Assembly (NCBI RefSeq): GCF_024436435.1
Contig: NZ_JAFMZP010000005.1
Location: 62,001 to 126,000 of the forward strand
Length of the DNA stretch: 64,000 bases
Source of the DNA: Desertivirga xinjiangensis
GTDB lineage: Bacteria > Bacteroidota > Bacteroidia > Sphingobacteriales > Sphingobacteriaceae
Direction: 5' to 3'
The notes beneath the pieces were generated by a model that was given only the letters and a program-made list of their open reading frames with translations, was not told the DNA's origin and ran no database searches. This document shows, piece after piece, positions 1 to 64,000 of the stretch. The translations under genes and the position numbers were made by a program. Positions within the stretch are counted from its first letter, which is position 1. Every line of letters begins with the position of its first letter.

Positions 1-113
1 ATTTGAGTAAAATATCTTTACCGGTATGACATTCGTTTTTAGATATACCCCTACGCTCCCGTAAAAAAAACACTTCTTTATTTATGGATGAGAAGCGTAA
101 ATCCTTACCTTCA

Positions 114-1373
114 CTAAACCTCAGAAACCTGGTAATTCTGATTCACCTTTTTATTAACGATCTGACTTACCTGGTAAACGAAGAATATGCAGAGAACAAT
201 CACCACAGATACCACGATGCCCAGAATATCATAATGCTCGAGCGGGCTCGAAGGAGTTTTCTGGCTTACCAGTAAGCCCGCACAAACTGCGGCTATACCG
301 CCAGCCATTTGCTGAAGTGAAGAATTAATACTCATAAAAGCGCCGCGGTCCTTCATCTCCGGTACGCTGGTAGTGAGAGTTGTGGCTGGAATCATGCGGC
401 TCATAATTCCCATAAAAAGGATCATATTGATCACAACGATCTCCCATAAAGGAGTAGCAGATAAATTGGTATAGATCACAATCATGATGATCGCCAGTAC
501 AGATCCCCCGGTAAACAATTTAAACTTATCTATACGGTCGCTCAGTTTCCCAATTATGGGCATGATAATGATCGAAGCGATCCCTGTGAACATAAAGACC
601 AATGGTAATTGCCCTGCAGTGATCTTAATGTTGTTAATTAAATACGCACTGCCGAAAGGCATCAGCATAAATCCACCTACCGACAATAGTGCTGTAGCAG
701 TAAAAGCCGTAAGATATGATCTGTTTGACAAGGTGTGCATAAAGTGAAGCATTGCACTCTTCTCAGACTTAATAGAAAGATGCCCGTCGATGGGTTTAAC
801 CTTAAACAGGATAACCACGAAAATGAAAATTGCCAGTATTACTATCATTAAAAATGACGAATGCCATCCCCATAAATTGGCGAGGTAGATCCCGATTGGA
901 ATACCCATAACCTGGCTTGCAGCAAATGCCATTTGTATGAAACCCATCACTCTTCCCCGCTGATTAATTGCAAAGAGGTCGGTTACGATGGCCAGTGAAA
1001 TGGAACCTATAACACCGCCGAAGAGCCCGGTGACCACCCTGGCAGCTAAAAGCATGTGGTAGGAGTTGGCCAGAGCGCAGAATAAAGTTCCGAGTATGAA
1101 GCCGCTGTAAAAGAATAACAGCAGTTTTTTACGGTCGAACTTGTCGGCAAAACCTGCAGCTAAAATTCCGGAAGCACCGGCACTAAAGGCATAGGAAGAT
1201 ACTACCAATCCGAAGCCAGAAGGGCTTATACTAAGTGATTTCATCAGCACGTCCCCGAGAGGAGAAAGTACCATGAAGTCCAGAATCACTGTAAATTGAA
1301 GCAAAGAAAGTAAAGCGACTAAGAGTTTTTGGTAAGAGGAAAAGGCAGGAGCGATATGTTGATTATTGTCCAT
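114..1373 (-). CDS. MFS transporter, AraJ-like efflux family
   Basis: A 419-residue polytopic inner-membrane protein with about 12 hydrophobic segments, the size of a drug/sugar-efflux MFS carrier. The first helix carries a DFMVLSPLG segment typical of the AraJ/chloramphenicol-efflux branch. The loop after helix 2 carries motif A (GFADKFDRKK, residues 74-83). The likely role is proton-coupled export of a small molecule; the substrate cannot be read from sequence. The start MDNNQH is the first Met of the frame and fits the family N-terminus. The next gene upstream on the same strand ends 18 bases away, so co-transcription is possible. Family assignment is firm, substrate unknown. Confidence 0.88.
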   Translation of the reverse strand: MDNNQHIAPAFSSYQKLLVALLSLLQFTVILDFMVLSPLGDVLMKSLSISPSGFGLVVSSYAFSAGASGILAAGFADKFDRKKLLLFFYSGFILGTLFCALANSYHMLLAARVVTGLFGGVIGSISLAIVTDLFAINQRGRVMGFIQMAFAASQVMGIPIGIYLANLWGWHSSFLMIVILAIFIFVVILFKVKPIDGHLSIKSEKSAMLHFMHTLSNRSYLTAFTATALLSVGGFMLMPFGSAYLINNIKITAGQLPLVFMFTGIASIIIMPIIGKLSDRIDKFKLFTGGSVLAIIMIVIYTNLSATPLWEIVVINMILFMGIMSRMIPATTLTTSVPEMKDRGAFMSINSSLQQMAGGIAAVCAGLLVSQKTPSSPLEHYDILGIVVSVVIVLCIFFVYQVSQIVNKKVNQNYQVSEV

Positions 1374-1391
1374 GATCTTATTAGTGTTATT

Positions 1392-1616
1392 TTATTCAAG
1401 TTCGCTACACGCGTATCCTAGTTTATTTAGGATTGTGATAATATCCTGTTCTGGCAATTGTGTCACAATTCTCAATACCCGGTCGATATCTTCGGTATCT
1501 ATGTTCCATTCTATGATGGACGTGATGGTGTCAAACCGCTCTTTCACTATACTGCAATCGGCTTTGGTACAGATATTAGTTTTAAAAACCAGGATATTAA
1601 TTGGACTGGGATTCAT
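1392..1616 (-). CDS. Small hypothetical protein, HMA-like fold possible
   Basis: About 74 residues from the Met at 1616 (MNPSPINILVFKTNI...). The frame stays open 17 codons further upstream to 1667, but the shorter start gives a protein that begins directly with a beta strand. The pattern strand / NICTKADC / helix / EWNID strand / helix with the tail LNKLGYACSELE resembles the ferredoxin-like fold of heavy-metal-associated domains, with a CTKADC segment where HMA proteins have CxxC. That similarity is my inference. It lies just upstream of the MFS exporter on the same strand. I do not recognise a named family. Confidence 0.55.
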   Translation of the reverse strand: MNPSPINILVFKTNICTKADCSIVKERFDTITSIIEWNIDTEDIDRVLRIVTQLPEQDIITILNKLGYACSELE

Positions 1617-1650
1617 GATGATGTATTTAAATGATAAGTTTAGAGTTTGA

Positions 1651-1770
1651 TCATTTTTCCAGGGCATTTGTTACAAGTTCAAAGGTCTGCCATAGAATTT
1701 CTTCCGTCATGGTAAATTTCCGTCTGCCGATATCTTTACCTCCGATATGAAAACGGATAAGGTTATAACT
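1651..1770 (-). pseudogene. Possible broken short reading frame
   Basis: Between the small gene ending the block below 1616 and the DUF6526 gene, the minus strand holds a 39-codon open stretch ending in TGA at 1651 (...GGKDIGRRKFTMTEEILWQ... through ALEK). A second open stretch in another frame lies immediately upstream (about 1728-1815, containing FEEPTKGYKMTYLKE). Together they read like one protein interrupted by a frameshift near 1755-1765. No family is recognised, and short open stretches arise by chance, so this is only a possibility. Confidence 0.2.
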
Positions 1771-1849
1771 TCACACTCTTTGAGATACGTCATCTTGTAG
1801 CCTTTTGTAGGTTCTTCGAACCGATAAAATACTTTTCAAACCCCGTCAC

Positions 1850-2287
1850 CTAAACCCTCATATAGTCAGGAACCCAGTTTTTTATAGCATCCTTTATCTG
1901 AGCAGGATTCAAATCTTCCGCTATGCTTCTTTGAACTAATCCTTCCAGCTCTTCATTTGAAGCAAAACGTAAAGCGGCTAGTTGTCCGAAGGAAAGCTGG
2001 TTTTCAATATTTTCCAGTTTTTTGCCTGTAAGCTGATAGTATCTCAGGCGCATTTCCAGGCGAACAATCCGGTTCTGATTGTTCAGCGCATAATGTTGAC
2101 GAAGCATAAACGATAGCCAGCCCAGGATAAAGAACACAGCGGCTAGGAGCAGAAATTCGATCCTCTTATCCGGATGCTCAAAACTTAGCCAGGCACTTAC
2201 GGCCGTGAGTACGATAACAACAGGATAAAACACAAAATGGTGTGGGTAATAAAAGCGAATATGGTTAGTCTTGTTCTGAGTCTCCAT
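1850..2287 (-). CDS. DUF6526 family membrane protein
   Basis: A 145-residue protein with a short polar N-terminus ending in HIRFYYPHHF, two adjacent membrane helices (about residues 18-40 and 45-63) and a cytosolic helical C-terminal half containing RLEMRLRYYQLTGK and ending in WVPDYMRV. This matches the Bacteroidota DUF6526 family in length and motif layout. Function is unknown. It is divergent from the pseudouridine synthase gene with about 90 bases between the starts, which must hold both promoters. The start is the only Met before the hydrophobic region. Confidence 0.8.
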   Translation of the reverse strand: METQNKTNHIRFYYPHHFVFYPVVIVLTAVSAWLSFEHPDKRIEFLLLAAVFFILGWLSFMLRQHYALNNQNRIVRLEMRLRYYQLTGKKLENIENQLSFGQLAALRFASNEELEGLVQRSIAEDLNPAQIKDAIKNWVPDYMRV

Positions 2288-2379
2288 TTTTATATTTTAG
2301 CTGCAAAAGTAGATAATATTTCACGCCTTAAATATTTAACTAATTTTACGGCAAAGATTTGCTCCTAAGAGAAAGATAC

Positions 2380-3357
2380 ATGTCTGAAAACAATTCTATA
2401 CGGCTAAATAAATACATAAGTGAGAGTGGTATATGCTCAAGGCGGGAGGCTGACCGCTATATAGAGCGAGGCAATGTCTTTATCAATGGTAAAAGGGCTA
2501 AAATCGGGGATCAGGTATTTCCAGGCGACAGAGTTATGGTGAACGGGAATAACATCGAACCACGGGACGAGGAGGATTTTATACTGATCGCATTCAACAA
2601 GCCTGTTGGTATAACAACCACCACTGAAGCCGGCGTAAGGGATAATATAGTCGACTATGTAAACCACAGCGACAGGATCTTTCCTATTGGACGTCTGGAT
2701 AAAGACTCTCAGGGCCTGATCTTTCTGACGAATAATGGTGATATCGTCAATAAGATATTACGTGCCGGTAATAAGCATGAAAAAGAATACCTGGTAACGG
2801 TTGATAAACCCATAACAGAGCAGTTTATTGAATCGATGTCATCGGGAGTTCCTATCCTCGGAGTAATGACCCGTAAATGCAGGGTGTCGAAAGAAAGTAC
2901 TTTTGTTTTTAAGATCATTCTGATGCAGGGTTTGAACCGGCAGATCCGGAGAATGTGTGAGCATTTTGACTATGAAGTAGTAAAGCTCGAACGAACCCGG
3001 ATAATGAATGTCAGCCTAAAGGGGCTGCCTATAGGCGAATGGCGGGAACTAACCGAAGAGGAGCGCTCCGAAATCCTCAGAGCTGTAAAGGATTCTAGTT
3101 CTGATCATCATAAAGTAAAGAAAACAAAGAACGAGGTTTTCAAAGGTGATAACAAAAATGAACCTAAACATAGGAACAATCCGGATAAACGCTTTAGTGG
3201 CGGTTTACACGGCACTGCTTCAAAAGATCAGCACAGAAGCAAAAGGGGAGGAGAGCGGCATTCTTCCGGTGCGTCGGCTTCGGGGCCTTCCAGAAAAACC
3301 GGGAAATCAGCATCGGGAGGCAAAAGCGGCGGCAGACCGAAAGGTAGGCAAAGGTAA
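2380..3357 (+). CDS. rluF: 23S rRNA pseudouridine synthase, RluF type, with basic tail
   Basis: A 325-residue RNA-modifying enzyme that isomerises a uridine in 23S rRNA. Residues 8-60 form an S4 RNA-binding domain ([18 protein letters not shown]). The RluB/E/F catalytic domain follows, with catalytic Asp107 in [10 protein letters not shown] and the later motif [23 protein letters not shown] place the start at MSENN (2380), seven codons inside the longest frame, because the S4 domain begins directly after it and AGAGAAAG precedes it. After about residue 245 there is a long low-complexity tail rich in Lys, Arg, Gly and Ser, probably an extra RNA contact. RluF versus RluB specificity is by overall resemblance only. 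Confidence 0.85.
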
Positions 3358-3445
3358 ACACCTCGTATGCGCTTTACGCAACAGGAAACCCATGGTTTAG
3401 ATTAATTGAAATTAAGAAAACCAGATTTTTTCCATGCAGCTGAAT

Positions 3446-4297
3446 TTAAGCGATTTTTACGCTTAATACCGGAACCGGCGAATCCTCGATCACCTTTTGA
3501 GTATAATCACGCGTAAAAAATGCTTTTAACCCTTTTTTGAGCGTTGCTGTGATCACGATAAGATCCGACTTTTTCTCTACAGCCTTTCTAACCACTTCCC
3601 TGGCCATATCCCGAGCTACATTCAGTTCCTTTTCTACCTGAACATCATCTTTCGACATGAGTTGATCTGCCTTTTTCATCAGGGTATCGACAGTTTGTCT
3701 CTCTTCTTTTTTCATCTCCGGATTTTGAGTGCTAAACAATAAAACACTAGAGTTATTTTTTTTGATGATCGGCAAAGTAATGCCAAGTTTTTCAAGTCCG
3801 GCACGTAAAGGTCTTACGGGAATTAACACATTTTTGAAGTCGAGGTATGCCCGCTCATGTGGAACTGTGAGTATGGCACAGCCTGAATGTTCCAGAACTT
3901 TATAAATACTGTTTGTTTTTAAAAGACTAAAACCACTGCCTGAATGATTTTTCTCAATGATGATCAAATCACAATACAGGTCCTTTGCTTTCGAGGGAAT
4001 GGTTTGATAATACGGTCCTTCTGCGGTGTGGTAAAAGCACACGATGTTATTCTGGGCCATTATCATATTAGCTTGTGATTCTAACCTGTTAAGGGTGGCG
4101 ACCTCTGCCTCCAATACCATTTCAAGAATTCTTGGGTTTTTGCCAGGTGGAAAAACTAGATGGCTGTTTTCTTTTATATGCAGGAGATGCAGCACAGCAC
4201 CATGTCTTTTGCACATCGCAATCCCTGTTTTCAATGCATTAGCTGCGGATTCAGAAAAATTAACAGGGATAATTATGTTTTTGAATGACTCTTTCAT
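3446..4297 (-). CDS. Universal stress protein, tandem UspA domains
   Basis: A 283-residue cytosolic protein made of two Usp folds. The first starts with FKNIIIPVNFSESAANALK and the second (about residue 150) with FKNVLIPVRPLRAGLEKLG. The C-terminal half ends in KSDLIVITATLKKGLKAFF, TQKVIEDSPVPVLSVKIA, the usual last strand of the Usp fold. The strict ATP-binding G-2x-G-9x-G(S/T) motif is not clear in either half, so nucleotide binding is uncertain. The gene stands alone, convergent with rluF and upstream of nhaA on the same strand. Its likely role is in stress or stationary-phase adaptation, by family only. Confidence 0.85.
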   Translation of the reverse strand: MKESFKNIIIPVNFSESAANALKTGIAMCKRHGAVLHLLHIKENSHLVFPPGKNPRILEMVLEAEVATLNRLESQANMIMAQNNIVCFYHTAEGPYYQTIPSKAKDLYCDLIIIEKNHSGSGFSLLKTNSIYKVLEHSGCAILTVPHERAYLDFKNVLIPVRPLRAGLEKLGITLPIIKKNNSSVLLFSTQNPEMKKEERQTVDTLMKKADQLMSKDDVQVEKELNVARDMAREVVRKAVEKKSDLIVITATLKKGLKAFFTRDYTQKVIEDSPVPVLSVKIA

Positions 4298-4503
4298 AAT
4301 AAATCGTTTTGGTAAAAGACAATATGGACAATAATTGTGCAGAAAACGAAATTGTCTTCGATCTGTCCGTTTGTTGTTTTTATTCTAGGTAAGAAAATCC
4401 CCCTGGAGTATATATAAATAGTTTATCGGTTCATCTCCTTTATCTTCATTTAAATTAAACTGCTCGACAACAAAGAGGAGATTTGCCTAAAAATGGCTTC
4501 ATC

Positions 4504-5673
4504 TTATTGTTTAAGTTTGTAGATCCATTTCAACACGGAAAAGCCAACAGCCCCCGCGAGCACGGAAGTGACTAAAATAACGAATTTAGCTTCGGTTTGG
4601 TGTGCTATGCTTTCATAGGATAGCATAGCAATGAATATAGACATCGTAAAGCCTATCCCTGCCAAAATCCCTAGCCCCCAGATCTGGCTCCATCGACTAC
4701 CCTCAGGCATGCTTCCAAGTCCGGTTTTAACCGCTACCCATGACATTATGAAAATCCCTACAGGCTTACCCAGAAACAATCCTAAAAGGATTCCCATTCC
4801 CATATTCGTAAATAATCCACCAAACATCTCTATATTCAGTGCGATGTTTGTGTTAGCTAAAGCAAAAAGTGGCATGATCAGGAAGTTCACGGGCTTGGTT
4901 AAATGGTGTTCAAGGTTCTCCAGTGGTGAGGTTTTACTGTCGGGCGTTGTCGGGATTGTCAGGGCAGTTAAAACACCGGCAATAGTTGCATGAATACCCG
5001 AGTGATGAATAAAATACCACATAAAAAGCCCGGGAATAAGGTAGAAAAAGATATTTGTCACATTTAACCGGTTCAAAAGAATTAGAACGATCAACACTGC
5101 CCCCGCATACACCAGATAGTTATAATGTATTTCAGATGAATAGAATAACGCAATTACTAAAATGGCCCCAAGATCATCTACAATAGCAAGAGCGGTTAGA
5201 AAGACTTTTAGAGATGTCGGCACCTTATTTCCCAAAATTGATAAGAGCGCGATAGCAAAGGCGATATCAGTAGCCATTGGAATTCCCCATCCATTGGCAG
5301 TAGAAGTATTATTATTGAAAAGCGCAAAAACCAGAGCAGGAACAAACATTCCTCCAATGGCCGCAAATACGGGTAGTGCCGCCTGTTTTGGAGAAGCAAG
5401 CTCGCCCTCAACCAGCTCCCGTTTAATTTCCAGTCCTACTAAAAGAAAAAATACGGCCATTAAACCGTCGTTTATCCACATCAGCACGGGATATTCGAGA
5501 TCAATATTTCCGACCTTTCCACCAAGAGGTAGTTTTAGAATGGAGGAAAAAGAATCCCCGAAAGGAGAATTGGCAATAATCAAACTGATTACCACACAAA
5601 TAATTAGGATGATACCTCCTGCGGATTTAGAGGCGAAAAAATCTTTAAATGAATTTAAATTAATATTTTTCAT
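4504..5673 (-). CDS. nhaA: Na+/H+ antiporter NhaA
   Basis: A 389-residue inner-membrane antiporter that exports Na+ (or Li+) in exchange for protons. The length and about 12 membrane segments match NhaA. Diagnostic residues are present: Asp136 in ATDIAFA and the paired Asp166-Asp167 in ALAIVDDLGAIL, equivalent to Asp133, Asp163 and Asp164 of the E. coli protein. The N-terminal GLMAVFFLLVGLEIKRE signature is also intact. It stands as a single gene about 200 bases upstream of the universal stress gene, so it is probably a separate transcript. Confidence 0.95.
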   Translation of the reverse strand: MKNINLNSFKDFFASKSAGGIILIICVVISLIIANSPFGDSFSSILKLPLGGKVGNIDLEYPVLMWINDGLMAVFFLLVGLEIKRELVEGELASPKQAALPVFAAIGGMFVPALVFALFNNNTSTANGWGIPMATDIAFAIALLSILGNKVPTSLKVFLTALAIVDDLGAILVIALFYSSEIHYNYLVYAGAVLIVLILLNRLNVTNIFFYLIPGLFMWYFIHHSGIHATIAGVLTALTIPTTPDSKTSPLENLEHHLTKPVNFLIMPLFALANTNIALNIEMFGGLFTNMGMGILLGLFLGKPVGIFIMSWVAVKTGLGSMPEGSRWSQIWGLGILAGIGFTMSIFIAMLSYESIAHQTEAKFVILVTSVLAGAVGFSVLKWIYKLKQ

Positions 5674-5810
5674 ACAATGTTTTTAGAGCATTCTGAGTAC
5701 GAGCCGAAAAAAAGAAAGAAATAATAGTAATTGACTGATAACCGGAATTAACATCAGATCAGCATAGCATTTAGAACCTGTTAATAATTAATATATTAAC
5801 AACAAAGAAT

Positions 5811-6122
5811 TCAAATAATGATTTGTCTGCAGAAAAGAAAGATAGGGATTGTGTCAAAGCAGTATTCATTTGCTACAAGCTTTATAAAGCTGACAGCGTC
5901 TGCATAATTCGAAGAAAAGACAAAATGAAATGTTAAAAAGGGGAGTTCATCAATAATCTGGCTCAGGCTCGATGCTGCCTGCGTATTAGCTGGACCGGGA
6001 TGAATATACGTGCTATAATCATCCGCACGCACTTTTTCCACCTGTTCCATTGACGAAAAGGAGGCTATTATCAGGCTTAAGGAAGTAATGAAAACTAATA
6101 TAAACAGGCACTGATCTTTCAT
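5811..6122 (-). CDS. Hypothetical secreted protein
   Basis: A 103-residue frame with a credible N-terminal signal sequence (MKDQ, then a 16-residue hydrophobic core, about residues 5-22). No lipobox or known domain is visible and the rest is mixed polar and hydrophobic. The start is followed by a proper signal peptide, which is the main argument that it is real. It stands alone between nhaA and the GH43 gene on the same strand. I do not recognise it. It may be a small species-specific secreted protein or a chance frame. Confidence 0.4.
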   Translation of the reverse strand: MKDQCLFILVFITSLSLIIASFSSMEQVEKVRADDYSTYIHPGPANTQAASSLSQIIDELPFLTFHFVFSSNYADAVSFIKLVANEYCFDTIPIFLFCRQIII

Positions 6123-6196
6123 CGTTCATGGCAAAAGTAAAAATTCTGGTTAATAACCGAAAGTTAAAGGATGTATCTCCGGTCACTCTTTCGACT

Positions 6197-6214
6197 TAGC
6201 TTGAGGTCAAGCTA
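6197..6214 (-). terminator. Weak hairpin after GH43 gene
   Basis: TAGCTTGA and TCAAGCTA flank a GG loop just downstream of the GH43 stop codon. The stem is only 8 base pairs and no run of U follows, so termination by it is uncertain. Confidence 0.25.
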
Positions 6215-6225
6215 GCGGTCCTACT

Positions 6226-7497
6226 CTAAAGCGCCGTCCCTTCCGATGTCATAATTATTCGCTTTATGGTATTGTCACTATTATAGAATAAGCCGTCAAG
6301 GCAAACAGATCTTCGATGGCTTCCGCCATTTGTTAAACCGCCATTGTGATAGAAAATGAAGGACTTGCCTTTAATGTCGATGATACATGGGCGGTTTGTT
6401 AGGCAATTGCCGGCAATTTCATTTAAAATGCCTTTGAATTCCCAGGGACCGTGTATGCTGCGGCTCATAGCATAAGCTACTTTCTCAGGCATGCCATATC
6501 CGTACGACAGGTAATACCAGTCATTTCGCTTATGGATATGAGATCCTTCCTCAAATCCTGGCAAATCAACTTGTTTGATTTCACTGTCTATGCTGATCAG
6601 GTCATCGCCAAGCCGGGCATAATAACATTTTCCGTTACCCCAGAAAATATAGGCAGTTCCATCATCATCGATCAGAACCGAGGGATCAAGATTAGCTTTT
6701 TCATTATCGGTAGGAGGGACATCCTTGCTTGTGATCAAAGCTGCACCTAATGCATCAGTATACCCCCTTTCAGGATGGGAAGAAATTGCGACGCCGATGG
6801 CGGTGCCCTTTATTTCTGCATGCTTTACCGATACGTACCAGTAAAATTTTCCCGCCCGCTCAATTACTTTTGAGGCAAAAGCACCACCTGAAGCCCATTT
6901 AAAGTCTACTGCTTTTAAGGGAGAGGGATGCTCCTCCCAGTTTTTCAGATCTGCAGATGAGAAGCACAGCCATTTGTTCATTATGTATTCTTCCTGATCA
7001 GGTCCGGCCTCGTCGTGTCCCGTATATAAGTAAACTTTATCGTTATATACTACCACAGTAGGATCTGAAGTATATTTATGTTTGATAATGGGATTGCCAC
7101 TTACACCAGGAACAGCGTTCTGGTTAACAAAAGCAGCCCCGGTACGGGCTGCACCTGGAAGTTGTTCATCCAGCGATCTACGGTAGCGTATACACCCTTC
7201 CATAAATTCTGACCATTCGGGAACTGTAATTTCGCCTGGTGTTTTTTCAGGCAAAAGTGACCAAAGTATGGGATGATGCCAGCAAAGCTCATGTCCGGTA
7301 CTATCGCGGTGTTTTCTGATAGCATCCCTTAATTTTTTAACTTCCCCGATCAGTTCTTCCCGGGACAGTAAGTCTAGGTCTTTGTCGTTTGCAAACATTG
7401 TCAGAAATTTTGGGTGTCGGTAGATTTTAAAAAGGCTAACTCCTTTATCCGGTTTGTACCCCATTAGAAATATTTCCAGCTGCGGGTCTGCAGACAT
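6226..7497 (-). CDS. GH43 glycosidase fused to a cytosolic DUF domain
   Basis: A 423-residue protein in two parts. Residues 130-423 are a five-bladed-propeller GH43 domain (arabinofuranosidase/xylosidase type) with general base Asp145 (TSDP), pKa-tuning Asp271 (LDPS) and a Glu at 317-318 (EEGSHIHKRNDWYYL) at the general-acid position. Residues about 34-122 (SREELIGEVKKLRDAI, HELCWHHPILWSLLPEK, GCIRYRRSLDEQLP) look like a separate cytosolic protein family I recall as a stand-alone protein of about 100 residues. There is no signal peptide, although GH43 enzymes of this type are normally exported. Met34 (7398) is an alternative start. The fusion could be genuine or the product of a deletion. Confidence 0.82.
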   Translation of the reverse strand: MSADPQLEIFLMGYKPDKGVSLFKIYRHPKFLTMFANDKDLDLLSREELIGEVKKLRDAIRKHRDSTGHELCWHHPILWSLLPEKTPGEITVPEWSEFMEGCIRYRRSLDEQLPGAARTGAAFVNQNAVPGVSGNPIIKHKYTSDPTVVVYNDKVYLYTGHDEAGPDQEEYIMNKWLCFSSADLKNWEEHPSPLKAVDFKWASGGAFASKVIERAGKFYWYVSVKHAEIKGTAIGVAISSHPERGYTDALGAALITSKDVPPTDNEKANLDPSVLIDDDGTAYIFWGNGKCYYARLGDDLISIDSEIKQVDLPGFEEGSHIHKRNDWYYLSYGYGMPEKVAYAMSRSIHGPWEFKGILNEIAGNCLTNRPCIIDIKGKSFIFYHNGGLTNGGSHRRSVCLDGLFYNSDNTIKRIIMTSEGTAL

Positions 7498-7809
7498 GAA
7501 CAGTAGAGAAAGAGAATGGTTTATTTATTTGTTCTTCTTTGAAGACTTCGCAAACCGGATTATAGTCCAGGCAAAACTTTACGCAGTAAGACAATTCTTC
7601 CTCCCGCATATTTTCAGCGATCGATACATATAAATACTAGGAACACATACCGGCAAATAATCATATTAATAGGTTGTCCCGAAAGATTCGCTAAATTCAA
7701 TTTGGCAGCTGTTTAATATAAGTTAATATTCTCTTAATCTAAATCGTGTATTTTTGTGCGGTAAGATAGTTTTAAAAAGACTTAGCCTTGCATCAGATAA
7801 AGGGATCAG
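7498..7809. other. Divergent intergenic region, GH43 / sigma factor
   Basis: This 312-base AT-rich stretch separates the GH43 gene (minus) from the ECF sigma gene (plus) and must hold both promoters. The only clear element is a TATTTTTG box at 7749-7756, described separately. I see no reading frame, RNA gene or repeat in the rest. Confidence 0.6.
7749..7756 (+). promoter_or_regulatory. Candidate -7 box for the sigma gene
   Basis: TATTTTTG matches the Bacteroidota -7 consensus TAnnTTTG exactly and lies 54 bases before the ATG of the sigma gene. No TTTG -33 box is found at the usual 19-21 base spacing, so support is partial. Confidence 0.4.
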
Positions 7810-8403
7810 ATGGCAAACGTGTCAGAAAAGATAGATGAGGAATTATTTTCGTTAGTAAAGCAAGGCGATCACTCCGCTTTTCGGAGGTTATTTGATTCAT
7901 ATTGGGAAGAAGCTTATAAGCTCGTCTGGAAGAAAACAGGCTCTGAAGAAGAAGCCAAAGATATTGTCCAGACTCTTTTTATTTATATCTGGAATAATGC
8001 TGCTAAGATAAATCTCAGGCGTTCTTTTGAATCCTACCTTTTTGCATCGCTCAAGTATAAGATCATCAACTACTATGTAGCCTCGTCGAGGTATTCTTTT
8101 GCCGATACGGAGGAATTTCAAAACGACGTTAATTTGTCTGTTCTTCCACACCTGCCGCTAGAAACACGTGAACTGGAAAAGATACTTGATGAAGAGATTG
8201 ACAGCCTTCCCGACCGGATGAAAGAAATTCTTCAGCTCTCCTGCAAGGAAGGGCTTTCAATTGCCGAGATCTCTGTAAAATTATCTATTGCCGAGAAGAC
8301 AGTAAAGAACCAGCTTTCTTTAGGTATTGGGCGTCTCCGGGAATCTCTGATAGCCAAATATGACCTTTGGTTGCCCATTCTTGTTGTGTTAATAAAACGT
8401 TAA
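7810..8403 (+). CDS. ECF RNA polymerase sigma-70 factor
   Basis: A 197-residue extracytoplasmic-function sigma factor. Region 2 covers about residues 20-95 (HSAFRRLFDSYWEEAYKLVW, GSEEEAKDIVQTLFIYIW, SFESYLFASLKYKIINYY). Region 4, a helix-turn-helix, covers about 130-185 (LPDRMKEILQLSCKEGLSIAEISVKLSIAEKTVKNQLSLGI split between recognition helices). It directs polymerase to target promoters once released from its anti-sigma factor. The FecR gene starts 85 bases downstream and the STN-containing receptor follows, so this is a cell-surface-signalling triplet in which ligand binding outside the cell activates transcription of the receptor locus. Confidence 0.92.
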   Translation: MANVSEKIDEELFSLVKQGDHSAFRRLFDSYWEEAYKLVWKKTGSEEEAKDIVQTLFIYIWNNAAKINLRRSFESYLFASLKYKIINYYVASSRYSFADTEEFQNDVNLSVLPHLPLETRELEKILDEEIDSLPDRMKEILQLSCKEGLSIAEISVKLSIAEKTVKNQLSLGIGRLRESLIAKYDLWLPILVVLIKR

Positions 8404-8488
8404 CAATATTAAGATTCCATTAAATCGCATATTAGGCCGGGACAAATGAAGATTTTTCTTGCCATACGAGTGAGATACATTTTTACTC

Positions 8489-9433
8489 ATGGACAGAAAT
8501 TTATTCAGGTTGCTCAGAAATTACCTTTCTGGCAGTGTCACCGCCGACGACCGGGAGCATATCAACGACTGGTACAATCAGTTGGATAAGGCAGAAGCCC
8601 GGTTCAGAAATCCCTTTGTGAAGCGAAGGGTTAAACAAAACCTTTGGGAAAACATTCAGACAAGCACCGGAATTTTTGCAGCTGAGAGTCGCCAGATGTA
8701 CTGGCAGGCAGCAGCAGCCATCATTCTTATGGTATCGGCGGGGCTGTTGTTTTTTTATAAGACACAGCATGGTTACCGCGAGCAGCAGATAGCCTATCGA
8801 ACCATTACTGTACCTGCCGGTGAAACCAAAAACATTAAGCTTGCAGACGGATCAGAGATTTACCTGAACTCTGGTGCCGTATTCAACTATCCTGCCGCAT
8901 TCGCTGATACCGCAAGGCAGGTTAGACTACTTAAAGGAGAAGCGTTCTTCTCGGTGGCGAAAGACGCAGACCGGCCTTTCCGCATCAGCTCAGGGAAGAT
9001 CACAACAACGGTACTTGGAACAAGCTTCAACATACGTACATTAAAACGCAGCGGCCTTTACCAGATAAAAGTGATGACAGGGAAGGTGCGTGTTAGCGCT
9101 GGTGGCTCAGAATTGGCAACTTTAACAAAAAATGCAGGTCTTGAAGCCAATCTCATCAACGGGAAGAAGCTAGCCCTGATAAAGCATTCAGAATCGAATC
9201 CATCCTGGATGTCGGGCAGCGTTGAACTCGAATCCGCCTCCTTCCAGGAGCTCTCGGATGTAATGGAACTGTATTACGGCATTCAATTACAATCTGACGA
9301 CGAGCATGTCCTGCAGGGTAGTTACTCTTTAAGTTTCAACAGAAAAGATAAAGCTGATACGGTGCTGGAAATCATCAGTTCCATTAAACGCATGCAGTAC
9401 GAACGCAAAGGAAACCGGGTGATAATAAAATAA
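8489..9433 (+). CDS. FecR family anti-sigma factor
   Basis: A 314-residue single-pass inner-membrane protein. Residues 1-70 are the cytosolic sigma-binding part, 71-90 the membrane helix (YWQAAAAIILMVSAGLLFFY), about 105-205 the periplasmic FecR domain (ITVPAGETKNIKLADGSEIYLNSGA), and about 245-314 a DUF4974 domain (LESASFQELSDVMELYYGI). It should hold the upstream sigma factor inactive and receive the signal from the STN domain of the downstream receptor. It is 85 bases after the sigma gene and 16 bases before the receptor gene, so the three are likely one transcript. Confidence 0.92.
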   Translation: MDRNLFRLLRNYLSGSVTADDREHINDWYNQLDKAEARFRNPFVKRRVKQNLWENIQTSTGIFAAESRQMYWQAAAAIILMVSAGLLFFYKTQHGYREQQIAYRTITVPAGETKNIKLADGSEIYLNSGAVFNYPAAFADTARQVRLLKGEAFFSVAKDADRPFRISSGKITTTVLGTSFNIRTLKRSGLYQIKVMTGKVRVSAGGSELATLTKNAGLEANLINGKKLALIKHSESNPSWMSGSVELESASFQELSDVMELYYGIQLQSDDEHVLQGSYSLSFNRKDKADTVLEIISSIKRMQYERKGNRVIIK

Positions 9434-9449
9434 ACAGCACAAATATAAA

Positions 9450-12400
9450 ATGACCGAATTCTATAAGTCCTCTATTTTTTTCGTCAAATGCCGAACAAAA
9501 TTTACCAGAACGATCACCATTTTAATACTACTTCTGTCTGTAACGGGCAAAGCAGCCGCGGCACGATATCAGCTTCAAACCAGGGTTACGATAGCATTCA
9601 ATGGTGAACGGCTTAATGTAGCTGTGAAGATGCTGCAGGAAAGAACAAAGATCCGGTTTGCCTACGATGACAAGGGGCTTGCAGCTAAAAAAGCGCCGGT
9701 GATCAAATTCAGCAACCGGGAGTTATCTGAAGTTCTTCATCAATTATTAAGAGGAACAGGCTACGAATACAAGCTTGTTGAGGATAAGGTGGTGATCATG
9801 CCGAAGGAAAAACCAGAATCCCCAAACGTACAGGCCGGTGGCGACCCCGGCACCATTAAAGGCCGCATAGTTGAATTTGAAAGCTCGCAGCCCCTGCCGG
9901 GTGCCTCGGTTCGTATCCTGGAGCTGAACAAGGGCGTACAGTCGGACGGCGAAGGTTATTACCGCTTTACAAACATACCGGCAGGAAAATATACCCTCCA
10001 GGTTTCTTTTATCGGTTTTACTTCTGTAAAACTTCCGGTACTCATAAGGACCGGAAAGGAAACAACGTATGATATAAAACTACAGGGCTCTAATAATTTA
10101 AAGGAGGTAGTGATAAGCTCAATAAGAAAGAGCCGGGCTCCGGTAGCGCACTCCACTGAAATACAGGTGCTGGAGGAGGTGAAGCAGGCCTCCATGGTGG
10201 TGTCAGCTATCTCCTCCGAGCAGATCACTAAATCTGCCGACAGGAACGCAGCCGAAGCGGTTCAGCGTGTGTCGGGGGTTACAGTGGCGGACGACCGCTT
10301 TGTGATTGTAAGGGGACTGAACCAGCGTTATAATCTGACTTACCTGAACGACAACGTGGCGCCCAGCACAGAGGTTTACACCAGGGCCTTTGCGCTCGAC
10401 CTGGTCCCCAGCCGTATCATCGACCGTATCATGGTGTTTAAATCACCGGCTCCCGAAAACCTGGCGGATGCCACGGGTGGTGTAGTGAAGATCTATACCA
10501 AAGATGCCAAAACGGTAAAGCACTTCGATATCGAACTGCAAACAGGCTACCGTATCGGAACCACGTTTAACAGTAATTTCTTAACTTACAAAGGAGGTAA
10601 GCTGGATTTTCTGGGCATCGACGATGGAACCAGGAAACTACCCTCCTCAGTGCCGGAATATGGAGACCTGAACCTGGCTCAACTAACGCCATCGCAGTAT
10701 GCCAAAGCCTTTAATCCTACGTTGAGCTACCAGAAGACCAGGGCACTGCCTAATCTGCAGGTAACGGCAAATTATTATAATGCCTTTAAATTATGGGGAA
10801 GAACTTTGTCGTCGCTTACCTCCTTGAGCTACAAGAACGAAGCGCTGCAAACGGATGTTACCCGTCAGGAAGGGATCAATGAAGCGAATGCCACATCAAC
10901 CGACCGGGCCAGTAACGATAACCGGAATATACAAACGGCTCAGCTGAATCTGCTTCAGAATTTTACTTACACTTTAAGGGACAGCAGTACTTTATCTTTT
11001 AAGAACTTTTTCCTGCAACAGGGGCAGGATGGTGTAATAGTTCGTGTAAGCCACCCCACACACCATATTCCAAATTCTAATACAGATGTTTACAATAAGG
11101 ATAATATCCTCTCCTTCACGCAGCGGTTCCTGTATGCCGGCAATTTAGGCGGAACACATTATTTTGACCATGGCAGAAGTAAATTCCAGTGGAACGGTGG
11201 GTATACCTACAGCCGGTTGGAAACGCCCGATCAGCGGGTAATCAGGTTTACAGTCCCTGGCTCTGGTATTGCCATCGGAGATACCAGCCTGCAGTGGCGG
11301 GCCCGTGGTCAAAACCTCGAATTTACAGACAGTGATGATCCGATAGCTTCTAAGCTGGGCATGATCTCCCGCTTGTGGATGCGCAACACCGAAGGTAATT
11401 ATAACGGCTCCGCAGACTACACTTTTAAATGGAAGCCATGGCTGGCCATTAAAGCCGGCACCTTTCATCATTGGAAGGAGCGCCGTCTGTACCGCCGTTT
11501 ATTTACCGTACACGAAGGGGATATAGACAATCCGGAGAATACACGGATAAATCCAGGCACCAACCATTACATCGTGCCAAGGCTGAACCGTTACCGGGAG
11601 CAGGATATTGCCGGTGTTTGGAGCGAAGAATATCTGCGTGATGATTATGCGGGTATTCGTGTACACGACCGTACCAGTGGCAGTGATACCTACACCGGTA
11701 CCGAGCAGAACAACAGTGGCTATATGGCTTTAATGCTTACTCCGCTTAACCGCAGGATCGAAGCCTACGGAGGTTTACGCTTTGAACACAACCGTCAGAA
11801 GATCGGTGCAGCTATTCCTAAACCCACTAGCCCCGGTATCAACATTCCAGTATTTATAGACAACCCAATGAATACCTGGCTTCCCTCGCTAAACGTATCC
11901 TGGCGACCTGATACCAGCTGGGTGCTGCGGGCAGCGTATGGTAAAACCGTTAACCGCACTGAATTCAGAGAGGTAGCGCCTTATTCGGAGCTTGACTTTG
12001 AAAACAACTTACAGGTAAGTGGTAATCCCGACCTGAAATCAGCTACGGTGAACAACTATGATTTTCGCGCGGAGTTTTATCCGCGAAAGAACACTAAGGG
12101 AGAGGTGATCAGCGTGGGTGTGTTCTACAAACAACTAGAGGACCCCATCGAACGTATTAATACGTCAAGCAGGATACTTACGCTTTTCCCGTCTGTATCC
12201 TACCAAAACGCAGCTTCGGCAACGATTAAGGGCTTAGAAGTGGAGATGAATAAAAAGCTGGATTTCCTGCCAGGCAAGCTGTTCCGGGATTTGTCGGTGA
12301 TCGCCAATGTTACTATTATCCGGAGCGAAACGGTGAATGATACCACAAGCTCTGGTTCTCTTTCCTTTATGACTCATAAACGACCGCTGCAGGGCCAGGC

Positions 12401-12818
12401 GCCCTACATCATCAACACAGGACTGTATTACGACAACGCCGCCTGGGGAACTCGTATTTCAGCCATTTATAACACCAGCGGTACTAATATTTATGCTGCA
12501 GGCCGTGGTTACCGGGAAAACCCCAACATTATCGGTCCTGAATACAGAGGAAGCCTTATGGAATTGCAAAAGCATATGCTTGACATCGCCATATCGCAGC
12601 GTATCGTTAAGAGTCTGCAGGCTAAATTAAGTATTCAGAATTTGTTAGATCAGGAGTATCGCATTGCTGAAGATTACAATTTTACTAATAAATACGAGCC
12701 TGTTCGTGAGATTCCCGAGGGTGAGCGTACCGGCTCATCTGTTCGTGAAGGAGATAACATTTCTTCAAGGTTCAGGCCGGGCAGGTACATCTTTTTTAAC
12801 CTTTCTTATTCTTTTTAA
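9450..12818 (+). CDS. TonB-dependent outer-membrane transducer with STN domain
   Basis: A 1122-residue outer-membrane receptor. In order: signal anchor (about 18-38), STN signalling domain (about 45-115, from VTIAFNGERLNVAVKML to KVVIMPKE), carboxypeptidase-regulatory-like beta sandwich (about 132-215, GRIVEFESSQPLPGASV), TonB plug (about 235-350, SAISSEQITKSADRNAAEA, IVRGLNQRYN) and a 22-strand barrel ending in FFNLSYSF with terminal Phe. It imports a ligand with TonB energy and signals to FecR. No SusD gene follows; three lipoproteins do. It lacks the SusC spacing of motifs and resembles the Bacteroidota FecA-like branch. The substrate is unknown. Confidence 0.93.
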   Translation: MTEFYKSSIFFVKCRTKFTRTITILILLLSVTGKAAAARYQLQTRVTIAFNGERLNVAVKMLQERTKIRFAYDDKGLAAKKAPVIKFSNRELSEVLHQLLRGTGYEYKLVEDKVVIMPKEKPESPNVQAGGDPGTIKGRIVEFESSQPLPGASVRILELNKGVQSDGEGYYRFTNIPAGKYTLQVSFIGFTSVKLPVLIRTGKETTYDIKLQGSNNLKEVVISSIRKSRAPVAHSTEIQVLEEVKQASMVVSAISSEQITKSADRNAAEAVQRVSGVTVADDRFVIVRGLNQRYNLTYLNDNVAPSTEVYTRAFALDLVPSRIIDRIMVFKSPAPENLADATGGVVKIYTKDAKTVKHFDIELQTGYRIGTTFNSNFLTYKGGKLDFLGIDDGTRKLPSSVPEYGDLNLAQLTPSQYAKAFNPTLSYQKTRALPNLQVTANYYNAFKLWGRTLSSLTSLSYKNEALQTDVTRQEGINEANATSTDRASNDNRNIQTAQLNLLQNFTYTLRDSSTLSFKNFFLQQGQDGVIVRVSHPTHHIPNSNTDVYNKDNILSFTQRFLYAGNLGGTHYFDHGRSKFQWNGGYTYSRLETPDQRVIRFTVPGSGIAIGDTSLQWRARGQNLEFTDSDDPIASKLGMISRLWMRNTEGNYNGSADYTFKWKPWLAIKAGTFHHWKERRLYRRLFTVHEGDIDNPENTRINPGTNHYIVPRLNRYREQDIAGVWSEEYLRDDYAGIRVHDRTSGSDTYTGTEQNNSGYMALMLTPLNRRIEAYGGLRFEHNRQKIGAAIPKPTSPGINIPVFIDNPMNTWLPSLNVSWRPDTSWVLRAAYGKTVNRTEFREVAPYSELDFENNLQVSGNPDLKSATVNNYDFRAEFYPRKNTKGEVISVGVFYKQLEDPIERINTSSRILTLFPSVSYQNAASATIKGLEVEMNKKLDFLPGKLFRDLSVIANVTIIRSETVNDTTSSGSLSFMTHKRPLQGQAPYIINTGLYYDNAAWGTRISAIYNTSGTNIYAAGRGYRENPNIIGPEYRGSLMELQKHMLDIAISQRIVKSLQAKLSIQNLLDQEYRIAEDYNFTNKYEPVREIPEGERTGSSVREGDNISSRFRPGRYIFFNLSYSF

Positions 12819-12825
12819 CCTTACC

Positions 12826-14385
12826 ATGAAACTGATGCTAAAAACAAACAAAGTAATCTGGCTAATCAGCTGGTTTGCCGGGCTGGTATTGCTCAGTGCC
12901 TGCAAGAAGGCCGAAAACTATTACGGTAAGCTGGATGCCCAACCGGAGATATTGCTGAACTATCAGCCGGTTTACGGCGTGGGTGACACGCTGACAATCG
13001 ATGGCAGGCTGAACCCACAGGCAGATTTACGAATCAAAATAGGTAATGCGGATGCTAAGATTATAAGTGCCGAAAAGATCGAGTACAAAACAAGTGAATC
13101 GAGCGGGACAGTCTATGATGTTATTGACAGGGTGAAGGTGATCATTACCAGCCAAATGGGGCTTGGTAAAGATAAGGTGGTAACCCTTATTTCCGGTGGA
13201 TCACTGGTTAAGGGTACCAGCATCCAGATCATTGAGAGCAGTTCAAGCGGCATTCTTCCATCAGCTCTGCAATTGGTTAAGCATGCTGATGCAAGGGCTG
13301 CGGGCACTGTTTATCTATATTGCCAGAACGGCAAGGGAAGCATCTACTCCTGGCGGTCTGATAAAAAGATATACAAGATCTCTAAGAATGGAAACCTGAG
13401 TGTTGTAATGGATGCAAGCACATTGTCTGATAGCTTTGGCGCTTTCCAGATCAGCACTTTTAGTGCGGGCGGCGTAGATGCCAGGGAACGTTACCTGTAT
13501 TTTGCCGCAATTACAACTGATGGCAGTGCTGATAACGCTTCTAATGAGATTTATCGTTTGTGCTGTTACGATCTGCAGAGCGGCACGCTCACTACCCTCA
13601 ATCGTACACTTTTTCCCACTGAGGCAAATCGTCGCACCACGGATGTCTATACTCCTTTTCAAGGGAGTTTGAACACTTCAAAGCTGATGAATATCAGTGG
13701 ATTGTATCCCGGTGATGAGGGGAAGATCTATTTAACTATTTCTGAGTATGCACTGGCACGTATTGATAGCGATGGCAGGCTTAAATACCTGTTTCATCTC
13801 GGTGTGCGTTACCTACCGGTGATCTGGAACCCGCAAACCAATTCCAGCTACTCCAGCGACTACGTAAACGGACTTATTCCTGGCGTAGATGCAAACGGGC
13901 TATCTGTATTAGCTATATCACCGGAGGAAGATATCCTTTATTGCAGATCCGGTTCATCCGATATTATTCAATTGGATCTGCTCGACCAGGTACAGTTGTA
14001 TCAGTTCTCGCCCGGATACGTCCGCACTGTTAGCGGAAATGAAACACCCTATATTTCCGGCTCATTTGATATCCTCACGGGTATAACAGACGGTTCAGGA
14101 GTGCCGTCTCTGTTTGGGAATATGCCGATGGACGGAGAAAACATCCTGATACTATACCACCAGCGCCTTGATAATTATCCAAACAATAAGTTTTACAGTC
14201 AATACCCGGCTTTTGGCCAGGTAAACTTCAGGGATCAAGCCGGTAAGCGCTACGCACCGGGTAAGCTAAAGCGCAACGGGTATACTATGAATACGGCCGA
14301 CCTGATGCTGAATTATGATGAAGAAGGTATGATCTATATGACCGCCAATAACAAAGCTGTAATTGTAAAGACCACCAATCAATGA
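12826..14385 (+). CDS. Putative lipoprotein with IPT-like and propeller-like parts
   Basis: A 519-residue exported lipoprotein. I place the start at 12826 (MKLMLKTNK), seven bases after the receptor stop, because it opens a lipoprotein signal ending in LVLLSAC; the frame extends upstream only inside the receptor gene. After the lipobox, residues about 35-125 look like an IPT/TIG-type beta sandwich. The remainder has repeating blade-like segments (YLYCQNGKGSIYSWRSDKKI, IYRLCCYDLQSGTL, LARIDSDGRLKYLF), suggesting a beta propeller. Function is unknown. Its place directly behind the receptor suggests a surface ligand-binding partner. The next gene overlaps by four bases. Confidence 0.78.
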   Translation: MKLMLKTNKVIWLISWFAGLVLLSACKKAENYYGKLDAQPEILLNYQPVYGVGDTLTIDGRLNPQADLRIKIGNADAKIISAEKIEYKTSESSGTVYDVIDRVKVIITSQMGLGKDKVVTLISGGSLVKGTSIQIIESSSSGILPSALQLVKHADARAAGTVYLYCQNGKGSIYSWRSDKKIYKISKNGNLSVVMDASTLSDSFGAFQISTFSAGGVDARERYLYFAAITTDGSADNASNEIYRLCCYDLQSGTLTTLNRTLFPTEANRRTTDVYTPFQGSLNTSKLMNISGLYPGDEGKIYLTISEYALARIDSDGRLKYLFHLGVRYLPVIWNPQTNSSYSSDYVNGLIPGVDANGLSVLAISPEEDILYCRSGSSDIIQLDLLDQVQLYQFSPGYVRTVSGNETPYISGSFDILTGITDGSGVPSLFGNMPMDGENILILYHQRLDNYPNNKFYSQYPAFGQVNFRDQAGKRYAPGKLKRNGYTMNTADLMLNYDEEGMIYMTANNKAVIVKTTNQ

Positions 14386-15239
14386 AAATGACCAGACAAA
14401 TTTTGCCGGCAGCCATTATCGCCCTGGGATTGCTCGCAGGCTGTAAAAAAACAGATGTAACGGCAGGCGATAGCCAGGTGGGGTATATCAATTTCTTCAA
14501 TGCCTCCGAAGTATTGATGCAGAATGCTGCATTATCACGCGACAACTTTATTATGATCAATGACACGGTTAAGGGTAAACGTCAGCCTCACTTTGCGGCT
14601 GATGGCGATATCAGGCAGTTCCCTTTTTCGGTGACTGCTAGCCAGTTGATCAATGAACAAATAGGAAATATCGGTGACCTGTTCTGGCTACCCTTGAAAG
14701 GAAACAACAGGTTTACTTTTACTTCTGTGGATAGGGTATTTCTGACCGATACCAGCCTGAATATTCAACCGGATACCTTTACAACGCTGTACCTGGCAGA
14801 AAGTCCGGTAGCCGATGACGCTTACGCATTTGTAGATGTACCTGTCGAGACCAAAGGGACAGCCGGAAAAGTAAGACTTCAGATCATCAACCTTTCGCCC
14901 GACCTGGGTCCCTTAAAAGCGTATTTGTTTGGCGCGTCCGCAACTCCGGTAGCTGCAGAACTACCTCAATCCCTCAATTTCGGGATGCATAGCAAGTACG
15001 CTGAGGTTGATCTGAATCTGGCGAACAACAAAGGCAACCTTCTGCTGAAGATATGCAGGTCAGGAAGCGAAGAGGTGTTAGTAAGCACCGCTGTTCCGGC
15101 AAAAAACCACGCAGTTTACACAATATTTGTCAGGGGTTTTTTGCAGTCTGCCACACGCCGGATTAAGAACAGCAATACTGCATATGCAGAAGTGACCATT
15201 ACCCCCAACCTGCGCGCTACATTGCGCCGCACTAATTAA
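14382..15239 (+). CDS. DUF4397-type lipoprotein
   Basis: A 285-residue protein with a lipoprotein signal (ILPAAIIALGLLAGC). The mature part has two beta-rich halves containing GYINFFNASE and VRLQIINLSPDLGPLKAYLFG, the segments typical of DUF4397 domains that occur in cell-surface lipoproteins. The ATG overlaps the preceding stop in an ATGA arrangement, indicating translational coupling. It is probably a surface-exposed accessory of the TonB receptor. The ligand is unknown. Confidence 0.75.
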   Translation: MKMTRQILPAAIIALGLLAGCKKTDVTAGDSQVGYINFFNASEVLMQNAALSRDNFIMINDTVKGKRQPHFAADGDIRQFPFSVTASQLINEQIGNIGDLFWLPLKGNNRFTFTSVDRVFLTDTSLNIQPDTFTTLYLAESPVADDAYAFVDVPVETKGTAGKVRLQIINLSPDLGPLKAYLFGASATPVAAELPQSLNFGMHSKYAEVDLNLANNKGNLLLKICRSGSEEVLVSTAVPAKNHAVYTIFVRGFLQSATRRIKNSNTAYAEVTITPNLRATLRRTN

Positions 15240-15268
15240 TGTTCAGTCAATAAAATAAAACGATAAAA

Positions 15269-16753
15269 ATGAAAATGTTCAACAAAGTAAATTATCTATT
15301 TCTGTTTATGCTATGGGTGTCAACCATAGTAAGTTGTAAAAAGAACGATTCTGGAGATCCGGAGCCGAAACCAGAGCCGGTACAGGTGCTGAGCATCAGT
15401 ATTGACGAGCTCAAAAAATTAAGCACCGCTGCGTCAGTCGACGTTCCGGATGGTAAAAAAATTAAGGGAATTGTTATATCTGATGCATCTGCAAAGAACA
15501 TCGATAGTAAGACACTGGTATTGCAGGAAGCTACCGACAAGCAAGGTATCCTTATCAATTTTGATGCTGCACACACCTTTGCCCTTGGCGATGAAGTGGA
15601 GATAGATATCTCTAAGAAAACATTGGCACAGGTGAACGGTGAAGTTATGTTGCAGAATATCCCGGTTGCCAACGCTAAAAAAACAGGTACAGGTACGGTA
15701 ACTCCGAGAGCAACTACTATCGAGGAAATTAATACCAATAAAGTAACATGGAATGGTACCCTGGTATCTATCGGTGGCGGCATGTTCACAGGAAGCGGAA
15801 GATATGCAGGCACGTTATCTTACGGAATTGACAACGGAAGCATTAAATCAGTTGTTGCCAGTGGCGCAGCCTTTGAGAATACAGACTATCCGGCTCTGAC
15901 AGGAGGATTGACAGGTATTGTTCGGATATCTGGCAATGAGGTGTTTTTGAATATTCGTAATGCGGCTGATGTAAAAAGTTCCGAATCTTTTGTGATCGTC
16001 GATGATTTCTCCGGAGCTGAGCCTAATCACTATGTCCAGATCACTACCAGTAATATTTATCCACGAAAGGTCATGACCAATGCGACTAAACAATTTCCAA
16101 ATGCGGCTGATTTGTTTCCGTTCAGTCAAAGCGCCAATGGTTGGACCTTCGCTAATGCAAGTCACAACAGGGTAAAAGTGGCTGAGGCTACTGATGAAGA
16201 TGAAGGTTTCCTTACCCCAGGAAGAAATTATTTTTGGAGCGTGCCGGCCCTTACAACAACATTAGCCAACAGACCGACAGCTGTCTATAATACAAGCTTT
16301 AATTTTTTCCGTGGAACAAAGCTGGGAGGAGATGATGCTGATAGATACAAACTTTTGAAAAATATTACTGTCGTTGTTGCTGGTAGTAAAACAGGTCCGG
16401 GGTTCTGGAATTCAGATCTCTATAAAGATTACAGTGAATTTACTGCCTTCGATGCCGCAAATGATGGTTTTAAAGTTAAATTGATGAGTAAAGGAACCAC
16501 TGTTCTGGATGCTTCTCCGGTTTTTAATGATCAGGGGATATGGCACACGGTAACCTTCAAAGATGTAAATACCAAAGTTGCCGCTTATGACACTGAGCAG
16601 GGAAGCTATCGCAGTGATTTCTATCTGGATATAGAATCACTCAGAAGACGGGCAACTGTTACCAGGGGTAGTACCTCAATGGTTGCCGGTAATCCGGTAG
16701 TGATCGACAGGATCATTCTTGAATTTTCAGAGAAGCCTGATTGGGCTAATTAG
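15269..16753 (+). CDS. DUF5689 domain lipoprotein
   Basis: A 494-residue lipoprotein: the signal ends in STIVSC, followed by a Pro/Glu/Lys spacer (GDPEPKPEPVQV). Residues about 45-240 form the DUF5689 domain, an OB-fold-like region (SISIDELKKLS, KIKGIVISDASAKNIDSK, HTFALGDEVEIDISKKTL). The C-terminal 250 residues form a beta-sandwich-like region with aromatic residues (NYFWSVPALTTT, GPGFWNSDLYKDYSEF), reminiscent of choice-of-anchor or DUF5017-type domains. It is the last large gene of the sigma/FecR/receptor locus. A surface-binding role is inferred from context. Confidence 0.78.
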   Translation: MKMFNKVNYLFLFMLWVSTIVSCKKNDSGDPEPKPEPVQVLSISIDELKKLSTAASVDVPDGKKIKGIVISDASAKNIDSKTLVLQEATDKQGILINFDAAHTFALGDEVEIDISKKTLAQVNGEVMLQNIPVANAKKTGTGTVTPRATTIEEINTNKVTWNGTLVSIGGGMFTGSGRYAGTLSYGIDNGSIKSVVASGAAFENTDYPALTGGLTGIVRISGNEVFLNIRNAADVKSSESFVIVDDFSGAEPNHYVQITTSNIYPRKVMTNATKQFPNAADLFPFSQSANGWTFANASHNRVKVAEATDEDEGFLTPGRNYFWSVPALTTTLANRPTAVYNTSFNFFRGTKLGGDDADRYKLLKNITVVVAGSKTGPGFWNSDLYKDYSEFTAFDAANDGFKVKLMSKGTTVLDASPVFNDQGIWHTVTFKDVNTKVAAYDTEQGSYRSDFYLDIESLRRRATVTRGSTSMVAGNPVVIDRIILEFSEKPDWAN

Positions 16754-16764
16754 TAACAAATATT

Positions 16765-17088
16765 ATGCAGGGCATCAGTACCTCGAAGCATCAGCATCTG
16801 GTGGATGCCCTGCTTCGAATGGAAAGATTATTAAACAAAAAAACAGATCAGGAGGCAGATAAATTACTGTGTGCTGTCTATCTCAGAGAACTTGAGACTG
16901 CCTTTTTTCAATATGAGCAGCTACTGTCTGAATTGTCTTCCCTGATTGAAGGATATAACGAGCTGTTCGGCAAGGCAAAGACGCAGTTCCTGTCGCCACG
17001 ACTAAAGAAGCTGCGCAGGCAGGTACATAAGGATACGCAGCTTTCTTATCTGGTACTAGAAAACATCCGTCTGGTTTACCGCACCTGA
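16765..17088 (+). CDS. Hypothetical small helical protein
   Basis: A 107-residue protein predicted to be almost entirely helical (HLVDALLRMERLLNKK, LETAFFQYEQLLSELSSLIE), basic at the C-terminus (PRLKKLRRQVHKDTQL), with no signal peptide. It starts 11 bases after the DUF5689 gene stop and so is probably the last gene of that transcript. I recognise no family. It may be a real cytosolic tail gene of the locus or a chance frame; the tight spacing favours real. Confidence 0.5.
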   Translation: MQGISTSKHQHLVDALLRMERLLNKKTDQEADKLLCAVYLRELETAFFQYEQLLSELSSLIEGYNELFGKAKTQFLSPRLKKLRRQVHKDTQLSYLVLENIRLVYRT

Positions 17089-17117
17089 TCTGTGCGAATG
17101 AATGAAGTGGCGCGTCG

Positions 17118-17399
17118 TTAACACATAACGCGCGCCCTTTTATATATGGCGAGACTTCTGATCCAGCAATTGGACAGATCACTTAAGGAGACTTCGTCAA
17201 TATTCTCTGTTTCCAGCACTTGTTTACGGGATCGTGCAACAGTTTCCTGACGCAAGATCCCGAACAGATAATCATCGAATTGGTGTACTTCCGAAAGACG
17301 GTGTTTGTGCTACCAGATTTTTAGCAGCGCGTTCATTACCAGTTCTTCAGCATCCTCGCGGCTGGAAACCTCTTTGCAGGAATATACTGTTGACAAACA
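17118..17399 (-). pseudogene. Relic of an ECF sigma factor gene
   Basis: The minus strand reads, in one frame, YSCKEVSSREDAEELVMNAL LKIW, a TAG stop (17310-17312), then HKHRLSEVHQFDDYLFGILR QETVARSRKQ, ending with TAA at 17118. The segments align with sigma region 2 of ECF factors, including the intact one at 7810 (GSEEEAKDIVQTLFIYIW, SFESYLFASL). The amino end before region 2.2 and all of region 4 are missing, and the TAG interrupts region 2. It directly abuts the stop of the YdeI-like gene. It is a decayed sigma gene beside an active sigma/FecR/receptor locus, possibly the former regulator of a neighbouring receptor. Confidence 0.7.
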
Positions 17400-17403
17400 G
17401 TAA

Positions 17404-17889
17404 TTACAAAAGTTTTCCTGAACCCGAGGCCAGACGCTCAAGTGCTGCAGCAATGCGTTCGACCTTTAAAGATTCAGATCTTGCCGACACTATCCAATCG
17501 GTATACTGCTTTTGCTCCTTTTTGGAGAGTTTCAGGAAGTTTTTAAGCGCCTCTGGATCGTCTTCCAGGCATAGAAGGAAATCGTTGGCATCTATCACAG
17601 GCAGCTCTTCGGAGAACAGCGTGATTGTTACAAGATCTCCCGCCTCTTTTTTAATATTCTTCCTAATCTCTGCTTTTACCGGGAGGAACACAGAGCCTTC
17701 CTTCATTGGCCAAATTTTACTGTCTTTCAGCTCAAAATCATCAATAAAACCGCCGGCTTTCTGCCAGCCGAAAGCTCTTTTTTCTCCGAAAGGTCCGCCG
17801 GGGACTCTTGCATAGGTCCAGCCGCCTTTTCCGGGAAACTTTTCAAGGATTACTTCTCCGTTGAAAAAAGGTTTTTTTACAGAGTTCAT
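17404..17889 (-). CDS. DUF1905 / YdeI family protein
   Basis: A 161-residue cytosolic protein. Residues about 5-95 form a DUF1905 barrel (FNGEVILEKFPGKGGWTYARVP, GGFIDDFELKDSKIWPMKEG). Residues about 100-155 are the YdeI/OmpD-associated helical segment (LEDDPEALKNFLKLSKKEQKQYTDWIVSA, ERIAAALERLASG). YdeI homologues have been linked to bacteriocin protection, but the biochemical function is not established. It precedes the ECF sigma relic and follows the 86-residue acidic gene on the same strand. Confidence 0.85.
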   Translation of the reverse strand: MNSVKKPFFNGEVILEKFPGKGGWTYARVPGGPFGEKRAFGWQKAGGFIDDFELKDSKIWPMKEGSVFLPVKAEIRKNIKKEAGDLVTITLFSEELPVIDANDFLLCLEDDPEALKNFLKLSKKEQKQYTDWIVSARSESLKVERIAAALERLASGSGKLL

Positions 17890-17930
17890 AACAATTCGAT
17901 TTAGGAATTATTTCAAACGGCGATTTATTT

Positions 17931-18191
17931 CTAGTGTTCCTCTTCCTGGTCGTCTTCCTCGTCCTCTGGTTCCTTATATTCTGAGATCTGTTTACCTATT
18001 CTGTTTGCCTCTTCGTTCAAGTCGAAAAGGGGGATGTCTGTTTCCGGGTCGAGTCTTAACCATTCAGCGTCGGTATCTTTCTGAATTTTCATATACTCCA
18101 CACCATCTTTGAATACGGTAAAAACGTCGTTCTCTTCGGGAAATATGGCGTAAATCACATCTCCCAGTTCTATGTCGAAAGGCTCTTTCAT
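17931..18191 (-). CDS. Hypothetical acidic small protein
   Basis: An 86-residue cytosolic protein with a strand-rich first half (DVIYAIFPEENDVFTVFKDG, VEYMKIQKDTDAEWLRLD) and a strongly acidic tail (EYKEPEDEEDDQEEEH). It lies 14 bases downstream of the degenerate DEAD-box gene on the same strand, so the two are probably co-transcribed. I recognise no domain. Its acidic tail is complementary to the basic Lys-rich tail of its neighbour; an interaction is speculative. Confidence 0.7.
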   Translation of the reverse strand: MKEPFDIELGDVIYAIFPEENDVFTVFKDGVEYMKIQKDTDAEWLRLDPETDIPLFDLNEEANRIGKQISEYKEPEDEEDDQEEEH

Positions 18192-18205
18192 CAGGATAAA
18201 TTATC

Positions 18206-19510
18206 TTAAGAGTGTTTTTTCTTTTTATTCAACTTCGCCTTATACCCTGAACTGAAGTTGTAATTTTTGTTATTGCTCGCTTTTTTCTCGTGAAATGCTG
18301 CGCCTGGGGCCTCTGGGTCAACTGGCTTTGCTTTGGACTTTTTACTGGTATCCTTATCGCCGACCTCTTTCTCTATGATCAGATCTTCAGGAAGTTCGGC
18401 AAGCGGTAATCTTTGTCCTATGACCTGCTCTATCTTCCTCACTTCGCTCAGTTCCAGATCCGTGCAGAAAGTGATGGCAATAGTATCTTCATCCGCCTCG
18501 TCGTTTTTAACAATACGGCTTACAAAGGTTTCCTTTTCTTCAGGGATGTCGAAATGTATCAAAAACGGGATATCGTGTAATGCCGCGGTACCGCCGGCTT
18601 CATTGGCTATCACCAGCACCCGCATGCTTTCGTCCTGCCTGAAATCGTCAATGCTCTTAAAACCGGTCGATTCAAAAAATATAGGATTTAATAGCGCAAC
18701 TTCTCCTCGTATAACCACGTTTAGTTGCTGATAAACTTTTTCGGCGGTTAAGCGTGTATTGACAAATACTACAGCCTTTGGAAAAGTTTCAGCATCTGAT
18801 AGCAGCAGTTTTAACAAATTCAGTTTGGTGCGGAAGTTCGGTACCTGGTAGAGCACCTGTTCATATATTTCTACATCGGCATCCGGCAATTCATCTACCT
18901 CAATAACTGCAGGATCGCGCATAAAAGGATCGATCATCAATTCAAGCCGCTCATGCAGAACTTCAGAAAATATCAGGTGCTGGCAGCGTTGAATACTGTT
19001 AGCCAGTTCAACAACAGGAAGTTGTAATCCCTGTTTTACGATCTGGTGGGCATCATCAACCACCATCACCTGTATCTTATTCAGGTTTAACCCTAGTTTC
19101 AGGTAAATAGCACGGGCCCTGTCCGGACTTGCAACCACAATATCAGCTCCGTCGGCCAGTGCATCCATCTGGCTTTCCGTTCCGGGAGTATTATACAATG
19201 ACACTACTCGTATCGTTGCGTTCTTATTAAGACGCTGGAAAAGCTCAGTTACAGCCAGTACAGCATCTTTGTCGGGTACCAAAACAAGTGCTCTTGGTGC
19301 TTCTTCAACGCCATATTTCAGCTTTGATAGGATTCCGAGTACATAGGCTGTCGTTTTTCCGCTTCCTTCGGGGCCAATGCCTATCACATCCTGGCCACCG
19401 CTGATACGCGACAAGGTATTGTATTGCATTTCCGTAGGGGTTAAAAAGCCTAAATCTGTTATCGACTTCTGAATCTGTTTACTAAGCTTTAATTTTTCTG
19501 GCCACACCAT
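18206..19510 (-). CDS. Degenerate DEAD-box helicase-like protein
   Basis: A 434-residue protein with the layout of a DEAD-box RNA helicase. The Q motif is at about residues 10-32 (GFLTPTEMQ) and Walker A at 46-54 (GPEGSGKTT). Motif II reads VDDAH (151-155) instead of DEAD. Motif III SAT is replaced by SEV (182-184), motif V reads IANEAGGTAALHDI, and motif VI, normally HRIGRTGR, is SRIVKND (331-337). The C-terminal 60 residues are a basic tail ending in KLNKKKKHS. ATP binding may survive, but coupled unwinding is doubtful. It may act as an RNA-binding or ribosome-associated factor. It is divergent from the J-domain gene. Confidence 0.85.
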   Translation of the reverse strand: MVWPEKLKLSKQIQKSITDLGFLTPTEMQYNTLSRISGGQDVIGIGPEGSGKTTAYVLGILSKLKYGVEEAPRALVLVPDKDAVLAVTELFQRLNKNATIRVVSLYNTPGTESQMDALADGADIVVASPDRARAIYLKLGLNLNKIQVMVVDDAHQIVKQGLQLPVVELANSIQRCQHLIFSEVLHERLELMIDPFMRDPAVIEVDELPDADVEIYEQVLYQVPNFRTKLNLLKLLLSDAETFPKAVVFVNTRLTAEKVYQQLNVVIRGEVALLNPIFFESTGFKSIDDFRQDESMRVLVIANEAGGTAALHDIPFLIHFDIPEEKETFVSRIVKNDEADEDTIAITFCTDLELSEVRKIEQVIGQRLPLAELPEDLIIEKEVGDKDTSKKSKAKPVDPEAPGAAFHEKKASNNKNYNFSSGYKAKLNKKKKHS

Positions 19511-19545
19511 TTTGGGATTCTGTATTATTATGCAAAGTAACGGAA

Positions 19546-19579
19546 TTTGAATGAGAGTAGGTTATTATGCTTAATTTTG
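19546..19579 (+). promoter_or_regulatory. Candidate promoter of the J-domain gene
   Basis: TTTG at 19546-19549 and TAATTTTG at 19572-19579 match the Bacteroidota -33 and -7 elements, separated by 22 bases (usual 19-21). The -7 box ends only 10 bases before the ATG at 19590, predicting a very short or absent leader. Confidence 0.45.
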
Positions 19580-19589
19580 AGTTTTCAGC

Positions 19590-20324
19590 ATGACACATTC
19601 GATAAGCAAAATATCCGCTACGGACGATGAGCTTAAAGCTCTGGAACTAGAGACCGAACTTCTAGAAAAAGAGCTCTCGATGCTTGAGTATGAAATAAAT
19701 GCATTCGAATCAGAAATCAGGTCTGCTTTATATGTCCAGATAAAGCGGATAAAGGAGCTCACGGAGAAGTATAAAGGCCTAAAACTTGACAAGAAAAATA
19801 GGCGCCTCGAGCAAAAGAAAAGGGGCAAGAATTACCGGGAGCCTGTAGGGTTGAAGCCAACCAGGCCAGCGCTCAGAGATAGCAAAGGTTCAAACGCATC
19901 AGATCAGCGGGAACTGAAACGCTTATACAAGGAGGCTATTGTGCAGGTGCATCCAGACAAGCTAACAAATGCCGATGAGGATACCACTCAAAGAGCCACT
20001 GCTCTCACCGTTGAACTGAACAAGCTTTATAAGAAAGGAGATCTGGAAGAGCTAAATAGCTTGCATGAACATATTTTAAGTGGAAATGCCATGCAACACG
20101 AACGTTTCAGGGCAGAAACCCTGGCAAGTCCGGCAGCATTGCTTAGTTTTCTAAAAAAGAAGAAGGCAAATCTTATTGGGGAGATAGAAAATCTTAAGAT
20201 GTCGGCGCTTTACCAGGAACTGGCGCTTCAGAAAAGCCATGCAGATTTCATCAACGACTTGCGAATGCAGTTTGAACAACGGATAATTCAACTGGAATTC
20301 AGAACCCGGAAAGCCAAAGATTAA
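19590..20324 (+). CDS. J-domain protein with coiled coil
   Basis: A 244-residue cytosolic protein. Residues about 10-78 form a charged coiled coil (LKALELETELLEKELSMLEY). Residues about 104-160 are a J domain with the Hsp70-activating HPD at 121-123 (VQVHPDKL) and helix III (TALTVELNKLYKKGDLEEL). The last 70 residues are helical again. There is no Gly/Phe region or zinc finger, so it is a class C orphan J protein that should recruit DnaK to a client bound by the helical flanks. It is a single gene, divergent from the degenerate DEAD-box gene, with a promoter that suggests a nearly leaderless message. Confidence 0.8.
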   Translation: MTHSISKISATDDELKALELETELLEKELSMLEYEINAFESEIRSALYVQIKRIKELTEKYKGLKLDKKNRRLEQKKRGKNYREPVGLKPTRPALRDSKGSNASDQRELKRLYKEAIVQVHPDKLTNADEDTTQRATALTVELNKLYKKGDLEELNSLHEHILSGNAMQHERFRAETLASPAALLSFLKKKKANLIGEIENLKMSALYQELALQKSHADFINDLRMQFEQRIIQLEFRTRKAKD

Positions 20325-20444
20325 CTGAAAGATAAAGACCGTTCGTAATATTATTGACACAGTTTATTAAAAACTTTTCTCTAAGAGGCTTTTGTATGTA
20401 ATATTGGAGAAAAATTGATTATTCAAACTCTTAAATCTTTTCAA

Positions 20445-21284
20445 ATGAAACCGAGTACTAAATTAGGTTTAATAGCAGCATTCGCTTTGTTGGCGTCTAC
20501 AGCTATTTCGCAGGTTAAATTGCCGGCAGCAAGTCCTACCCAAACCATTAACCAGGATTTTGCCTTGTCAAACATTTCTATCACTTATTCACGTCCAAGT
20601 GTAAAGGGTCGGGAAATATTCGGACAACTGGTACCTTATGGTGCGGTGTGGAGAACCGGAGCTAATGCCTCCACAAAAATTAAGTTTGGGGAAGAGGTGA
20701 GTATCAATGGAAAAACGGTTCCTGCAGGAGAGTATTCATTGTTCAGTATTCCCGGTGCTAATGAATGGACTTTTATCCTGAGTAAGAATTTAAAAGGCTG
20801 GGGTGCGATGGGCTATAATGATTCTGAAGATTTGTTACGCTTTACCGCTAAACCTCAGGAAATTCCTTTCAGTATTGAAACCTTTACCATGTTGTTTGCT
20901 AATCAAACACAGAATTCGGTGGATGTACAATTACTTTGGGACAACGTGTCTGTAGGCTTTACAGTAAAGGCCGATATCGATTCAAAAGTAATGGCCTCTA
21001 TTGCAGAGGGAATGAAAGGCGATAAGAAACCTTATGCTCAGGCTGCAACATATTACTTTGATAATGGTAAAGATCTTAAACAAGCTCTGACATGGGCAAG
21101 CGAGGCAGTAAAGGCTCAGCCGGATGCTTATTGGCTGGAACACCTTAAAGCTAAGATCCAGTTGAAATTAGGTGATAAAAAAGGTGCAATAGCTTCAGCG
21201 GAAAGCTCAATGAAAAAAGCGGAAGCCCAAAAGAATCCCGATTATGTCGCTTTAAATAAAAAGCTGATAGCTTCAGCTAAATAA
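20445..21284 (+). CDS. DUF2911 domain exported protein
   Basis: A 279-residue exported protein. I use the ATG at 20445 (MKPSTKLGLIAAFALLASTAISQV), which gives a clean signal peptide cleaved after ISQ. The mature protein is the DUF2911 domain (ITYSRPSVKGREIFGQLVPYG, VWRTGANASTKIKF, YSLFSIPGANEWTFILSK) followed by about 80 residues of TPR-like helices (ALTWASEAVKAQPDAYWLEH, LKLGDKKGAIASAESSMKKA). The family is common in Bacteroidota and its function is unknown. It is convergent with the symporter gene with only 9 bases between stops. Confidence 0.88.
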   Translation: MKPSTKLGLIAAFALLASTAISQVKLPAASPTQTINQDFALSNISITYSRPSVKGREIFGQLVPYGAVWRTGANASTKIKFGEEVSINGKTVPAGEYSLFSIPGANEWTFILSKNLKGWGAMGYNDSEDLLRFTAKPQEIPFSIETFTMLFANQTQNSVDVQLLWDNVSVGFTVKADIDSKVMASIAEGMKGDKKPYAQAATYYFDNGKDLKQALTWASEAVKAQPDAYWLEHLKAKIQLKLGDKKGAIASAESSMKKAEAQKNPDYVALNKKLIASAK

Positions 21285-21293
21285 ATGATTTAA

Positions 21294-22994
21294 TTATTTG
21301 CCTGGCACTTCTCTAATGCCGGGCAAATTTCTATTCCGGTTTAGTTCTTCAAACAAAAGTCCGAATACCACTACCAGTACGCAACCCAGCACGTTTAACC
21401 AGAGGTAGGCCATCACTTCAAAGTAATACACTGCACAGATCATTATCTCGGCCAGTACGGCGGCATAAAATACTGCATTTCCACCAATACGTTTTACATA
21501 GAAGGCAACCACGAATATACCCAGAATGGTACCATAAAAAAGAGACCCCAGGATATTAACGGCTTCAATCAGGTTGCCCATTTTTCCGGCGTATAGTGCC
21601 ATTACAATACTTACAATTCCCCAAACCACGGTGCTTGCCCTTGAGAATGACATATAGCTTTGCTCCGAAGCGTTTTTGTTTATCAGCCGTTTGTATATAT
21701 CCACGGCTGTTGTGGAAGCAAGCGAATTGAACGCACTGGCAATAGATCCCATAGAAGCCAGAAAGATAATTGCAATCAACAGTCCAACCAGCCCTTTGGG
21801 CAGGTATTGGGTTACGAAGCTCAGGAAAACATAGTTTGTATCGTTGGTGTTTGCCTGAGGGTTATTCTTTTCCATTAAGTCCAGCGCTTTCCCGCGCACT
21901 GCTTTCAACTCCTGGTCGGCCGCTTTCAGTTCGGCTTTTAACGACGGGCTTTCGATGTCTTTCTCCAAAGCAAGAACCTTTGATTTCCTTACTTCGAATT
22001 TTTCTTTATATTCACTTTCGACCTGTTTATAATCATCAGCGTAGTTCGATTTTTGAATCTGGTTAACTTCGTACTGGTTAAAAAAGACCGGGGGCTGGTT
22101 GTATTGGTAGAAACTAAATACCAGAACTCCAATTAGCAGGATAAAAAACTGCATAGGGATTTTGATCAGGGCATTCATGATCAAACCCAGGCGACTTTGA
22201 TTGACGGAACTTCCGGTTAAGTATCTGCCTACCTGCGACTGGTCTGTACCGAAGTAAGATAGCTGCAGGAAAAAACCACCGATAATTCCGCTCCATACAT
22301 TATATCGGTTGTCCCAGTCGAAATTCCAGTCGATGACATTCATTCTGTCCATGCTTCCGGCAATATGGAGCGCATCTCCGAAACCAACATTTTCTGGCAA
22401 GAGGCTTACTACTACAAATCCTGCGAAGAAGAGGCCTGAAAAGATAATGCTCATTTGAAGAAGCTGGGTGTATGACACTGCTTTGGTGCCGCCATAAACC
22501 GTATAAACGATCACCAGGCCTCCCATAAATAAGGTGGTGTAGGTGCTGTTAATATTGAGAATGGTACTAAGGATAATAGCAGGAGCATAAATAGATATTC
22601 CCGTAGATAAGCCGCGTTGTATCAGAAACAGAAAAGCAGTAAATGCCCTTGTTTTTAAGTCAAAACGTTGCTCGAGGAATTCATAGGCGGTATATACTTT
22701 CAGCTTATGAAAAATTGGAACAAAGGTGATGCAAAGCACGATCATGGCCAGGGGAAGCCCAAAGTAGAACTGTACAAAGCGCATGCCGTCTGAAAAAGCC
22801 TGGCCCGGAGCCGATAAAAAAGTGATGGCACTTGCCTGGGTCGCCATTACGGAGAGTCCTACATGAAACCAGGGAAGGGATTGATTGCCCAGGAAATAGC
22901 CGTCCATATCGCGGGTGCCCCGGCTTTTCCAGATACCATATACAACAATAAGGAGCAGGGTGGCTGCTAATACGATCCAGTCAATGGTGCTCAT
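21294..22994 (-). CDS. Sodium:solute symporter (SSS family)
   Basis: A 566-residue inner-membrane Na+-coupled transporter with about 13 helices. The first helices carry DGYFLGNQSLPWFHVGLSVMAT and SAITFLSAPG, typical of the SGLT-like branch of SSS. Between about residues 300 and 385 there is a hydrophilic insertion with predicted coiled coil (VESEYKEKFEVRKSKVLALE), longer than in ordinary SSS members. The ATG overlaps the stop of the preceding 40-residue membrane peptide (ATGA), and the PIG-L deacetylase is upstream in the same operon. Uptake of a sugar-like or acetylated solute processed by the deacetylase is a reasonable inference. Confidence 0.9.
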   Translation of the reverse strand: MSTIDWIVLAATLLLIVVYGIWKSRGTRDMDGYFLGNQSLPWFHVGLSVMATQASAITFLSAPGQAFSDGMRFVQFYFGLPLAMIVLCITFVPIFHKLKVYTAYEFLEQRFDLKTRAFTAFLFLIQRGLSTGISIYAPAIILSTILNINSTYTTLFMGGLVIVYTVYGGTKAVSYTQLLQMSIIFSGLFFAGFVVVSLLPENVGFGDALHIAGSMDRMNVIDWNFDWDNRYNVWSGIIGGFFLQLSYFGTDQSQVGRYLTGSSVNQSRLGLIMNALIKIPMQFFILLIGVLVFSFYQYNQPPVFFNQYEVNQIQKSNYADDYKQVESEYKEKFEVRKSKVLALEKDIESPSLKAELKAADQELKAVRGKALDLMEKNNPQANTNDTNYVFLSFVTQYLPKGLVGLLIAIIFLASMGSIASAFNSLASTTAVDIYKRLINKNASEQSYMSFSRASTVVWGIVSIVMALYAGKMGNLIEAVNILGSLFYGTILGIFVVAFYVKRIGGNAVFYAAVLAEIMICAVYYFEVMAYLWLNVLGCVLVVVFGLLFEELNRNRNLPGIREVPGK

Positions 22995-23113
22995 GAGTAG
23001 ATGGAGGTGATGAGTGAGAAAATCAGGATCAAAAATACCAGCCAGACGACGATCAACAGGTAGAACTGTTTCCAGGATTTTATGAATGGTGGTAAGCCTT
23101 CTTTGTTGCTCAT
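22991..23113 (-). CDS. 40-residue membrane peptide coupled to symporter
   Basis: ATG at 23113 opens a 40-codon gene: a short cytosolic N-terminus (MSNKEGLPPFIKSWKQFYLL) followed by one membrane helix rich in Ile, Leu and Val and the end TSIYS. Its TGA overlaps the ATG of the sodium:solute symporter by four bases, so the two are translationally coupled. The PIG-L gene ends 57 bases upstream. Small single-helix accessory subunits are known for several SSS and related symporters, and this fits that role. It is below the length usually called automatically. Confidence 0.75.
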   Translation of the reverse strand: MSNKEGLPPFIKSWKQFYLLIVVWLVFLILIFSLITSIYS

Positions 23114-23170
23114 TTAGGTTTCAAGTTTTAAATGGTTTATGCTGGCCCCGCAGAGGCCAGCAATGATCTT

Positions 23171-25612
23171 TTATTTAGATATTAAGTTAACAAACAACCG
23201 GTAAGCGCCTGGTACTCCGGCAGGTAATTGCCTGAAAAATGCAAGCCCGGTATAAACAAACCTTCCTTTACCGTAATTGCCTACAACAAGGGCTCCTTTT
23301 GTTTCAGGTTCACCCTGATCCTTCATGGCCAGCAGGCTTTCATATTTAGCATCGGTGTCCGAAAGATAATAAATGCCACGCTCTTGTATCCATCCGCTGA
23401 AGTCGCTTTCGGTGATCTTGTTCGGATAGTTAAACAGGCGGTGGTTAGGGTTAAGGATATTCACTTTCGTGTCTTCCTCGGTGGTCCGGTCGCGGCTGAT
23501 GGTAAAAGGGTAGGGTCCTATGTCTTTGATCACCAGGGGTTGACTTACATTGTACTGGACCAACAGAACGCCCCCATCTTCAACGTACTTCAAGAGTTTG
23601 TTGTTCATGAACTTCATGCGTGGCTGAACGTTGTAGAGGCGTACTCCCGTTATAATAGCGTCGAAACGGCTTAAGTCTGAATTTAACACCTGGTTCTCAT
23701 TCAAAAGTGTGACCTCATAACCCACCTGCCTTAGCGCTTCTGGAATCAGATCCCCCGCGCCCGGAATGTAGGCGATCTTTTTACCTGCTGTTCTCAGGTC
23801 GAGTTTAACAAGGTTCATTTCTGCTTCCGGAAAGTAAGTAATGGCGGGAATATGATCGTACTGAATTGTTTTGAGTGATTTGGAATAAACGTCACCATTA
23901 AGATGAACTTCCGCCTTTAGCTTAGCGTTTGCTGCAGAAACCTTTGGCTCAATTTGAAATTCGAGGGTTTGTTCATCCGATTTGTCTTTTAATTCAAAAG
24001 GGATTGAAGAGGGCACAGCCTTCCAACCTTCCGGCAAGCCCAATTTAAGATTGCCCTGGCTATTATTTTTTAACGCTTTAAGCTTTACACTAAGGCGCTG
24101 TGGTTTATTATCTGTAAAGATTAATTGTGATTGTTGCAGATTGGCAATGACCGGAGGAGTGATTTCCAGGTTGCGATATACCTCGCCCCGTATAGGGTCT
24201 GTAAACTTATAGACCACCGGTCGCTGAAATGAAATGGTTCTGCCCAGGATAGTCAGCTCGAAACAAACTGAAAGCGGATCAGGATTTTCAGCAAACCCAA
24301 TTTTGGAGCGGTCATTTATTACATACTCGCCAGCCGGATGACTTTGTTCAAGCCAATAGGGCTGAGTTAAACTACTTGCTTTAAGCTCTGTTTCTAAATT
24401 GTTTAAATGATTTTCTGCCAGGATTAAGGATTCCCCCCGAATATTATCGTTTCCCGTGATCCGAATGGAAGGATTTAATCCATAATGCGAGATTGCCTGG
24501 ATCTTTACCTTAATGTTTTCACCCACCGCATAGGAGGGATCGGTTGAATACGCTTCAAACCAGATGCCTGAGGTACAAAGAATTAGCTCTTTAAGGTCCT
24601 TCAGCTTGTCTTTTTTAAGAGCCGAGTCTTCCAGCTTAGTAACCAGCGTATAAAGATCAAGCAGCGCAGGTGTCGATTTCCAGGGGTTTTCGATATCATA
24701 GTCCCTGCTGACCCTATCTGACAGTTCCTGGATAGCGGCAGCTCCAGGTATCCTGGTCCAGTTAATAGCCACCCCGTCTAAAATGTCTTCACTTACTGCC
24801 GGACCTTTCAGCAGTTTAAAATACTCATAAGATTCGCCGCGCTGGCGGGCTACTCCAAAACCCTGCGATTTATGTTGCGAGCGGCTTTCCGAAGCTATTT
24901 CTCCGTAGCTTTTCCCCAAAAGGGCGTTATATTTTCCTACATTTATTTTTAACTGATCTTCGCTGGTGGTATTATTAGTGCCGAAGTTATAAGTGTTCCA
25001 AAAAATTCTTTTTGTTTGCCATACTTTCACCTGTCTCAGTTGATCAGGAAAGCGCAGGGGATCTGCAGCTGCAAGAAAAGCCTCCTGAGCCAGGATAGAA
25101 GAGGCAGCATGATGGCCATGTCCCGCGCGTGAATCGCCGGGGAAACGGGTGATGATCACATCCGGCTGGAACTTCCGGATCACCCATACCACATCGCTCA
25201 ATATGCGTTCTTTATTCCAGATGTTGAAGGTTTCGTCGGACGTTTTAGAAAAACCAAAGTCATTGGCCCTGCTGAAAAATTGTTCTGCACCATCAATTTT
25301 GCGGGCGGCCAGGAGCTCCTGAGTCCTTATCAAGCCCAATTGCTCGGCCTGCTCAGAACCGATAAGGTTCTGCCCTCCATCACCACGGGTTAAAGACAAG
25401 TAACCGGTTCGGAGTTTTCTTTCACCTACCAGGTAGGATAACAGGCGGGTGTTTTCATCGTCGGGATGAGCCGCAATATATAATACGCTGCCCGTAATAC
25501 TGAGCCTCTGAAGACGGTTCTTGATTTCTGATGAGGAAAACTGTGGAGAGGTCTGGCTTTGTGCAGACAATGAAAAAAGCAGCAGGCTGCAGGCGAAAAA
25601 TCTAAACTTCAT
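23171..25612 (-). CDS. PIG-L family deacetylase, multidomain
   Basis: An 813-residue exported protein (signal peptide 1-20, FFACSLLLFSLSAQSQ). The PIG-L/LmbE-type deacetylase domain occupies about residues 40-260, with the metal-binding HPDDE at 49-53 and the later GHGHHAASS histidines. The middle part (about 330-600) is a series of beta sandwiches. The C-terminal 200 residues (KKIAYIPGAGDLIPEALRQV, GRFVYTGLAFFRQLPAGVPG) resemble a ThuA or glutamine-amidotransferase-like fold. It likely removes N-acetyl groups from a sugar-containing substrate outside the cytosol. The downstream membrane peptide and symporter suggest capture of the product. The substrate is unknown. Confidence 0.88.
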   Translation of the reverse strand: MKFRFFACSLLLFSLSAQSQTSPQFSSSEIKNRLQRLSITGSVLYIAAHPDDENTRLLSYLVGERKLRTGYLSLTRGDGGQNLIGSEQAEQLGLIRTQELLAARKIDGAEQFFSRANDFGFSKTSDETFNIWNKERILSDVVWVIRKFQPDVIITRFPGDSRAGHGHHAASSILAQEAFLAAADPLRFPDQLRQVKVWQTKRIFWNTYNFGTNNTTSEDQLKINVGKYNALLGKSYGEIASESRSQHKSQGFGVARQRGESYEYFKLLKGPAVSEDILDGVAINWTRIPGAAAIQELSDRVSRDYDIENPWKSTPALLDLYTLVTKLEDSALKKDKLKDLKELILCTSGIWFEAYSTDPSYAVGENIKVKIQAISHYGLNPSIRITGNDNIRGESLILAENHLNNLETELKASSLTQPYWLEQSHPAGEYVINDRSKIGFAENPDPLSVCFELTILGRTISFQRPVVYKFTDPIRGEVYRNLEITPPVIANLQQSQLIFTDNKPQRLSVKLKALKNNSQGNLKLGLPEGWKAVPSSIPFELKDKSDEQTLEFQIEPKVSAANAKLKAEVHLNGDVYSKSLKTIQYDHIPAITYFPEAEMNLVKLDLRTAGKKIAYIPGAGDLIPEALRQVGYEVTLLNENQVLNSDLSRFDAIITGVRLYNVQPRMKFMNNKLLKYVEDGGVLLVQYNVSQPLVIKDIGPYPFTISRDRTTEEDTKVNILNPNHRLFNYPNKITESDFSGWIQERGIYYLSDTDAKYESLLAMKDQGEPETKGALVVGNYGKGRFVYTGLAFFRQLPAGVPGAYRLFVNLISK

Positions 25613-25682
25613 TAGGCTAAAGTGGTGTTTCGACCCGCAATTTAATGAAGCTGTTTAAATTTCTACGTAAAAATTGGGATAT

Positions 25683-25724
25683 ATTAAGAGAATACTCCCG
25701 TTTAACAGGGATTATTCTCTTAAT
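25683..25724 (-). terminator. Long hairpin terminator
   Basis: ATTAAGAGAATA (25683-25694) pairs perfectly with TATTCTCTTAAT (25713-25724); the stem continues through CTCCC/AGGGA with one mismatch around a seven-base loop. It lies just beyond the stop of the 56-residue gene and before the PIG-L start. It most likely ends the upstream transcript and isolates the PIG-L operon. Confidence 0.7.
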
Positions 25725-25729
25725 AAAAA

Positions 25730-25900
25730 CTATTCCTCATTGAGGATCTTTTCAAGTTTATCTTCTGTGAACACATGCGCGAAGTCATCGCCTTCGATCA
25801 TGATCTTAACATCCGGAGAACCATCTTCCTGGTCTTCCTGAACTATAGCCTCCCTGCCATCATTCGTTTGTACTTTATCGCCAAATTTAAATTTTGCCAT
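25730..25900 (-). CDS. Small acidic SH3/KOW-like protein
   Basis: A 56-residue gene starting at ATG 25900: MAKFKFGDKVQTNDGREAIV and then QEDQEDGSPDVKIMIEGDDF, ending ILNEE. The opening KFKFGDKV-x-T-x-DGREAIV pattern resembles small SH3/KOW-like barrels such as DUF2158 (YodC) proteins. It is followed at once by a strong hairpin terminator, which supports it as a real transcription unit. It is short and was not in the frame list, but codon use and the terminator favour a true gene. Confidence 0.65.
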   Translation of the reverse strand: MAKFKFGDKVQTNDGREAIVQEDQEDGSPDVKIMIEGDDFAHVFTEDKLEKILNEE

Positions 25901-25950
25901 AATACTTCGTTTTACGATAGAACAATAGAGAGCTGCTTAGGTTTTCTAAT

Positions 25951-27378
25951 TCACACTTGAATCCTCTTCCATTTGCCTTTTTTAAACAAAATATATCCGG
26001 CAATGGCGATAGCTGTTTCCGCAACCGGAATGGCAATGAAAACACCTAGGGGCCCCATCTCAAGATACTTAGCCAGGAAATAGGCCAGGGGGATCTGAAA
26101 TAACCAAAATCCAAAGAAATTAATCTTCGTAGGCGTCCAGGTATCTCCGGCACCGTTAAAAGTATTGATCAGGACCATGCCAATACCATAAATTATAAAG
26201 GCTACACTCATAATTTTGAGTGCAGTGCTGGCAACTCTTTGCACATCGAAATCATTTGTAAAGAACGAAATGAAATAAGGCGCAGCCACGAAAGTGAACA
26301 AGGTAACCAGCGCCATAAAAACTACAATATATTTTGCAGTTTTAAATACCGATTGCTCTGCTCTATCCACTTGTTTTGCTCCGAGGTTTTGTCCAACCAA
26401 TGTAGACACAGCATTGCTCAATCCCCATGCGGGCAGCATAAAAAACATCATGATACGTAAGGCTGTCTGATACCCGGCAGATCCTGTGTCGCCACCGGTA
26501 GTGGCAACAAGCTGTGCAAGAAAGATCCAGCTGCATGAAGCAATTACGAACTGAAAGATACCGGGTGCTGCTATCTTAAGGAGCGCCTTAATCTGTAGCC
26601 AATCAGGCCACAGGTACTGGAAGTGCATTCTGAAGGCACTTTTTGCGTAGAATAGATGATACAGCTGGTAACAAACACCTAAACCACGTCCAATGGTGGT
26701 TGCAATGGCCGCACCGGTAAGACCAAAGGCAGGTACAGGCCCAAAACCATTAATTAAGATAGGGCATAAGATGATATTAGCCAGGTTAGCAAGCCACAAA
26801 CTCTTCATGGCGATAACGGCGTTTCCGGCCCCTCTGAAGATACCGTTGATTAGAAACAACAGCATGATAATGATACTGCCTCCCAGCATGATCTGCATGA
26901 ATAAAGTGCCCTGCTGAGCAACATCGTTTGATGCACCCATCAGTTTTAATATTTTGGTGGCGTATACAATTCCCAGAATACTGATGATAACATTAACGAT
27001 TATCGCAATAAGTATACATTGCATCCCGGCTTTTGCGGCTGCAACCGGATCTTTTTCCCCAATCCGACGGGCAACAACAGCGGTTGCTGCCATACTTAAA
27101 CCGATAGCAAGCGAATAGATCACAGTGAGAACAGATTCCGTAAGGCCGACCGTTTGAATGGCTGCACTGCTATTGTGTAAATGTCCAACGAAATAAAGGT
27201 CTACCAGGGCAAAAACAGATTCCATAGACATTTCGAGCATCATAGGAATTGCAAGTAAGATCACGGCCCGGCGAATGCTCACCTGCGTATAATCGATTTC
27301 CTCTCCACGCAGGGAAAGTTTAATGGCTGAATAAAAATCAGATAGTTTACCCAGTAAGAATGATCTGGATGATAACAT
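25951..27378 (-). CDS. MATE family efflux transporter
   Basis: A 475-residue inner-membrane protein with about 12 helices in two homologous halves. The first half has ILLAIPMMLEMSMESVFALV DLYFVGHL and the second GIFQFVIASCSWIFLAQLVATTGG and SNAVSTLVGQNLGAKQVDRA, characteristic of MATE multidrug/toxin exporters driven by Na+ or H+. The cytosolic N-terminal 30 residues (ending YTQVSIRRA) are ordinary for the NorM/DinF-like branch. It stands alone; about 500 bases without a gene lie upstream. The substrate is not inferable. Confidence 0.93.
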   Translation of the reverse strand: MLSSRSFLLGKLSDFYSAIKLSLRGEEIDYTQVSIRRAVILLAIPMMLEMSMESVFALVDLYFVGHLHNSSAAIQTVGLTESVLTVIYSLAIGLSMAATAVVARRIGEKDPVAAAKAGMQCILIAIIVNVIISILGIVYATKILKLMGASNDVAQQGTLFMQIMLGGSIIIMLLFLINGIFRGAGNAVIAMKSLWLANLANIILCPILINGFGPVPAFGLTGAAIATTIGRGLGVCYQLYHLFYAKSAFRMHFQYLWPDWLQIKALLKIAAPGIFQFVIASCSWIFLAQLVATTGGDTGSAGYQTALRIMMFFMLPAWGLSNAVSTLVGQNLGAKQVDRAEQSVFKTAKYIVVFMALVTLFTFVAAPYFISFFTNDFDVQRVASTALKIMSVAFIIYGIGMVLINTFNGAGDTWTPTKINFFGFWLFQIPLAYFLAKYLEMGPLGVFIAIPVAETAIAIAGYILFKKGKWKRIQV

Positions 27379-27662
27379 AAAATAAATAATGATAAATGTG
27401 AAAAACAGCAGAGTATATATCTGCGCTTAATTTAAATTAGGAAGGAGGGTGCCCTTATTGAACGTAACGGGCTTTCAATACTATCATAGTCTAAAAGCTA
27501 GGCCGCAAATGTAATAAAAAATTAAAATATAAAGCAAAAAAACTCGGTTATAAAATAACTTATTAGCATACGCATACCCTTGTTAGCGCACGCGCAATGT
27601 CGTTATTTAAGCTTTTGTGCATCAAGCGTAAAAGTTGGGGGACTAAGCATGTTAACGCCTAT

Positions 27663-27761
27663 CGTCATGCCGAATTTATTTCAAGTTATTTCGGCATCTC
27701 TTGAACTATGTGCATGATGCCCTGTTTAGGCAAGAGGTCCTGAAACATGTTCAGGATGACG
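27663..27761. repeat. Palindromic intergenic repeat
   Basis: A 99-base element whose ends are imperfect inverted copies: CGTCATGCCGAATTTATTTC at the left and the complement of GAAACATGTTCAGGATGACG at the right. An internal GTTCAGG/TTCAAG type pairing and CGGCATCTC...GAGGTCC lie between. Similar CGTCATnCTGAACTTGTTTCAG elements are scattered in intergenic regions of Sphingobacteriaceae and relatives. It is probably a REP/MITE-like element able to form a long hairpin. I found only this copy in the window. Confidence 0.6.
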
Positions 27762-27826
27762 AAGAAATAATGCCCACAACTTTCCGCTTGATCCGCTTTT
27801 GTCTGTCCTTAGAAGTTCCTCTAAAC

Positions 27827-27861
27827 AAAAAAAGGCTGTCTCTAATAGAAACAGCCTTTTT
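27827..27861. terminator. Bidirectional terminator
   Basis: AAAAAGGCTGT pairs with ACAGCCTTTTT around an 11-base loop, with A and T runs giving a U-tail in both directions. It lies 19 bases beyond the stop of the small lipoprotein gene on the minus strand. Confidence 0.8.
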
Positions 27862-27879
27862 CAAAATGTATTTGTTTAA

Positions 27880-28089
27880 TTAATTTTTCAACGAATCAAC
27901 ACTTGCATTAGCAGCAGAATCAACAGTGTCAGCCTGGCTTTCTAAAGCTTCAGCTGTAACATCAGCTGTAGAGTCGATAGAATTTGCTAAAGAATCAGTA
28001 GTGTCATTTTCAGTTTTTCCTGAATTACAAGCTGCAACTGATAAAGAGATTGCGAAAGCAAGGAATCCAAATTTAAATAGATTTTTCAT
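27880..28089 (-). CDS. Small lipoprotein
   Basis: A 69-residue protein: lipoprotein signal (LFKFGFLAFAISLSVAAC, Cys21) followed by 48 residues rich in Ser, Thr, Asp and Ala (DSLANSIDSTADVTAEALES). The mature part has no structured domain and looks like an extended, acidic, surface or periplasmic peptide. A strong terminator follows. It is divergent from the BatA gene with 166 bases between. Small abundant lipoproteins of this kind are common in Bacteroidota. Function unknown. Confidence 0.75.
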   Translation of the reverse strand: MKNLFKFGFLAFAISLSVAACNSGKTENDTTDSLANSIDSTADVTAEALESQADTVDSAANASVDSLKN

Positions 28090-28240
28090 AATTATGTCTT
28101 AATATGATTTGATAACCTTTATACCTGCGGCGAGAAAAGGTAACCCGGTCTTTAGGTTTTTTTGTAAAAAAATTATACGGTCAAACAATATCCTTTTTTG
28201 CTTTATGTCGTTCATTAATCAATATTGTCAATCAAAGTAC

Positions 28241-28248
28241 TATTTTTG
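28241..28248 (+). promoter_or_regulatory. Candidate -7 box of the BatA operon
   Basis: TATTTTTG matches TAnnTTTG and ends 8 bases before the ATG at 28256, which would make the message nearly leaderless. No matching TTTG -33 box is seen. Confidence 0.35.
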
Positions 28249-28255
28249 AATCTTA

Positions 28256-30307
28256 ATGAGATTTCTCTTTCCTGCTTTTCTGTTTGCGTTGTCTGCGGTG
28301 ATTATCCCGGTCGTAATTCACCTATTTAATTTCAGGAAGTTTAAGAAAGTACATTTTAGTAATGTTAGTTTTCTTAAAGATATTCAGCAGCAAACCTCTT
28401 CTGCACGAAAGCTCAGAGATCTGTTGCTTCTAACAGCCCGGATCCTGGCAATCGTATTTCTTGTTTTAGCTTTTGCCAAACCTTACATACCTTCAGAACA
28501 AGGTGCAGGCGGTTTCCAGCAGCAGATCATAGGTATCTATATTGACAATTCTTACAGTATGGAGGCGATTAACAGCGAAGGTTCGCTCCTGGACGAGGCT
28601 AAGCGGCGGGCTAAAGAAATCGCAGCTTCCTATGGATTAAACGACAGGTTTCAGCTTTTAAGCAATGATTTTGAAGGCAGGCACCAGCGTTTGTTGAATT
28701 ATGATGAATTTCTCAGTGCTGTTGACGAGGTAAAGATCAGCGGTGTGAACCGTACCCTTGCAGAGGTTTTAACACGTCAGCAAGAGGCATTTTCATCAGA
28801 ACATGGCTTGGAGAAGTCGGTTTATGTCGTTTCTGATTTTCAGAAGAACATGATGGAAGAGTCAATAACGGCTATAGACAGCACGATTAACCTGCGCCTT
28901 GTACGTCTCAGTGCCAATCCGCAGGCAAACATCTCGGTGGATTCCGTATGGTTTCCTTCGCCCGTGCACAGGTTGGGTGAGATCGAGAAAATGGTTTTGC
29001 AGCTTAAAAATAATTCAGATAAGAAAGCCGAGAATATACCCTATAAGCTTATTATTGATGGCCAGCAAAAAGCTATCGGTAGTATCAGTGTTGAAGCAAG
29101 ATCTACTAGCAGGGACACGCTTTCTTTCAGTGGCCTGAGTTATGGCTGGAAGAATGCTGAAGTGTCAATTACGGATTATCCCGTGATCTTCGATGATCGT
29201 TTTTTCTTCACCTTTCATGTAGACCGGCAGATACAGATCTTAGCCATTCATGAAAGTCAGCCAAACCGATACCTGGATGCAGTTTACCAGGCAGATCCAT
29301 TTTTTAATGTGGTGAATGTCAGCTCCGGAAATATAAATTATTCTTCGCTGGGGAGCTATCCACTTATCATCCTTGACAATACCGCTGATATGTCCACTGG
29401 CCTGGCACAATCCCTGAACAGCTATGTCAGGAGCGGAGGAAGCCTGATGGTGTTCCCGTCCCTTAGCGGGGGGCTCTCCGGGTTGAGTACTCTAACAACT
29501 GTTTTGGCTACCGACAATCCTGAAGCGGTAATAAGCCAGCCCGTGAAAGTGAGTTCCCTTAACGTGCAGCATCCAATATTTAGGAACGTCTTTGAAGAAC
29601 TGCCGAAGAACCTCGATTTGCCGGTAGCAAATAAGTATGTCCGGTACAGTAATCTGAGCAGGACCAACCGGCAAAGCATACTTGAACTTCCTGGACGAAG
29701 AACATTTATCAGTGAATACCGGGCAGGTAAGGGCAGAGTGTTCTTATCGGCGGTTCCCCTAGATGAGGAATCCGGAAATTTCGTTCGCCATTCAGTTTTT
29801 GTTCCTGTAATGTATCAGGCTGCCTTTTTAAGCTTACGCGACAATCGTTTGTTTTATACCATTGGCAAAGATCAGCTGCTTGAGTCCCCGAAAATTACCT
29901 TATCCCCCAACCAAACCCTCCGCCTCAAAAAAGGTGATTTTGAGGTCATCCCCAACCTTCGGCAAACGGAAACTGGTAGTAACGTTTTTATCTCAGATCA
30001 GATAAGGGATCAGGGTATTTATAGTTTGATTAAAGGCGACAGCTTGCTGGCCACCTATGCATTTAACGATAATCGCTCTGAATCCGATCTCACTTATGCT
30101 ACGGAGTCTGAACTAAAAGAAAAAATACCCCATAAGAAAAAAGAAATTTTCAGTCCCGGAAAAGAGTCGCTCAATGCAGCAATAAAAGCAGTAAATAATG
30201 GTGTGCAGTTGTGGAAACTTTGTCTAATTTTGGCCCTGATTTTCCTGGCAGCCGAAATTCTCATAATAAGATTTTACAAGCCAGGTAAAGAAAAACTTAA
30301 CTATTAA
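28256..30307 (+). CDS. BatA-domain membrane protein
   Basis: A 683-residue inner-membrane protein. Residues 1-80 are the BatA N-terminal double-helix domain (FLFPAFLFALSAVIIPVVIH LFNFRKFKKV, and LLTARILAIVFLVLAFAKPY). Residues about 90-230 form a von Willebrand factor A-like domain with a DNSYS metal-site motif (GIYIDNSYSMEA). A beta-sandwich and GATase-like part follow, and a C-terminal helix (LWKLCLILALIFLAAEILII) closes the protein. Homologues occur with MoxR/Bat genes in aerotolerance or envelope stress loci, but none is adjacent here. Its stop overlaps the next start by one base (TAATG), so it is coupled to the dihydroorotase-like gene. Confidence 0.88.
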   Translation: MRFLFPAFLFALSAVIIPVVIHLFNFRKFKKVHFSNVSFLKDIQQQTSSARKLRDLLLLTARILAIVFLVLAFAKPYIPSEQGAGGFQQQIIGIYIDNSYSMEAINSEGSLLDEAKRRAKEIAASYGLNDRFQLLSNDFEGRHQRLLNYDEFLSAVDEVKISGVNRTLAEVLTRQQEAFSSEHGLEKSVYVVSDFQKNMMEESITAIDSTINLRLVRLSANPQANISVDSVWFPSPVHRLGEIEKMVLQLKNNSDKKAENIPYKLIIDGQQKAIGSISVEARSTSRDTLSFSGLSYGWKNAEVSITDYPVIFDDRFFFTFHVDRQIQILAIHESQPNRYLDAVYQADPFFNVVNVSSGNINYSSLGSYPLIILDNTADMSTGLAQSLNSYVRSGGSLMVFPSLSGGLSGLSTLTTVLATDNPEAVISQPVKVSSLNVQHPIFRNVFEELPKNLDLPVANKYVRYSNLSRTNRQSILELPGRRTFISEYRAGKGRVFLSAVPLDEESGNFVRHSVFVPVMYQAAFLSLRDNRLFYTIGKDQLLESPKITLSPNQTLRLKKGDFEVIPNLRQTETGSNVFISDQIRDQGIYSLIKGDSLLATYAFNDNRSESDLTYATESELKEKIPHKKKEIFSPGKESLNAAIKAVNNGVQLWKLCLILALIFLAAEILIIRFYKPGKEKLNY

Positions 30308-31575
30308 TGAAATCGATACTTTTTCGCTCAGCAACAATACTTCATCCCCAATCTGAGTACAATGGAAAAAAGGCGGATGTATTGATAAAAAACGGAATAA
30401 TCACAGAGATATCCGGAACAATAAATGCCGCAGACGAAGATTTAGTGTTGATTGATGCGGAAGGAAAATATTTGTCTCCGGGATTTTTTGATCTCAACGC
30501 CAATTTTGGTGAGCCGGGATTTGAAACCAGGGAGGACTTGATAAGCGGGGTGGCAGCAGCGGCAGCAGGCGGCTATACCGGAGTTGCAGTGCAACCCTCA
30601 ACCTACCCGCCAGTACATTCAAAGTCTGAAGTTTCTTATATCGTTAACAGAACTAAAGATTCACTGGTTAAGGTATTGCCAGTTGGTTGTATTAGTAAGA
30701 ATCGTGAAGGAATTGATCTGGCTGAATTGTACGATATGAGACTTGCCGGAGCTGTGGCTTTTTCGGACGGAACAAAACCCGTTACAGACTCAGGACTTAT
30801 GAGCCGGGCACTTCTTTACGCCCGTGGGTTTGACGGCCTGATCTTTTCATACCCGGAGGACAAATCGATCGCTGGCGCAGGTAAGATGAATGAAGGCCAG
30901 GTAAGCACTTATCTTGGGATGAAAGGAATTCCTTCTCTAGCCGAAGAAGTTCATATTTCAAGGGACCTTTATCTGGCGGAGTATAATGAATCGCCGATAC
31001 ATTTCAGCACAATTTCTGCTGCTGGCAGTGTTTCACTTATCCGTGAAGCCAAGAAAAAAGGCTTAAAAGTGACCTGCGATGTCGCGGCACATCACCTGGT
31101 GCTGACTGAAGAAAAACTGGAAGATTTCGACAGCAATTATAAAGTTAAACCACCCCTGCGTACCAGGGCCGATCAGGAAGCATTAATTGCCGGTCTTCGC
31201 GACGGAACGATCGATGCTATAGTATCGCAACACACTCCTCATGAAATTGAGTTTAAAGAAGTTGAATTTGAGATTGCCTCATTCGGTATAATCGGTCTGC
31301 AGACCGTTCTTCCATTGGCTATCGCGGCAGGTTTAAGTGCTGAGGAAATTGTAGAGAAGCTGGCCATACGGCCAAGAAATATATTAAATTTGCCAGTCCC
31401 TGCTTTTGAAGAAGGTGAACCGGCAGATTTTGTACTGTTTGATACTGAGCAGGAGTGGGTGTTTAGTCCCGATAATAACCGTTCAAAGGCTTCGAATTCG
31501 CCGTTTATGGGCGCTGTACTCAAAGGTAAGGTGCTGATCACGGGAAACAATAACCAATTATTTAACAACATATAG
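30307..31575 (+). CDS. Dihydroorotase homologue lacking metal ligands
   Basis: A 422-residue member of the class I dihydroorotase/amidohydrolase family, usually annotated dihydroorotase. Active enzymes have DxHxH at the first strand; here it is DLNANFGEPGFE (Asn64, Asn66). The carbamylated-Lys position is kept (Lys131 in CISKNREG). The metal His of HAED is lost (FSYPED), the His of HxxHxST is lost (HFSTIS), and the catalytic Asp of TDHAPH is Gln (SQHTPH). It is therefore very unlikely to hydrolyse dihydroorotate. It may be a non-catalytic partner, as inactive PyrC-like subunits are for aspartate transcarbamoylase in some bacteria. Coupled to BatA by a one-base overlap. Confidence 0.85.
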   Translation: MKSILFRSATILHPQSEYNGKKADVLIKNGIITEISGTINAADEDLVLIDAEGKYLSPGFFDLNANFGEPGFETREDLISGVAAAAAGGYTGVAVQPSTYPPVHSKSEVSYIVNRTKDSLVKVLPVGCISKNREGIDLAELYDMRLAGAVAFSDGTKPVTDSGLMSRALLYARGFDGLIFSYPEDKSIAGAGKMNEGQVSTYLGMKGIPSLAEEVHISRDLYLAEYNESPIHFSTISAAGSVSLIREAKKKGLKVTCDVAAHHLVLTEEKLEDFDSNYKVKPPLRTRADQEALIAGLRDGTIDAIVSQHTPHEIEFKEVEFEIASFGIIGLQTVLPLAIAAGLSAEEIVEKLAIRPRNILNLPVPAFEEGEPADFVLFDTEQEWVFSPDNNRSKASNSPFMGAVLKGKVLITGNNNQLFNNI

Positions 31576-31577
31576 AA

Positions 31578-32240
31578 ATGGACAAACAGGTAGAAAAAGC
31601 ATTGTCAGCTGCCCTTCAGCAATTTGGCGGAGAAGCTGTATCAGAATTCAAAGGACGTATCAACACCGTGTTCAATTCTGAAAGTGATTTCATGGATAAG
31701 GTGGCTTTGCTTGATGAAGCTTTTGATGATACGCCGGCGTTTGAATCTTTACGAGAAGTGTTTTTCGACCTTCTGATGATTAATTTCTTTGTAGAGGATG
31801 TGAAAAAATTAGAAGAAGACTACCTGGAATCAGAAGAGTGGGAAGACATTGAAGAGGAAACACTTGATCGGGGTACCGAACTGTTAAATGTTCTGCTTTA
31901 CCTGCGCGAATGCCAGGACGAAGACATAGAGCCGGAGCTGGAAGACTTCCTGAAAGAGTTTTTACTGGTAGATGAGGATGAGTTCCAGGATGAGCACCGT
32001 ATTTACGAAGATATGATCGCTAACCAGATCCTGATGGAAAGCAGTGTGGAAGAGATAGCGCGGGTGTCAAAAGAATTGCCTGAATCTTCTGAACTGAAAG
32101 ACCTGTTTTATCCAGTAATGGCTTTTTTCAATCAGCCGGATCCTTCAGAAGAAGAAATGGATGCGTTCAGGAAAAACAGTAGCGATGCATCGTTTGAAGG
32201 CTCGGTTTATGGACTTTTAACAGCTTTCAACCAGAATTAA
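31578..32240 (+). CDS. Conserved acidic hypothetical protein
   Basis: A 220-residue, very acidic, mostly helical cytosolic protein (EDVKKLEEDYLESEEWEDIE, EDFLKEFLLVDEDEFQDEHR). No signal peptide or membrane helix. It starts two bases after the preceding stop and one base before the DUF4199 gene, inside a tight operon. I recognise no named domain. In Bacteroidota, proteins of this type accompany DUF4199 and dihydroorotase-like genes, so it is likely conserved, function unknown. Confidence 0.8.
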   Translation: MDKQVEKALSAALQQFGGEAVSEFKGRINTVFNSESDFMDKVALLDEAFDDTPAFESLREVFFDLLMINFFVEDVKKLEEDYLESEEWEDIEEETLDRGTELLNVLLYLRECQDEDIEPELEDFLKEFLLVDEDEFQDEHRIYEDMIANQILMESSVEEIARVSKELPESSELKDLFYPVMAFFNQPDPSEEEMDAFRKNSSDASFEGSVYGLLTAFNQN

Positions 32241-32241
32241 C

Positions 32242-32820
32242 ATGAAGTTAGGGCAGAGGCAGATGCAAAAGAAAGCGGCTTTGTATGGCCTGGTATTCGG
32301 TGTGATATCATTGGTGATTGGTATAGCAGCCCTGTATTTGATTGCAAACACTAACTCGATGGCAATGGTGATAGGGTCACCAATTGTACTTTCTTTTATT
32401 TTGCCAATTATCCTGGCGGTTTATTTTTGCCTGAACCTAAGGAAACAGGTAGGTGGCTATTGGAGTTTTCGCGAAGCAACCAGCGGCATATTCGTGCTTT
32501 TCATCTCTGCATACCTTATCTATTCTGCTGGAAACTATGTGTTTGCAAAGGCTGTTGATCCGAATATCAACAAAGCGGTAAAAGAAAATATAGTAAATGT
32601 TACAGAACGCTTTGCCAGTAAACAAGATATTCCGACAGAACAGATTGATGAGAAAATAGAAGAAATGCGCGATCAGCTCGCTGAAGAGCAAACGCAAACA
32701 GCCGGAAAGATCTTTCAGAGTGTGGTGTTCGCCATCATCATACTTTTTGTTGCTTCCCTTATTTTTGCTGCGATCTTCAAAAAAGATCCACCAGTGTTTG
32801 CTGAAACGGATGAATATTAA
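32242..32820 (+). CDS. DUF4199 family membrane protein
   Basis: A 192-residue inner-membrane protein with four helices (about 12-32, 40-60, 78-96 and 152-175). The motif LRKQVGGYWSFREATSGIF between helices 2 and 3 and the periplasmic segment with VDPNINKAVKENIV are typical of DUF4199. The C-terminus (FKKDPPVFAETDEY) is cytosolic. It starts one base after the preceding gene and is followed 63 bases later by a glycosyltransferase, an arrangement common in Bacteroidota. Function unknown. Confidence 0.85.
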   Translation: MKLGQRQMQKKAALYGLVFGVISLVIGIAALYLIANTNSMAMVIGSPIVLSFILPIILAVYFCLNLRKQVGGYWSFREATSGIFVLFISAYLIYSAGNYVFAKAVDPNINKAVKENIVNVTERFASKQDIPTEQIDEKIEEMRDQLAEEQTQTAGKIFQSVVFAIIILFVASLIFAAIFKKDPPVFAETDEY

Positions 32821-32883
32821 TCATACTATTTGCCTGTTTTATTTAAATTGTTACAATAAAATCGAAGTTCCTGATACTTAAAT

Positions 32884-33834
32884 ATGGATATATCCGTAGT
32901 CATCCCCCTTTTTAATGAAGCCGAATCCTTACCTGAGCTGATAGAATGGAATACCAGGGTAATGGATGAGAATAATTTTAGTTATGAGATTATTCTAGTG
33001 GACGATGGGAGCGATGATGGTTCCTGGGAGGTAATAGAACGGCTCAGAGCTCAAAACTCTAAGGTACGAGGGATCAAGTTTCGCAGGAACTACGGGAAGT
33101 CAGCCGCACTGAATGTTGGTTTCGATGCAGCTGAAGGCAATGTGGTGATTACCATGGATGCCGACCTTCAGGATAGCCCTGATGAGATCCCGGAGTTGTA
33201 CAGAAGGATCACACAAGAAAAATACGATCTTATATCGGGCTGGAAGAAAAAACGCCATGACCCCATCAGCAAAACGGTCCCGACCAAACTATTTAATTCG
33301 GCAACCCGCAAAATGTCGGGTATAAATAATCTTCACGACTTCAACTGCGGCTTAAAAGCTTATCGCAAAGACGTGGTGAAAAGCATAGAAGTCTATGGTG
33401 AAATGCATCGTTATATTCCTGTATTGGCAAAATGGGCAGGCTTTCGCAGGATAGGAGAGCAGGTTGTAGAGCATCGCCCACGAAAATATGGAACCACCAA
33501 GTTCGGATTAAGTCGTTTTATTAATGGTTTCCTGGATCTGCTTTCCATATTTTTTGTTGGGAAGTTCGGAAAACGCCCGATGCATTTTTTCGGAACCATG
33601 GGAGTGCTGAGCTTCATGGCAGGGTTGATCATCACCATTTGGTTGATAGTTGAGAAACTGGTGCACATTGCAAATAGTGAAAGGTTCAGGGATGCCACCG
33701 ATCAGCCTCTTTTTTATATTGCCCTTGTGGCGATCATTGTTGGATTTCAGCTATTCCTTACTGGTTTTGTGGCTGAACTAGTATCCAGGAACGCATCTGA
33801 GAGGAATACATACCTGGTAGAAAAGGTGATTTAA
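32884..33834 (+). CDS. Family 2 glycosyltransferase, polyprenyl-phosphate type
   Basis: A 316-residue membrane-attached glycosyltransferase. The GT-A domain (about 1-225) starts ISVVIPLFNEAESLPELIE, with the nucleotide-sugar motifs VDDGSDDGS and ITMDADLQDSP (DxD). Two C-terminal helices (about 232-255 and 275-300) anchor it. The layout matches dolichol/undecaprenyl-phosphate mannose- or glucose-transferases (DPM1/GtrB-like). It would charge a lipid carrier with a hexose for envelope glycan work. A second GT2 gene starts 23 bases downstream. Confidence 0.9.
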   Translation: MDISVVIPLFNEAESLPELIEWNTRVMDENNFSYEIILVDDGSDDGSWEVIERLRAQNSKVRGIKFRRNYGKSAALNVGFDAAEGNVVITMDADLQDSPDEIPELYRRITQEKYDLISGWKKKRHDPISKTVPTKLFNSATRKMSGINNLHDFNCGLKAYRKDVVKSIEVYGEMHRYIPVLAKWAGFRRIGEQVVEHRPRKYGTTKFGLSRFINGFLDLLSIFFVGKFGKRPMHFFGTMGVLSFMAGLIITIWLIVEKLVHIANSERFRDATDQPLFYIALVAIIVGFQLFLTGFVAELVSRNASERNTYLVEKVI

Positions 33835-33856
33835 AGAATTAAATCCGCTAAAATTC

Positions 33857-34828
33857 ATGTTCTTCTCGATAATCATTCCCCTTTATAATCGGCCACAGGA
33901 AATTGATGAGCTTTTGCATTCGCTCACACACCAGACATATTTGCAGTTCGAGGTATTGGTTATTGAAGATGGATCGAAAGTGCCGGCTAAAGATGTTGTC
34001 CTGAAATACCAGAATCAGCTGGATTTAAAGTACTATGTAAAAGAGAACGAAGGACAGGGCTTTACCCGGAACTATGCCTTCGCCAGGGCCAGGGGTGATT
34101 ATTTCATTGTATTCGATTCCGACTGCCTTATTCCTGCCAATTACCTTGAAAATGTACGCAATCACCTCTACACCGAGCCTCTGGACGCCTATGGAGGTCC
34201 CGATGCCGCGCATGGAAGTTTTACACCTGTCCAAAAGGCCATAAGTTATGCCATGACTTCACCTTTTACCACAGGAGGGATCAGAGGCAGCAAGCGCAAT
34301 ATTGGCGGGCAATTTCATCCGAGAAGCTTCAATATGGGTATTTCCAGGAAGGTTTGGGAAAAAACAGGCGGCTTCATATTAACGCGATTGGGTGAAGACA
34401 TTGAATTCAGCATCCGGATCCACTCTCTGGGATTTAAGACCGGTCTAATTCCCGATGCTATTGTTTTTCATAAAAGGCGCACCAGTTTTATGCAGTTTTA
34501 TAAGCAACTTCATTTTTTTGGAAGGGCGAGGATTAATATATATAAGTTTTTTCCCAGTCAACTCAAGTTGGTTCACTTTTTTCCGGCATTCTTTACTTTA
34601 TTCCTGTTATTTACGCTAATTCTTAATATTTTTAGCCTTCCTATGAAGGGCTTGTGTAATATTCTTCTGGTGATCTATATAGTGTTACTTTTCTTTCATT
34701 CATGGGAGGTAAACAAATCACTGAAAGTTGCTTTTCTTAGTGTAATGGCTGCTTTTGTGCAACTCGTTGCCTATGGATTAGGATTTATGCAGGACTTCAT
34801 TAAAAGAATTATTCTTAAACACTCATGA
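33857..34828 (+). CDS. Family 2 glycosyltransferase with membrane tail
   Basis: A 323-residue glycosyltransferase. The GT-A domain starts FFSIIIPLYNRPQEIDELLH and has the DSD metal motif (YFIVFDSDCLIPANYLENV) and a later GEDIEFSIRIHSLGF acceptor-site motif. Hydrophobic segments at about 245-265, 272-292 and 297-315 suggest membrane anchoring. It probably works with the upstream GT2 on an envelope polysaccharide or lipid. The stop overlaps the start of the next gene in ATGA. Confidence 0.88.
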   Translation: MFFSIIIPLYNRPQEIDELLHSLTHQTYLQFEVLVIEDGSKVPAKDVVLKYQNQLDLKYYVKENEGQGFTRNYAFARARGDYFIVFDSDCLIPANYLENVRNHLYTEPLDAYGGPDAAHGSFTPVQKAISYAMTSPFTTGGIRGSKRNIGGQFHPRSFNMGISRKVWEKTGGFILTRLGEDIEFSIRIHSLGFKTGLIPDAIVFHKRRTSFMQFYKQLHFFGRARINIYKFFPSQLKLVHFFPAFFTLFLLFTLILNIFSLPMKGLCNILLVIYIVLLFFHSWEVNKSLKVAFLSVMAAFVQLVAYGLGFMQDFIKRIILKHS

Positions 34829-35622
34829 TCGATTTTTTAAAGGACAGTACGTTTGCGGTTAACGATGTTATCAGGTTGGCCTGGAATACACTTAAAAAAC
34901 AGTATCTTAAGATATTGGGCTTGTGTTTAATAATGTTTCTTATTTTCAATTTGTCTGGTTTCTTTGCTTACCTTCTTGATGACTTTAACTTTGGTGTTAA
35001 AGTCTTCATGTTCTTGTTTTTTATCCTGGCTTACTTTGGCTTCCAGCTTACCCTGTTCAGATTTGTATTGCGGGTTTTAGATGAGAATGATCACGAAGTT
35101 TTTGTAAAGGACTCCATTCCAACCACCAGGCAGATCATCAAATTCTTAATTGCAACCCTGTACTTCGCCGGCTGCATATTTTTGGTGTTCATTGTCATCA
35201 TGATCTTATTCTTTCCCTTATATTATTTTGTAAACGAAAACAGGCGCGACCTGGTGTTGCAGGTAGCTTACTCAATAGGGGTTCTTGGGATCATACTCAC
35301 CTGGATACGGATTTCATTTTTTCCTTTTTTCATAATAGACCGCGATTCGTCACCGTTTAAGTCGATTCGTTTCAGCCTGGCGATCACCAGGGGTAATTTT
35401 ACCAAAATCCTGCTTTTATTGGCTTTCCTTGCTATATTTCAGTTACTTTCCTTTTTCTTTGTGAATGTACAGGTAGACTTTATAAGTGCAGGAATAATAA
35501 ACCTTATAAACTCTCTTTTAGTTATTCCTTTATCCAGTGTGGCTTTGGCTGTTGCCTACCGCCGGATGATGAATGAGTACGAGGGAGATCAGGATCCGGA
35601 CATCTTAGATAATATTATCTAG
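34825..35622 (+). CDS. Hypothetical polytopic membrane protein
   Basis: A 265-residue inner-membrane protein with about six helices, including LKILGLCLIMFLIFNLSGFF, VFMFLFFILAYFGFQLTLFR and LYFAGCIFLVFIVIMILFFP. The pattern with an N-terminal amphipathic helix (FAVNDVIRLAWNTLKKQYL) recalls the glycerophosphoryl-diester-phosphodiesterase membrane domain/DUF975-type family, but I cannot assign it with confidence. It is translationally coupled to the upstream glycosyltransferase (ATGA). It is probably an accessory membrane component of the same envelope pathway. Confidence 0.75.
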   Translation: MIDFLKDSTFAVNDVIRLAWNTLKKQYLKILGLCLIMFLIFNLSGFFAYLLDDFNFGVKVFMFLFFILAYFGFQLTLFRFVLRVLDENDHEVFVKDSIPTTRQIIKFLIATLYFAGCIFLVFIVIMILFFPLYYFVNENRRDLVLQVAYSIGVLGIILTWIRISFFPFFIIDRDSSPFKSIRFSLAITRGNFTKILLLLAFLAIFQLLSFFFVNVQVDFISAGIINLINSLLVIPLSSVALAVAYRRMMNEYEGDQDPDILDNII

Positions 35623-35674
35623 TCGTATTCATCAAAACTTATAAATACCACTTGTTATCAGATTGTCAACCATG

Positions 35675-35711
35675 ACTTACAACTTAAAACTTACAACTCA
35701 TAACTTACTAC
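35675..35711. repeat. Short tandem repeat before GH3 gene
   Basis: ACTTACAACTTAAA is followed by ACTTACAACTCAT and a third partial copy AACTTACTACT, running up to the ATG at 35713. Three units of about 13 bases. They form the leader of the GH3-type gene. Confidence 0.5.
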
Positions 35712-35712
35712 T

Positions 35713-37215
35713 ATGGGATTGAAATCGGCTTTAAGTAAGCCATTTGCCTACTTCGCTGTTAAGCAGATCAATAAGTGGAAATTCAAGGCAGTTGAAGTAC
35801 AGCAGCAGGTACTTAGAGATCTTATTAAGACTGCCAGAGGGACGGCATTTGGAAGAGACCATAAATTTTCAGAGATACGTTCCTATGAAGATTTCAAGAA
35901 AGTAGTACCTGTTCGCGATTATGAGGATCTTAAGCTTTATATTGAACGAATGGTAAAAGGGGAGGAGAATGTACTTTGGCCCGGCGTACCTGCTTACTTT
36001 GCAAAAACATCTGGTACAACATCCGGCGTTAAGTATATTCCCATATCAAAAGAATCCATGCCCGAGCATATCAAGGCGGCAAGAAATGCCTTGTTAACTT
36101 ATATTTACGAAACGGGCAAAGCCGATTTTGTTGACGGGAAGATGATCTTCCTGCAGGGCAGTCCGGTACTGGATACAAAGTATAAAGTGCCTACGGGCAG
36201 ATTGTCAGGTATTACGGCTCATCACGTTCCCCAATATCTGCAAAAGAATCGCTTACCTTCTTATGAGACCAATTGTATTGAAGACTGGGAGGAAAAAGTA
36301 GAGGCGATAGTTGAAGAAACTATCCGTGAAGATATGCGACTCATCTCTGGAATACCGCCATGGGTGCAAATGTATTTTGATCGTCTGTCCGAAAAAAGCG
36401 GAGGTAAGAAGATCAAAGATATTTTTAAAAATTTTAGCCTGTTTGTGTACGGAGGGGTAAATTTCGAGCCTTACAGGGCCAGAATGGAGGAATCCATAGG
36501 TAAAAAAATAGACGCCATTGAGACCTATCCCGCTTCTGAAGGTTTTATTGCTTACCAGGATTCTCAACAAGATAGTGGCTTGTTATTGTTAGTCAACTCC
36601 GGAATATTCTATGAGTTTATCCCTTCAGAAGAATACTTCAACGAAAAGCCCACGCGGCTCTCATTAAAGGAGGTTGAGCTTGGAAAGAATTACGCTATTA
36701 TCTTAAATACCAATGCTGGTTTATGGGGATATAGCATCGGCGATACGGTGAAATTTGTTTCAAAGAATCCGTATAAGATCATAGTGTCAGGGCGCATAAA
36801 ACATTATATATCAGCATTTGGAGAGCATGTAATTGGAGAAGAGGTAGAGTATGCCCTGTTGACGGCAGCTAAGGAAAGCGGCGTTGAAATAACCGAATTT
36901 ACAGTGGCACCGCAGGTAAATCCGGGAGGTATGGACTTGCCTTACCACGAGTGGTTTGTAGAGTTTTCAAGGAAACCTGACGACATGGAACAATTCCGCT
37001 TGAAGGTAGATGCCCTGCTGCAGAAAAAAAATATCTATTATTACGACCTGATAGAGGGGAAGATACTTCAACCTCTGGTAATCAGGTCTTTGAAAGCCGA
37101 CAGCTTTAAAAATTATATGAAGTCGGAGGGTAAACTGGGAGGACAAAATAAAGTGCCTCGTTTATCAAACGACAGAAAGATTGCCGATCAGCTGTCAAAT
37201 TATATTATTGAATAA
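35713..37215 (+). CDS. GH3-family acyl-adenylating enzyme
   Basis: A 500-residue cytosolic protein of the GH3 (auxin-responsive promoter) family within the acyl-adenylate-forming superfamily. The P-loop-like motif TSGTTSG lies at 99-105, YPASEGFIAYQD is the ATP/acyl motif region, and GYSIGDTVKF and SGRIKHYISAFGEHV (A8-like hinge) complete the site. Plant GH3 enzymes conjugate amino acids to acyl acids. The bacterial substrates are unknown. It precedes dxr with its stop 22 bases before the possible ATT/ATA starts discussed there. The tandem-repeat leader could affect its expression. Confidence 0.88.
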   Translation: MGLKSALSKPFAYFAVKQINKWKFKAVEVQQQVLRDLIKTARGTAFGRDHKFSEIRSYEDFKKVVPVRDYEDLKLYIERMVKGEENVLWPGVPAYFAKTSGTTSGVKYIPISKESMPEHIKAARNALLTYIYETGKADFVDGKMIFLQGSPVLDTKYKVPTGRLSGITAHHVPQYLQKNRLPSYETNCIEDWEEKVEAIVEETIREDMRLISGIPPWVQMYFDRLSEKSGGKKIKDIFKNFSLFVYGGVNFEPYRARMEESIGKKIDAIETYPASEGFIAYQDSQQDSGLLLLVNSGIFYEFIPSEEYFNEKPTRLSLKEVELGKNYAIILNTNAGLWGYSIGDTVKFVSKNPYKIIVSGRIKHYISAFGEHVIGEEVEYALLTAAKESGVEITEFTVAPQVNPGGMDLPYHEWFVEFSRKPDDMEQFRLKVDALLQKKNIYYYDLIEGKILQPLVIRSLKADSFKNYMKSEGKLGGQNKVPRLSNDRKIADQLSNYIIE

Positions 37216-37270
37216 TATTATCCAGGGGGGGTTAATTATAAAATCTCTAAGAACGAATAAACACAAACGC

Positions 37271-38428
37271 TTGAAGCACATTGCAATATTAGGATCCAGT
37301 GGAAGTATAGGTACACAAGCCTTGGATGTTATCCGAGACAACCCTCAGCTCTTTAAAGCATCGGTATTAACCGTTAATCAGAATGCCGGAGTCCTGATCC
37401 AGCAGGCGCTGGAGTTTGAGCCTGAATGCGTCGTTATAGGAGATGAAACTAAATATGCAGAAGTAAAATCTGCCCTTTCTCAAACCAATATCCAGGTATT
37501 CGCTGGTAATGCAGCTCTATGCGAGGTGGTTCAGCTTTCGTCAATCGACATAGTGCTCACCGCCTTAGTTGGTTTTTGTGGTTTGGAACCTACAATTTCT
37601 GCTATCAGGGCAGGAAAACATATTGCCCTGGCCAACAAAGAAACACTTGTAGTAGCTGGCGACCTTGTAACAGCACTAGCAAAGCAGCATAACGTAAATA
37701 TACTGCCGGTAGATTCTGAGCATTCAGCGATCTTTCAATGCCTTACAGGAGAAGATATTACTGATATTGAAAAGATCTATCTTACAGCTTCTGGTGGTCC
37801 ATTCAGGGGAAGGGATCAATCCTTCCTAAAGTCAGTTACCAAGGCTGAAGCATTAAAGCACCCGAACTGGGTTATGGGAGCTAAGATCACCATTGATTCA
37901 GCAACCTTGATGAACAAAGGTTTGGAAGTGATAGAAGCGAAGTGGCTCTTCAACCTCGAAGCTGAACAGATCGATGTTATTGTTCATCCTCAATCCATAG
38001 TTCATTCAATTGTTCAGTTTAAAGACGGATCAATGAAAGCACAGATGGGCTTGCCAGATATGAAGCTTCCTATTCAGTACGCCCTAAGTTATCCTGAAAG
38101 AATAAAAAGCAGGTTTCCCCGTTTTGATTTCTTGAAGTACTCTGAGCTTAGCTTTGAGCAGGCTGACAAAAGTACCTTCCGAAACCTGGATCTGGCGTTT
38201 ATGGCACTTAAAAAAGGCGGAAATATGCCATGTGTGATAAATGCAGCTAACGAACTGGTGGTGGCAGAGTTTTTGAAAGACAGGATTGGATTTTTAGAGA
38301 TGAGTGAGGTGATTGAATCCTGTATGGATAAAATCGCTTATATTAGCCAGCCAAGCTTAGATGATTATTTGGAAACAGATAAGGAGAGCAGGATATATGC
38401 TAAAGAACTGGTGACAGATTTGAAATAG
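37271..38428 (+). CDS. dxr: 1-deoxy-D-xylulose-5-phosphate reductoisomerase
   Basis: DXR converts DOXP to 2-C-methyl-D-erythritol 4-phosphate with NADPH, the second step of the MEP isoprenoid pathway. The NADPH motif ILGSSGSIG is at residues 5-13 and the metal/substrate motif PVDSEHSAIFQCL is intact, as are NKETLVVAGD and NWVMGAKITIDSATLMNKGLE (split across the flexible loop). No ATG is available. TTG at 37271 gives the usual family N-terminus (L/M-KHIAILGSSG). The upstream AGGGGGGG at 37224-37231 instead points at ATT/ATA around 37235-37240, which would add 11-12 residues. The frame continues back into GH3. rseP follows 30 bases later. Confidence 0.93.
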   Translation: MKHIAILGSSGSIGTQALDVIRDNPQLFKASVLTVNQNAGVLIQQALEFEPECVVIGDETKYAEVKSALSQTNIQVFAGNAALCEVVQLSSIDIVLTALVGFCGLEPTISAIRAGKHIALANKETLVVAGDLVTALAKQHNVNILPVDSEHSAIFQCLTGEDITDIEKIYLTASGGPFRGRDQSFLKSVTKAEALKHPNWVMGAKITIDSATLMNKGLEVIEAKWLFNLEAEQIDVIVHPQSIVHSIVQFKDGSMKAQMGLPDMKLPIQYALSYPERIKSRFPRFDFLKYSELSFEQADKSTFRNLDLAFMALKKGGNMPCVINAANELVVAEFLKDRIGFLEMSEVIESCMDKIAYISQPSLDDYLETDKESRIYAKELVTDLK

Positions 38429-38458
38429 AGACCCAAACAACAAACTTAAAAATATCAA

Positions 38459-39781
38459 ATGGACGGATTGGTTATGGCCGGCCAGCTTTTGCTGGGATTA
38501 TCAATATTAATTGTACTACACGAATTAGGGCACTTTGTTGCAGCCCGCGCTTTTGGAATAAAGGTTGAAAAATTTTACTTGTTTTTCGATGCCTGGGGAT
38601 TTAAACTTTTCAGTTTCAGATATAAAGATTGCGAATATGGTATAGGCTGGCTGCCTCTCGGCGGCTACGTTAAAATTGCCGGGATGATCGATGAATCGAT
38701 GGATACCGAGCAGTTATCAGGCCCGCCGCAACCCTGGGAATTTAGATCAAAACCAGCATGGCAGCGTTTGATCGTGATGCTTGGAGGTATCGCCGTAAAT
38801 ATTGTCCTCGGTATATTCATATTCTGGATGATCACCTTTAAGGTGGGAGAGAACTTCATTTCCAACGACAAGTTGGTTAATGGTGTTGTTCCTGGAAAAA
38901 TTGGTAAAGAAATAGGCATCCAGGCTGGAGACAGGGTGGTTGCTGTGAATGGAAAGCCTATTAAACGATTTGAAGAGATCACCAGCTCTAAAGTATTGCT
39001 TGGAAATAGCGAGCTTACTGTACTGCGTAATAATGAAACAAAGTTTATCACTGTTCCCGGTGATATTCTCGAAAAGGTGTCAGACTTTGGACTAGGAGAG
39101 TTTGTAACACCACGGATGCAGACTGGCGTAGCTGAAGTAGTAAAAGGCGGAAATGCTGAGAAAGCGGGGATTAAAGCAGGCGATAAGATCATAGGTATTA
39201 ATTCAAAACCGGTAAAGTTTTTAGATGAGTTGAAAGCAGGTTTGCAAAGTGTTAAAGGCAAAAATGCGCAGGTAACCGTATTACGTGCTAATGATACACT
39301 ACAATTAAGCACGCTTGTTGATACGGATGGCCAGATTGGCTTTGCTATAGATACGAAAGATCTACCACTTGAAAGTCAGCAATACGGCTTCTTTGAGGCT
39401 CTTCCTGTAGGCGCATCCAAGGCCTGGGGATCTTTCATGGACAATGCACGCGGCTTAGGCAAAGTGATCACCGGTGAAGTAAAAGCACAAAAAGCATTTA
39501 CAGGACCTGTGGGCATCGCAAACATGTTCGGCAGTGAAGTGAACTGGCTGAAGTTCTGGAGCCTTGTAGGCTTGCTTTCCATGGCCCTGGCTTTAATGAA
39601 CCTGCTTCCTATTCCTGCCTTAGACGGTGGTCATGCAACTTTCCTTATCATTGAAATCATCAAAGGAAAGCCTCTTGGCGATAAGTTTATGGAAAAAGCC
39701 CAGATTGTTGGTTTTTTCATTCTTGTGGCACTGATGGTATTTGTGTTGGGTAACGATATCTTTAAGTACATTATTAAGTAG
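38459..39781 (+). CDS. rseP: RIP metalloprotease RseP (site-2 protease)
   Basis: A 440-residue intramembrane zinc protease. The first helix carries HELGH (21-25) with the catalytic Glu22. Two PDZ-like domains lie at about 130-300 (GIQAGDRVVAVNGKPIKRFE, KAGIKAGDKIIGINSKPVKF). The second metal-binding segment NLLPIPALDGGH is near residue 385. It cleaves membrane-bound anti-sigma factors and residual signal peptides; the FecR-like protein at 8489 is a conceivable client of this enzyme class. It lies between dxr and hscB, a common Bacteroidota gene order. The start ATG 38459 fits the family. Confidence 0.95.
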   Translation: MDGLVMAGQLLLGLSILIVLHELGHFVAARAFGIKVEKFYLFFDAWGFKLFSFRYKDCEYGIGWLPLGGYVKIAGMIDESMDTEQLSGPPQPWEFRSKPAWQRLIVMLGGIAVNIVLGIFIFWMITFKVGENFISNDKLVNGVVPGKIGKEIGIQAGDRVVAVNGKPIKRFEEITSSKVLLGNSELTVLRNNETKFITVPGDILEKVSDFGLGEFVTPRMQTGVAEVVKGGNAEKAGIKAGDKIIGINSKPVKFLDELKAGLQSVKGKNAQVTVLRANDTLQLSTLVDTDGQIGFAIDTKDLPLESQQYGFFEALPVGASKAWGSFMDNARGLGKVITGEVKAQKAFTGPVGIANMFGSEVNWLKFWSLVGLLSMALALMNLLPIPALDGGHATFLIIEIIKGKPLGDKFMEKAQIVGFFILVALMVFVLGNDIFKYIIK

Positions 39782-39782
39782 G

Positions 39783-40316
39783 ATGAATTACTTCGAGTTC
39801 TACGGTATCCCTGAAACCTTTAATCCGGATGAAGCAGCCATTAAGCGGAAGTTCTATGCCCTTAGCAAAGAGTTTCATCCCGATTTTTATGTGAATGATA
39901 CACCGGAGAAGCAACAAGAGATCCTGGAGCTGTCAACCATAAACAATAAAGCTTACCAGGTTTTATCCAACGCTCAAAAAAGACTGGAGTATATTTTACA
40001 AAGCAATAACCAGATTGCTGAAGGTGACAAATATCAGCTCCCACAAGCTTTCCTGATGGAAATGATGGAAGTGAACGAAGCCTTGATGGAATTGGAGTTT
40101 GATGCAGATGAAAAGGCCCTGGAAGAAACAGAAAAGCAGGTTGCCGGCATAGAGGCCGAGCTGTTAACCGAACTGAAATTCTTCACTGAGAAGTACGATA
40201 AGGAGCAAAATCCGGCGGAAAGAGAATCATTCTTGCTGGAAATCAAAGATCTATATTATAGACAGAAATATTTGTTGCGAATTCGCGAGAGTTTAAATAG
40301 ATTTGCATCCCGCTAA
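39783..40316 (+). CDS. hscB: Fe-S assembly co-chaperone HscB
   Basis: A 177-residue J-domain co-chaperone. I use the ATG at 39783, one base after the rseP stop, because MNYFEFYGIPETFNPDEAAI is the typical HscB opening; the frame runs 14 codons further back inside rseP. The J domain holds HPD at 32-34 (SKEFHPDFYV). The C-terminal three-helix domain (LMEMMEVNEALMELEFD, NPAERESFLLEIKDLYYRQK YLLRI) binds the IscU scaffold. It stimulates HscA ATPase for Fe-S cluster transfer. The nearest partner genes (iscU, hscA) are not in the window. tRNA-Leu follows directly. Confidence 0.9.
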   Translation: MNYFEFYGIPETFNPDEAAIKRKFYALSKEFHPDFYVNDTPEKQQEILELSTINNKAYQVLSNAQKRLEYILQSNNQIAEGDKYQLPQAFLMEMMEVNEALMELEFDADEKALEETEKQVAGIEAELLTELKFFTEKYDKEQNPAERESFLLEIKDLYYRQKYLLRIRESLNRFASR

Positions 40317-40325
40317 ACAACAAAT

Positions 40326-40405
40326 GCCCAGCTGGCGGAACTGGTAGACGCGTCGGTCTCAAACACCGATAGGAAACTGTGCCGGTTCGATTCCGGCGCT
40401 GGGTA
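40326..40405 (+). tRNA. tRNA-Leu (anticodon CAA)
   Basis: An 80-base class II tRNA. The acceptor stem GCCCAGC pairs with GCTGGGT (one G-U) and the discriminator is A. The D arm holds AACTGGTAGA. The anticodon stem TCGGT/ACCGA closes the loop CTCAAAC with anticodon CAA, reading UUG. A long variable arm and the T arm CCGGTTCGATTCCGG follow. The 3' CCA is not encoded. It starts nine bases after the hscB stop and may be co-transcribed with it. A strong terminator follows. Confidence 0.95.
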
Positions 40406-40430
40406 CTGGGTCGAAGAACCCTAGAAACAA

Positions 40431-40460
40431 AAGCCCCTCTGTAGCGATACAGAGGGGCTT
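40431..40460 (+). terminator. Rho-independent terminator after tRNA-Leu
   Basis: AAGCCCCTCTGT pairs with ACAGAGGGGCTT around a six-base loop and is followed by TTTGC. A GC-rich 12-base-pair stem with a U-rich 3' side; it ends the rseP-hscB-tRNA transcript. Confidence 0.9.
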
Positions 40461-40691
40461 TTTGCTTGCTTACCCACGCCGCTGTACTTCGACATTACAT
40501 CAACAGAACAAGCTAATTGCAGCGCCGATAATTGAAACATAATGTGATTAGTTAAATTTAACGTAATTGCTACCAGTCAACAGTGTAAGTGCTGCTGGAT
40601 CCACCAATAAATCCTTCGACAGCTGGAACTCAAATGGGTAGGATGAAAGTGCTTTGTGGATTAATTTAAGTAATTTTAAAAATAAAAAGAT

Positions 40692-41330
40692 ATGAAAGCG
40701 CTGCTCATAGGAGCAACAGGGGCTACTGGCAAAGATCTGGTAAACATCCTGCTGCAAGACCCTTACTATACAGATGTGGTGATATTTGTACGTCGTTCCA
40801 GTGGAATAACTCACCCCAAATTATCGGAGGTGCTCACTGATTTCGATCAATTGGAAGACGTGTCGGGGCAGATCAATGGAAACGTATTGTTTTCCTGCCT
40901 GGGAACCACGCTTAAAGCTGCCGGATCTAAAGAGAAGCAGCGGCATATCGATCTGGACATCCCCTTGCAATTTGCGGAAATTGCCAGGAGAAATGGAGTT
41001 CCAAAAGTTGTTTTATTATCTGCTTATGGCGCGTCCGCTAGCAGCCGGGTATTTTACTCCAAATTAAAGGGCGAATTGGAGGAAGGAATGTCTAGGCTTG
41101 CCTTTGAGCAATGTGTTATTTTCAGGCCCGGACTGCTATTGCGGAAAAACTCCGACAGATTAGGTGAGCGCATATCAGCGAGCTTGATAAAACTGCTGAA
41201 CGGTGTAGGTTTACTCAGAAAATTCCGGCCGTTGCCCACTGCCGTGCTTGCCGAAAAACTCGCTAAAGCACCACATGATCTGCCAGGCGGAAAACATATA
41301 ATAGAGTTGACTGAAATTTTTAAATTTTAG
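40692..41330 (+). CDS. NAD(P)-binding oxidoreductase, atypical SDR
   Basis: A 212-residue cytosolic protein with a Rossmann fold. The N-terminal glycine motif is ALLIGATGATGKDLV (GxxGxxG). NVLFSCLGTTLKAAGSKEKQ and KVVLLSAYGASASSRVFYSKLKGELE carry the SDR-like Ser and the YxxxK equivalent (Tyr-Ser-Lys-Leu-Lys). The overall shape matches the HTATIP2/TIP30-like atypical SDR subfamily found in bacteria. Substrate unknown. It is a single gene between the tRNA terminator and the ABC-F gene. Confidence 0.85.
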   Translation: MKALLIGATGATGKDLVNILLQDPYYTDVVIFVRRSSGITHPKLSEVLTDFDQLEDVSGQINGNVLFSCLGTTLKAAGSKEKQRHIDLDIPLQFAEIARRNGVPKVVLLSAYGASASSRVFYSKLKGELEEGMSRLAFEQCVIFRPGLLLRKNSDRLGERISASLIKLLNGVGLLRKFRPLPTAVLAEKLAKAPHDLPGGKHIIELTEIFKF

Positions 41331-41420
41331 TATATCCTGAACAAATCACTATGCATCACTATCCTGGCTGGATATTTATGGTCCGGTGTTAACGGTATTC
41401 CTTACTTGCCCCAAAATCCC

Positions 41421-41428
41421 TATCTTTG
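41421..41428 (+). promoter_or_regulatory. Candidate -7 box of the ABC-F gene
   Basis: TATCTTTG matches TAnnTTTG and lies 26 bases upstream of the GTG start at 41454, a normal leader length. No exact TTTG -33 box is seen. Confidence 0.5.
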
Positions 41429-41453
41429 CCGCTCATTTTAATATCCTCCTTTT

Positions 41454-43088
41454 GTGATTAATGTAAATAATATCTCTGTTTCCTTTGGCGGAACCACCCT
41501 GTTTAGTGATGTAACCTTTTCAATCAACGAGAATGATAAAATAGCCCTGATGGGTAAAAATGGTGCAGGAAAATCTACCATTTTAAAGATCATTGCCGGT
41601 GCAGCCAAGCCTACTTCTGGTAATGTAACCGGTCCAAAGGATGCAGTGATTGCTTATCTCCCCCAACATTTACTTACGCAGGACAATGTTACGGTTTTTG
41701 AAGAAACCTCAAAAGCTTTTCAGGAGATGCATGGAATGCAAAAGGAACTGGATGAGCTCAATGAACAACTCACCGTCAGAACCGATTATGAAAGCGACGA
41801 TTACATGAAGTTAATTGAGCGTGTCTCGGAGCTTAGTGAAAAGTTCTATTCGGTAGAAGAAGTTAATTACGACGCTGAAATAGAAAAAGTGTTAAAAGGC
41901 TTAGGCTTCAGGCGGGAAGACTTCACCCGCCAGACTTCTGAGTTCTCGGGCGGCTGGCGTATGCGGATCGAGCTGGCCAAGATCCTATTGAAGAAACCTG
42001 ACCTGATACTGCTCGATGAGCCTACTAACCATATGGATATTGAAAGTATCCAATGGTTAGAAGACTTTTTAATTAATTCTGCGAAGGCAGTGATGGTGAT
42101 TTCGCACGACCGTACCTTCGTAGATAATATTACGAATCGTACAATTGAGGTCACGATGGGCCGGATATACGATTACAAAGCCAAGTACACGCACTACCTT
42201 CAATTGCGTGCCGAGCGCCGGGTACATCAGTTAAAAGCCTACGAAGAGCAACAACGCTTCATCGCCGACAACCAGGAGTTTATAGATCGTTTCAGAGGCA
42301 CCTACTCGAAAACGCTGCAAGTGCAGTCGCGGGTAAAAATGCTTGAGAAACTCGAAGTAATCGAGATTGATGAAGTGGACACGTCGGCACTACGGTTGAA
42401 ATTCCCACCATCGCCCCGTTCAGGTCAATACCCGGTCATCGTAGAAGAACTAACTAAAGCTTACGGCGATCATGTAGTGTTTGAGAAAGCTTCCATGGTG
42501 ATTGAGCGGGGTGAAAAAGTAGCTTTCGTAGGTAAAAATGGTGAAGGTAAGTCGACTATGATCAAAGCCATTATGGGCGAGATTGATTTTGAGGGAGGCT
42601 TAAAGGTTGGTCATAATGCCAAGATCGGTTATTTCGCCCAGAACCAGGCGGCTTTGCTGGATGAAAATTTGACCGTATTTGAGACGATTGACCAGATTCC
42701 CTTAAGCGATGGAACTATAAAGATCAAAGACCTATTGGGTGCCTTTATGTTCAGTGGCGACGACACTACCAAGAAAGTTAAAGTGCTTTCTGGCGGTGAG
42801 AAAACCCGCTTAGCTATGATCAAACTCTTGCTGGAACCAGTAAACGTATTGATCCTGGATGAGCCGACAAACCATTTGGATATGAAGACCAAAGACATTA
42901 TTAAAGAGGCCTTACAGGACTTCGATGGCACCTTGATCCTGGTATCGCACGACCGGGATTTCTTAGACGGACTAGCTCAGAAAGTATTCGAATTTGGTAA
43001 TAAACGCGTTCGGGAACACTTTGAAGATATTAAGGGTTTCCTTGCTTACAAGAAGATGAGCAGCTTGAAAGAGATCGAACAGAGTTAG
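41454..43088 (+). CDS. ABC-F family ATPase
   Basis: A 544-residue cytosolic protein with two ABC domains and no membrane part. The first domain has Walker A GKNGAGKST, signature FSGGWRMR and Walker B LILLDEPTNHMD. The linker (about 240-300) has the arm/P-site tether of ABC-F proteins. The second has GKNGEGKSTM, LSGGEKTR and ILDEPTNHLD. ABC-F proteins act on the ribosome in translation quality control or antibiotic protection; the YbiT-like branch is the closest by eye. The start is GTG (frame VINVNNISVSFGG), as no ATG precedes the ABC core. A promoter-like TATCTTTG box is 26 bases upstream. Confidence 0.92.
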   Translation: MINVNNISVSFGGTTLFSDVTFSINENDKIALMGKNGAGKSTILKIIAGAAKPTSGNVTGPKDAVIAYLPQHLLTQDNVTVFEETSKAFQEMHGMQKELDELNEQLTVRTDYESDDYMKLIERVSELSEKFYSVEEVNYDAEIEKVLKGLGFRREDFTRQTSEFSGGWRMRIELAKILLKKPDLILLDEPTNHMDIESIQWLEDFLINSAKAVMVISHDRTFVDNITNRTIEVTMGRIYDYKAKYTHYLQLRAERRVHQLKAYEEQQRFIADNQEFIDRFRGTYSKTLQVQSRVKMLEKLEVIEIDEVDTSALRLKFPPSPRSGQYPVIVEELTKAYGDHVVFEKASMVIERGEKVAFVGKNGEGKSTMIKAIMGEIDFEGGLKVGHNAKIGYFAQNQAALLDENLTVFETIDQIPLSDGTIKIKDLLGAFMFSGDDTTKKVKVLSGGEKTRLAMIKLLLEPVNVLILDEPTNHLDMKTKDIIKEALQDFDGTLILVSHDRDFLDGLAQKVFEFGNKRVREHFEDIKGFLAYKKMSSLKEIEQS

Positions 43089-43129
43089 TCAGAGATTAAG
43101 TTTCATCATCGATTAGCCAGGGACAAGGA

Positions 43130-43174
43130 CCTGAGCGTTAGCAAAGTTCACTTGAAATCAAGCTAAGGCTCAGG
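43130..43174. repeat. Inverted repeat, hairpin
   Basis: CCTGAGCGTTAGC (43130-43142) pairs with GCTAAGGCTCAGG (43162-43174) with one mismatch and a 19-base loop. It lies between the ABC-F and drug-exporter genes and has no U-tail. It may be a REP-like unit or an attenuating mRNA structure. Confidence 0.5.
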
Positions 43175-43219
43175 AACACCTTTTGCAGGCGAATGCGTTA
43201 AAATTGAAACTTATTTGAT

Positions 43220-44626
43220 ATGGACTTGAAGGAATCAGCGCAAACTCCCGGATCGACGAAAAAACTGCTTCCCATTATTCTTGCCACTGCCATATTCATG
43301 CAGATGCTGGACTCGACTATTCTGAACACTTCTTTGCCTGCCATTGCCAGAGATCTGAATGAATCGCCTTTGGATATGCAGAATGCTATTATCAGCTATG
43401 TGCTTACCCTTGCTGTTTTCATGCCCGTGAGTGGTTTCCTTGCCGATAAGTTCGGAACGAAGAGGGTGTTTATTTTTGCACTGGTACTCTTCGGAGCTGG
43501 GTCACTTTTTTGTTCGCTGTCGCAAAATCTGACGCAATTAGTTATTGCAAGAATGGTACAAGGGGTAGGAGGTAGTTTAATGACCCCGGTTGGAAAATTA
43601 GCCCTGATCAGAACCTTCCCAAAACAAGAATTGCTGAAGGCAATGAACTTCGCCATCATTCCTGCTCTGATTGGTCCCGTCCTTGGGCCACTGGTTGGTG
43701 GTTATATGGTCGACTATTTATCCTGGCATTGGATTTTTCTGATCAACATTCCGATAGCCTTGCTTGGCGTTGCATTAAGCCTGAGATTTATGCCTGATTA
43801 TAAGTCGCCGATTATAGACTTCGACCTGAAGGGATTTCTGATCTTCGCCGCCGCCTCCCTGCTGTTGTCCATTGGCTTAGAGTTATTTGGGAATACCGTG
43901 CATGTAACACCAGTGTTGCTGGTGCTCTTAGCCGGATTTTTAATGTTCTATTTTTATTACCGTCATGCTTCGACCGACGAGAATCCAATTTTTCCATTAA
44001 ACCTGTTTAAGGTCAGAACCTTCAGAGTAGGTATTTTAGGCAACCTCGCTACCAGATTGGGGATTAGCGCTATCCCACTCTTACTTCCCATGATGATCCA
44101 GATCGCTTACGGCCGGTCAGCAGTTACATCCGGCTGGATCGTCGCACCTATGGCTATCACAGCAATGTTTGGAAAATCTGCAGTGATCAGGATCCTGAAC
44201 AGATTTGGCTACCGGGCCACACTAATGACCAATACATTCGTTATTGGCCTGTTGATTTGCAGTATGGCCATACCCCCTGTGCACACGTCAATTTACTGGT
44301 ATATGCCCATCATCGCCGTCTTGGGTTTTTTCAACTCCATTCAGTTTACAGCCATGAACACCATCTCTATTGCTGATCTACGGCAGTACCATACCAGCAG
44401 CGGAAATTCCCTGGTTTCGGTAAATCAACAGCTGGCAATCGGGTTCGGAGTTGCCTTCGGTCTGATAGTGCTGAAGATATTTCAGGGTGACGTGAAGCTT
44501 ATCGATAATGAAATCCATAATGCGTTCAGGTACACTTTTTTAGTGGTGGGTTTTTTAACCATTATGTCTGGATTGATTTTTAGAAGATTGCATTTTAAGG
44601 ATGGGGATAATATGAAGTCTGATTAA
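43220..44626 (+). CDS. MFS drug transporter, DHA2 (14-helix) family
   Basis: A 468-residue inner-membrane exporter with about 14 hydrophobic segments. The first helix holds MLDSTILNTSLPAIARDL, the DHA2 family motif D1. Motif A is GFLADKFGTKRVF, and motif C with the proline-glycine pattern lies in ALIGPVLGPLVGGYMVD. This is the EmrB/QacA/HsrA-type branch of proton-driven multidrug exporters. No EmrA-type adaptor gene is adjacent. The last 15 residues are a cytosolic charged tail. Confidence 0.92.
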   Translation: MDLKESAQTPGSTKKLLPIILATAIFMQMLDSTILNTSLPAIARDLNESPLDMQNAIISYVLTLAVFMPVSGFLADKFGTKRVFIFALVLFGAGSLFCSLSQNLTQLVIARMVQGVGGSLMTPVGKLALIRTFPKQELLKAMNFAIIPALIGPVLGPLVGGYMVDYLSWHWIFLINIPIALLGVALSLRFMPDYKSPIIDFDLKGFLIFAAASLLLSIGLELFGNTVHVTPVLLVLLAGFLMFYFYYRHASTDENPIFPLNLFKVRTFRVGILGNLATRLGISAIPLLLPMMIQIAYGRSAVTSGWIVAPMAITAMFGKSAVIRILNRFGYRATLMTNTFVIGLLICSMAIPPVHTSIYWYMPIIAVLGFFNSIQFTAMNTISIADLRQYHTSSGNSLVSVNQQLAIGFGVAFGLIVLKIFQGDVKLIDNEIHNAFRYTFLVVGFLTIMSGLIFRRLHFKDGDNMKSD

Positions 44627-44712
44627 GTTGAAAATAGATTTTTGGTGGCACTAAATCCGATTTTCGTCAAAGATCAAACAGATGTGCGCTTTTTGGCTTT
44701 TATAATTTTTAT

Positions 44713-45459
44713 ATGAAAGAAGGATTATTCTATTCAGGTGCAAGTGGATTGGTATTGCCGGTTCCAAATAAACTGGCATACCCTAAAGAATTCCAGGACA
44801 AAAGCAGGCTATGCTTCTATTCTTCGATTTTTAATAGCATCGAAGTTAACAGCTCTTTCTATAAGATCCCGCAGGCCAAAACCATGCAGCGGTGGGCGAA
44901 TGAAACTACAGAAAACTTCAGGTTCACATTCAAACTCTTTCAGGATATAAGTCACGCAAAAGAGCTACAATATAAACCAGATCACATACAAAGATTTATT
45001 GATATAATTAATGAAGTAGGTGAGAAGAAGGGCTGCCTGCTTGTGCAGTTCCCTCCAAAATTCGCTTCAGATAATATCCGGGAACTGGAAAAATTATTTA
45101 ATGAACTTATTTCTGCTAATAACGGATCATGGAATATAGCTGTTGAGTTTAGGAATAAATCATGGTATAACGATCACACCTACGACTTATTAAACCTATA
45201 CAACATTGGAATTGTAATCCATGACATGCCTTCATCGGCTACGCCGTTAATGGAACAGTCAACTGACTTTGTTTATTTAAGGTTTCATGGCCCCCAGGGT
45301 GGTTATAGGGGAAGTTACCAGGATGATTTCCTATCAGAATATTCATATTACATTAGAGATTGGATGGAGGAAGGAAAGACTGTATACGTTTACTTTAATA
45401 ACACCATGGGAGACGCCATGAATAACCTTGTCACATTGAACGACTACGTATTGGCCTGA
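44713..45459 (+). CDS. DUF72 domain protein
   Basis: A 248-residue cytosolic protein of the DUF72 (YecE-like) family, a TIM-barrel-like fold. Signature segments are FYSGASGLVLPVPNKLAYP, FNSIEVNSSFYKIPQAKTMQ RW, FTFKLFQDISHAKEL, GCLLVQFPPKFASDN, NIAVEFRNKSWYND, and the C-terminal YLRFHGPQGGYRGSYQDDFL. The biochemical function of the family is unknown; a nuclease-like fold has been noted. It stands alone, convergent with the NTF2-like gene. Confidence 0.9.
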   Translation: MKEGLFYSGASGLVLPVPNKLAYPKEFQDKSRLCFYSSIFNSIEVNSSFYKIPQAKTMQRWANETTENFRFTFKLFQDISHAKELQYKPDHIQRFIDIINEVGEKKGCLLVQFPPKFASDNIRELEKLFNELISANNGSWNIAVEFRNKSWYNDHTYDLLNLYNIGIVIHDMPSSATPLMEQSTDFVYLRFHGPQGGYRGSYQDDFLSEYSYYIRDWMEEGKTVYVYFNNTMGDAMNNLVTLNDYVLA

Positions 45460-45513
45460 GGTGACAGGAGAATAATATTAAATACAAACGCTTAACAGTT
45501 TTTACTTGCCCGT

Positions 45514-45858
45514 TTACATCTCAATGACAAAAGCTTTTAACTCACACATCTTACCGTCCAGAAAGCGCCAGACGTCGCAGTAGGAGTAGTCAACCATTGT
45601 TCCATTTTGATCTTTCAAACTGATTTTTCCGAGTGCGGTAACAAAGTCATCTTCGGCGATTAATTTCTCAACTATAAACTTTGGTGGCTCCGAGTAGGCA
45701 GTAGCCATATATTCACGGATTGCTTGTTTGCCTCGCAGGGTCTGTTCGCCTACAAAAGTCCATTCTACATCGTCGGTACAGAAAGACAGAAAGCTCTCAT
45801 TATCGCCAGCGCTCACAGCTGCATTTGCTTTTTCAAGGATTGCCTTATTGTTGATCAT
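45514..45858 (-). CDS. NTF2-like / SnoaL-like protein
   Basis: A 114-residue single-domain cone-shaped alpha+beta barrel protein. Typical SnoaL segments are KANAAVSAGDNESFLSFCTD DVEWTFVGEQTLRGKQAIRE and DFVTALGKISLKDQNGTMVD YSYCDVWRF. The family includes isomerases, dehydratases and ligand-binding proteins; no specific catalytic set is visible. The 53-residue gene lies 62 bases upstream on the same strand and could be co-transcribed. Confidence 0.85.
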   Translation of the reverse strand: MINNKAILEKANAAVSAGDNESFLSFCTDDVEWTFVGEQTLRGKQAIREYMATAYSEPPKFIVEKLIAEDDFVTALGKISLKDQNGTMVDYSYCDVWRFLDGKMCELKAFVIEM

Positions 45859-45920
45859 CTCTTTAATTGATAAAATTTCTATTAAGATCGTTTAAGGCAG
45901 CACCACTGCCGGACAAGATC

Positions 45921-46082
45921 TTAAGCAGCAAGTTGCTTGTCAGGGCCTTCATTACTAGCCTTTATTTTGGTAAGCTCAGTTTGTAAGATGTCTAAAAGCT
46001 GCTTATCAAAAGCTTCTGTCAAAGTTTTGGATGAGTCGCTTAAGGTTACGGTATTTGTAATGGAGTAGTTGTTAATTTTCAT
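45921..46082 (-). CDS. 53-residue hypothetical protein with LAA end
   Basis: ATG at 46082 opens a 53-codon gene (MKINNYSITNTVTLSDSSKT ... ASNEGPDKQLAA). It has a Ser/Thr/Asn-rich strand-like start and one amphipathic helix (AFDKQLLDILQTELTKIKA). The C-terminal LAA resembles the end of the ssrA tag, a ClpXP degron, which would make it short-lived; that is inference. No family recognised. It is upstream of the NTF2-like gene on the same strand and divergent from the response regulator. Confidence 0.5.
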   Translation of the reverse strand: MKINNYSITNTVTLSDSSKTLTEAFDKQLLDILQTELTKIKASNEGPDKQLAA

Positions 46083-46237
46083 ATTGTCTATCTATACATT
46101 CACATAAGGCAAAATCGTGCCAGATGCGAGATAATACTATCCCTCACAATGTTTTTGTGAATTCGTACTGAAATCTATACATTTTTTTCCAAACCATTAT
46201 CAACCATTAATGTTAAAAGCTAAATATTTAAATAACA

Positions 46238-46630
46238 ATGAGCAAACGAATTTTAGCGATTGATGATGATCCGGATGTGTTGGAGATGTATTCGTTGATT
46301 TTGACAATGGAAGGGTATGATGTAAAAACGCTGCTTTCGCCGGATAATCTGTCGGGTGCGATCTTCGATTTTGTTCCTGATCTGATCCTGCTGGATATTC
46401 AACTGGGTTACTATAACGGTTTAGAAATCTGTAGCAAACTTAAATCTAATCCCCTGACGACCCATATTCCTGTTTTTATAATTTCAGCTCATGAAAGCAT
46501 TCATAAAGCAAAAACTGACTTTAATGCAGATGACTATATTTTGAAACCATTCGACATGGCACACCTTCTTGAAAAAATAGATGACCGAGTTTCCGGGAAG
46601 GTCGTTTCATTCAGGAGAGCTTCAGCATAA
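46238..46630 (+). CDS. Receiver-only response regulator
   Basis: A 130-residue single-domain CheY-like protein. The acidic pocket is Asp10-Asp11 (IDDDPD), the phosphoacceptor is Asp53 (LLDIQLG), the switch residue Ser83 (ISAHES) and the conserved Lys103 (LKPFD). It has no output domain, so it should act by phosphorelay or protein interaction. No histidine kinase lies next to it in the window. The start ATG is the first codon of the receiver fold. Confidence 0.92.
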   Translation: MSKRILAIDDDPDVLEMYSLILTMEGYDVKTLLSPDNLSGAIFDFVPDLILLDIQLGYYNGLEICSKLKSNPLTTHIPVFIISAHESIHKAKTDFNADDYILKPFDMAHLLEKIDDRVSGKVVSFRRASA

Positions 46631-46963
46631 AAGAAAGCTCTCTTGAATCTTGTCTATTTTTTCCGTCAGCACCTGCGCAAACATCTACTCCCAATAACAT
46701 TCCCTATTGTTAGATAGTATCTTACAATATCATGTAAATATCCTATAAAGTTCACTTTCCCTGTCTCAGTAGTTTTGTTATACAACGAAACCAAACTTAA
46801 ATAAACATAATCCTTCAACACCATGAAATCCAGGGAAGAGCTCGTAAACCAGACTCTGACTTAAAGGTTGAGAAGGCCGAACAATTTGCAGGGCATTAAA
46901 CTCATTGAGGGTTTGTTGTGCTCAATAATTTAACTAACAATTAAACCATTTCCTAACTAACTA
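46631..46963. other. Intergenic region before the Gfo/Idh cluster
   Basis: This 333-base stretch likely holds the promoter and leader of the cluster at 46964. TAGTTTTG at 46770-46777 matches the -7 consensus, giving a leader of about 180 bases. The leader contains a short frame at 46823-46864 (MKSREELVNQTLT) and, one base out of frame, LKVEKAEQFAGH ending at TAA, which may be a decayed small gene. I see nothing else. Confidence 0.4.
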
Positions 46964-48073
46964 ATGAATGAATTTACATTAGATCTGAATCTAACGGCGA
47001 AAATGCCTCTGCGAAAGGATTGGCGAATCGGTACGATCGGTGCCGGAGCAATTATACGTGGCTGCCATCAGGTGGCTTACCGGAATGCAGGCTTCAACTC
47101 TTATGGAATAGCCTCTCAAAACAGGTCCCGGGCAGTGGAAGTTGCAACAGAGTTTAATATCCCCAACGTCTATGAATCCTGGCAGCAATTAATAAAGGAT
47201 AAAGAAATAGAGATCCTTGACATTGCCGTTCCTCCTGATGTTCAATTAGAAATAGTACGGGAAGCAGTTAAAGAAAACGATCACATTAAGGGAATACTCT
47301 GCCAGAAGCCTTTGGCTATGAATTTGGAAGAAGCCAACGAGATTGTGCTTTTATGCGAGCAGGCTGGAATAAAACTCGCAGTTAACAGCAACATGCGGTA
47401 CGACCAATCCATACGTGCTTTGAAAACCCTGCTTGATCATAATTATTTCGGCGAAATAGTTTTGGCAACTATTGATATGCGGGCAATTCCGCATTGGCAG
47501 GAATTTCTCACAAAATACAACCGTCTCGAGATGTTAAATATGGGCATCCATCATATTGATACATTCCGGTATTTGTTTGGAGATCCTGAAAAAGTAACGG
47601 CGATAACACGGCCTGACCCAAGAACCAAGTTCCCCCACCTTGATGGTATTACCCAATACACTTTTCAATATGCCGACGGACTGATGGCAACGAGTCTGGA
47701 CGATGTTTGGGCCTGGCAGGGTGATGGATGCCAGAAGGATATGTATATCAGATGGCGTGTAGAGGGAGTGGAAGGAATGGCAATGGGTGAGATCGGCTGG
47801 CCTAAATTCCCTGAAAAAGGTTTAAGTACCATAAAATTTACGACCAGAAAATTCCCGGATCAATGGATCGAACCGAGCTGGGACACCGTTTGGTTCCCTG
47901 ATGCTTTTGAAGGAACAATGGCTTCACTACTCTGCGCAGTGGAAAATGATACCCTGCCTGAAATAAACGGTCGTGACAACTTGCATACCATGGCGACCAT
48001 TGATGCGCTTTACTTATCCATCAAAGAAGAGAGAACCGTCAAACTAACCGAAACACTTAAAACCCTTAAATAA
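46964..48073 (+). CDS. Gfo/Idh/MocA family oxidoreductase
   Basis: A 369-residue NAD(P)-dependent dehydrogenase. The Rossmann motif is IGTIGAGAIIRGCHQVAYRN. The usual EKP motif appears as CQKPLAM, with Gln for Glu. The C-terminal alpha/beta domain holds NMGIHHIDTFRYLFGDPE, with the histidine pair typical of the active site. Such enzymes oxidise a hydroxyl of a sugar, inositol or glycoside. It begins a cluster with two TIM-barrel isomerases and a PhyH dioxygenase; the next gene starts eight bases downstream. No signal peptide, so it is cytosolic. Confidence 0.88.
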   Translation: MNEFTLDLNLTAKMPLRKDWRIGTIGAGAIIRGCHQVAYRNAGFNSYGIASQNRSRAVEVATEFNIPNVYESWQQLIKDKEIEILDIAVPPDVQLEIVREAVKENDHIKGILCQKPLAMNLEEANEIVLLCEQAGIKLAVNSNMRYDQSIRALKTLLDHNYFGEIVLATIDMRAIPHWQEFLTKYNRLEMLNMGIHHIDTFRYLFGDPEKVTAITRPDPRTKFPHLDGITQYTFQYADGLMATSLDDVWAWQGDGCQKDMYIRWRVEGVEGMAMGEIGWPKFPEKGLSTIKFTTRKFPDQWIEPSWDTVWFPDAFEGTMASLLCAVENDTLPEINGRDNLHTMATIDALYLSIKEERTVKLTETLKTLK

Positions 48074-48081
48074 TAAGCCGA

Positions 48082-48999
48082 ATGATATCAGTAGGAATTT
48101 TCAATGGATATTATCCATACACTTTAGAAGAAACGATCAGCAAAGTAAAAAAAGATGGATTTAATTGTATTCAGCTTGATCTGAGTTTTAAGGACTTCGA
48201 CCTGAACGACCCGCATACTTTACCAGAAACGCTTACCGTTGAAAAAGCCCGTACTATACGTAATGCTTTTCGTGATGCCAACATTGAAATAGTCGCAATT
48301 TCGGGTTATACAAATCTCATTTCTCCCGATCCGGAAAAGAAACGCAAGAATATAGAGTATGTAAAAACGCTGTTGAAGTTCGCACGCGAGTTTGGCACTC
48401 CTTACGTAATTAGCGAAACCGGAACGTACGAACCAAGCAGTGATTGGGTTTTCCATGAGAGAAATGCCACGGAGGAAGCTTTCCAGGAAATTAAGCAGGT
48501 GCTTGAAGAACTTGCTGAATACGCTTATAAGCATGATGCTGTATTCCTCGTTGAAAATTACGTAAACAATGTTATAGGCAGTGTCGATCAGTTACTACGA
48601 TTGTTCAGAGAGGTTGACCACCCGGGTTTAGGACTGTTGATGGATCCAACCAATTACTTCAACGGCGTCAATATAAAGAATGTGGATGCAGAACTTTACC
48701 GGATCTTCAACGCCCTCCAGGATAAAATAAAGATTGCCCATGCAAAGGATATTAAACAGGCAGAAAGCAGTGAAGAAAAACACGCGGCAATCGACGCTGT
48801 AGAATCGCATACCTTCCGTGGAGCTGGAGATGTAGAACTTCCGGCGGCAGGCTTAGGAGTGCTGAACTATGAGTTGTATCTTAAATTGCTATCTAAGAAG
48901 CACCCCAATATTCCGCTTATCATTGAGCATTTAGACGAGGAGGATATTCCTCGTGCGAAACGATTTGTGGACGACACATTAAAGGCAATCGGCGCCTGA
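48082..48999 (+). CDS. Sugar phosphate isomerase/epimerase, TIM barrel
   Basis: A 305-residue cytosolic protein of the xylose-isomerase-like TIM-barrel (AP endonuclease 2) superfamily. Metal-ligand positions are visible as Glu in VISETGTYEPS, Glu in VFLVENYVNN, Asp in LLMDPTNYFN, His in KIAHAKDI and Glu in LIIEHLDEED. Family members are ketose epimerases, inosose dehydratases or 3-keto-glycoside hydrolases. Next to a Gfo/Idh dehydrogenase it probably processes the keto product of that enzyme. It follows the dehydrogenase by eight bases. Confidence 0.87.
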   Translation: MISVGIFNGYYPYTLEETISKVKKDGFNCIQLDLSFKDFDLNDPHTLPETLTVEKARTIRNAFRDANIEIVAISGYTNLISPDPEKKRKNIEYVKTLLKFAREFGTPYVISETGTYEPSSDWVFHERNATEEAFQEIKQVLEELAEYAYKHDAVFLVENYVNNVIGSVDQLLRLFREVDHPGLGLLMDPTNYFNGVNIKNVDAELYRIFNALQDKIKIAHAKDIKQAESSEEKHAAIDAVESHTFRGAGDVELPAAGLGVLNYELYLKLLSKKHPNIPLIIEHLDEEDIPRAKRFVDDTLKAIGA

Positions 49000-49060
49000 T
49001 CTGTAAAGTCTTATTTCCAAACTCTTATCTCTATAAATATTTACTTAGAAAACTCATACT

Positions 49061-49891
49061 ATGAACAACCTGAAATTAAGCGCTGAACAGAAAGCGGCGT
49101 ACGACAAAGATGGATATCTTATTATCAAGAACTTCTTAACAGAAGAGGAAGTAAGTCACCTTTATGGCATTGCCACTGGCGACGACGTACTAAAAAACAA
49201 AGCATTTGACTTTAATGATCAATCCGGAAAACGGACCAAACTGACGCTTTGGTTTACACCGGGCGATGACGCCTATGGCCTGTTAACACGCAGTGAGGCT
49301 TTGGTTCAGTCCGTACAGGAATTACTGGGCGAAGGAGAGGTCTGTCATTTTCACTCCAAACTGATGCAAAAAGAGCCGCAGGTAGGCGGGGCATGGGAAT
49401 GGCACCAGGATTACGGGTACTGGTATAAGAACGGTTTCTTGTTTCCGGATGCCATGATCAGCGTGATGCTTGCCCTTACCGAAGCTACGGTAAAGAATGG
49501 ATGCCTGCAGGTGTTGAAAGGTTCTCATAAGATCGGACGATTGGAACATAATTTCGCAGGTGAACAACAGGGTGCCGATATGGATTTTGTCAATGAGGCT
49601 CTTGGTCGCTTTGAGCGTGTATATGTCGAGCTTGAACCAGGCGATCTGTTGTTTTTCCATAGCAATACCTTGCATATGTCTGAAGCCAATACTTCTGATA
49701 AGCCCCGCTGGTCTATGATATCGGCTTACAATCTCAGCTATAATAAACCATTCCGGGAAAAGAACTTGTCTTGTATCACGCCGTTACAGACTGTGCCCAA
49801 TGACTCGGTTATATCTCCCAACGCAAAAGGTTTATCTTCAGACAGAGATTTCCTTCAAAAAGAAGATGAGATTACGCTGAAGGTGAAGTAA
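49061..49891 (+). CDS. Phytanoyl-CoA dioxygenase (PhyH) family protein
   Basis: A 276-residue Fe(II)/2-oxoglutarate dioxygenase fold. The iron triad is His115-x-Asp117 (WEWHQDYGYW) and His205 (SNTLHMSEAN). Arg216 (SDKPRW) is the 2-oxoglutarate carboxylate ligand. It should hydroxylate an organic substrate with O2. It lies between two TIM-barrel isomerases, 61 bases after the first and 25 before the second, so it is probably an oxidative step on the same substrate, for example demethylation or ring hydroxylation. The specific reaction is inferred. Confidence 0.9.
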   Translation: MNNLKLSAEQKAAYDKDGYLIIKNFLTEEEVSHLYGIATGDDVLKNKAFDFNDQSGKRTKLTLWFTPGDDAYGLLTRSEALVQSVQELLGEGEVCHFHSKLMQKEPQVGGAWEWHQDYGYWYKNGFLFPDAMISVMLALTEATVKNGCLQVLKGSHKIGRLEHNFAGEQQGADMDFVNEALGRFERVYVELEPGDLLFFHSNTLHMSEANTSDKPRWSMISAYNLSYNKPFREKNLSCITPLQTVPNDSVISPNAKGLSSDRDFLQKEDEITLKVK

Positions 49892-49916
49892 TTGATTTTG
49901 AGATTGACAAAGATAC

Positions 49917-50744
49917 ATGAGATTTAAATTCTTTTGCCCCAGATGGGGAAGCGAGGATATTAGCTGGGATCTGTTTTGCCAAAAAGTACGGGATGAAGGT
50001 TATGATGGAGTGGAGTACGGTATTCCAAATGACGTAGCCATCGGGGAACTCGATGGAGCCTGGAACACCTTCCAAAAATATGATCTGGAAGTTATCCCTC
50101 AACATTATGGAACTTATGATGCAGACTTCTCCAGGCACTTTGATAACTACGCAGCCTGGCTTGAGATGGTGCGTCCTTATCAGGCACTAAAGATTGACTC
50201 CCAAACCGGGAAAGATTATTTTTCTTTTGAGCAGAATAAGAAATTGATAGAGCATGCTGCTCATCATTCCCGCCTATCCGGCGTGGAGGTATTTCATGAA
50301 ACGCACCGTAACAAGTTTACTTTTGCTGCCCACATTACTTTTGACTACCTCAGCCGGATTGCTGATCTGCGCATTACCCTCGATGCATCACACTGGGTAA
50401 ATGTGGCGGAATCTTTTTTAGGTGATCAGCAGGACGCGATGGACCTGGCGATTGCGCGTACGGAGCATATTCATGCCCGCGTTGGCTATCCTGAAGGGCC
50501 TCAGGTTCCTGATCCGGCAGCGCCTGAATGGAATGAGGCCTTGCAGCATCATTTGAACTGGTGGGATAAAGTAATTGAACGTAAGCGCGCGGAGCCCGAT
50601 GCCTTAGTAACCATCACACCAGAGTTCGGACCTTATCCGTATATGGTACACTTACCTTACTCACAAAATCCTATTTCCGATCAGTGGGCAAATAATGTTT
50701 ACATGATGAACTTGCTGAAAGAGCGGTACAGGGAATTTTATTAA
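49917..50744 (+). CDS. Sugar phosphate isomerase/epimerase, TIM barrel
   Basis: A 275-residue xylose-isomerase-like TIM barrel, distinct from the one at 48082. It starts MRFKFFCPRWGSEDISWDLF and has barrel-end motifs VEYGIPND, KIDSQTGKDYFSFEQ, VEVFHETHRNKFTFA, ITLDASHWVNVAE, HIHARVGYPEGPQVPDP and ITPEFGPYPYM, providing Glu, Asp, His and Glu metal ligands. The HARVGYPEGPQV motif occurs in a subgroup I recall beside PhyH and Gfo/Idh genes in Bacteroidota. It is the last enzyme of the cluster. The AraC-type regulator follows after 161 bases. Confidence 0.87.
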   Translation: MRFKFFCPRWGSEDISWDLFCQKVRDEGYDGVEYGIPNDVAIGELDGAWNTFQKYDLEVIPQHYGTYDADFSRHFDNYAAWLEMVRPYQALKIDSQTGKDYFSFEQNKKLIEHAAHHSRLSGVEVFHETHRNKFTFAAHITFDYLSRIADLRITLDASHWVNVAESFLGDQQDAMDLAIARTEHIHARVGYPEGPQVPDPAAPEWNEALQHHLNWWDKVIERKRAEPDALVTITPEFGPYPYMVHLPYSQNPISDQWANNVYMMNLLKERYREFY

Positions 50745-50905
50745 AATGATTTTGGATGGGAGTTTTCTGCCACCTCACAAATGCTTAAACTTTTTAATTG
50801 TTCAAAATAGTACAGATCTCACTAACTTCAATATAAATACTAATTTTACAATGCTCAAATGCTAATATTACACCGGTTTTATCCTCAATTTAGAGAACTT
50901 AAAAA

Positions 50906-51934
50906 ATGAAAGAAGAAGCAGCTGTTAAATGGACAATGTCTTATCCCGAAAAATTCATTTCCATTGCAGACACTCTTCCCTTTGTGAGCCATGATCGGGA
51001 GAACCATAAACTCCGGGCAGATTCAACTGAGCTGTTGACCGGCTTCCAGTATGAAAAAGTGGATGATGGCTGCTACTTGTTCGTCGTGGATATGAAAGCC
51101 TTAAAGGATACCAAGATCATCCTCATGGGCGACAGGGATATCGAATATTACTGCTTATCGTACCAATTAATAAAAGGCTCAGTAAACAAGACACCAAATA
51201 GCAGTGATCCGCTGCAATCTAAAACCATGTCGCTACCGCGGATCTGTAGCTTCTACAACAATGAGTTTGATTACGACACGGCATTTGATAAAGATTCAGA
51301 AGTTAAAGCGTTTATATTCTGCTTTACCAGGGATTGGTTAAGCAGGGGTGTGGACCTTAGTGCGGTAGACAAGGAAGCTTCGTTTATGAAGGTGATCTCC
51401 AAGGAAATAGCTGGTATGGCCTATTTCAGCGATAGCTTTTATAAAGACACTTATGATGAGCTTAATAAATTCTTAAATACCGCAAAAAGATCTCCCGTAT
51501 ATAACCTGATCGTACGTAAGCTTTCATTTACCCTCATTGCAGATTTCTTTACCATCGTTGCCGACCCTGATTCAGTTTTGAATATGCCGGGCGCATCTGA
51601 AGACTTTGACGGTATTGAGGAAGTTAAAAAGTATATCGATCTGCATTTTAGAAAAGGGTTCCCCGGCTTGCAGAAGCTCGCAGAAGTTGGCAATATGACG
51701 GTCGCAACGCTTCGTCGCCAATTCTTGCGCCAAATGGGCCGCTCTGCATTCGACTATTTCCGCGAGGTGCAAATGCGCTTTGCCTTCGACCAGCTACAGG
51801 GCGGCATGCAGGTAAAACAAGTGGCCCTGATGCTTGGATTTGCCAGCCAGGCGAACTTTAGCAGAACATTCAAAACCGTATACCGGGTACCGCCCACAGA
51901 TATTAAAGCTTTAAACAGCGACGTCTTATCATGA
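50906..51934 (+). CDS. AraC family transcriptional regulator
   Basis: A 342-residue regulator. The N-terminal 240 residues are a ligand-binding domain without a clear cupin motif. The C-terminal 100 residues are the double helix-turn-helix: GLQKLAEVGNMTVATLRRQF then KQVALMLGFASQANFSRTFK, ending TVYRVPPTDIK. It resembles the PchR-like AraC proteins of Bacteroidota. It is transcribed in the same direction as the preceding sugar-type catabolic cluster and likely regulates it, or the surface protein gene that starts 78 bases later. Confidence 0.88.
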   Translation: MKEEAAVKWTMSYPEKFISIADTLPFVSHDRENHKLRADSTELLTGFQYEKVDDGCYLFVVDMKALKDTKIILMGDRDIEYYCLSYQLIKGSVNKTPNSSDPLQSKTMSLPRICSFYNNEFDYDTAFDKDSEVKAFIFCFTRDWLSRGVDLSAVDKEASFMKVISKEIAGMAYFSDSFYKDTYDELNKFLNTAKRSPVYNLIVRKLSFTLIADFFTIVADPDSVLNMPGASEDFDGIEEVKKYIDLHFRKGFPGLQKLAEVGNMTVATLRRQFLRQMGRSAFDYFREVQMRFAFDQLQGGMQVKQVALMLGFASQANFSRTFKTVYRVPPTDIKALNSDVLS

Positions 51935-52012
51935 GCATAAATGAATGCTTTTTGGACATATATGAGTAGCCAGGGGAAATAGTTTTGCAACATACTTAAT
52001 AATGTTGCTCCT

Positions 52013-54685
52013 ATGCTATTTCTTCGCTTAAGCTTTTTTATTCTGACTGCCTTATTAGCTTTTACCGGCAATGCCATCTCCGGAACTGTCCGTTACGTCA
52101 AAGATAAAGGTACTGGCGATGGCAGCAGTTGGGATAAGGCGTCGGGAAACCTTCAAACTGTTATTGACCTTTCTGCGGCCGGGGATCAGATTTGGATAGC
52201 CGAAGGCACTTATATGCCTGCGATAAATGGCAGTTTCAGTTTAACGAAAAACCTGGAAATTTACGGAGGCTTCCCTGATTCCGGAATCCCGGATTTCAGC
52301 AATCGCGATAAAACTAATTTCACTGTTCTTAAAGCCAATGGCGCGGATATTTTTATTAATAGTAGTGCCGTTACTCAGGCCACTATTCTTGATGGCTTGA
52401 CTTTCACCGGTACCCAAAGCAGTATAGCAATGATAAACGATGGCGCTTCTCCATTAGTGAGGAACTGCTTATTTAAAGATAATTCGGCATCTAATGGCGC
52501 CGGAGTGTATAACAAATCAACCAGTAAGGCAATTTTTTCAAATTGCATATTTCAAAATAACGCAGCCGTTAATAACGGCGGAGCTATGCTGAATACCGAT
52601 GATGCAGATGTGCAGCTAAGTAATTGTATTTTTGTAAACAACAATGCGCCTTATGGTCCGGGTATCTCCGCACAAAGCCGGTCTAAGACCCTTATTGTCA
52701 ATTGTACTTTTTTTGGAAATGGCGGGAGAGGGGCGGTAACCTTAGTTGGTTCATCCTATGTAAGTATTTACAATTCTATACTCTGGGGAGAAGCAGAGGA
52801 AGGAATATCAAGATACAACTCCTCTGTGTTCGAACTGCGGTATTCGATCTGCCGGACAGGGGCAGGCGGGAATGTTCTAAATACTGATCCTCTTTTTGTG
52901 AATACCGCAAATTTGGAAGGCGAAGACGGAATCTGGGGTACGGCTGACGATGGTCTACGCCTTCAAATGAATAGTCCTGCTATCAGTACCGGCGATCCTC
53001 TAACTAACACGGCAGATTATTTGGCACAGGCGGGCATGCTGGATTTCAATGGACACACCAGGGTTTTTGATTCGAGGGTGGATATGGGGGCCTACGAGTA
53101 TCCTAAAAAGAAACAAATCATGACCCTTCCGGGAACTCCTGTTGGTAGTACATATTATGTATATGGCACTTACGGTTCAGGACCTATTGATCTGCCTAAA
53201 GTTACTTCTACTTCAGGAAACATCCAGTATAGCTTGCCAGCTAATAATGGCAGAGTTACCATCGTTGATGGCAAGATTCACATCAAAAATGCAGGAGCGA
53301 CCACTCTGACAATTACTTCTGCAGGAGATGAGACCTATGATCCCATAACCAAAACTATGACTATTTCGATTGCGAGGAAACCTCTTTCTTTAGCTCCTAA
53401 TCCGGATAATCCCCTCGTTAAAACATACGATGGAAGTGATTTTGTTTACTTACATAACGTTTCAAACTTCGTTTTTACGGGTGTGCTGCCTGGGGACGAT
53501 GTTTACCCAAAATTTGAATATGTCTATGCATATTTTCTTACCCCGAACGTAGGATCTAATCTCACGCTGATGTTTGATCAGGGATTGATTCGTACCGCAG
53601 GCGCCTCAGCTGGTAATTACAGCTACCGCCAATCATATGACGATATTCTTAATGCAGGCTCTATTGTACCAAAACCAATAGTAATTACGGCTAATGCTTT
53701 GAGCAAAGTATATGGCGAGGCAGATCCCGAACTAACTTATTCTTTGCCGGATAAGTCATTGGTAGGATCAGATAAAATCACGGGTTCACTAAGCCGTGAA
53801 GCGGGTGAAGATGCAGGTACCTATGCGATAAAACAAAACACAATTACTTCAGGAGATAATTATGAGATAACGTATAAGGGTGCTGATTTAACTATCGATA
53901 AAGCTCCCGCCACAATAAGCTTAAGAAACCTGATGCAGACATTCGATGGATCTGCAAAGTTTGTGACTGCCGAAACGAGTCCTGCAAACCTTTCAGGGAT
54001 AACTATTACGTATAGTGGTTTAACAACTCCCCCTGTTGATGCAGGAACTTATTCAGTCGTAGCCAAACTGGATAATCTAAATTATACAGCAGCGGATGCC
54101 ACAGGCACCCTACAAATAGAAGCTGTTTTGCCGGTGATCCTGAAGAAATTCACTGTAAAAGCCCTCGTTAACCATGCCAAAATAGAATGGCAAACGAACG
54201 GCGAACAACAAAATAGCTATTTCGAAGTGGAGAGGTCTGGTGATGGCCTTCATTTTGATATGATTGGAACTATCCCTGGCGGGGGAACAAGCTCTGCAGT
54301 TCTCGATTATCAGCTCCTTGACCAAGCGCCTTTAAATGGACCGAACTATTATCGCCTTAAACAAATAGATATGAATGGCATGGTAAGCACATTAGGCACG
54401 CAGTTATTAAGGTTTCAGTTAGCATCCCCGGTCTCGGTGGTCGCATACCCAATCCCGCTTAACGATAACAGTTTGAATGTTGTTTTCAAAAATTACACAG
54501 GTAAACAAGTAAAAGTGAGCCTGGTAGAAATGGGTGGGAAGATCGTACACAGTGAATTTATAAATTTAGTTAATGATGCTACTGTTCACAAACTCAATTT
54601 GGGTAGAAAACCCGTTGCCGGTCAGTATGTGCTTTTTTTGCAGGGTGAGGGGCTAAAAAGCGCGATTAAGATTATGGTTCAATAA
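52013..54685 (+). CDS. Secreted beta-helix / MBG-domain surface protein
   Basis: An 890-residue exported protein (signal peptide about 1-24). Residues about 28-360 form a right-handed parallel beta helix of the kind seen in polysaccharide lyases and adhesins (NCLFKDNSASNGAGVYNKS, NCIFQNNAAVNNGGAMLNT, ending VDMGAYEYP). Three MBG/YDG-type beta domains follow (about 454-550, 552-632 with ANALSKVYGEADPELTYSL, 632-705). The end (about 705-890) has an Ig-like part and a C-terminal module (VVAYPIPLNDNSLNVVF ... GQYVLFLQGEG) resembling type IX secretion sorting tails. It is likely surface-bound or released; no catalytic residues are identified. Confidence 0.85.
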   Translation: MLFLRLSFFILTALLAFTGNAISGTVRYVKDKGTGDGSSWDKASGNLQTVIDLSAAGDQIWIAEGTYMPAINGSFSLTKNLEIYGGFPDSGIPDFSNRDKTNFTVLKANGADIFINSSAVTQATILDGLTFTGTQSSIAMINDGASPLVRNCLFKDNSASNGAGVYNKSTSKAIFSNCIFQNNAAVNNGGAMLNTDDADVQLSNCIFVNNNAPYGPGISAQSRSKTLIVNCTFFGNGGRGAVTLVGSSYVSIYNSILWGEAEEGISRYNSSVFELRYSICRTGAGGNVLNTDPLFVNTANLEGEDGIWGTADDGLRLQMNSPAISTGDPLTNTADYLAQAGMLDFNGHTRVFDSRVDMGAYEYPKKKQIMTLPGTPVGSTYYVYGTYGSGPIDLPKVTSTSGNIQYSLPANNGRVTIVDGKIHIKNAGATTLTITSAGDETYDPITKTMTISIARKPLSLAPNPDNPLVKTYDGSDFVYLHNVSNFVFTGVLPGDDVYPKFEYVYAYFLTPNVGSNLTLMFDQGLIRTAGASAGNYSYRQSYDDILNAGSIVPKPIVITANALSKVYGEADPELTYSLPDKSLVGSDKITGSLSREAGEDAGTYAIKQNTITSGDNYEITYKGADLTIDKAPATISLRNLMQTFDGSAKFVTAETSPANLSGITITYSGLTTPPVDAGTYSVVAKLDNLNYTAADATGTLQIEAVLPVILKKFTVKALVNHAKIEWQTNGEQQNSYFEVERSGDGLHFDMIGTIPGGGTSSAVLDYQLLDQAPLNGPNYYRLKQIDMNGMVSTLGTQLLRFQLASPVSVVAYPIPLNDNSLNVVFKNYTGKQVKVSLVEMGGKIVHSEFINLVNDATVHKLNLGRKPVAGQYVLFLQGEGLKSAIKIMVQ

Positions 54686-54707
54686 GAAGGATGGGTTAGG
54701 TTTAACT

Positions 54708-54750
54708 CTTATGGTGCACAAAGGCCCCAAGCGCCTTTTGTGCACATAAG
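54708..54750. terminator. Bidirectional terminator between convergent genes
   Basis: CTTATGGTGCACAAAGGC pairs with the complement of CGCCTTTTGTGCACATAAG across a short loop, forming a stem of about 17 pairs. It lies between the stops of the beta-helix gene (plus) and the oxidoreductase gene (minus). Confidence 0.75.
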
Positions 54751-54777
54751 AACGTTGCAATCAACGATCAACAGACA

Positions 54778-56166
54778 TCACATCTTGATGTCCATTATTT
54801 TACCTTGCTTCCTGCTTTCTTCAGCCATAAATCCCATGATATGGCTTTCAATTGAATCGTCTACCGTGGAGGTGAGCAATGCGGGATTTTGCTGACTCAC
54901 AGCATTTACAAAATCTCTGACCAGCAGCCAGTCGCCGCCTCCATGCCCATGGTCTTCATAACCTTTTACATCCTGAGCCTCCGGTACAAATTTTGTTTCC
55001 TTCCTGGTTCTGAAGTCGTGGTGAACGAGTTCGGTCATGTCACCTACCAGGTCTCCCATAGAGCCCATGACCCTTGTGCGACGCCCATGGTATGAGGTAA
55101 ATGCCTCCATAGAGAAATTGGCGGTTACGCTATCTGCGAATTGTATGCTGCTGATATAATGGTCAGGCTGGTCATTGTCCATCCTGTATACACACCGGCC
55201 ATAGTCGCTGGTCTTTAGCTTGTTCAGGATGTATTCTTTTCTGTTAGGGATGTTGTCAGGTACATCCAGAACTGAAAGGAAATGTGTTTGTCGCTCGGCA
55301 TATTCTTTCACCGCAGAGTACGGACACTCTCGTTCTACTGCACAAGTTACGCATCTGTCACTGCTTCCTGCGGGTGCATTTTCTTTGCGAAACCATTTTA
55401 CATCACCCATGGCAACGATCTTTTCACAAGGCTTATTGATCACCCACTTGATGATATCGAGATCATGACATGATTTCGCAAGGATGATAGGTGTTGTTTT
55501 CTTTGAGTTATGCCAGTTTCCGCGAACATAAGAATGTGCCATATGAATATGTTCTACAGGTTCGAAATGCTGTACACTGACAACTTCTCCGATAGCTCCA
55601 TTTGCTATCAGTTCTTTCATCTTAATGAAATAGGGGGCATATCTCAACACGTGACACACTGCTACGATTCTCTTATTCTTTTTAGCTAAAGCCAATATAT
55701 CTCGGCATTCTTTTTCAGTAGGGGCAATCGGTTTTTCCAAGAGGATATCATAGCCCAGCTCCAGGGCTTTCATACAAGGCTCGTAGTGCATGTAATCTGG
55801 TGTAGATATGATGATAGCATCAGCAAACTTAGGTCGTTTGAAAACATCCTCCCAGGTATTAAACCTGTTTTTTTTGGGGATAGAGTGGATCTTGCTGTAT
55901 CGCTCGTTGCGGAATGCGATAGGTTCTGCAACTCCGACTATTTTAAGTTCGTTAGGAGAGTTTTTTGCAAAGTCTCCGTAAACCATGCCCCGGTTTCCGG
56001 CGCCGAGTGTGATAGCTGTAACGGCCTTGTCCAGGGGCTTTAGAAGAGGATTTTTAGGGGTTCTATAGCTGTACGTGTTTTCGCCGACCTTAGCCAGCAG
56101 ATCGCTGCTGATTACGGTTGCGCCCAGGCTTAAGGTTAAGCCCTTTAAAAGATTTCTTCTGTTCAT
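54778..56166 (-). CDS. Tat-type Gfo/Idh/MocA oxidoreductase
   Basis: A 462-residue protein with an RR signal (MNRRNLLKGLTLSLGATVIS), probably exported folded by the Tat system. The Rossmann motif GAGNRGMVYGDFA and the EKP motif (ILLEKPIAPT) are intact. The catalytic segment is KSCHDLDIIKWV. A Cys-rich insert DRCVTCAVERECPYSAVKEY lies near residues 269-285, as in exported members of this family. It would oxidise or reduce a sugar-like substrate outside the cytosol, with cofactor tightly bound. Last gene of the minus-strand operon, eight bases after the aldolase gene. Confidence 0.9.
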   Translation of the reverse strand: MNRRNLLKGLTLSLGATVISSDLLAKVGENTYSYRTPKNPLLKPLDKAVTAITLGAGNRGMVYGDFAKNSPNELKIVGVAEPIAFRNERYSKIHSIPKKNRFNTWEDVFKRPKFADAIIISTPDYMHYEPCMKALELGYDILLEKPIAPTEKECRDILALAKKNKRIVAVCHVLRYAPYFIKMKELIANGAIGEVVSVQHFEPVEHIHMAHSYVRGNWHNSKKTTPIILAKSCHDLDIIKWVINKPCEKIVAMGDVKWFRKENAPAGSSDRCVTCAVERECPYSAVKEYAERQTHFLSVLDVPDNIPNRKEYILNKLKTSDYGRCVYRMDNDQPDHYISSIQFADSVTANFSMEAFTSYHGRRTRVMGSMGDLVGDMTELVHHDFRTRKETKFVPEAQDVKGYEDHGHGGGDWLLVRDFVNAVSQQNPALLTSTVDDSIESHIMGFMAEESRKQGKIMDIKM

Positions 56167-56173
56167 TTGTTGT

Positions 56174-57265
56174 TTATTGCGGGTTGGATATTAAATTTAA
56201 TTTCTCAGATAAGAAAGTGCTTACAAACTCATCGTCAGTCAGGTTTGGGTACTCTTGGTAGATCCTGTCAATTTCCTCTTTTTGCCCTGGTGACAGCGAC
56301 TCTTTCGGGCTAATACACCAGATGCCTTTTAACAGCCCCTGTTTGCGAAGTACTTCATGTATACCGGAGATGCAGCCGTGAAAATTGTGAGAGGGATCAA
56401 ATAATGCAGCGTTACTATCCGTGACAGCAATGGCGTGACTTAAGAGTTGATTGGCAAGTTCGGCGCTGGGCTCCTGCTTATATGTTTTAACCTGGTCTAA
56501 CAATTCAACGGCCTTTCGTGTCCAGACGGCCCAGTGCCCTAGCAGGCCACCTTTAAATTCTATCTCTATTTCGCCTTCCTCTGTTGGAAATCGGTAGATG
56601 GTCATAAGATCATTTACGATGTTGTCATCGTTACCAGTGTACATCGCCACTTCATGTTTCCTGCTCGAATTAGCCAGTGCCCGCATGACATCCAGGGTTT
56701 GATACCTGTTAAAAGAAGCACATTTAATGGCAACTACATTATCGATTTCGACAAACTTTGACCAGAAATCGTAAGAGAAAATCCTTCCGCCAACAGAAGG
56801 TTGCAGGTAAAAACCGAATACGGGCATGATCTCTGCAACACGGCGTGTGCGTTCTAAGATTTGATCTTCAGTCCAGTCCCTTAAACCACCCATGCTTAAT
56901 AATCCAGCATGGTAACCATGTTTTATGGCAATGGAAGCTTCGTTGACGGCCTGAGCGGTAGGCCCGCAGATGCCGCAGATTTTTATAAAGGGTCTGGTTA
57001 AATTGGCCTTTTCGACTTCTTCACTGGCTAATTGAAGTACTTTTTCAAATAGGTTTACCTCCGGATCCCTGATTTCAAACTGGGTGGAGTGTACTGCAAC
57101 TGCGATGCCACCAGCGCCGGCAGCGATATAATATTGCGTTAACAGCCTTTGATGATACTCATCGAGGCTTCTGTCTTCATTTAAGGCCAAAGGATGGGCC
57201 GGAATAACGGTTCCCTGCATTAAATGGTCTTTTAATGTTTGGGATAGTCTGGATAAGCTGCTCAC
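56174..57265 (-). CDS. DHDPS-family aldolase/dehydratase
   Basis: A 363-residue class I aldolase of the dihydrodipicolinate synthase / N-acetylneuraminate lyase family, longer than the usual 300. The Schiff-base Lys181 (VVAIKCASFN) and the Tyr153 (GFYLQPSVGG) are present. I place the start at GTG 57265, which overlaps the epimerase TAG as TAGTG and has GAGAGGAGGA just upstream; the longer frame from 57310 would overlap the neighbour by 46 bases. Members split or dehydrate 2-keto-3-deoxy acids, which fits the surrounding sugar-oxidation genes. Confidence 0.87.
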   Translation of the reverse strand: MSSLSRLSQTLKDHLMQGTVIPAHPLALNEDRSLDEYHQRLLTQYYIAAGAGGIAVAVHSTQFEIRDPEVNLFEKVLQLASEEVEKANLTRPFIKICGICGPTAQAVNEASIAIKHGYHAGLLSMGGLRDWTEDQILERTRRVAEIMPVFGFYLQPSVGGRIFSYDFWSKFVEIDNVVAIKCASFNRYQTLDVMRALANSSRKHEVAMYTGNDDNIVNDLMTIYRFPTEEGEIEIEFKGGLLGHWAVWTRKAVELLDQVKTYKQEPSAELANQLLSHAIAVTDSNAALFDPSHNFHGCISGIHEVLRKQGLLKGIWCISPKESLSPGQKEEIDRIYQEYPNLTDDEFVSTFLSEKLNLISNPQ

Positions 57266-58284
57266 TAGAATTTTCCTCCTCTCTCTTGAAAATGGGTGTC
57301 TTTGCTCCATAGTTCACCACCGTTGGAAATCCAGGTAGCGGTGTGCTCAATTGCTTCACGAATAGTAGTACGCGGGTAACCAAAAAGTCTGTGGCACTCT
57401 GAGGCGTTATTTAATAAGGCTGTTCCTGCGCCGGTATTGATAAATTCTGGTTTTTTTCCGAGAAGCTCTCCAAATTGTTCTGCAAGCCACCTTGTTGATA
57501 GTATTTCTGGTCCTGTTACATTTAATATTTTAGCGGGAGAGCTGCAATGCAACAAAGATCTTAATGCAATCTCGTTAGCATCCCCTTGCCAGATCACATT
57601 GACGTTTTGTGTCGTCAAATCTATTGGTCTGTCTTCTTTCACGGATTTGGCGATTTCAACCAAAACTCCATACCTGAAATCTACCGCATAATTGAGCCGG
57701 TAAATGAGGATAGGCGTTTTATTTTTTTTCGAAAAGTATTCAAAGATCCTTTCCCGCCCCAGGCAGGATTGTGCATATTCGCCAACAGGTTCTGGACTGT
57801 ATTCTTCAGATACACCGCCCTCCTGGACCGGTACGAAAGGAAGTACATTTCCGGAGGAGAAGGCTACAATTCTGGAATTTTTAAAATGTGAGGACACCAA
57901 ACCTGGCAAGAAGGCATTCATTGCCCACGTAAAATCTTCATTTCCGGTAGTGCCGAATTTATGGCCTGCCAGATAAATGATGTTCGGGACTTGTGGCAAG
58001 TTTTTAAGTGCTTCTTCATCTAAAAGATCGCAGGCAATCGTTTCGATACCTTCGTTTTCCAATTCTAATCTAAGGCTCCCGGAAGAAAACCTTGATACGC
58101 CAATTACTCTCTTTTTAATGCCTGCCAGGCGTATTGCTTTAACGGCTAATTTAGCCATACTGGGGCCCATTTTGCCGCCAATGCCGAGGAACATGATGTC
58201 GCCTTCAATACTCTTTATGTCTTTAATCAGACTAGCAGAAGGCTCTAAAATGCTTTCTTCAAACTCTTTTAAATTTAATTCCAT
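57265..58284 (-). CDS. NAD-dependent epimerase/dehydratase-like protein
   Basis: A 339-residue extended-SDR fold protein. The nucleotide motif is IMFLGIGGKMGPSMAKLAVK (GxGGxxG), unusual for the family. The SDR catalytic YxxxK reads YAQSC in EYAQSCLGRERIFEYF, so the Lys is replaced by Cys. The substrate-binding part includes VNVIWQGDANEIALRSLLHC. It may be a reductase with a shifted catalytic residue or a non-classical isomerase. It follows the Nramp-like gene by seven bases and overlaps the aldolase start by one base, so it belongs to the operon. Confidence 0.82.
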   Translation of the reverse strand: MELNLKEFEESILEPSASLIKDIKSIEGDIMFLGIGGKMGPSMAKLAVKAIRLAGIKKRVIGVSRFSSGSLRLELENEGIETIACDLLDEEALKNLPQVPNIIYLAGHKFGTTGNEDFTWAMNAFLPGLVSSHFKNSRIVAFSSGNVLPFVPVQEGGVSEEYSPEPVGEYAQSCLGRERIFEYFSKKNKTPILIYRLNYAVDFRYGVLVEIAKSVKEDRPIDLTTQNVNVIWQGDANEIALRSLLHCSSPAKILNVTGPEILSTRWLAEQFGELLGKKPEFINTGAGTALLNNASECHRLFGYPRTTIREAIEHTATWISNGGELWSKDTHFQERGGKF

Positions 58285-58291
58285 TTTTACT

Positions 58292-59521
58292 TTAATTTAT
58301 TAATGTGAGGAGGTTGCTGATAGCTAAAGCTATTAAAACTGATAGGCCTAAAAATCCAAAAACTTTGGTAATGGGCTTATTTACATGTTCTTTCATAATT
58401 TCTTTATCATTTGCAATCATAAACATGGTGATTCCTATAAAAGGAACGAGAAAAATGGTAACGCTTTGAGCAAAAACAATTAGCTCCAGGGGTAGCTTTC
58501 CAAAGACGATCGCGATGATAGTGCCGAAGATCATCACCAATGAAATGAATAACTTGACCATCTTGTGATTAAGGTTATTACCATATTGAAAAGTGTCGCC
58601 CAATAGAGAACCGCCCAATACTGCATTGCCAATTAAGGAAGAGAAAGAAGCACTAAACAGGCCAATGAAAAATAGATTGGTAGCACTTGAGCCTAACAGA
58701 GGTTCTAATGCTTTGCCCATTTCGGAAGCAGAGTTAACCTTGATATGCTCAGGATGAAGTGTGTTGGCAGCACATATCAGCACTGCGGCACTCATGATAC
58801 CTAATAGGATTATTCCCACCTGGCTACCCATAATGGTCTCTTTGGTTGTGTGTCCTTGCGATAGCTTCTTGCGGGTTTGTACCAGGTAACTTTGATAAAA
58901 GGCCCCAACAATGGAAAAGCAGGAAGCTGTGAAAGCAACGATCAAACCTAATGATCCATCAGGGAAACGAGGAAGAAACCCTTCACCCAATTTTTGAAAG
59001 GAAGGAGGTACCAGGATAACTGTTGTTAGAAATGCGAACAACATGATGATGATGAGTGCCAGCATCAACTTTTCGAAAACTATATAGAAAGAACGAAAGA
59101 ATAGCAGGGAGATGCCAATAAGATTAAAAAGTACAATCCATATTTTCGGATCAGTGTTCGTGGGTTCAGAAATAGATACGGCTATCCCTGTTGCATTGCC
59201 TGCCTGAAAGGAGGTGGCTACTAAAAAAATGCCGATCCCGATGATGACTGATACACTCTTACCATATTTTTTCCGGATTAAGGTGAGCAATGTATCGTCG
59301 GTGGCCATGCCAATCCTTGCGGACATGTTTGCATATACAGACATGAAAAATATAGCAATAACTATTATCCAGATTAGGCTGAATCCAAAATCTGCACCCA
59401 TCTTGGAGGTAATGGTCATTTTACTGGGGCCGAAAATTAATGCAGCTGTAATTATCCCTGGTCCAAGGATGGCGAGTATGTTGTGAAGAAAGCCTTTGTT
59501 ACTTTTACCTGGTGTTTCCAT
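58292..59521 (-). CDS. Nramp-fold transporter without metal motifs
   Basis: A 409-residue inner-membrane protein with about 11 helices and the Nramp layout. The helix-1 metal motif DPGN is replaced by GPSK (residues 31-34 in ALIFGPSKMTITSKMG), and the helix-6 MPH motif is replaced by QSY (IVGAFYQSYLVQ, about 204-215). Divalent-metal transport by the known mechanism is therefore unlikely. Its place between a sugar dehydrogenase and an epimerase gene suggests import of an organic acid or sugar. The start overlaps the dehydrogenase stop at 59521. Family assignment firm, substrate unknown. Confidence 0.85.
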   Translation of the reverse strand: METPGKSNKGFLHNILAILGPGIITAALIFGPSKMTITSKMGADFGFSLIWIIVIAIFFMSVYANMSARIGMATDDTLLTLIRKKYGKSVSVIIGIGIFLVATSFQAGNATGIAVSISEPTNTDPKIWIVLFNLIGISLLFFRSFYIVFEKLMLALIIIMLFAFLTTVILVPPSFQKLGEGFLPRFPDGSLGLIVAFTASCFSIVGAFYQSYLVQTRKKLSQGHTTKETIMGSQVGIILLGIMSAAVLICAANTLHPEHIKVNSASEMGKALEPLLGSSATNLFFIGLFSASFSSLIGNAVLGGSLLGDTFQYGNNLNHKMVKLFISLVMIFGTIIAIVFGKLPLELIVFAQSVTIFLVPFIGITMFMIANDKEIMKEHVNKPITKVFGFLGLSVLIALAISNLLTLIN

Positions 59522-61062
59522 TAATTTTTTCGGGTTTGCTTAAATTCGTTAATACTAATCGTTGTGCTTTGGTTATTGAAATTTGTTCTTATATAGTTGA
59601 ATATAGCTGTTGCTTCTTCGTCTTTTAGAAAATTGAATGCAGGCATAGGAGTATCATACTTAACTCCCTTTATAGCTTTGTCTTTTAATCCGTTGAGAAT
59701 AATATCTGCTAACACTTTTTTTTCTCCCTTAACGGTTGTTGAATTTTCTAAAGACGGAAATGTGCCGGGTATACCTTTCCCGTCTGGCTTGTGACAAGAA
59801 GAACAATATGATTCATACAACGCTTTTCCGGAAATCGGGTAATTACTGATATTTTGTTCTGCTTCCTTCTGTTCTGCTTTTACCGGTCGGATAATGCTGC
59901 CAGTTACTTCATCTGTTTTTCTTAATCTGTATATTTTGTCATCATCCGGTTTCGGGAATCCTTTCTGAGGGTTCCAGTCCCGGTTACTGGTGCAAAAATA
60001 GATGTCACCGTTAGGAGCTGTAATCACAGACCGTAGCCTTCCTAATTGATCTTTAAATAATATAGATTCATCTGTCACTTTACGGCCGTCTTCAGATAGT
60101 TTCAATATACGTAAAGACTGGCTTTTTAATGTAGTTAGCAGGAGGCTATTCCTCCACTCAGGTATCCGGCTGCCGCCATAGTACGCAAGTCCTGCGGGTG
60201 CTATGACTGGTGTCCATGACCTTATGGGGGGGCTGAAAGTTCTTTGGTTAGATAAGGCTAAGTTGCTTTTCGGAGGATTCCTGCCTTCTATTAATGGCCA
60301 TCCGTAATTGTGTAATGGGCTGATGAGATTTATTTCGTCTTCAACTGCATCGCCGTGTTCGGAAGTGTATATATTATTATTTCCAGCTTGAGTTAAGCCT
60401 TGTATATTGCGAAATCCCCAGGCATACACATAACTACCTGCAATGGGGTTATCAGCCGGGATACTGCCATCAATGTTAATTCTCAATATTTTTCCATTTA
60501 ATGCTGTAGAGTCCTGCGCATAGTTGTCAGATGCCGCATCACCGGTAGCCCAGTATACTTTATTGTCGGTTCCTATAATTATCCTCGATCCGTTGTGCCC
60601 GGTGTTTCCCGGGATTCGTAAAAGAAGCTTTGGTTCTTTTAATTCAGTGTTCTTTGTGTATACATACCTATAAAGGTTCGAATAAATGTTTCCGTTATGC
60701 TTTGTCGTGAAAGATATAAAAAGATACTGTGTTTGTTGGTGAGGTTGAAAAAGTGTCATTCCTAGTAAGCCGGTGGTTCGTTGATGGAAAATATCCGGTA
60801 TTTGCTTTAGTAAGCTAATTTTTTTCGTTTTTAGGTCTAATTTTTTTATGTTTCCTGTAATTTCAGAGAAAATAATGCAATTATTTGTTTTGTCATACTG
60901 CAAATCCCACGGAATGTTTAATTTATGAGCCACCTGGCTTAGGGAAATTTTGGAATTACCCAGATCGATGGTGTATAATATGGTGTCATTGCCCTTATTG
61001 CAAGACGAAAGCAAAGTAATTATACTATATATATATAGGAGTAGGACAATCTGATGCTTCAT
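59521..61062 (-). CDS. PQQ-type sugar dehydrogenase fused to cytochrome c
   Basis: A 513-residue lipoprotein (LLSSCNKG, Cys21) facing the periplasm. Residues about 40-370 form a six-bladed propeller of the soluble glucose/sorbosone dehydrogenase family (VAHKLNIPWDLQYD, GTDNKVYWATGDAASDN, NGKILRINIDGSIPADNP, YAWGFRNIQGL, TSEHGDAVEDEIN, WPLIEGRNP). The C-terminal 100 residues are a class I cytochrome c with CSSCH (about 419-423) and Met ligand in MPAF (about 473). It should oxidise an aldose or polyol and pass electrons to the respiratory chain. The coding region is noticeably AT-rich compared with genes before 55 kb. First gene of the minus-strand operon. Confidence 0.9.
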   Translation of the reverse strand: MKHQIVLLLYIYSIITLLSSCNKGNDTILYTIDLGNSKISLSQVAHKLNIPWDLQYDKTNNCIIFSEITGNIKKLDLKTKKISLLKQIPDIFHQRTTGLLGMTLFQPHQQTQYLFISFTTKHNGNIYSNLYRYVYTKNTELKEPKLLLRIPGNTGHNGSRIIIGTDNKVYWATGDAASDNYAQDSTALNGKILRINIDGSIPADNPIAGSYVYAWGFRNIQGLTQAGNNNIYTSEHGDAVEDEINLISPLHNYGWPLIEGRNPPKSNLALSNQRTFSPPIRSWTPVIAPAGLAYYGGSRIPEWRNSLLLTTLKSQSLRILKLSEDGRKVTDESILFKDQLGRLRSVITAPNGDIYFCTSNRDWNPQKGFPKPDDDKIYRLRKTDEVTGSIIRPVKAEQKEAEQNISNYPISGKALYESYCSSCHKPDGKGIPGTFPSLENSTTVKGEKKVLADIILNGLKDKAIKGVKYDTPMPAFNFLKDEEATAIFNYIRTNFNNQSTTISINEFKQTRKN

Positions 61063-61129
61063 GCAATGCGTTTCCTTTAATTTCTTTGTCTAAAATAACT
61101 AAAATAAATATATATACAAAAAAAGTTAA

Positions 61130-61145
61130 AAATTGTATACATAAA
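61130..61145. promoter_or_regulatory. Operator-like site 1
   Basis: AAATTGTATACATAAA with palindromic core TGTATACA (61134-61141). Its exact reverse complement recurs at 61236-61251. It lies nine bases upstream of the -33 box of the dehydrogenase operon. The GTATAC core is like sites of GntR-type regulators of hexuronate catabolism. Confidence 0.55.
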
Positions 61146-61235
61146 TTGAGCCTTCCTGAATAATTTTTTGTCGAAATATTTTGTTTTTTAAAAAATACTT
61201 CCTAATTTCATCTAAAAGTATTCAATACCTGTGTG

Positions 61236-61251
61236 TTTATGTATACAATTT
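61236..61251. promoter_or_regulatory. Operator-like site 2
   Basis: TTTATGTATACAATTT, the exact reverse complement of site 1, with core TGTATACA (61240-61247). It lies about 60 bases before the SusC start. The mirrored placement suggests one regulator controlling both directions. Confidence 0.55.
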
Positions 61252-61310
61252 GGTCTTGGAAATGCAATCCATCCACTACAATTTTTCATTTTTTAACTTA
61301 AAAGAGCACT

Positions 61311-64000
61311 ATGAGATCTATTTTTCTAAAAGGAAGCAGCATGCTGAGGTGTAGGCATCTTCTACTGCTTTGCTTAATTTACCCGGGCTCCGGCTACTCT
61401 GAGGTAACTACCCTTAAAAAATTTGCGGGAGAACTTAGTCGTATACCTTCGCAGGGATCTGGCTTTTCGGGTGCGGTCAGTTCTTCACAGGAAACCATTA
61501 CCGGGTATGTTAGGGATGACCAGGGCGGACCTCTTCCAGGTGTTGTGGTTAGAAATTTGAAAACTAATCAGACCACTGCTACTGATGCTGAAGGAAAGTT
61601 TCAATTAAAATCAGCTGCAGATGATGACCGTATCCAATTCCGGATGATCGGTTTTGCTACGAAGGTGATCCTGGCAAAAGATGTATCCAATGTTGTGCTG
61701 GCAACGCAAACCAGTGGGCTTAATGAAGTGGTGGTAGTGGGATATGGAACACAGAAAAAAGCGGATGTATTAGGTTCTATCTCTACGGCGAAGTTTGATG
61801 AGAATATTACCAGCAGGGGGCTGTCTAATGCCTCTTCAGCTTTGCAGGGTCTTTTACCGGGGCTGGCTGTTAATCAGAACTCCGGTATGGCGGGAAATAA
61901 TGCTGCGGAATTGATGATACGTGGTTTAGGGACAGTAAATGGTTCCAGCCCACTGATCGTTGTAGATAACATGCCTGATGTGAGCCTGAACCGTATCAAT
62001 GTGAATGATATTGAAAGCGTTTCGGTGTTAAAAGATGCGGCCTCTGCCGCAATTTACGGTACCCGGGCGGCTAATGGAGTTATTTTGATCACTACTAAAA
62101 CGGGTAAGCGGAATACGAAACCAAGTATTAGTTTTCAAAGTAACCTGTCAGTTATACGGCCTACTGCAAATGTGGAATTTGTTAATAATTATGCAAAGGC
62201 ATTAACAGCAACACAGGTTGGGCAATCTGCTACCACATTGCCATCTGCTTTTGCTTTTAAAAACGGTACAATTGATCAATGGCTATCTCAAAGTCTCATT
62301 GATCCTAAAAAGTATCCCAGTACCGATTGGTGGGATGTGATCTTAAGAGATGGGGTTTCCAAAAATTACAATATCTCCGTAAGTGGCGGAAGTCAGAATA
62401 ATAATTATTACTTGTCTTTTGGTGCCCTGGATGAAACAGGAATTCAAATTGAGAACGACTTTAAACGGTATAACGCCACTTTTAATTTCGATACAAAGAT
62501 CATCGAATCCATCAGCTCGGGAGTGAAATTTTCGGGTAACTGGTCCGACTTAAAGTATAACTACAGCGAAGGTATGACGGCTAACAGTACGAGTGGATTA
62601 GACCTTTTCTCGGCACCTGCCGGTATTTTGCCTTTCGACCCTGTTACAGGATACTACGGCGGTGCAATGGCTTACAACGAAAGCTCACAAGCCACCAATG
62701 TTTATGCTGATTATATGGTTAGAAACAGGAATAATATGAACCAGAAGCAGGCATATCTGAACGGCTATTTAGACTGGAAACCGGTAAAGGGCCTGGTAGC
62801 ACACATCGATTATACATTAAACTATAATAACAGATTTGACTGGAGGGCTGATATGCCAACCCGGGCTTATAACTTTCAAACAGAGGATTGGGGTCCAAGG
62901 ATTTATGTAGGGACAAATGAGCCTATTTATAACGTAGACAGGGAAGGGATTAAAACACAGTTCACTACCCGGCTGAATTATGATGTGACTGTTGCAAAGG
63001 ATCATAGTATTGCAGCTATGGCAGCTTACAGCGAGGAGTATTGGAAAGACAGATCGCTTTCGGCGAGCCGAGCAAGCAGGCTAACTCCGAATATGACTGA
63101 AATTGATGGGGCATTGAATGAGGTTCAGACTACCGGAGGTAACTCTGAAACTGAAGGTCTTCGATCTTATATCGGTCGCTTAAACTACTCCTATAAAGGA
63201 AAATATCTTATTGGGGGAACATTCAGAGCTGATGCCTCATCCAGGTTCTTATACGGAGACAGGTATGGGTATTTTCCATCGGGGGCTGTTGGCTGGCGAC
63301 TTTCTGAAGAATCATTTATTAAACCTTTATTGGAGAAAATAGCGGTGAACTCTGCTAAACTCAGGGTTAGCTATGGAGCATTAGGTAACAATGCCGGGGT
63401 GGGGCCATATGAACAGCAGGAATGGTTAACGCCTAGTCACTATTTTCTGGGGGCAGCTCCGGTGATAGGTTTGACCAATAAAAAGTTTATTAATTATAAT
63501 CTTTCCTGGGAAAAAACTAATGTTTTCAATACGGGTATGGACTTGTCCATGTTCAGTGATAAATTATTACTTGAACTGGATTATTATGAAAGGTTAACCA
63601 AAGGTATGAACAGACCTTCGGATCTGTCAATTCACTTATTGGGTGCTTATACGCCTCCGCGAAGGAATATTGGTGATATGAGGAACAGGGGGATAGAAAC
63701 CAATCTAACCTGGAATGATCGTGTAGGAGAAGTACGATATATGGTTAATATGAATTACTCTACTAACAGAAATAGGTTATTGTCCTGGAATGAGCCCCTT
63801 GCGAATGGTTCTGTCTTTGTAGATATGCCTTATAATTTTGTTTATGCCTTCAAATCGATAGGTATTGCACAAACATGGGAGGATGTCTATAAAGCTGCTC
63901 CTCAAGGCGCTGCCCCTGGAGATATTTTGCTGGAGGATGTAAATGGCGATGGAAAAATCGATATTAATGACCGGGTCGCTTATTCTAAGTATCAACTAGG
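61311..64000 (+). CDS. SusC/RagA-type TonB-dependent receptor, partial
   Basis: The gene is open from ATG 61311 to the window edge (896 codons shown; SusC proteins are usually about 1000). A signal peptide (HLLLLCLIYPGSGYS) is followed by a carboxypeptidase-regulatory-like domain (ITGYVRDDQGGPLPGVVVRN), then the plug with LNEVVVVGYGTQKKADVLGS, VIRGLGTVNG-type segment (LMIRGLGTVNGSSPLIVVDN) and SVSVLKDAASAAIYGTRAAN GVILITT, then barrel strands. It imports glycans or other large ligands. A SusD lipoprotein gene is expected beyond the window. Divergent from the dehydrogenase operon with shared operators. Confidence 0.93.
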   Translation, partial: MRSIFLKGSSMLRCRHLLLLCLIYPGSGYSEVTTLKKFAGELSRIPSQGSGFSGAVSSSQETITGYVRDDQGGPLPGVVVRNLKTNQTTATDAEGKFQLKSAADDDRIQFRMIGFATKVILAKDVSNVVLATQTSGLNEVVVVGYGTQKKADVLGSISTAKFDENITSRGLSNASSALQGLLPGLAVNQNSGMAGNNAAELMIRGLGTVNGSSPLIVVDNMPDVSLNRINVNDIESVSVLKDAASAAIYGTRAANGVILITTKTGKRNTKPSISFQSNLSVIRPTANVEFVNNYAKALTATQVGQSATTLPSAFAFKNGTIDQWLSQSLIDPKKYPSTDWWDVILRDGVSKNYNISVSGGSQNNNYYLSFGALDETGIQIENDFKRYNATFNFDTKIIESISSGVKFSGNWSDLKYNYSEGMTANSTSGLDLFSAPAGILPFDPVTGYYGGAMAYNESSQATNVYADYMVRNRNNMNQKQAYLNGYLDWKPVKGLVAHIDYTLNYNNRFDWRADMPTRAYNFQTEDWGPRIYVGTNEPIYNVDREGIKTQFTTRLNYDVTVAKDHSIAAMAAYSEEYWKDRSLSASRASRLTPNMTEIDGALNEVQTTGGNSETEGLRSYIGRLNYSYKGKYLIGGTFRADASSRFLYGDRYGYFPSGAVGWRLSEESFIKPLLEKIAVNSAKLRVSYGALGNNAGVGPYEQQEWLTPSHYFLGAAPVIGLTNKKFINYNLSWEKTNVFNTGMDLSMFSDKLLLELDYYERLTKGMNRPSDLSIHLLGAYTPPRRNIGDMRNRGIETNLTWNDRVGEVRYMVNMNYSTNRNRLLSWNEPLANGSVFVDMPYNFVYAFKSIGIAQTWEDVYKAAPQGAAPGDILLEDVNGDGKIDINDRVAYSKYQL

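Follow-up and report, generated by a model that had tools for sequence, protein, structure and literature searches.

What route would be served by an operon in which a PQQ-type sugar dehydrogenase, a relative of the Nramp transporters, an SDR-like protein, an aldolase-like protein and a Gfo/Idh/MocA oxidoreductase stand back-to-back with a SusC receptor? The genes lie at one end of the window, by which we mean the whole stretch of 64,000 nucleotides analysed, in the 5.5 Mb genome of a soil-type Bacteroidota. An earlier note on this DNA described the five minus-strand genes as a single operon divergent from SusC, and each open reading frame was recovered where it had been placed, joined to the next by a one-base overlap or a 7-base gap. 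The features are as follows.

54778..56166, minus strand: Gfo/Idh/MocA oxidoreductase with a Tat-type N-terminus, NRRNLLKG (PF01408)
56174..57310, minus strand: class I aldolase-like protein, ALD (Lys/Tyr columns, predicted structure)
57265..58284, minus strand: extended-SDR-fold protein, EPI (predicted structure, fold matches, column counts)
58292..59521, minus strand: Nramp-fold membrane protein (PF01566)
59521..61062, minus strand: PQQ-type sugar dehydrogenase with cytochrome c, GSDH (PF07995, PF00034)
61131..61144, plus strand: predicted GntR-type operator AATTGTATACATAA in the divergent promoter region
61237..61250, minus strand: second operator copy, inverted, 106 bases from the first
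61311..64000 in the window, ending at 64493, plus strand: SusC/RagA TonB-dependent receptor (TIGR04056, 1.8e-193)

A conserved divergent locus

The minus-strand genes are ordered GSDH with its cytochrome c, Nramp, EPI, ALD and Gfo/Idh/MocA. The first junction is one shared base (TAATG), the second a gap of 7 bases, the third again one shared base (TAGTG) and the fourth 7 bases. The third junction assumes that ALD starts at the GTG at 57265, a likely start given that the longer reading frame is modelled at a pLDDT of about 50 over residues 1-16. About 60 of 80 related loci keep the first four genes in this order and strand, and the medians of the intergenic distances are 2, 10 and -1 bases, so the arrangement goes beyond chance. 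The earlier note had offered scattering of the genes in relatives as grounds for rejecting the operon; four of the five genes came through this comparison, but the Tat oxidoreductase did not. Apart from the window, it is an operon member in just six close Pedobacter-like loci (7 of the 80 in all) and is a local addition, with homologues (38-42%) near module or partner genes in two Paenibacillaceae genomes. Among culturable species, P. xixiisoli and P. chitinilyticus carry the operon. It matches GFO_IDH_MocA (PF01408) at E=5e-17. A GH109-type glycosidase was considered for this protein; no GH109 structure was among its PDB sequence matches at 1e-5, and we therefore take it as an ordinary Gfo/Idh oxidoreductase.

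Both sides of the locus appear to be under common control. The two TTGTATACA sites in the divergent promoter region are predicted GntR-type operators, this pair accounts for the only two AWTTGTATACAWWW matches in the 5.5 Mb genome, and GntR-type sites occur in 22/22 equivalent divergent regions. A GntR-FCD protein (L009:16572-17231) is the candidate to bind the two sites. These shared predicted operators bear out the proposal that the operon and SusC/SusD form one divergent system. A search of the divergent region for the Bacteroidota -33/-7 promoter consensus gave no site, and the total was not above chance.

It had also been suggested that SusD and glycosidase genes beyond position 64000 might name a substrate. 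SusC is followed by SusD (PF07980) and a heparinase II-like lyase (E=4e-89), and a SusC/SusD pair with an adjacent CAZyme makes this a polysaccharide utilisation locus. Farther downstream are an M20 deacylase, Gfo10, an L-serine dehydratase, a gluconolactonase (SMP-30), a D-galactonate-dehydratase-like enolase and an SDR, and the plus-strand set includes an SSS symporter. The dehydratase SdaA is the only copy in this genome and, at 596 bits against a TIGR00720 cut-off of 345, scores as a canonical L-serine ammonia-lyase. Heparin and heparan utilisation loci of Pedobacter and Bacteroides likewise combine SusC/SusD with a heparinase II- or III-like lyase. Canonical processing of glycosaminoglycan monosaccharides uses kinases and KduI/KduD, whereas the operon described here attaches an oxidative route.

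Proteins of the operon

The dehydrogenase is the most readily assigned. Its GSDH domain (PF07995, E=1.4e-70) follows a lipoprotein signal (LLSSC) and is fused at the C-terminus to a cytochrome c (PF00034, E=8.9e-13). The PQQ and catalytic residues His156, Arg218-Asn219, Lys313, Arg342 and Arg344 are present in 100% of 64 relatives and the haem motif CxxCH in 63/64, in keeping with the periplasmic PQQ-type dehydrogenase with c-type haem that had been proposed. The closest solved structure is the aldose dehydrogenase 3a9g. The propeller and all PQQ-site residues are those of soluble aldose sugar dehydrogenases of the GSDH family; unlike these, the operon's enzyme is a lipoprotein fused to cytochrome c. 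A pqqC search found no match in this genome, and the control genomes were equally without one.

The membrane protein falls within the Nramp superfamily profile (PF01566, E=3.6e-71, 240 bits against a cut-off of 29.8), and the description of it as a homologue without metal motifs held throughout: DPGN and MPH are both missing in 71/71 relatives. In TM1, DPGN is replaced by GPSK in 67 of the 71 and by GPGS in the other 4, so that Lys occupies the position of the metal-binding Asn in 67/71; in TM6, GA(F)YQ stands in place of MPH in all of them. The protein itself reads GPSK and GAFYQ. Nramp-related proteins without DPGN and MPH include the Mg2+ transporter EleNRMT (PMC12873925; PMC4072509). The operon's protein could accordingly be an NRMT-like carrier of a cation (Mg2+ or Ca2+), with the acid imported by the SSS symporter of the plus-strand set or by another carrier of the locus. 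We consider this unlikely, as the gene is fixed between the dehydrogenase and EPI in about 60 of 80 loci, the metal-binding Asn has become Lys, and a separate Nramp with intact DPGN and MPH is encoded elsewhere in the genome. The clade also differs from NRMT, whose lack of both motifs it shares, in its invariant GPSK/GPGS and GAxYQ signature, and among the loci examined it was seen solely in sugar-acid operons. The protein is a candidate importer of the oxidised sugar.

EPI is an extended-SDR-fold protein of an undescribed family. Its predicted structure (pLDDT 90.6) is closest in fold to TerB and UDP-sugar epimerases, with which it has in common the Rossmann fold, the glycine motif and the Ser and Tyr (Ser143 and Tyr170, invariant in 111 sequences). 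In contrast to these proteins, it never has the lysine of YxxxK: the position is Cys in 96 sequences (Cys174 here), Thr in 11, Val in 3 and Ile in 1. The SDR-like step proposed earlier therefore stands as regards fold, Ser and Tyr but calls for caution, and a plain dehydrogenase role is doubtful since the SDR lysine is gone; the invariant Lys109 might replace it. In Pfam and NCBIfam nothing scored above cut-off, the sole match being a sub-threshold Epimerase. In the EPI tree, locus L125 is a divergent Bacteroidota member; what neighbours the Bacteroidota branch was read from the tree alone, and the group count of that tree was left aside.

ALD, on its residues and modelled fold, is a class I aldolase-like protein, likewise of an undescribed family. 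Lys196 (112/112 sequences) and Tyr168 (111/112) preserve the class I pair, and the lysine aligns with the Schiff-base Lys of DHDPS 5ktl. The predicted structure (pLDDT 90.2) is a TIM barrel whose best matches are N-acetylneuraminate lyase and DHDPS, and the best 50 PDB matches all belong to the NAL/DHDPS superfamily (TM-score to the target about 0.80-0.86). The class I membership claimed for it agrees with Lys, Tyr and fold, activity being a prediction. In contrast to that superfamily, ALD is about 17% identical to solved members, carries its own invariant motifs HSTQF and TGNDDN and has an obligate SDR-fold partner; it matched nothing in Pfam up to E=10, PF00701 included, and nothing above cut-off in NCBIfam.

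The EPI-ALD pair and its neighbours

Of 396 Bacteroidota genomes, the same 6 contain both EPI and ALD at full length and none has one without the other; EPI is found in about 120 of 300 Paenibacillaceae (about 40% of those sampled). There, the pair lies in operons with an L-serine dehydratase, an M20 deacylase or a heparinase III-like lyase (adjoining, E=1e-24). The 40 EPI-ALD loci that we scanned came mostly from Paenibacillaceae but included Clostridia and a single divergent Bacteroidota member. In 21 of the 40 an L-serine dehydratase alpha gene is nearby and in 20 a beta gene; M20 is nearby in 14 and Gfo10 in 13, and 11 have no partner gene nearby. Genomes carry one or two L-serine dehydratase copies, and in several such genomes the EPI-ALD-linked copy is the only one. 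M20 and Gfo10 recur beside the module in both phyla, and GH20, GH88, NagB-like and NagA-like genes recur near it. A solved relative was sought for the BNR_4 proteins of Algoriphagus and Belliella, and none was found.

The Paenibacillaceae loci are not uniform. Lyase-type operons are without M20, some loci adjoin IlvD/EDD-type dehydratase or UxaA/UxaB-like genes, and a few adjoin fuconate-type or galacturonate-type genes. SdaA in most of these operons is a canonical L-serine ammonia-lyase; three genomes have, in addition to the canonical enzyme, a second, divergent serine dehydratase (about 50% identical) in lyase-type operons. The divergent enzyme keeps 57/64 invariant columns, so its sequence is mute on a change of substrate.

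Substrate and route

From the observed gene linkage across phyla, the catalytic motifs kept and lost, and the shared operators, we infer substrate, transport and each chemical step: a module in which sugar would very probably be oxidised extracytoplasmically, the acid imported by a transporter without a metal site, and the product cleaved inside. An aldose or polyol had been suggested as the substrate. The travelling genes (heparinase II-/III-like lyases, GH20, GH88, NagA/NagB-type genes, M20 N-acyl-amino-acid deacylase and L-serine dehydratase) change this picture in favour of an N-acetylated amino sugar, which would probably stem from a glycosaminoglycan-like glycan. That the module serves oxidative catabolism of such a sugar is a reading we hold at a little under even chances.

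Under this reading, the operon would supply the oxidative branch of a locus that utilises an N-acetylhexosamine-containing, uronate-rich (glycosaminoglycan-like) glycan. Oligosaccharides would be imported by SusC/SusD and cut by the heparinase II-like lyase; the lipoprotein dehydrogenase would oxidise the released amino sugar at C1 in the periplasm and pass electrons on to the cytochrome c fused to it. The Nramp-fold protein, having lost its metal site, would let in the N-acetyl-aldonate, and in the cytoplasm EPI and ALD, as an obligate pair, would cleave this C6 acid, still unphosphorylated, to C3 units. One of these would be at the level of N-acetylserine and yield acetate, ammonia and pyruvate through the M20 deacylase and L-serine dehydratase. 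Among cleavage schemes, we give this serine route, e.g. by 5-dehydrogenation and then C3-C4 retro-aldol cleavage, about one chance in four. NAL-family aldolases normally produce pyruvate from 2-keto-3-deoxy acids, which a 5-keto scheme would not supply. The missing SDR lysine of EPI, the lyase-type operons without M20, the 11/40 loci without partner genes and the few beside fuconate- or galacturonate-type genes also count against the main reading.

The closest described route is the ong pathway of Pseudoalteromonas, in which LPMO C1 oxidation is followed by SSS import, the D-aminoacylase-type amidohydrolase OngB, the PLP-dependent OngC and phosphorylation of KDG (PMC9537276). TonB-dependent uptake, periplasmic GH20 (in relatives of our operon), an unphosphorylated N-acetyl-aldonate and deacetylation before deamination are common to both; here, by contrast, we find a PQQ dehydrogenase, an Nramp-related protein, M20, an Fe-S serine dehydratase and an unphosphorylated class I aldolase. 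As to the signature genes OngB, OngC and KdgK, no amidohydrolase-fold deacetylase or sugar kinase was among the cluster genes scanned, and the cluster's class III aminotransferase belongs to a PLP family other than OngC's. A route parallel to OngB/OngC/KdgK for GlcNAc1A (PMC9537276) would keep the N-acetyl-aldonate at C6 until late: EPI would epimerise C2 to the L-amino-acid configuration, M20 deacetylate and a serine-dehydratase-type enzyme deaminate to 2-keto-3-deoxygluconate, which ALD would cleave to pyruvate and glyceraldehyde. ALD would then act on a substrate normal for its family, and the divergent second dehydratase of three genomes would have a place. Such a route is rather doubtful, since a C6 substrate is hard to envisage for the canonical SdaA found here, as the sole copy, and in most Paenibacillaceae, and the divergent enzyme keeps most invariant columns.

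Two further accounts start from other sugars. If the lyases freed 4,5-unsaturated N-acetyl-amino-uronates, then after C1 oxidation or reduction ALD could cut a 4-deoxy-5-keto acid to pyruvate and an aldehyde at the N-acetylserine level, which would suit a pyruvate-type aldolase, the lyases beside EPI-ALD, M20 and L-serine dehydratase. This is improbable, because heparinase II/III substrates bear uronate and amino group on separate sugars and the GH20 and NagA/NagB neighbours indicate neutral HexNAc. The route of the earlier note, with a neutral aldose, polyol or uronate undergoing oxidation and cleavage and with serine dehydratase and M20 as incidental neighbours, fits the gluconolactonase, enolase and SDR downstream and the IlvD/EDD-type or UxaA/UxaB-like neighbours of some Paenibacillaceae loci. 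We regard it as distinctly unlikely: genomes have one or two copies of the L-serine dehydratase, yet 21/40 loci have one close to EPI-ALD, which chance does not explain, and M20 and Gfo10 are repeatedly seen in either phylum.

In open-access full text, we found no description of this gene combination, of N-acetylserine in amino-sugar catabolism or of Nramp with polysaccharide utilisation. Taken as a whole, a phosphorylation-free pathway of Bacteroidota and Firmicutes, with EPI and ALD cutting N-acetyl-hexosaminate to C3 units, an N-acetylserine exit and an Nramp-fold organic-acid importer, is a fairly unlikely proposition. If organic acids are indeed what the Nramp-fold protein carries, the Nramp superfamily would have a member whose substrate is not a metal, and this would directly test whether the Nramp outgroup links metal carriers to LeuT-fold organic-solute carriers. 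EPI and ALD, always together and below every Pfam and NCBIfam cut-off, would represent a common piece of carbon and nitrogen metabolism, for which the neighbour genes point to a concrete, testable substrate class.

Operon layout and protein anatomy

All five genes on the minus strand, and SusC diverging from them, were confirmed as ORFs where the earlier note had placed them, and the tight spacing it described held, with gene junctions being 1-base overlaps or 7-base gaps. As listed, the ORF of the class I aldolase-like protein (ALD) overlaps the gene of the extended-SDR-fold protein (EPI) by 46 bases. Because its first 16 residues have low model confidence and a GTG shares one base with the EPI stop codon, this GTG is likely the ALD start. 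In a profile search, the PQQ-type sugar dehydrogenase fused to cytochrome c (GSDH), the Nramp-fold protein, the Tat Gfo/Idh/MocA protein, and SusC passed family cut-offs; EPI gave only a sub-threshold Epimerase match, and ALD gave no match whatever.

GSDH begins with a lipoprotein signal, and its nearest solved structure is an aldose dehydrogenase. All 64 relatives conserve His156, Arg218-Asn219, Lys313, Arg342, and Arg344 (100%), the counterparts of the residues that form the PQQ site and the catalytic base in soluble glucose dehydrogenase; 63 of the 64 keep the CxxCH haem motif. A search for pqqC gave no match in the window's own genome, and none in the control genomes either. Across 71 relatives, the Nramp-fold protein carries GPSK or GPGS at the canonical DPGN of TM1 and GA(F)YQ in place of MPH in TM6; a second Nramp in the window's own genome keeps both motifs. 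Proteins of this fold without DPGN/MPH are called “Nramp-related” in the literature, and one of them, EleNRMT, carries Mg2+ (PMC12873925).

The AlphaFold model of ALD (pLDDT 90.2) matched N-acetylneuraminate lyase and DHDPS best, with Lys196 present in 112/112 sequences and Tyr168 in 111/112. That of EPI (pLDDT 90.6) matched TerB and UDP-sugar epimerases best. Ser143 and Tyr170 of EPI are invariant in 111 sequences, all of which have Cys, Thr, Val, or Ile at the SDR Lys position.

The window also holds a separate gene set that resembles a cluster for the catabolism of cyclitols or keto-sugars:
46964-50744, plus strand: Gfo/Idh oxidoreductase, xylose-isomerase-like TIM barrel, PhyH-type dioxygenase, second TIM-barrel protein
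50906-51934, after this set: AraC regulator

Conservation of the EPI-ALD pair

An ALD-based scan of one genome per species yielded 231 relatives, from which 80 loci were retained; EPI adjoins ALD in 77 of them, Nramp is present in 71, and GSDH in 64. Of the five-gene order in the earlier note, GSDH-Nramp-EPI-ALD is kept in about 60 of 80 loci; the Tat Gfo protein is not general, following ALD in the window and in six close loci alone. Among 396 Bacteroidota genomes, full-length EPI and ALD are confined to the same six and never occur apart. One of the six, a distant Bacteroidota genome (L125, G018:C3), has a divergent pair (~33% identity) in reversed order, beside a Tat-type TIM-barrel protein. 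EPI is also found in ~120 of 300 Paenibacillaceae genomes, and in its tree the Bacteroidota branch adjoins lyase-type Paenibacillaceae and Thermoanaerobacter members.

Genes behind SusC and predicted operators

The SusD and glycan-active genes sought past position 64000 are there, as SusD and a heparinase II-like lyase.

Plus-strand genes behind SusC
SusD
two small lipoproteins
heparinase II-like lyase (E=4e-89)
GntR-FCD regulator
SMP-30 lactonase
class III aminotransferase
galactonate-dehydratase-like enolase
SDR
SSS symporter
M20 (N-acyl-amino-acid deacylase) and Gfo10 (small Gfo protein, distinct from the Tat one)
L-serine ammonia-lyase (the genome's sole copy)

The 248-base divergent region contains AATTGTATACATAA twice, as inverted copies, and the degenerate AWTTGTATACAWWW has two matches in the 5.5 Mb genome, both being this pair. 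GTATAC-core sites occur in 22/22 loci with the same divergent layout, two sites in 19, against ~0.1 per region expected by shuffling, these loci being related and not 22 independent events. Of 47 intergenic TTGTATACAA-like sites in the locus set, 42 lie upstream of GSDH; their density is 0.42 per kb in intergenic versus 0.013 per kb in coding DNA. The AATTGTATACATAA site resembles operators of FadR-type GntR regulators, and a regulator of that kind, encoded in the cluster, is the candidate binder. The common predicted operators link transcription of SusC with that of the oxidative operon. Two variant GTATAC palindromes in the region between the divergent lactonase and aminotransferase genes (L009:18083-18120, the window's own locus extended) probably belong to the same GntR regulon.

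Partner genes and the proposed route

In 40 EPI-ALD loci, most of them from Paenibacillaceae and others from Clostridia, genes for L-serine dehydratase are nearby in about half (alpha in 21, beta in 20), M20 in 14, and Gfo10 in 13. Eight of these loci also have a heparinase II/III-type lyase, which in Paenibacillaceae is heparinase III-like. GH20, GH88, NagB-like, NagA-like, and BNR_4 proteins occur in other loci. Since genomes hold just one or two serine dehydratase copies (the operon copy is the sole one in several), adjacency by chance is excluded.

Paenibacillaceae loci L152, L143, L144, L154, L155, and L160 have another kind of operon, EPI-ALD-SdaAB-SdaAA-heparinase III-like lyase, with a sugar ABC importer next in several. 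Its serine dehydratase is divergent, ~50% identical to the canonical one, and three genomes have both. In roughly half of the Paenibacillaceae loci, the gene directly upstream of EPI-ALD (L126:5998-7353 and 17 similar genes) encodes a 440-490 aa protein with an IIGP...FPSF start and a weak GdpP-type GGDEF match, possibly a dedicated sensor or regulator. Near EPI-ALD in a Bacillota MAG (L085:13862-14977) are an acetate kinase-like gene and one resembling by eye DUF1343, the family of NamZ-type exo-N-acetylmuramidases, which is a possible further amino-sugar link.

The architecture drawn in the earlier note was right; its substrate, an aldose or polyol, is probably wrong. An N-acetylated amino sugar, with part of its carbon leaving as serine, is suggested instead by the M20 deacylase and L-serine dehydratase that recur in both phyla alongside enzymes of the heparin-lyase type and hexosaminidases. 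GSDH would oxidize C1 in the periplasm (in Bacteroidota only), the Nramp-fold protein would import the product, EPI and ALD would cleave the imported sugar acid, M20 would deacetylate, and serine dehydratase would deaminate. For the bond that is cut, three candidate chemical schemes were weighed. Among described systems, the ong pathway for oxidised GlcNAc (PMC9537276) comes closest; its enzyme families differ at every shared step after uptake. A portion of Paenibacillaceae EPI-ALD loci have different neighbours, and the pair may therefore serve more than one upstream sugar.
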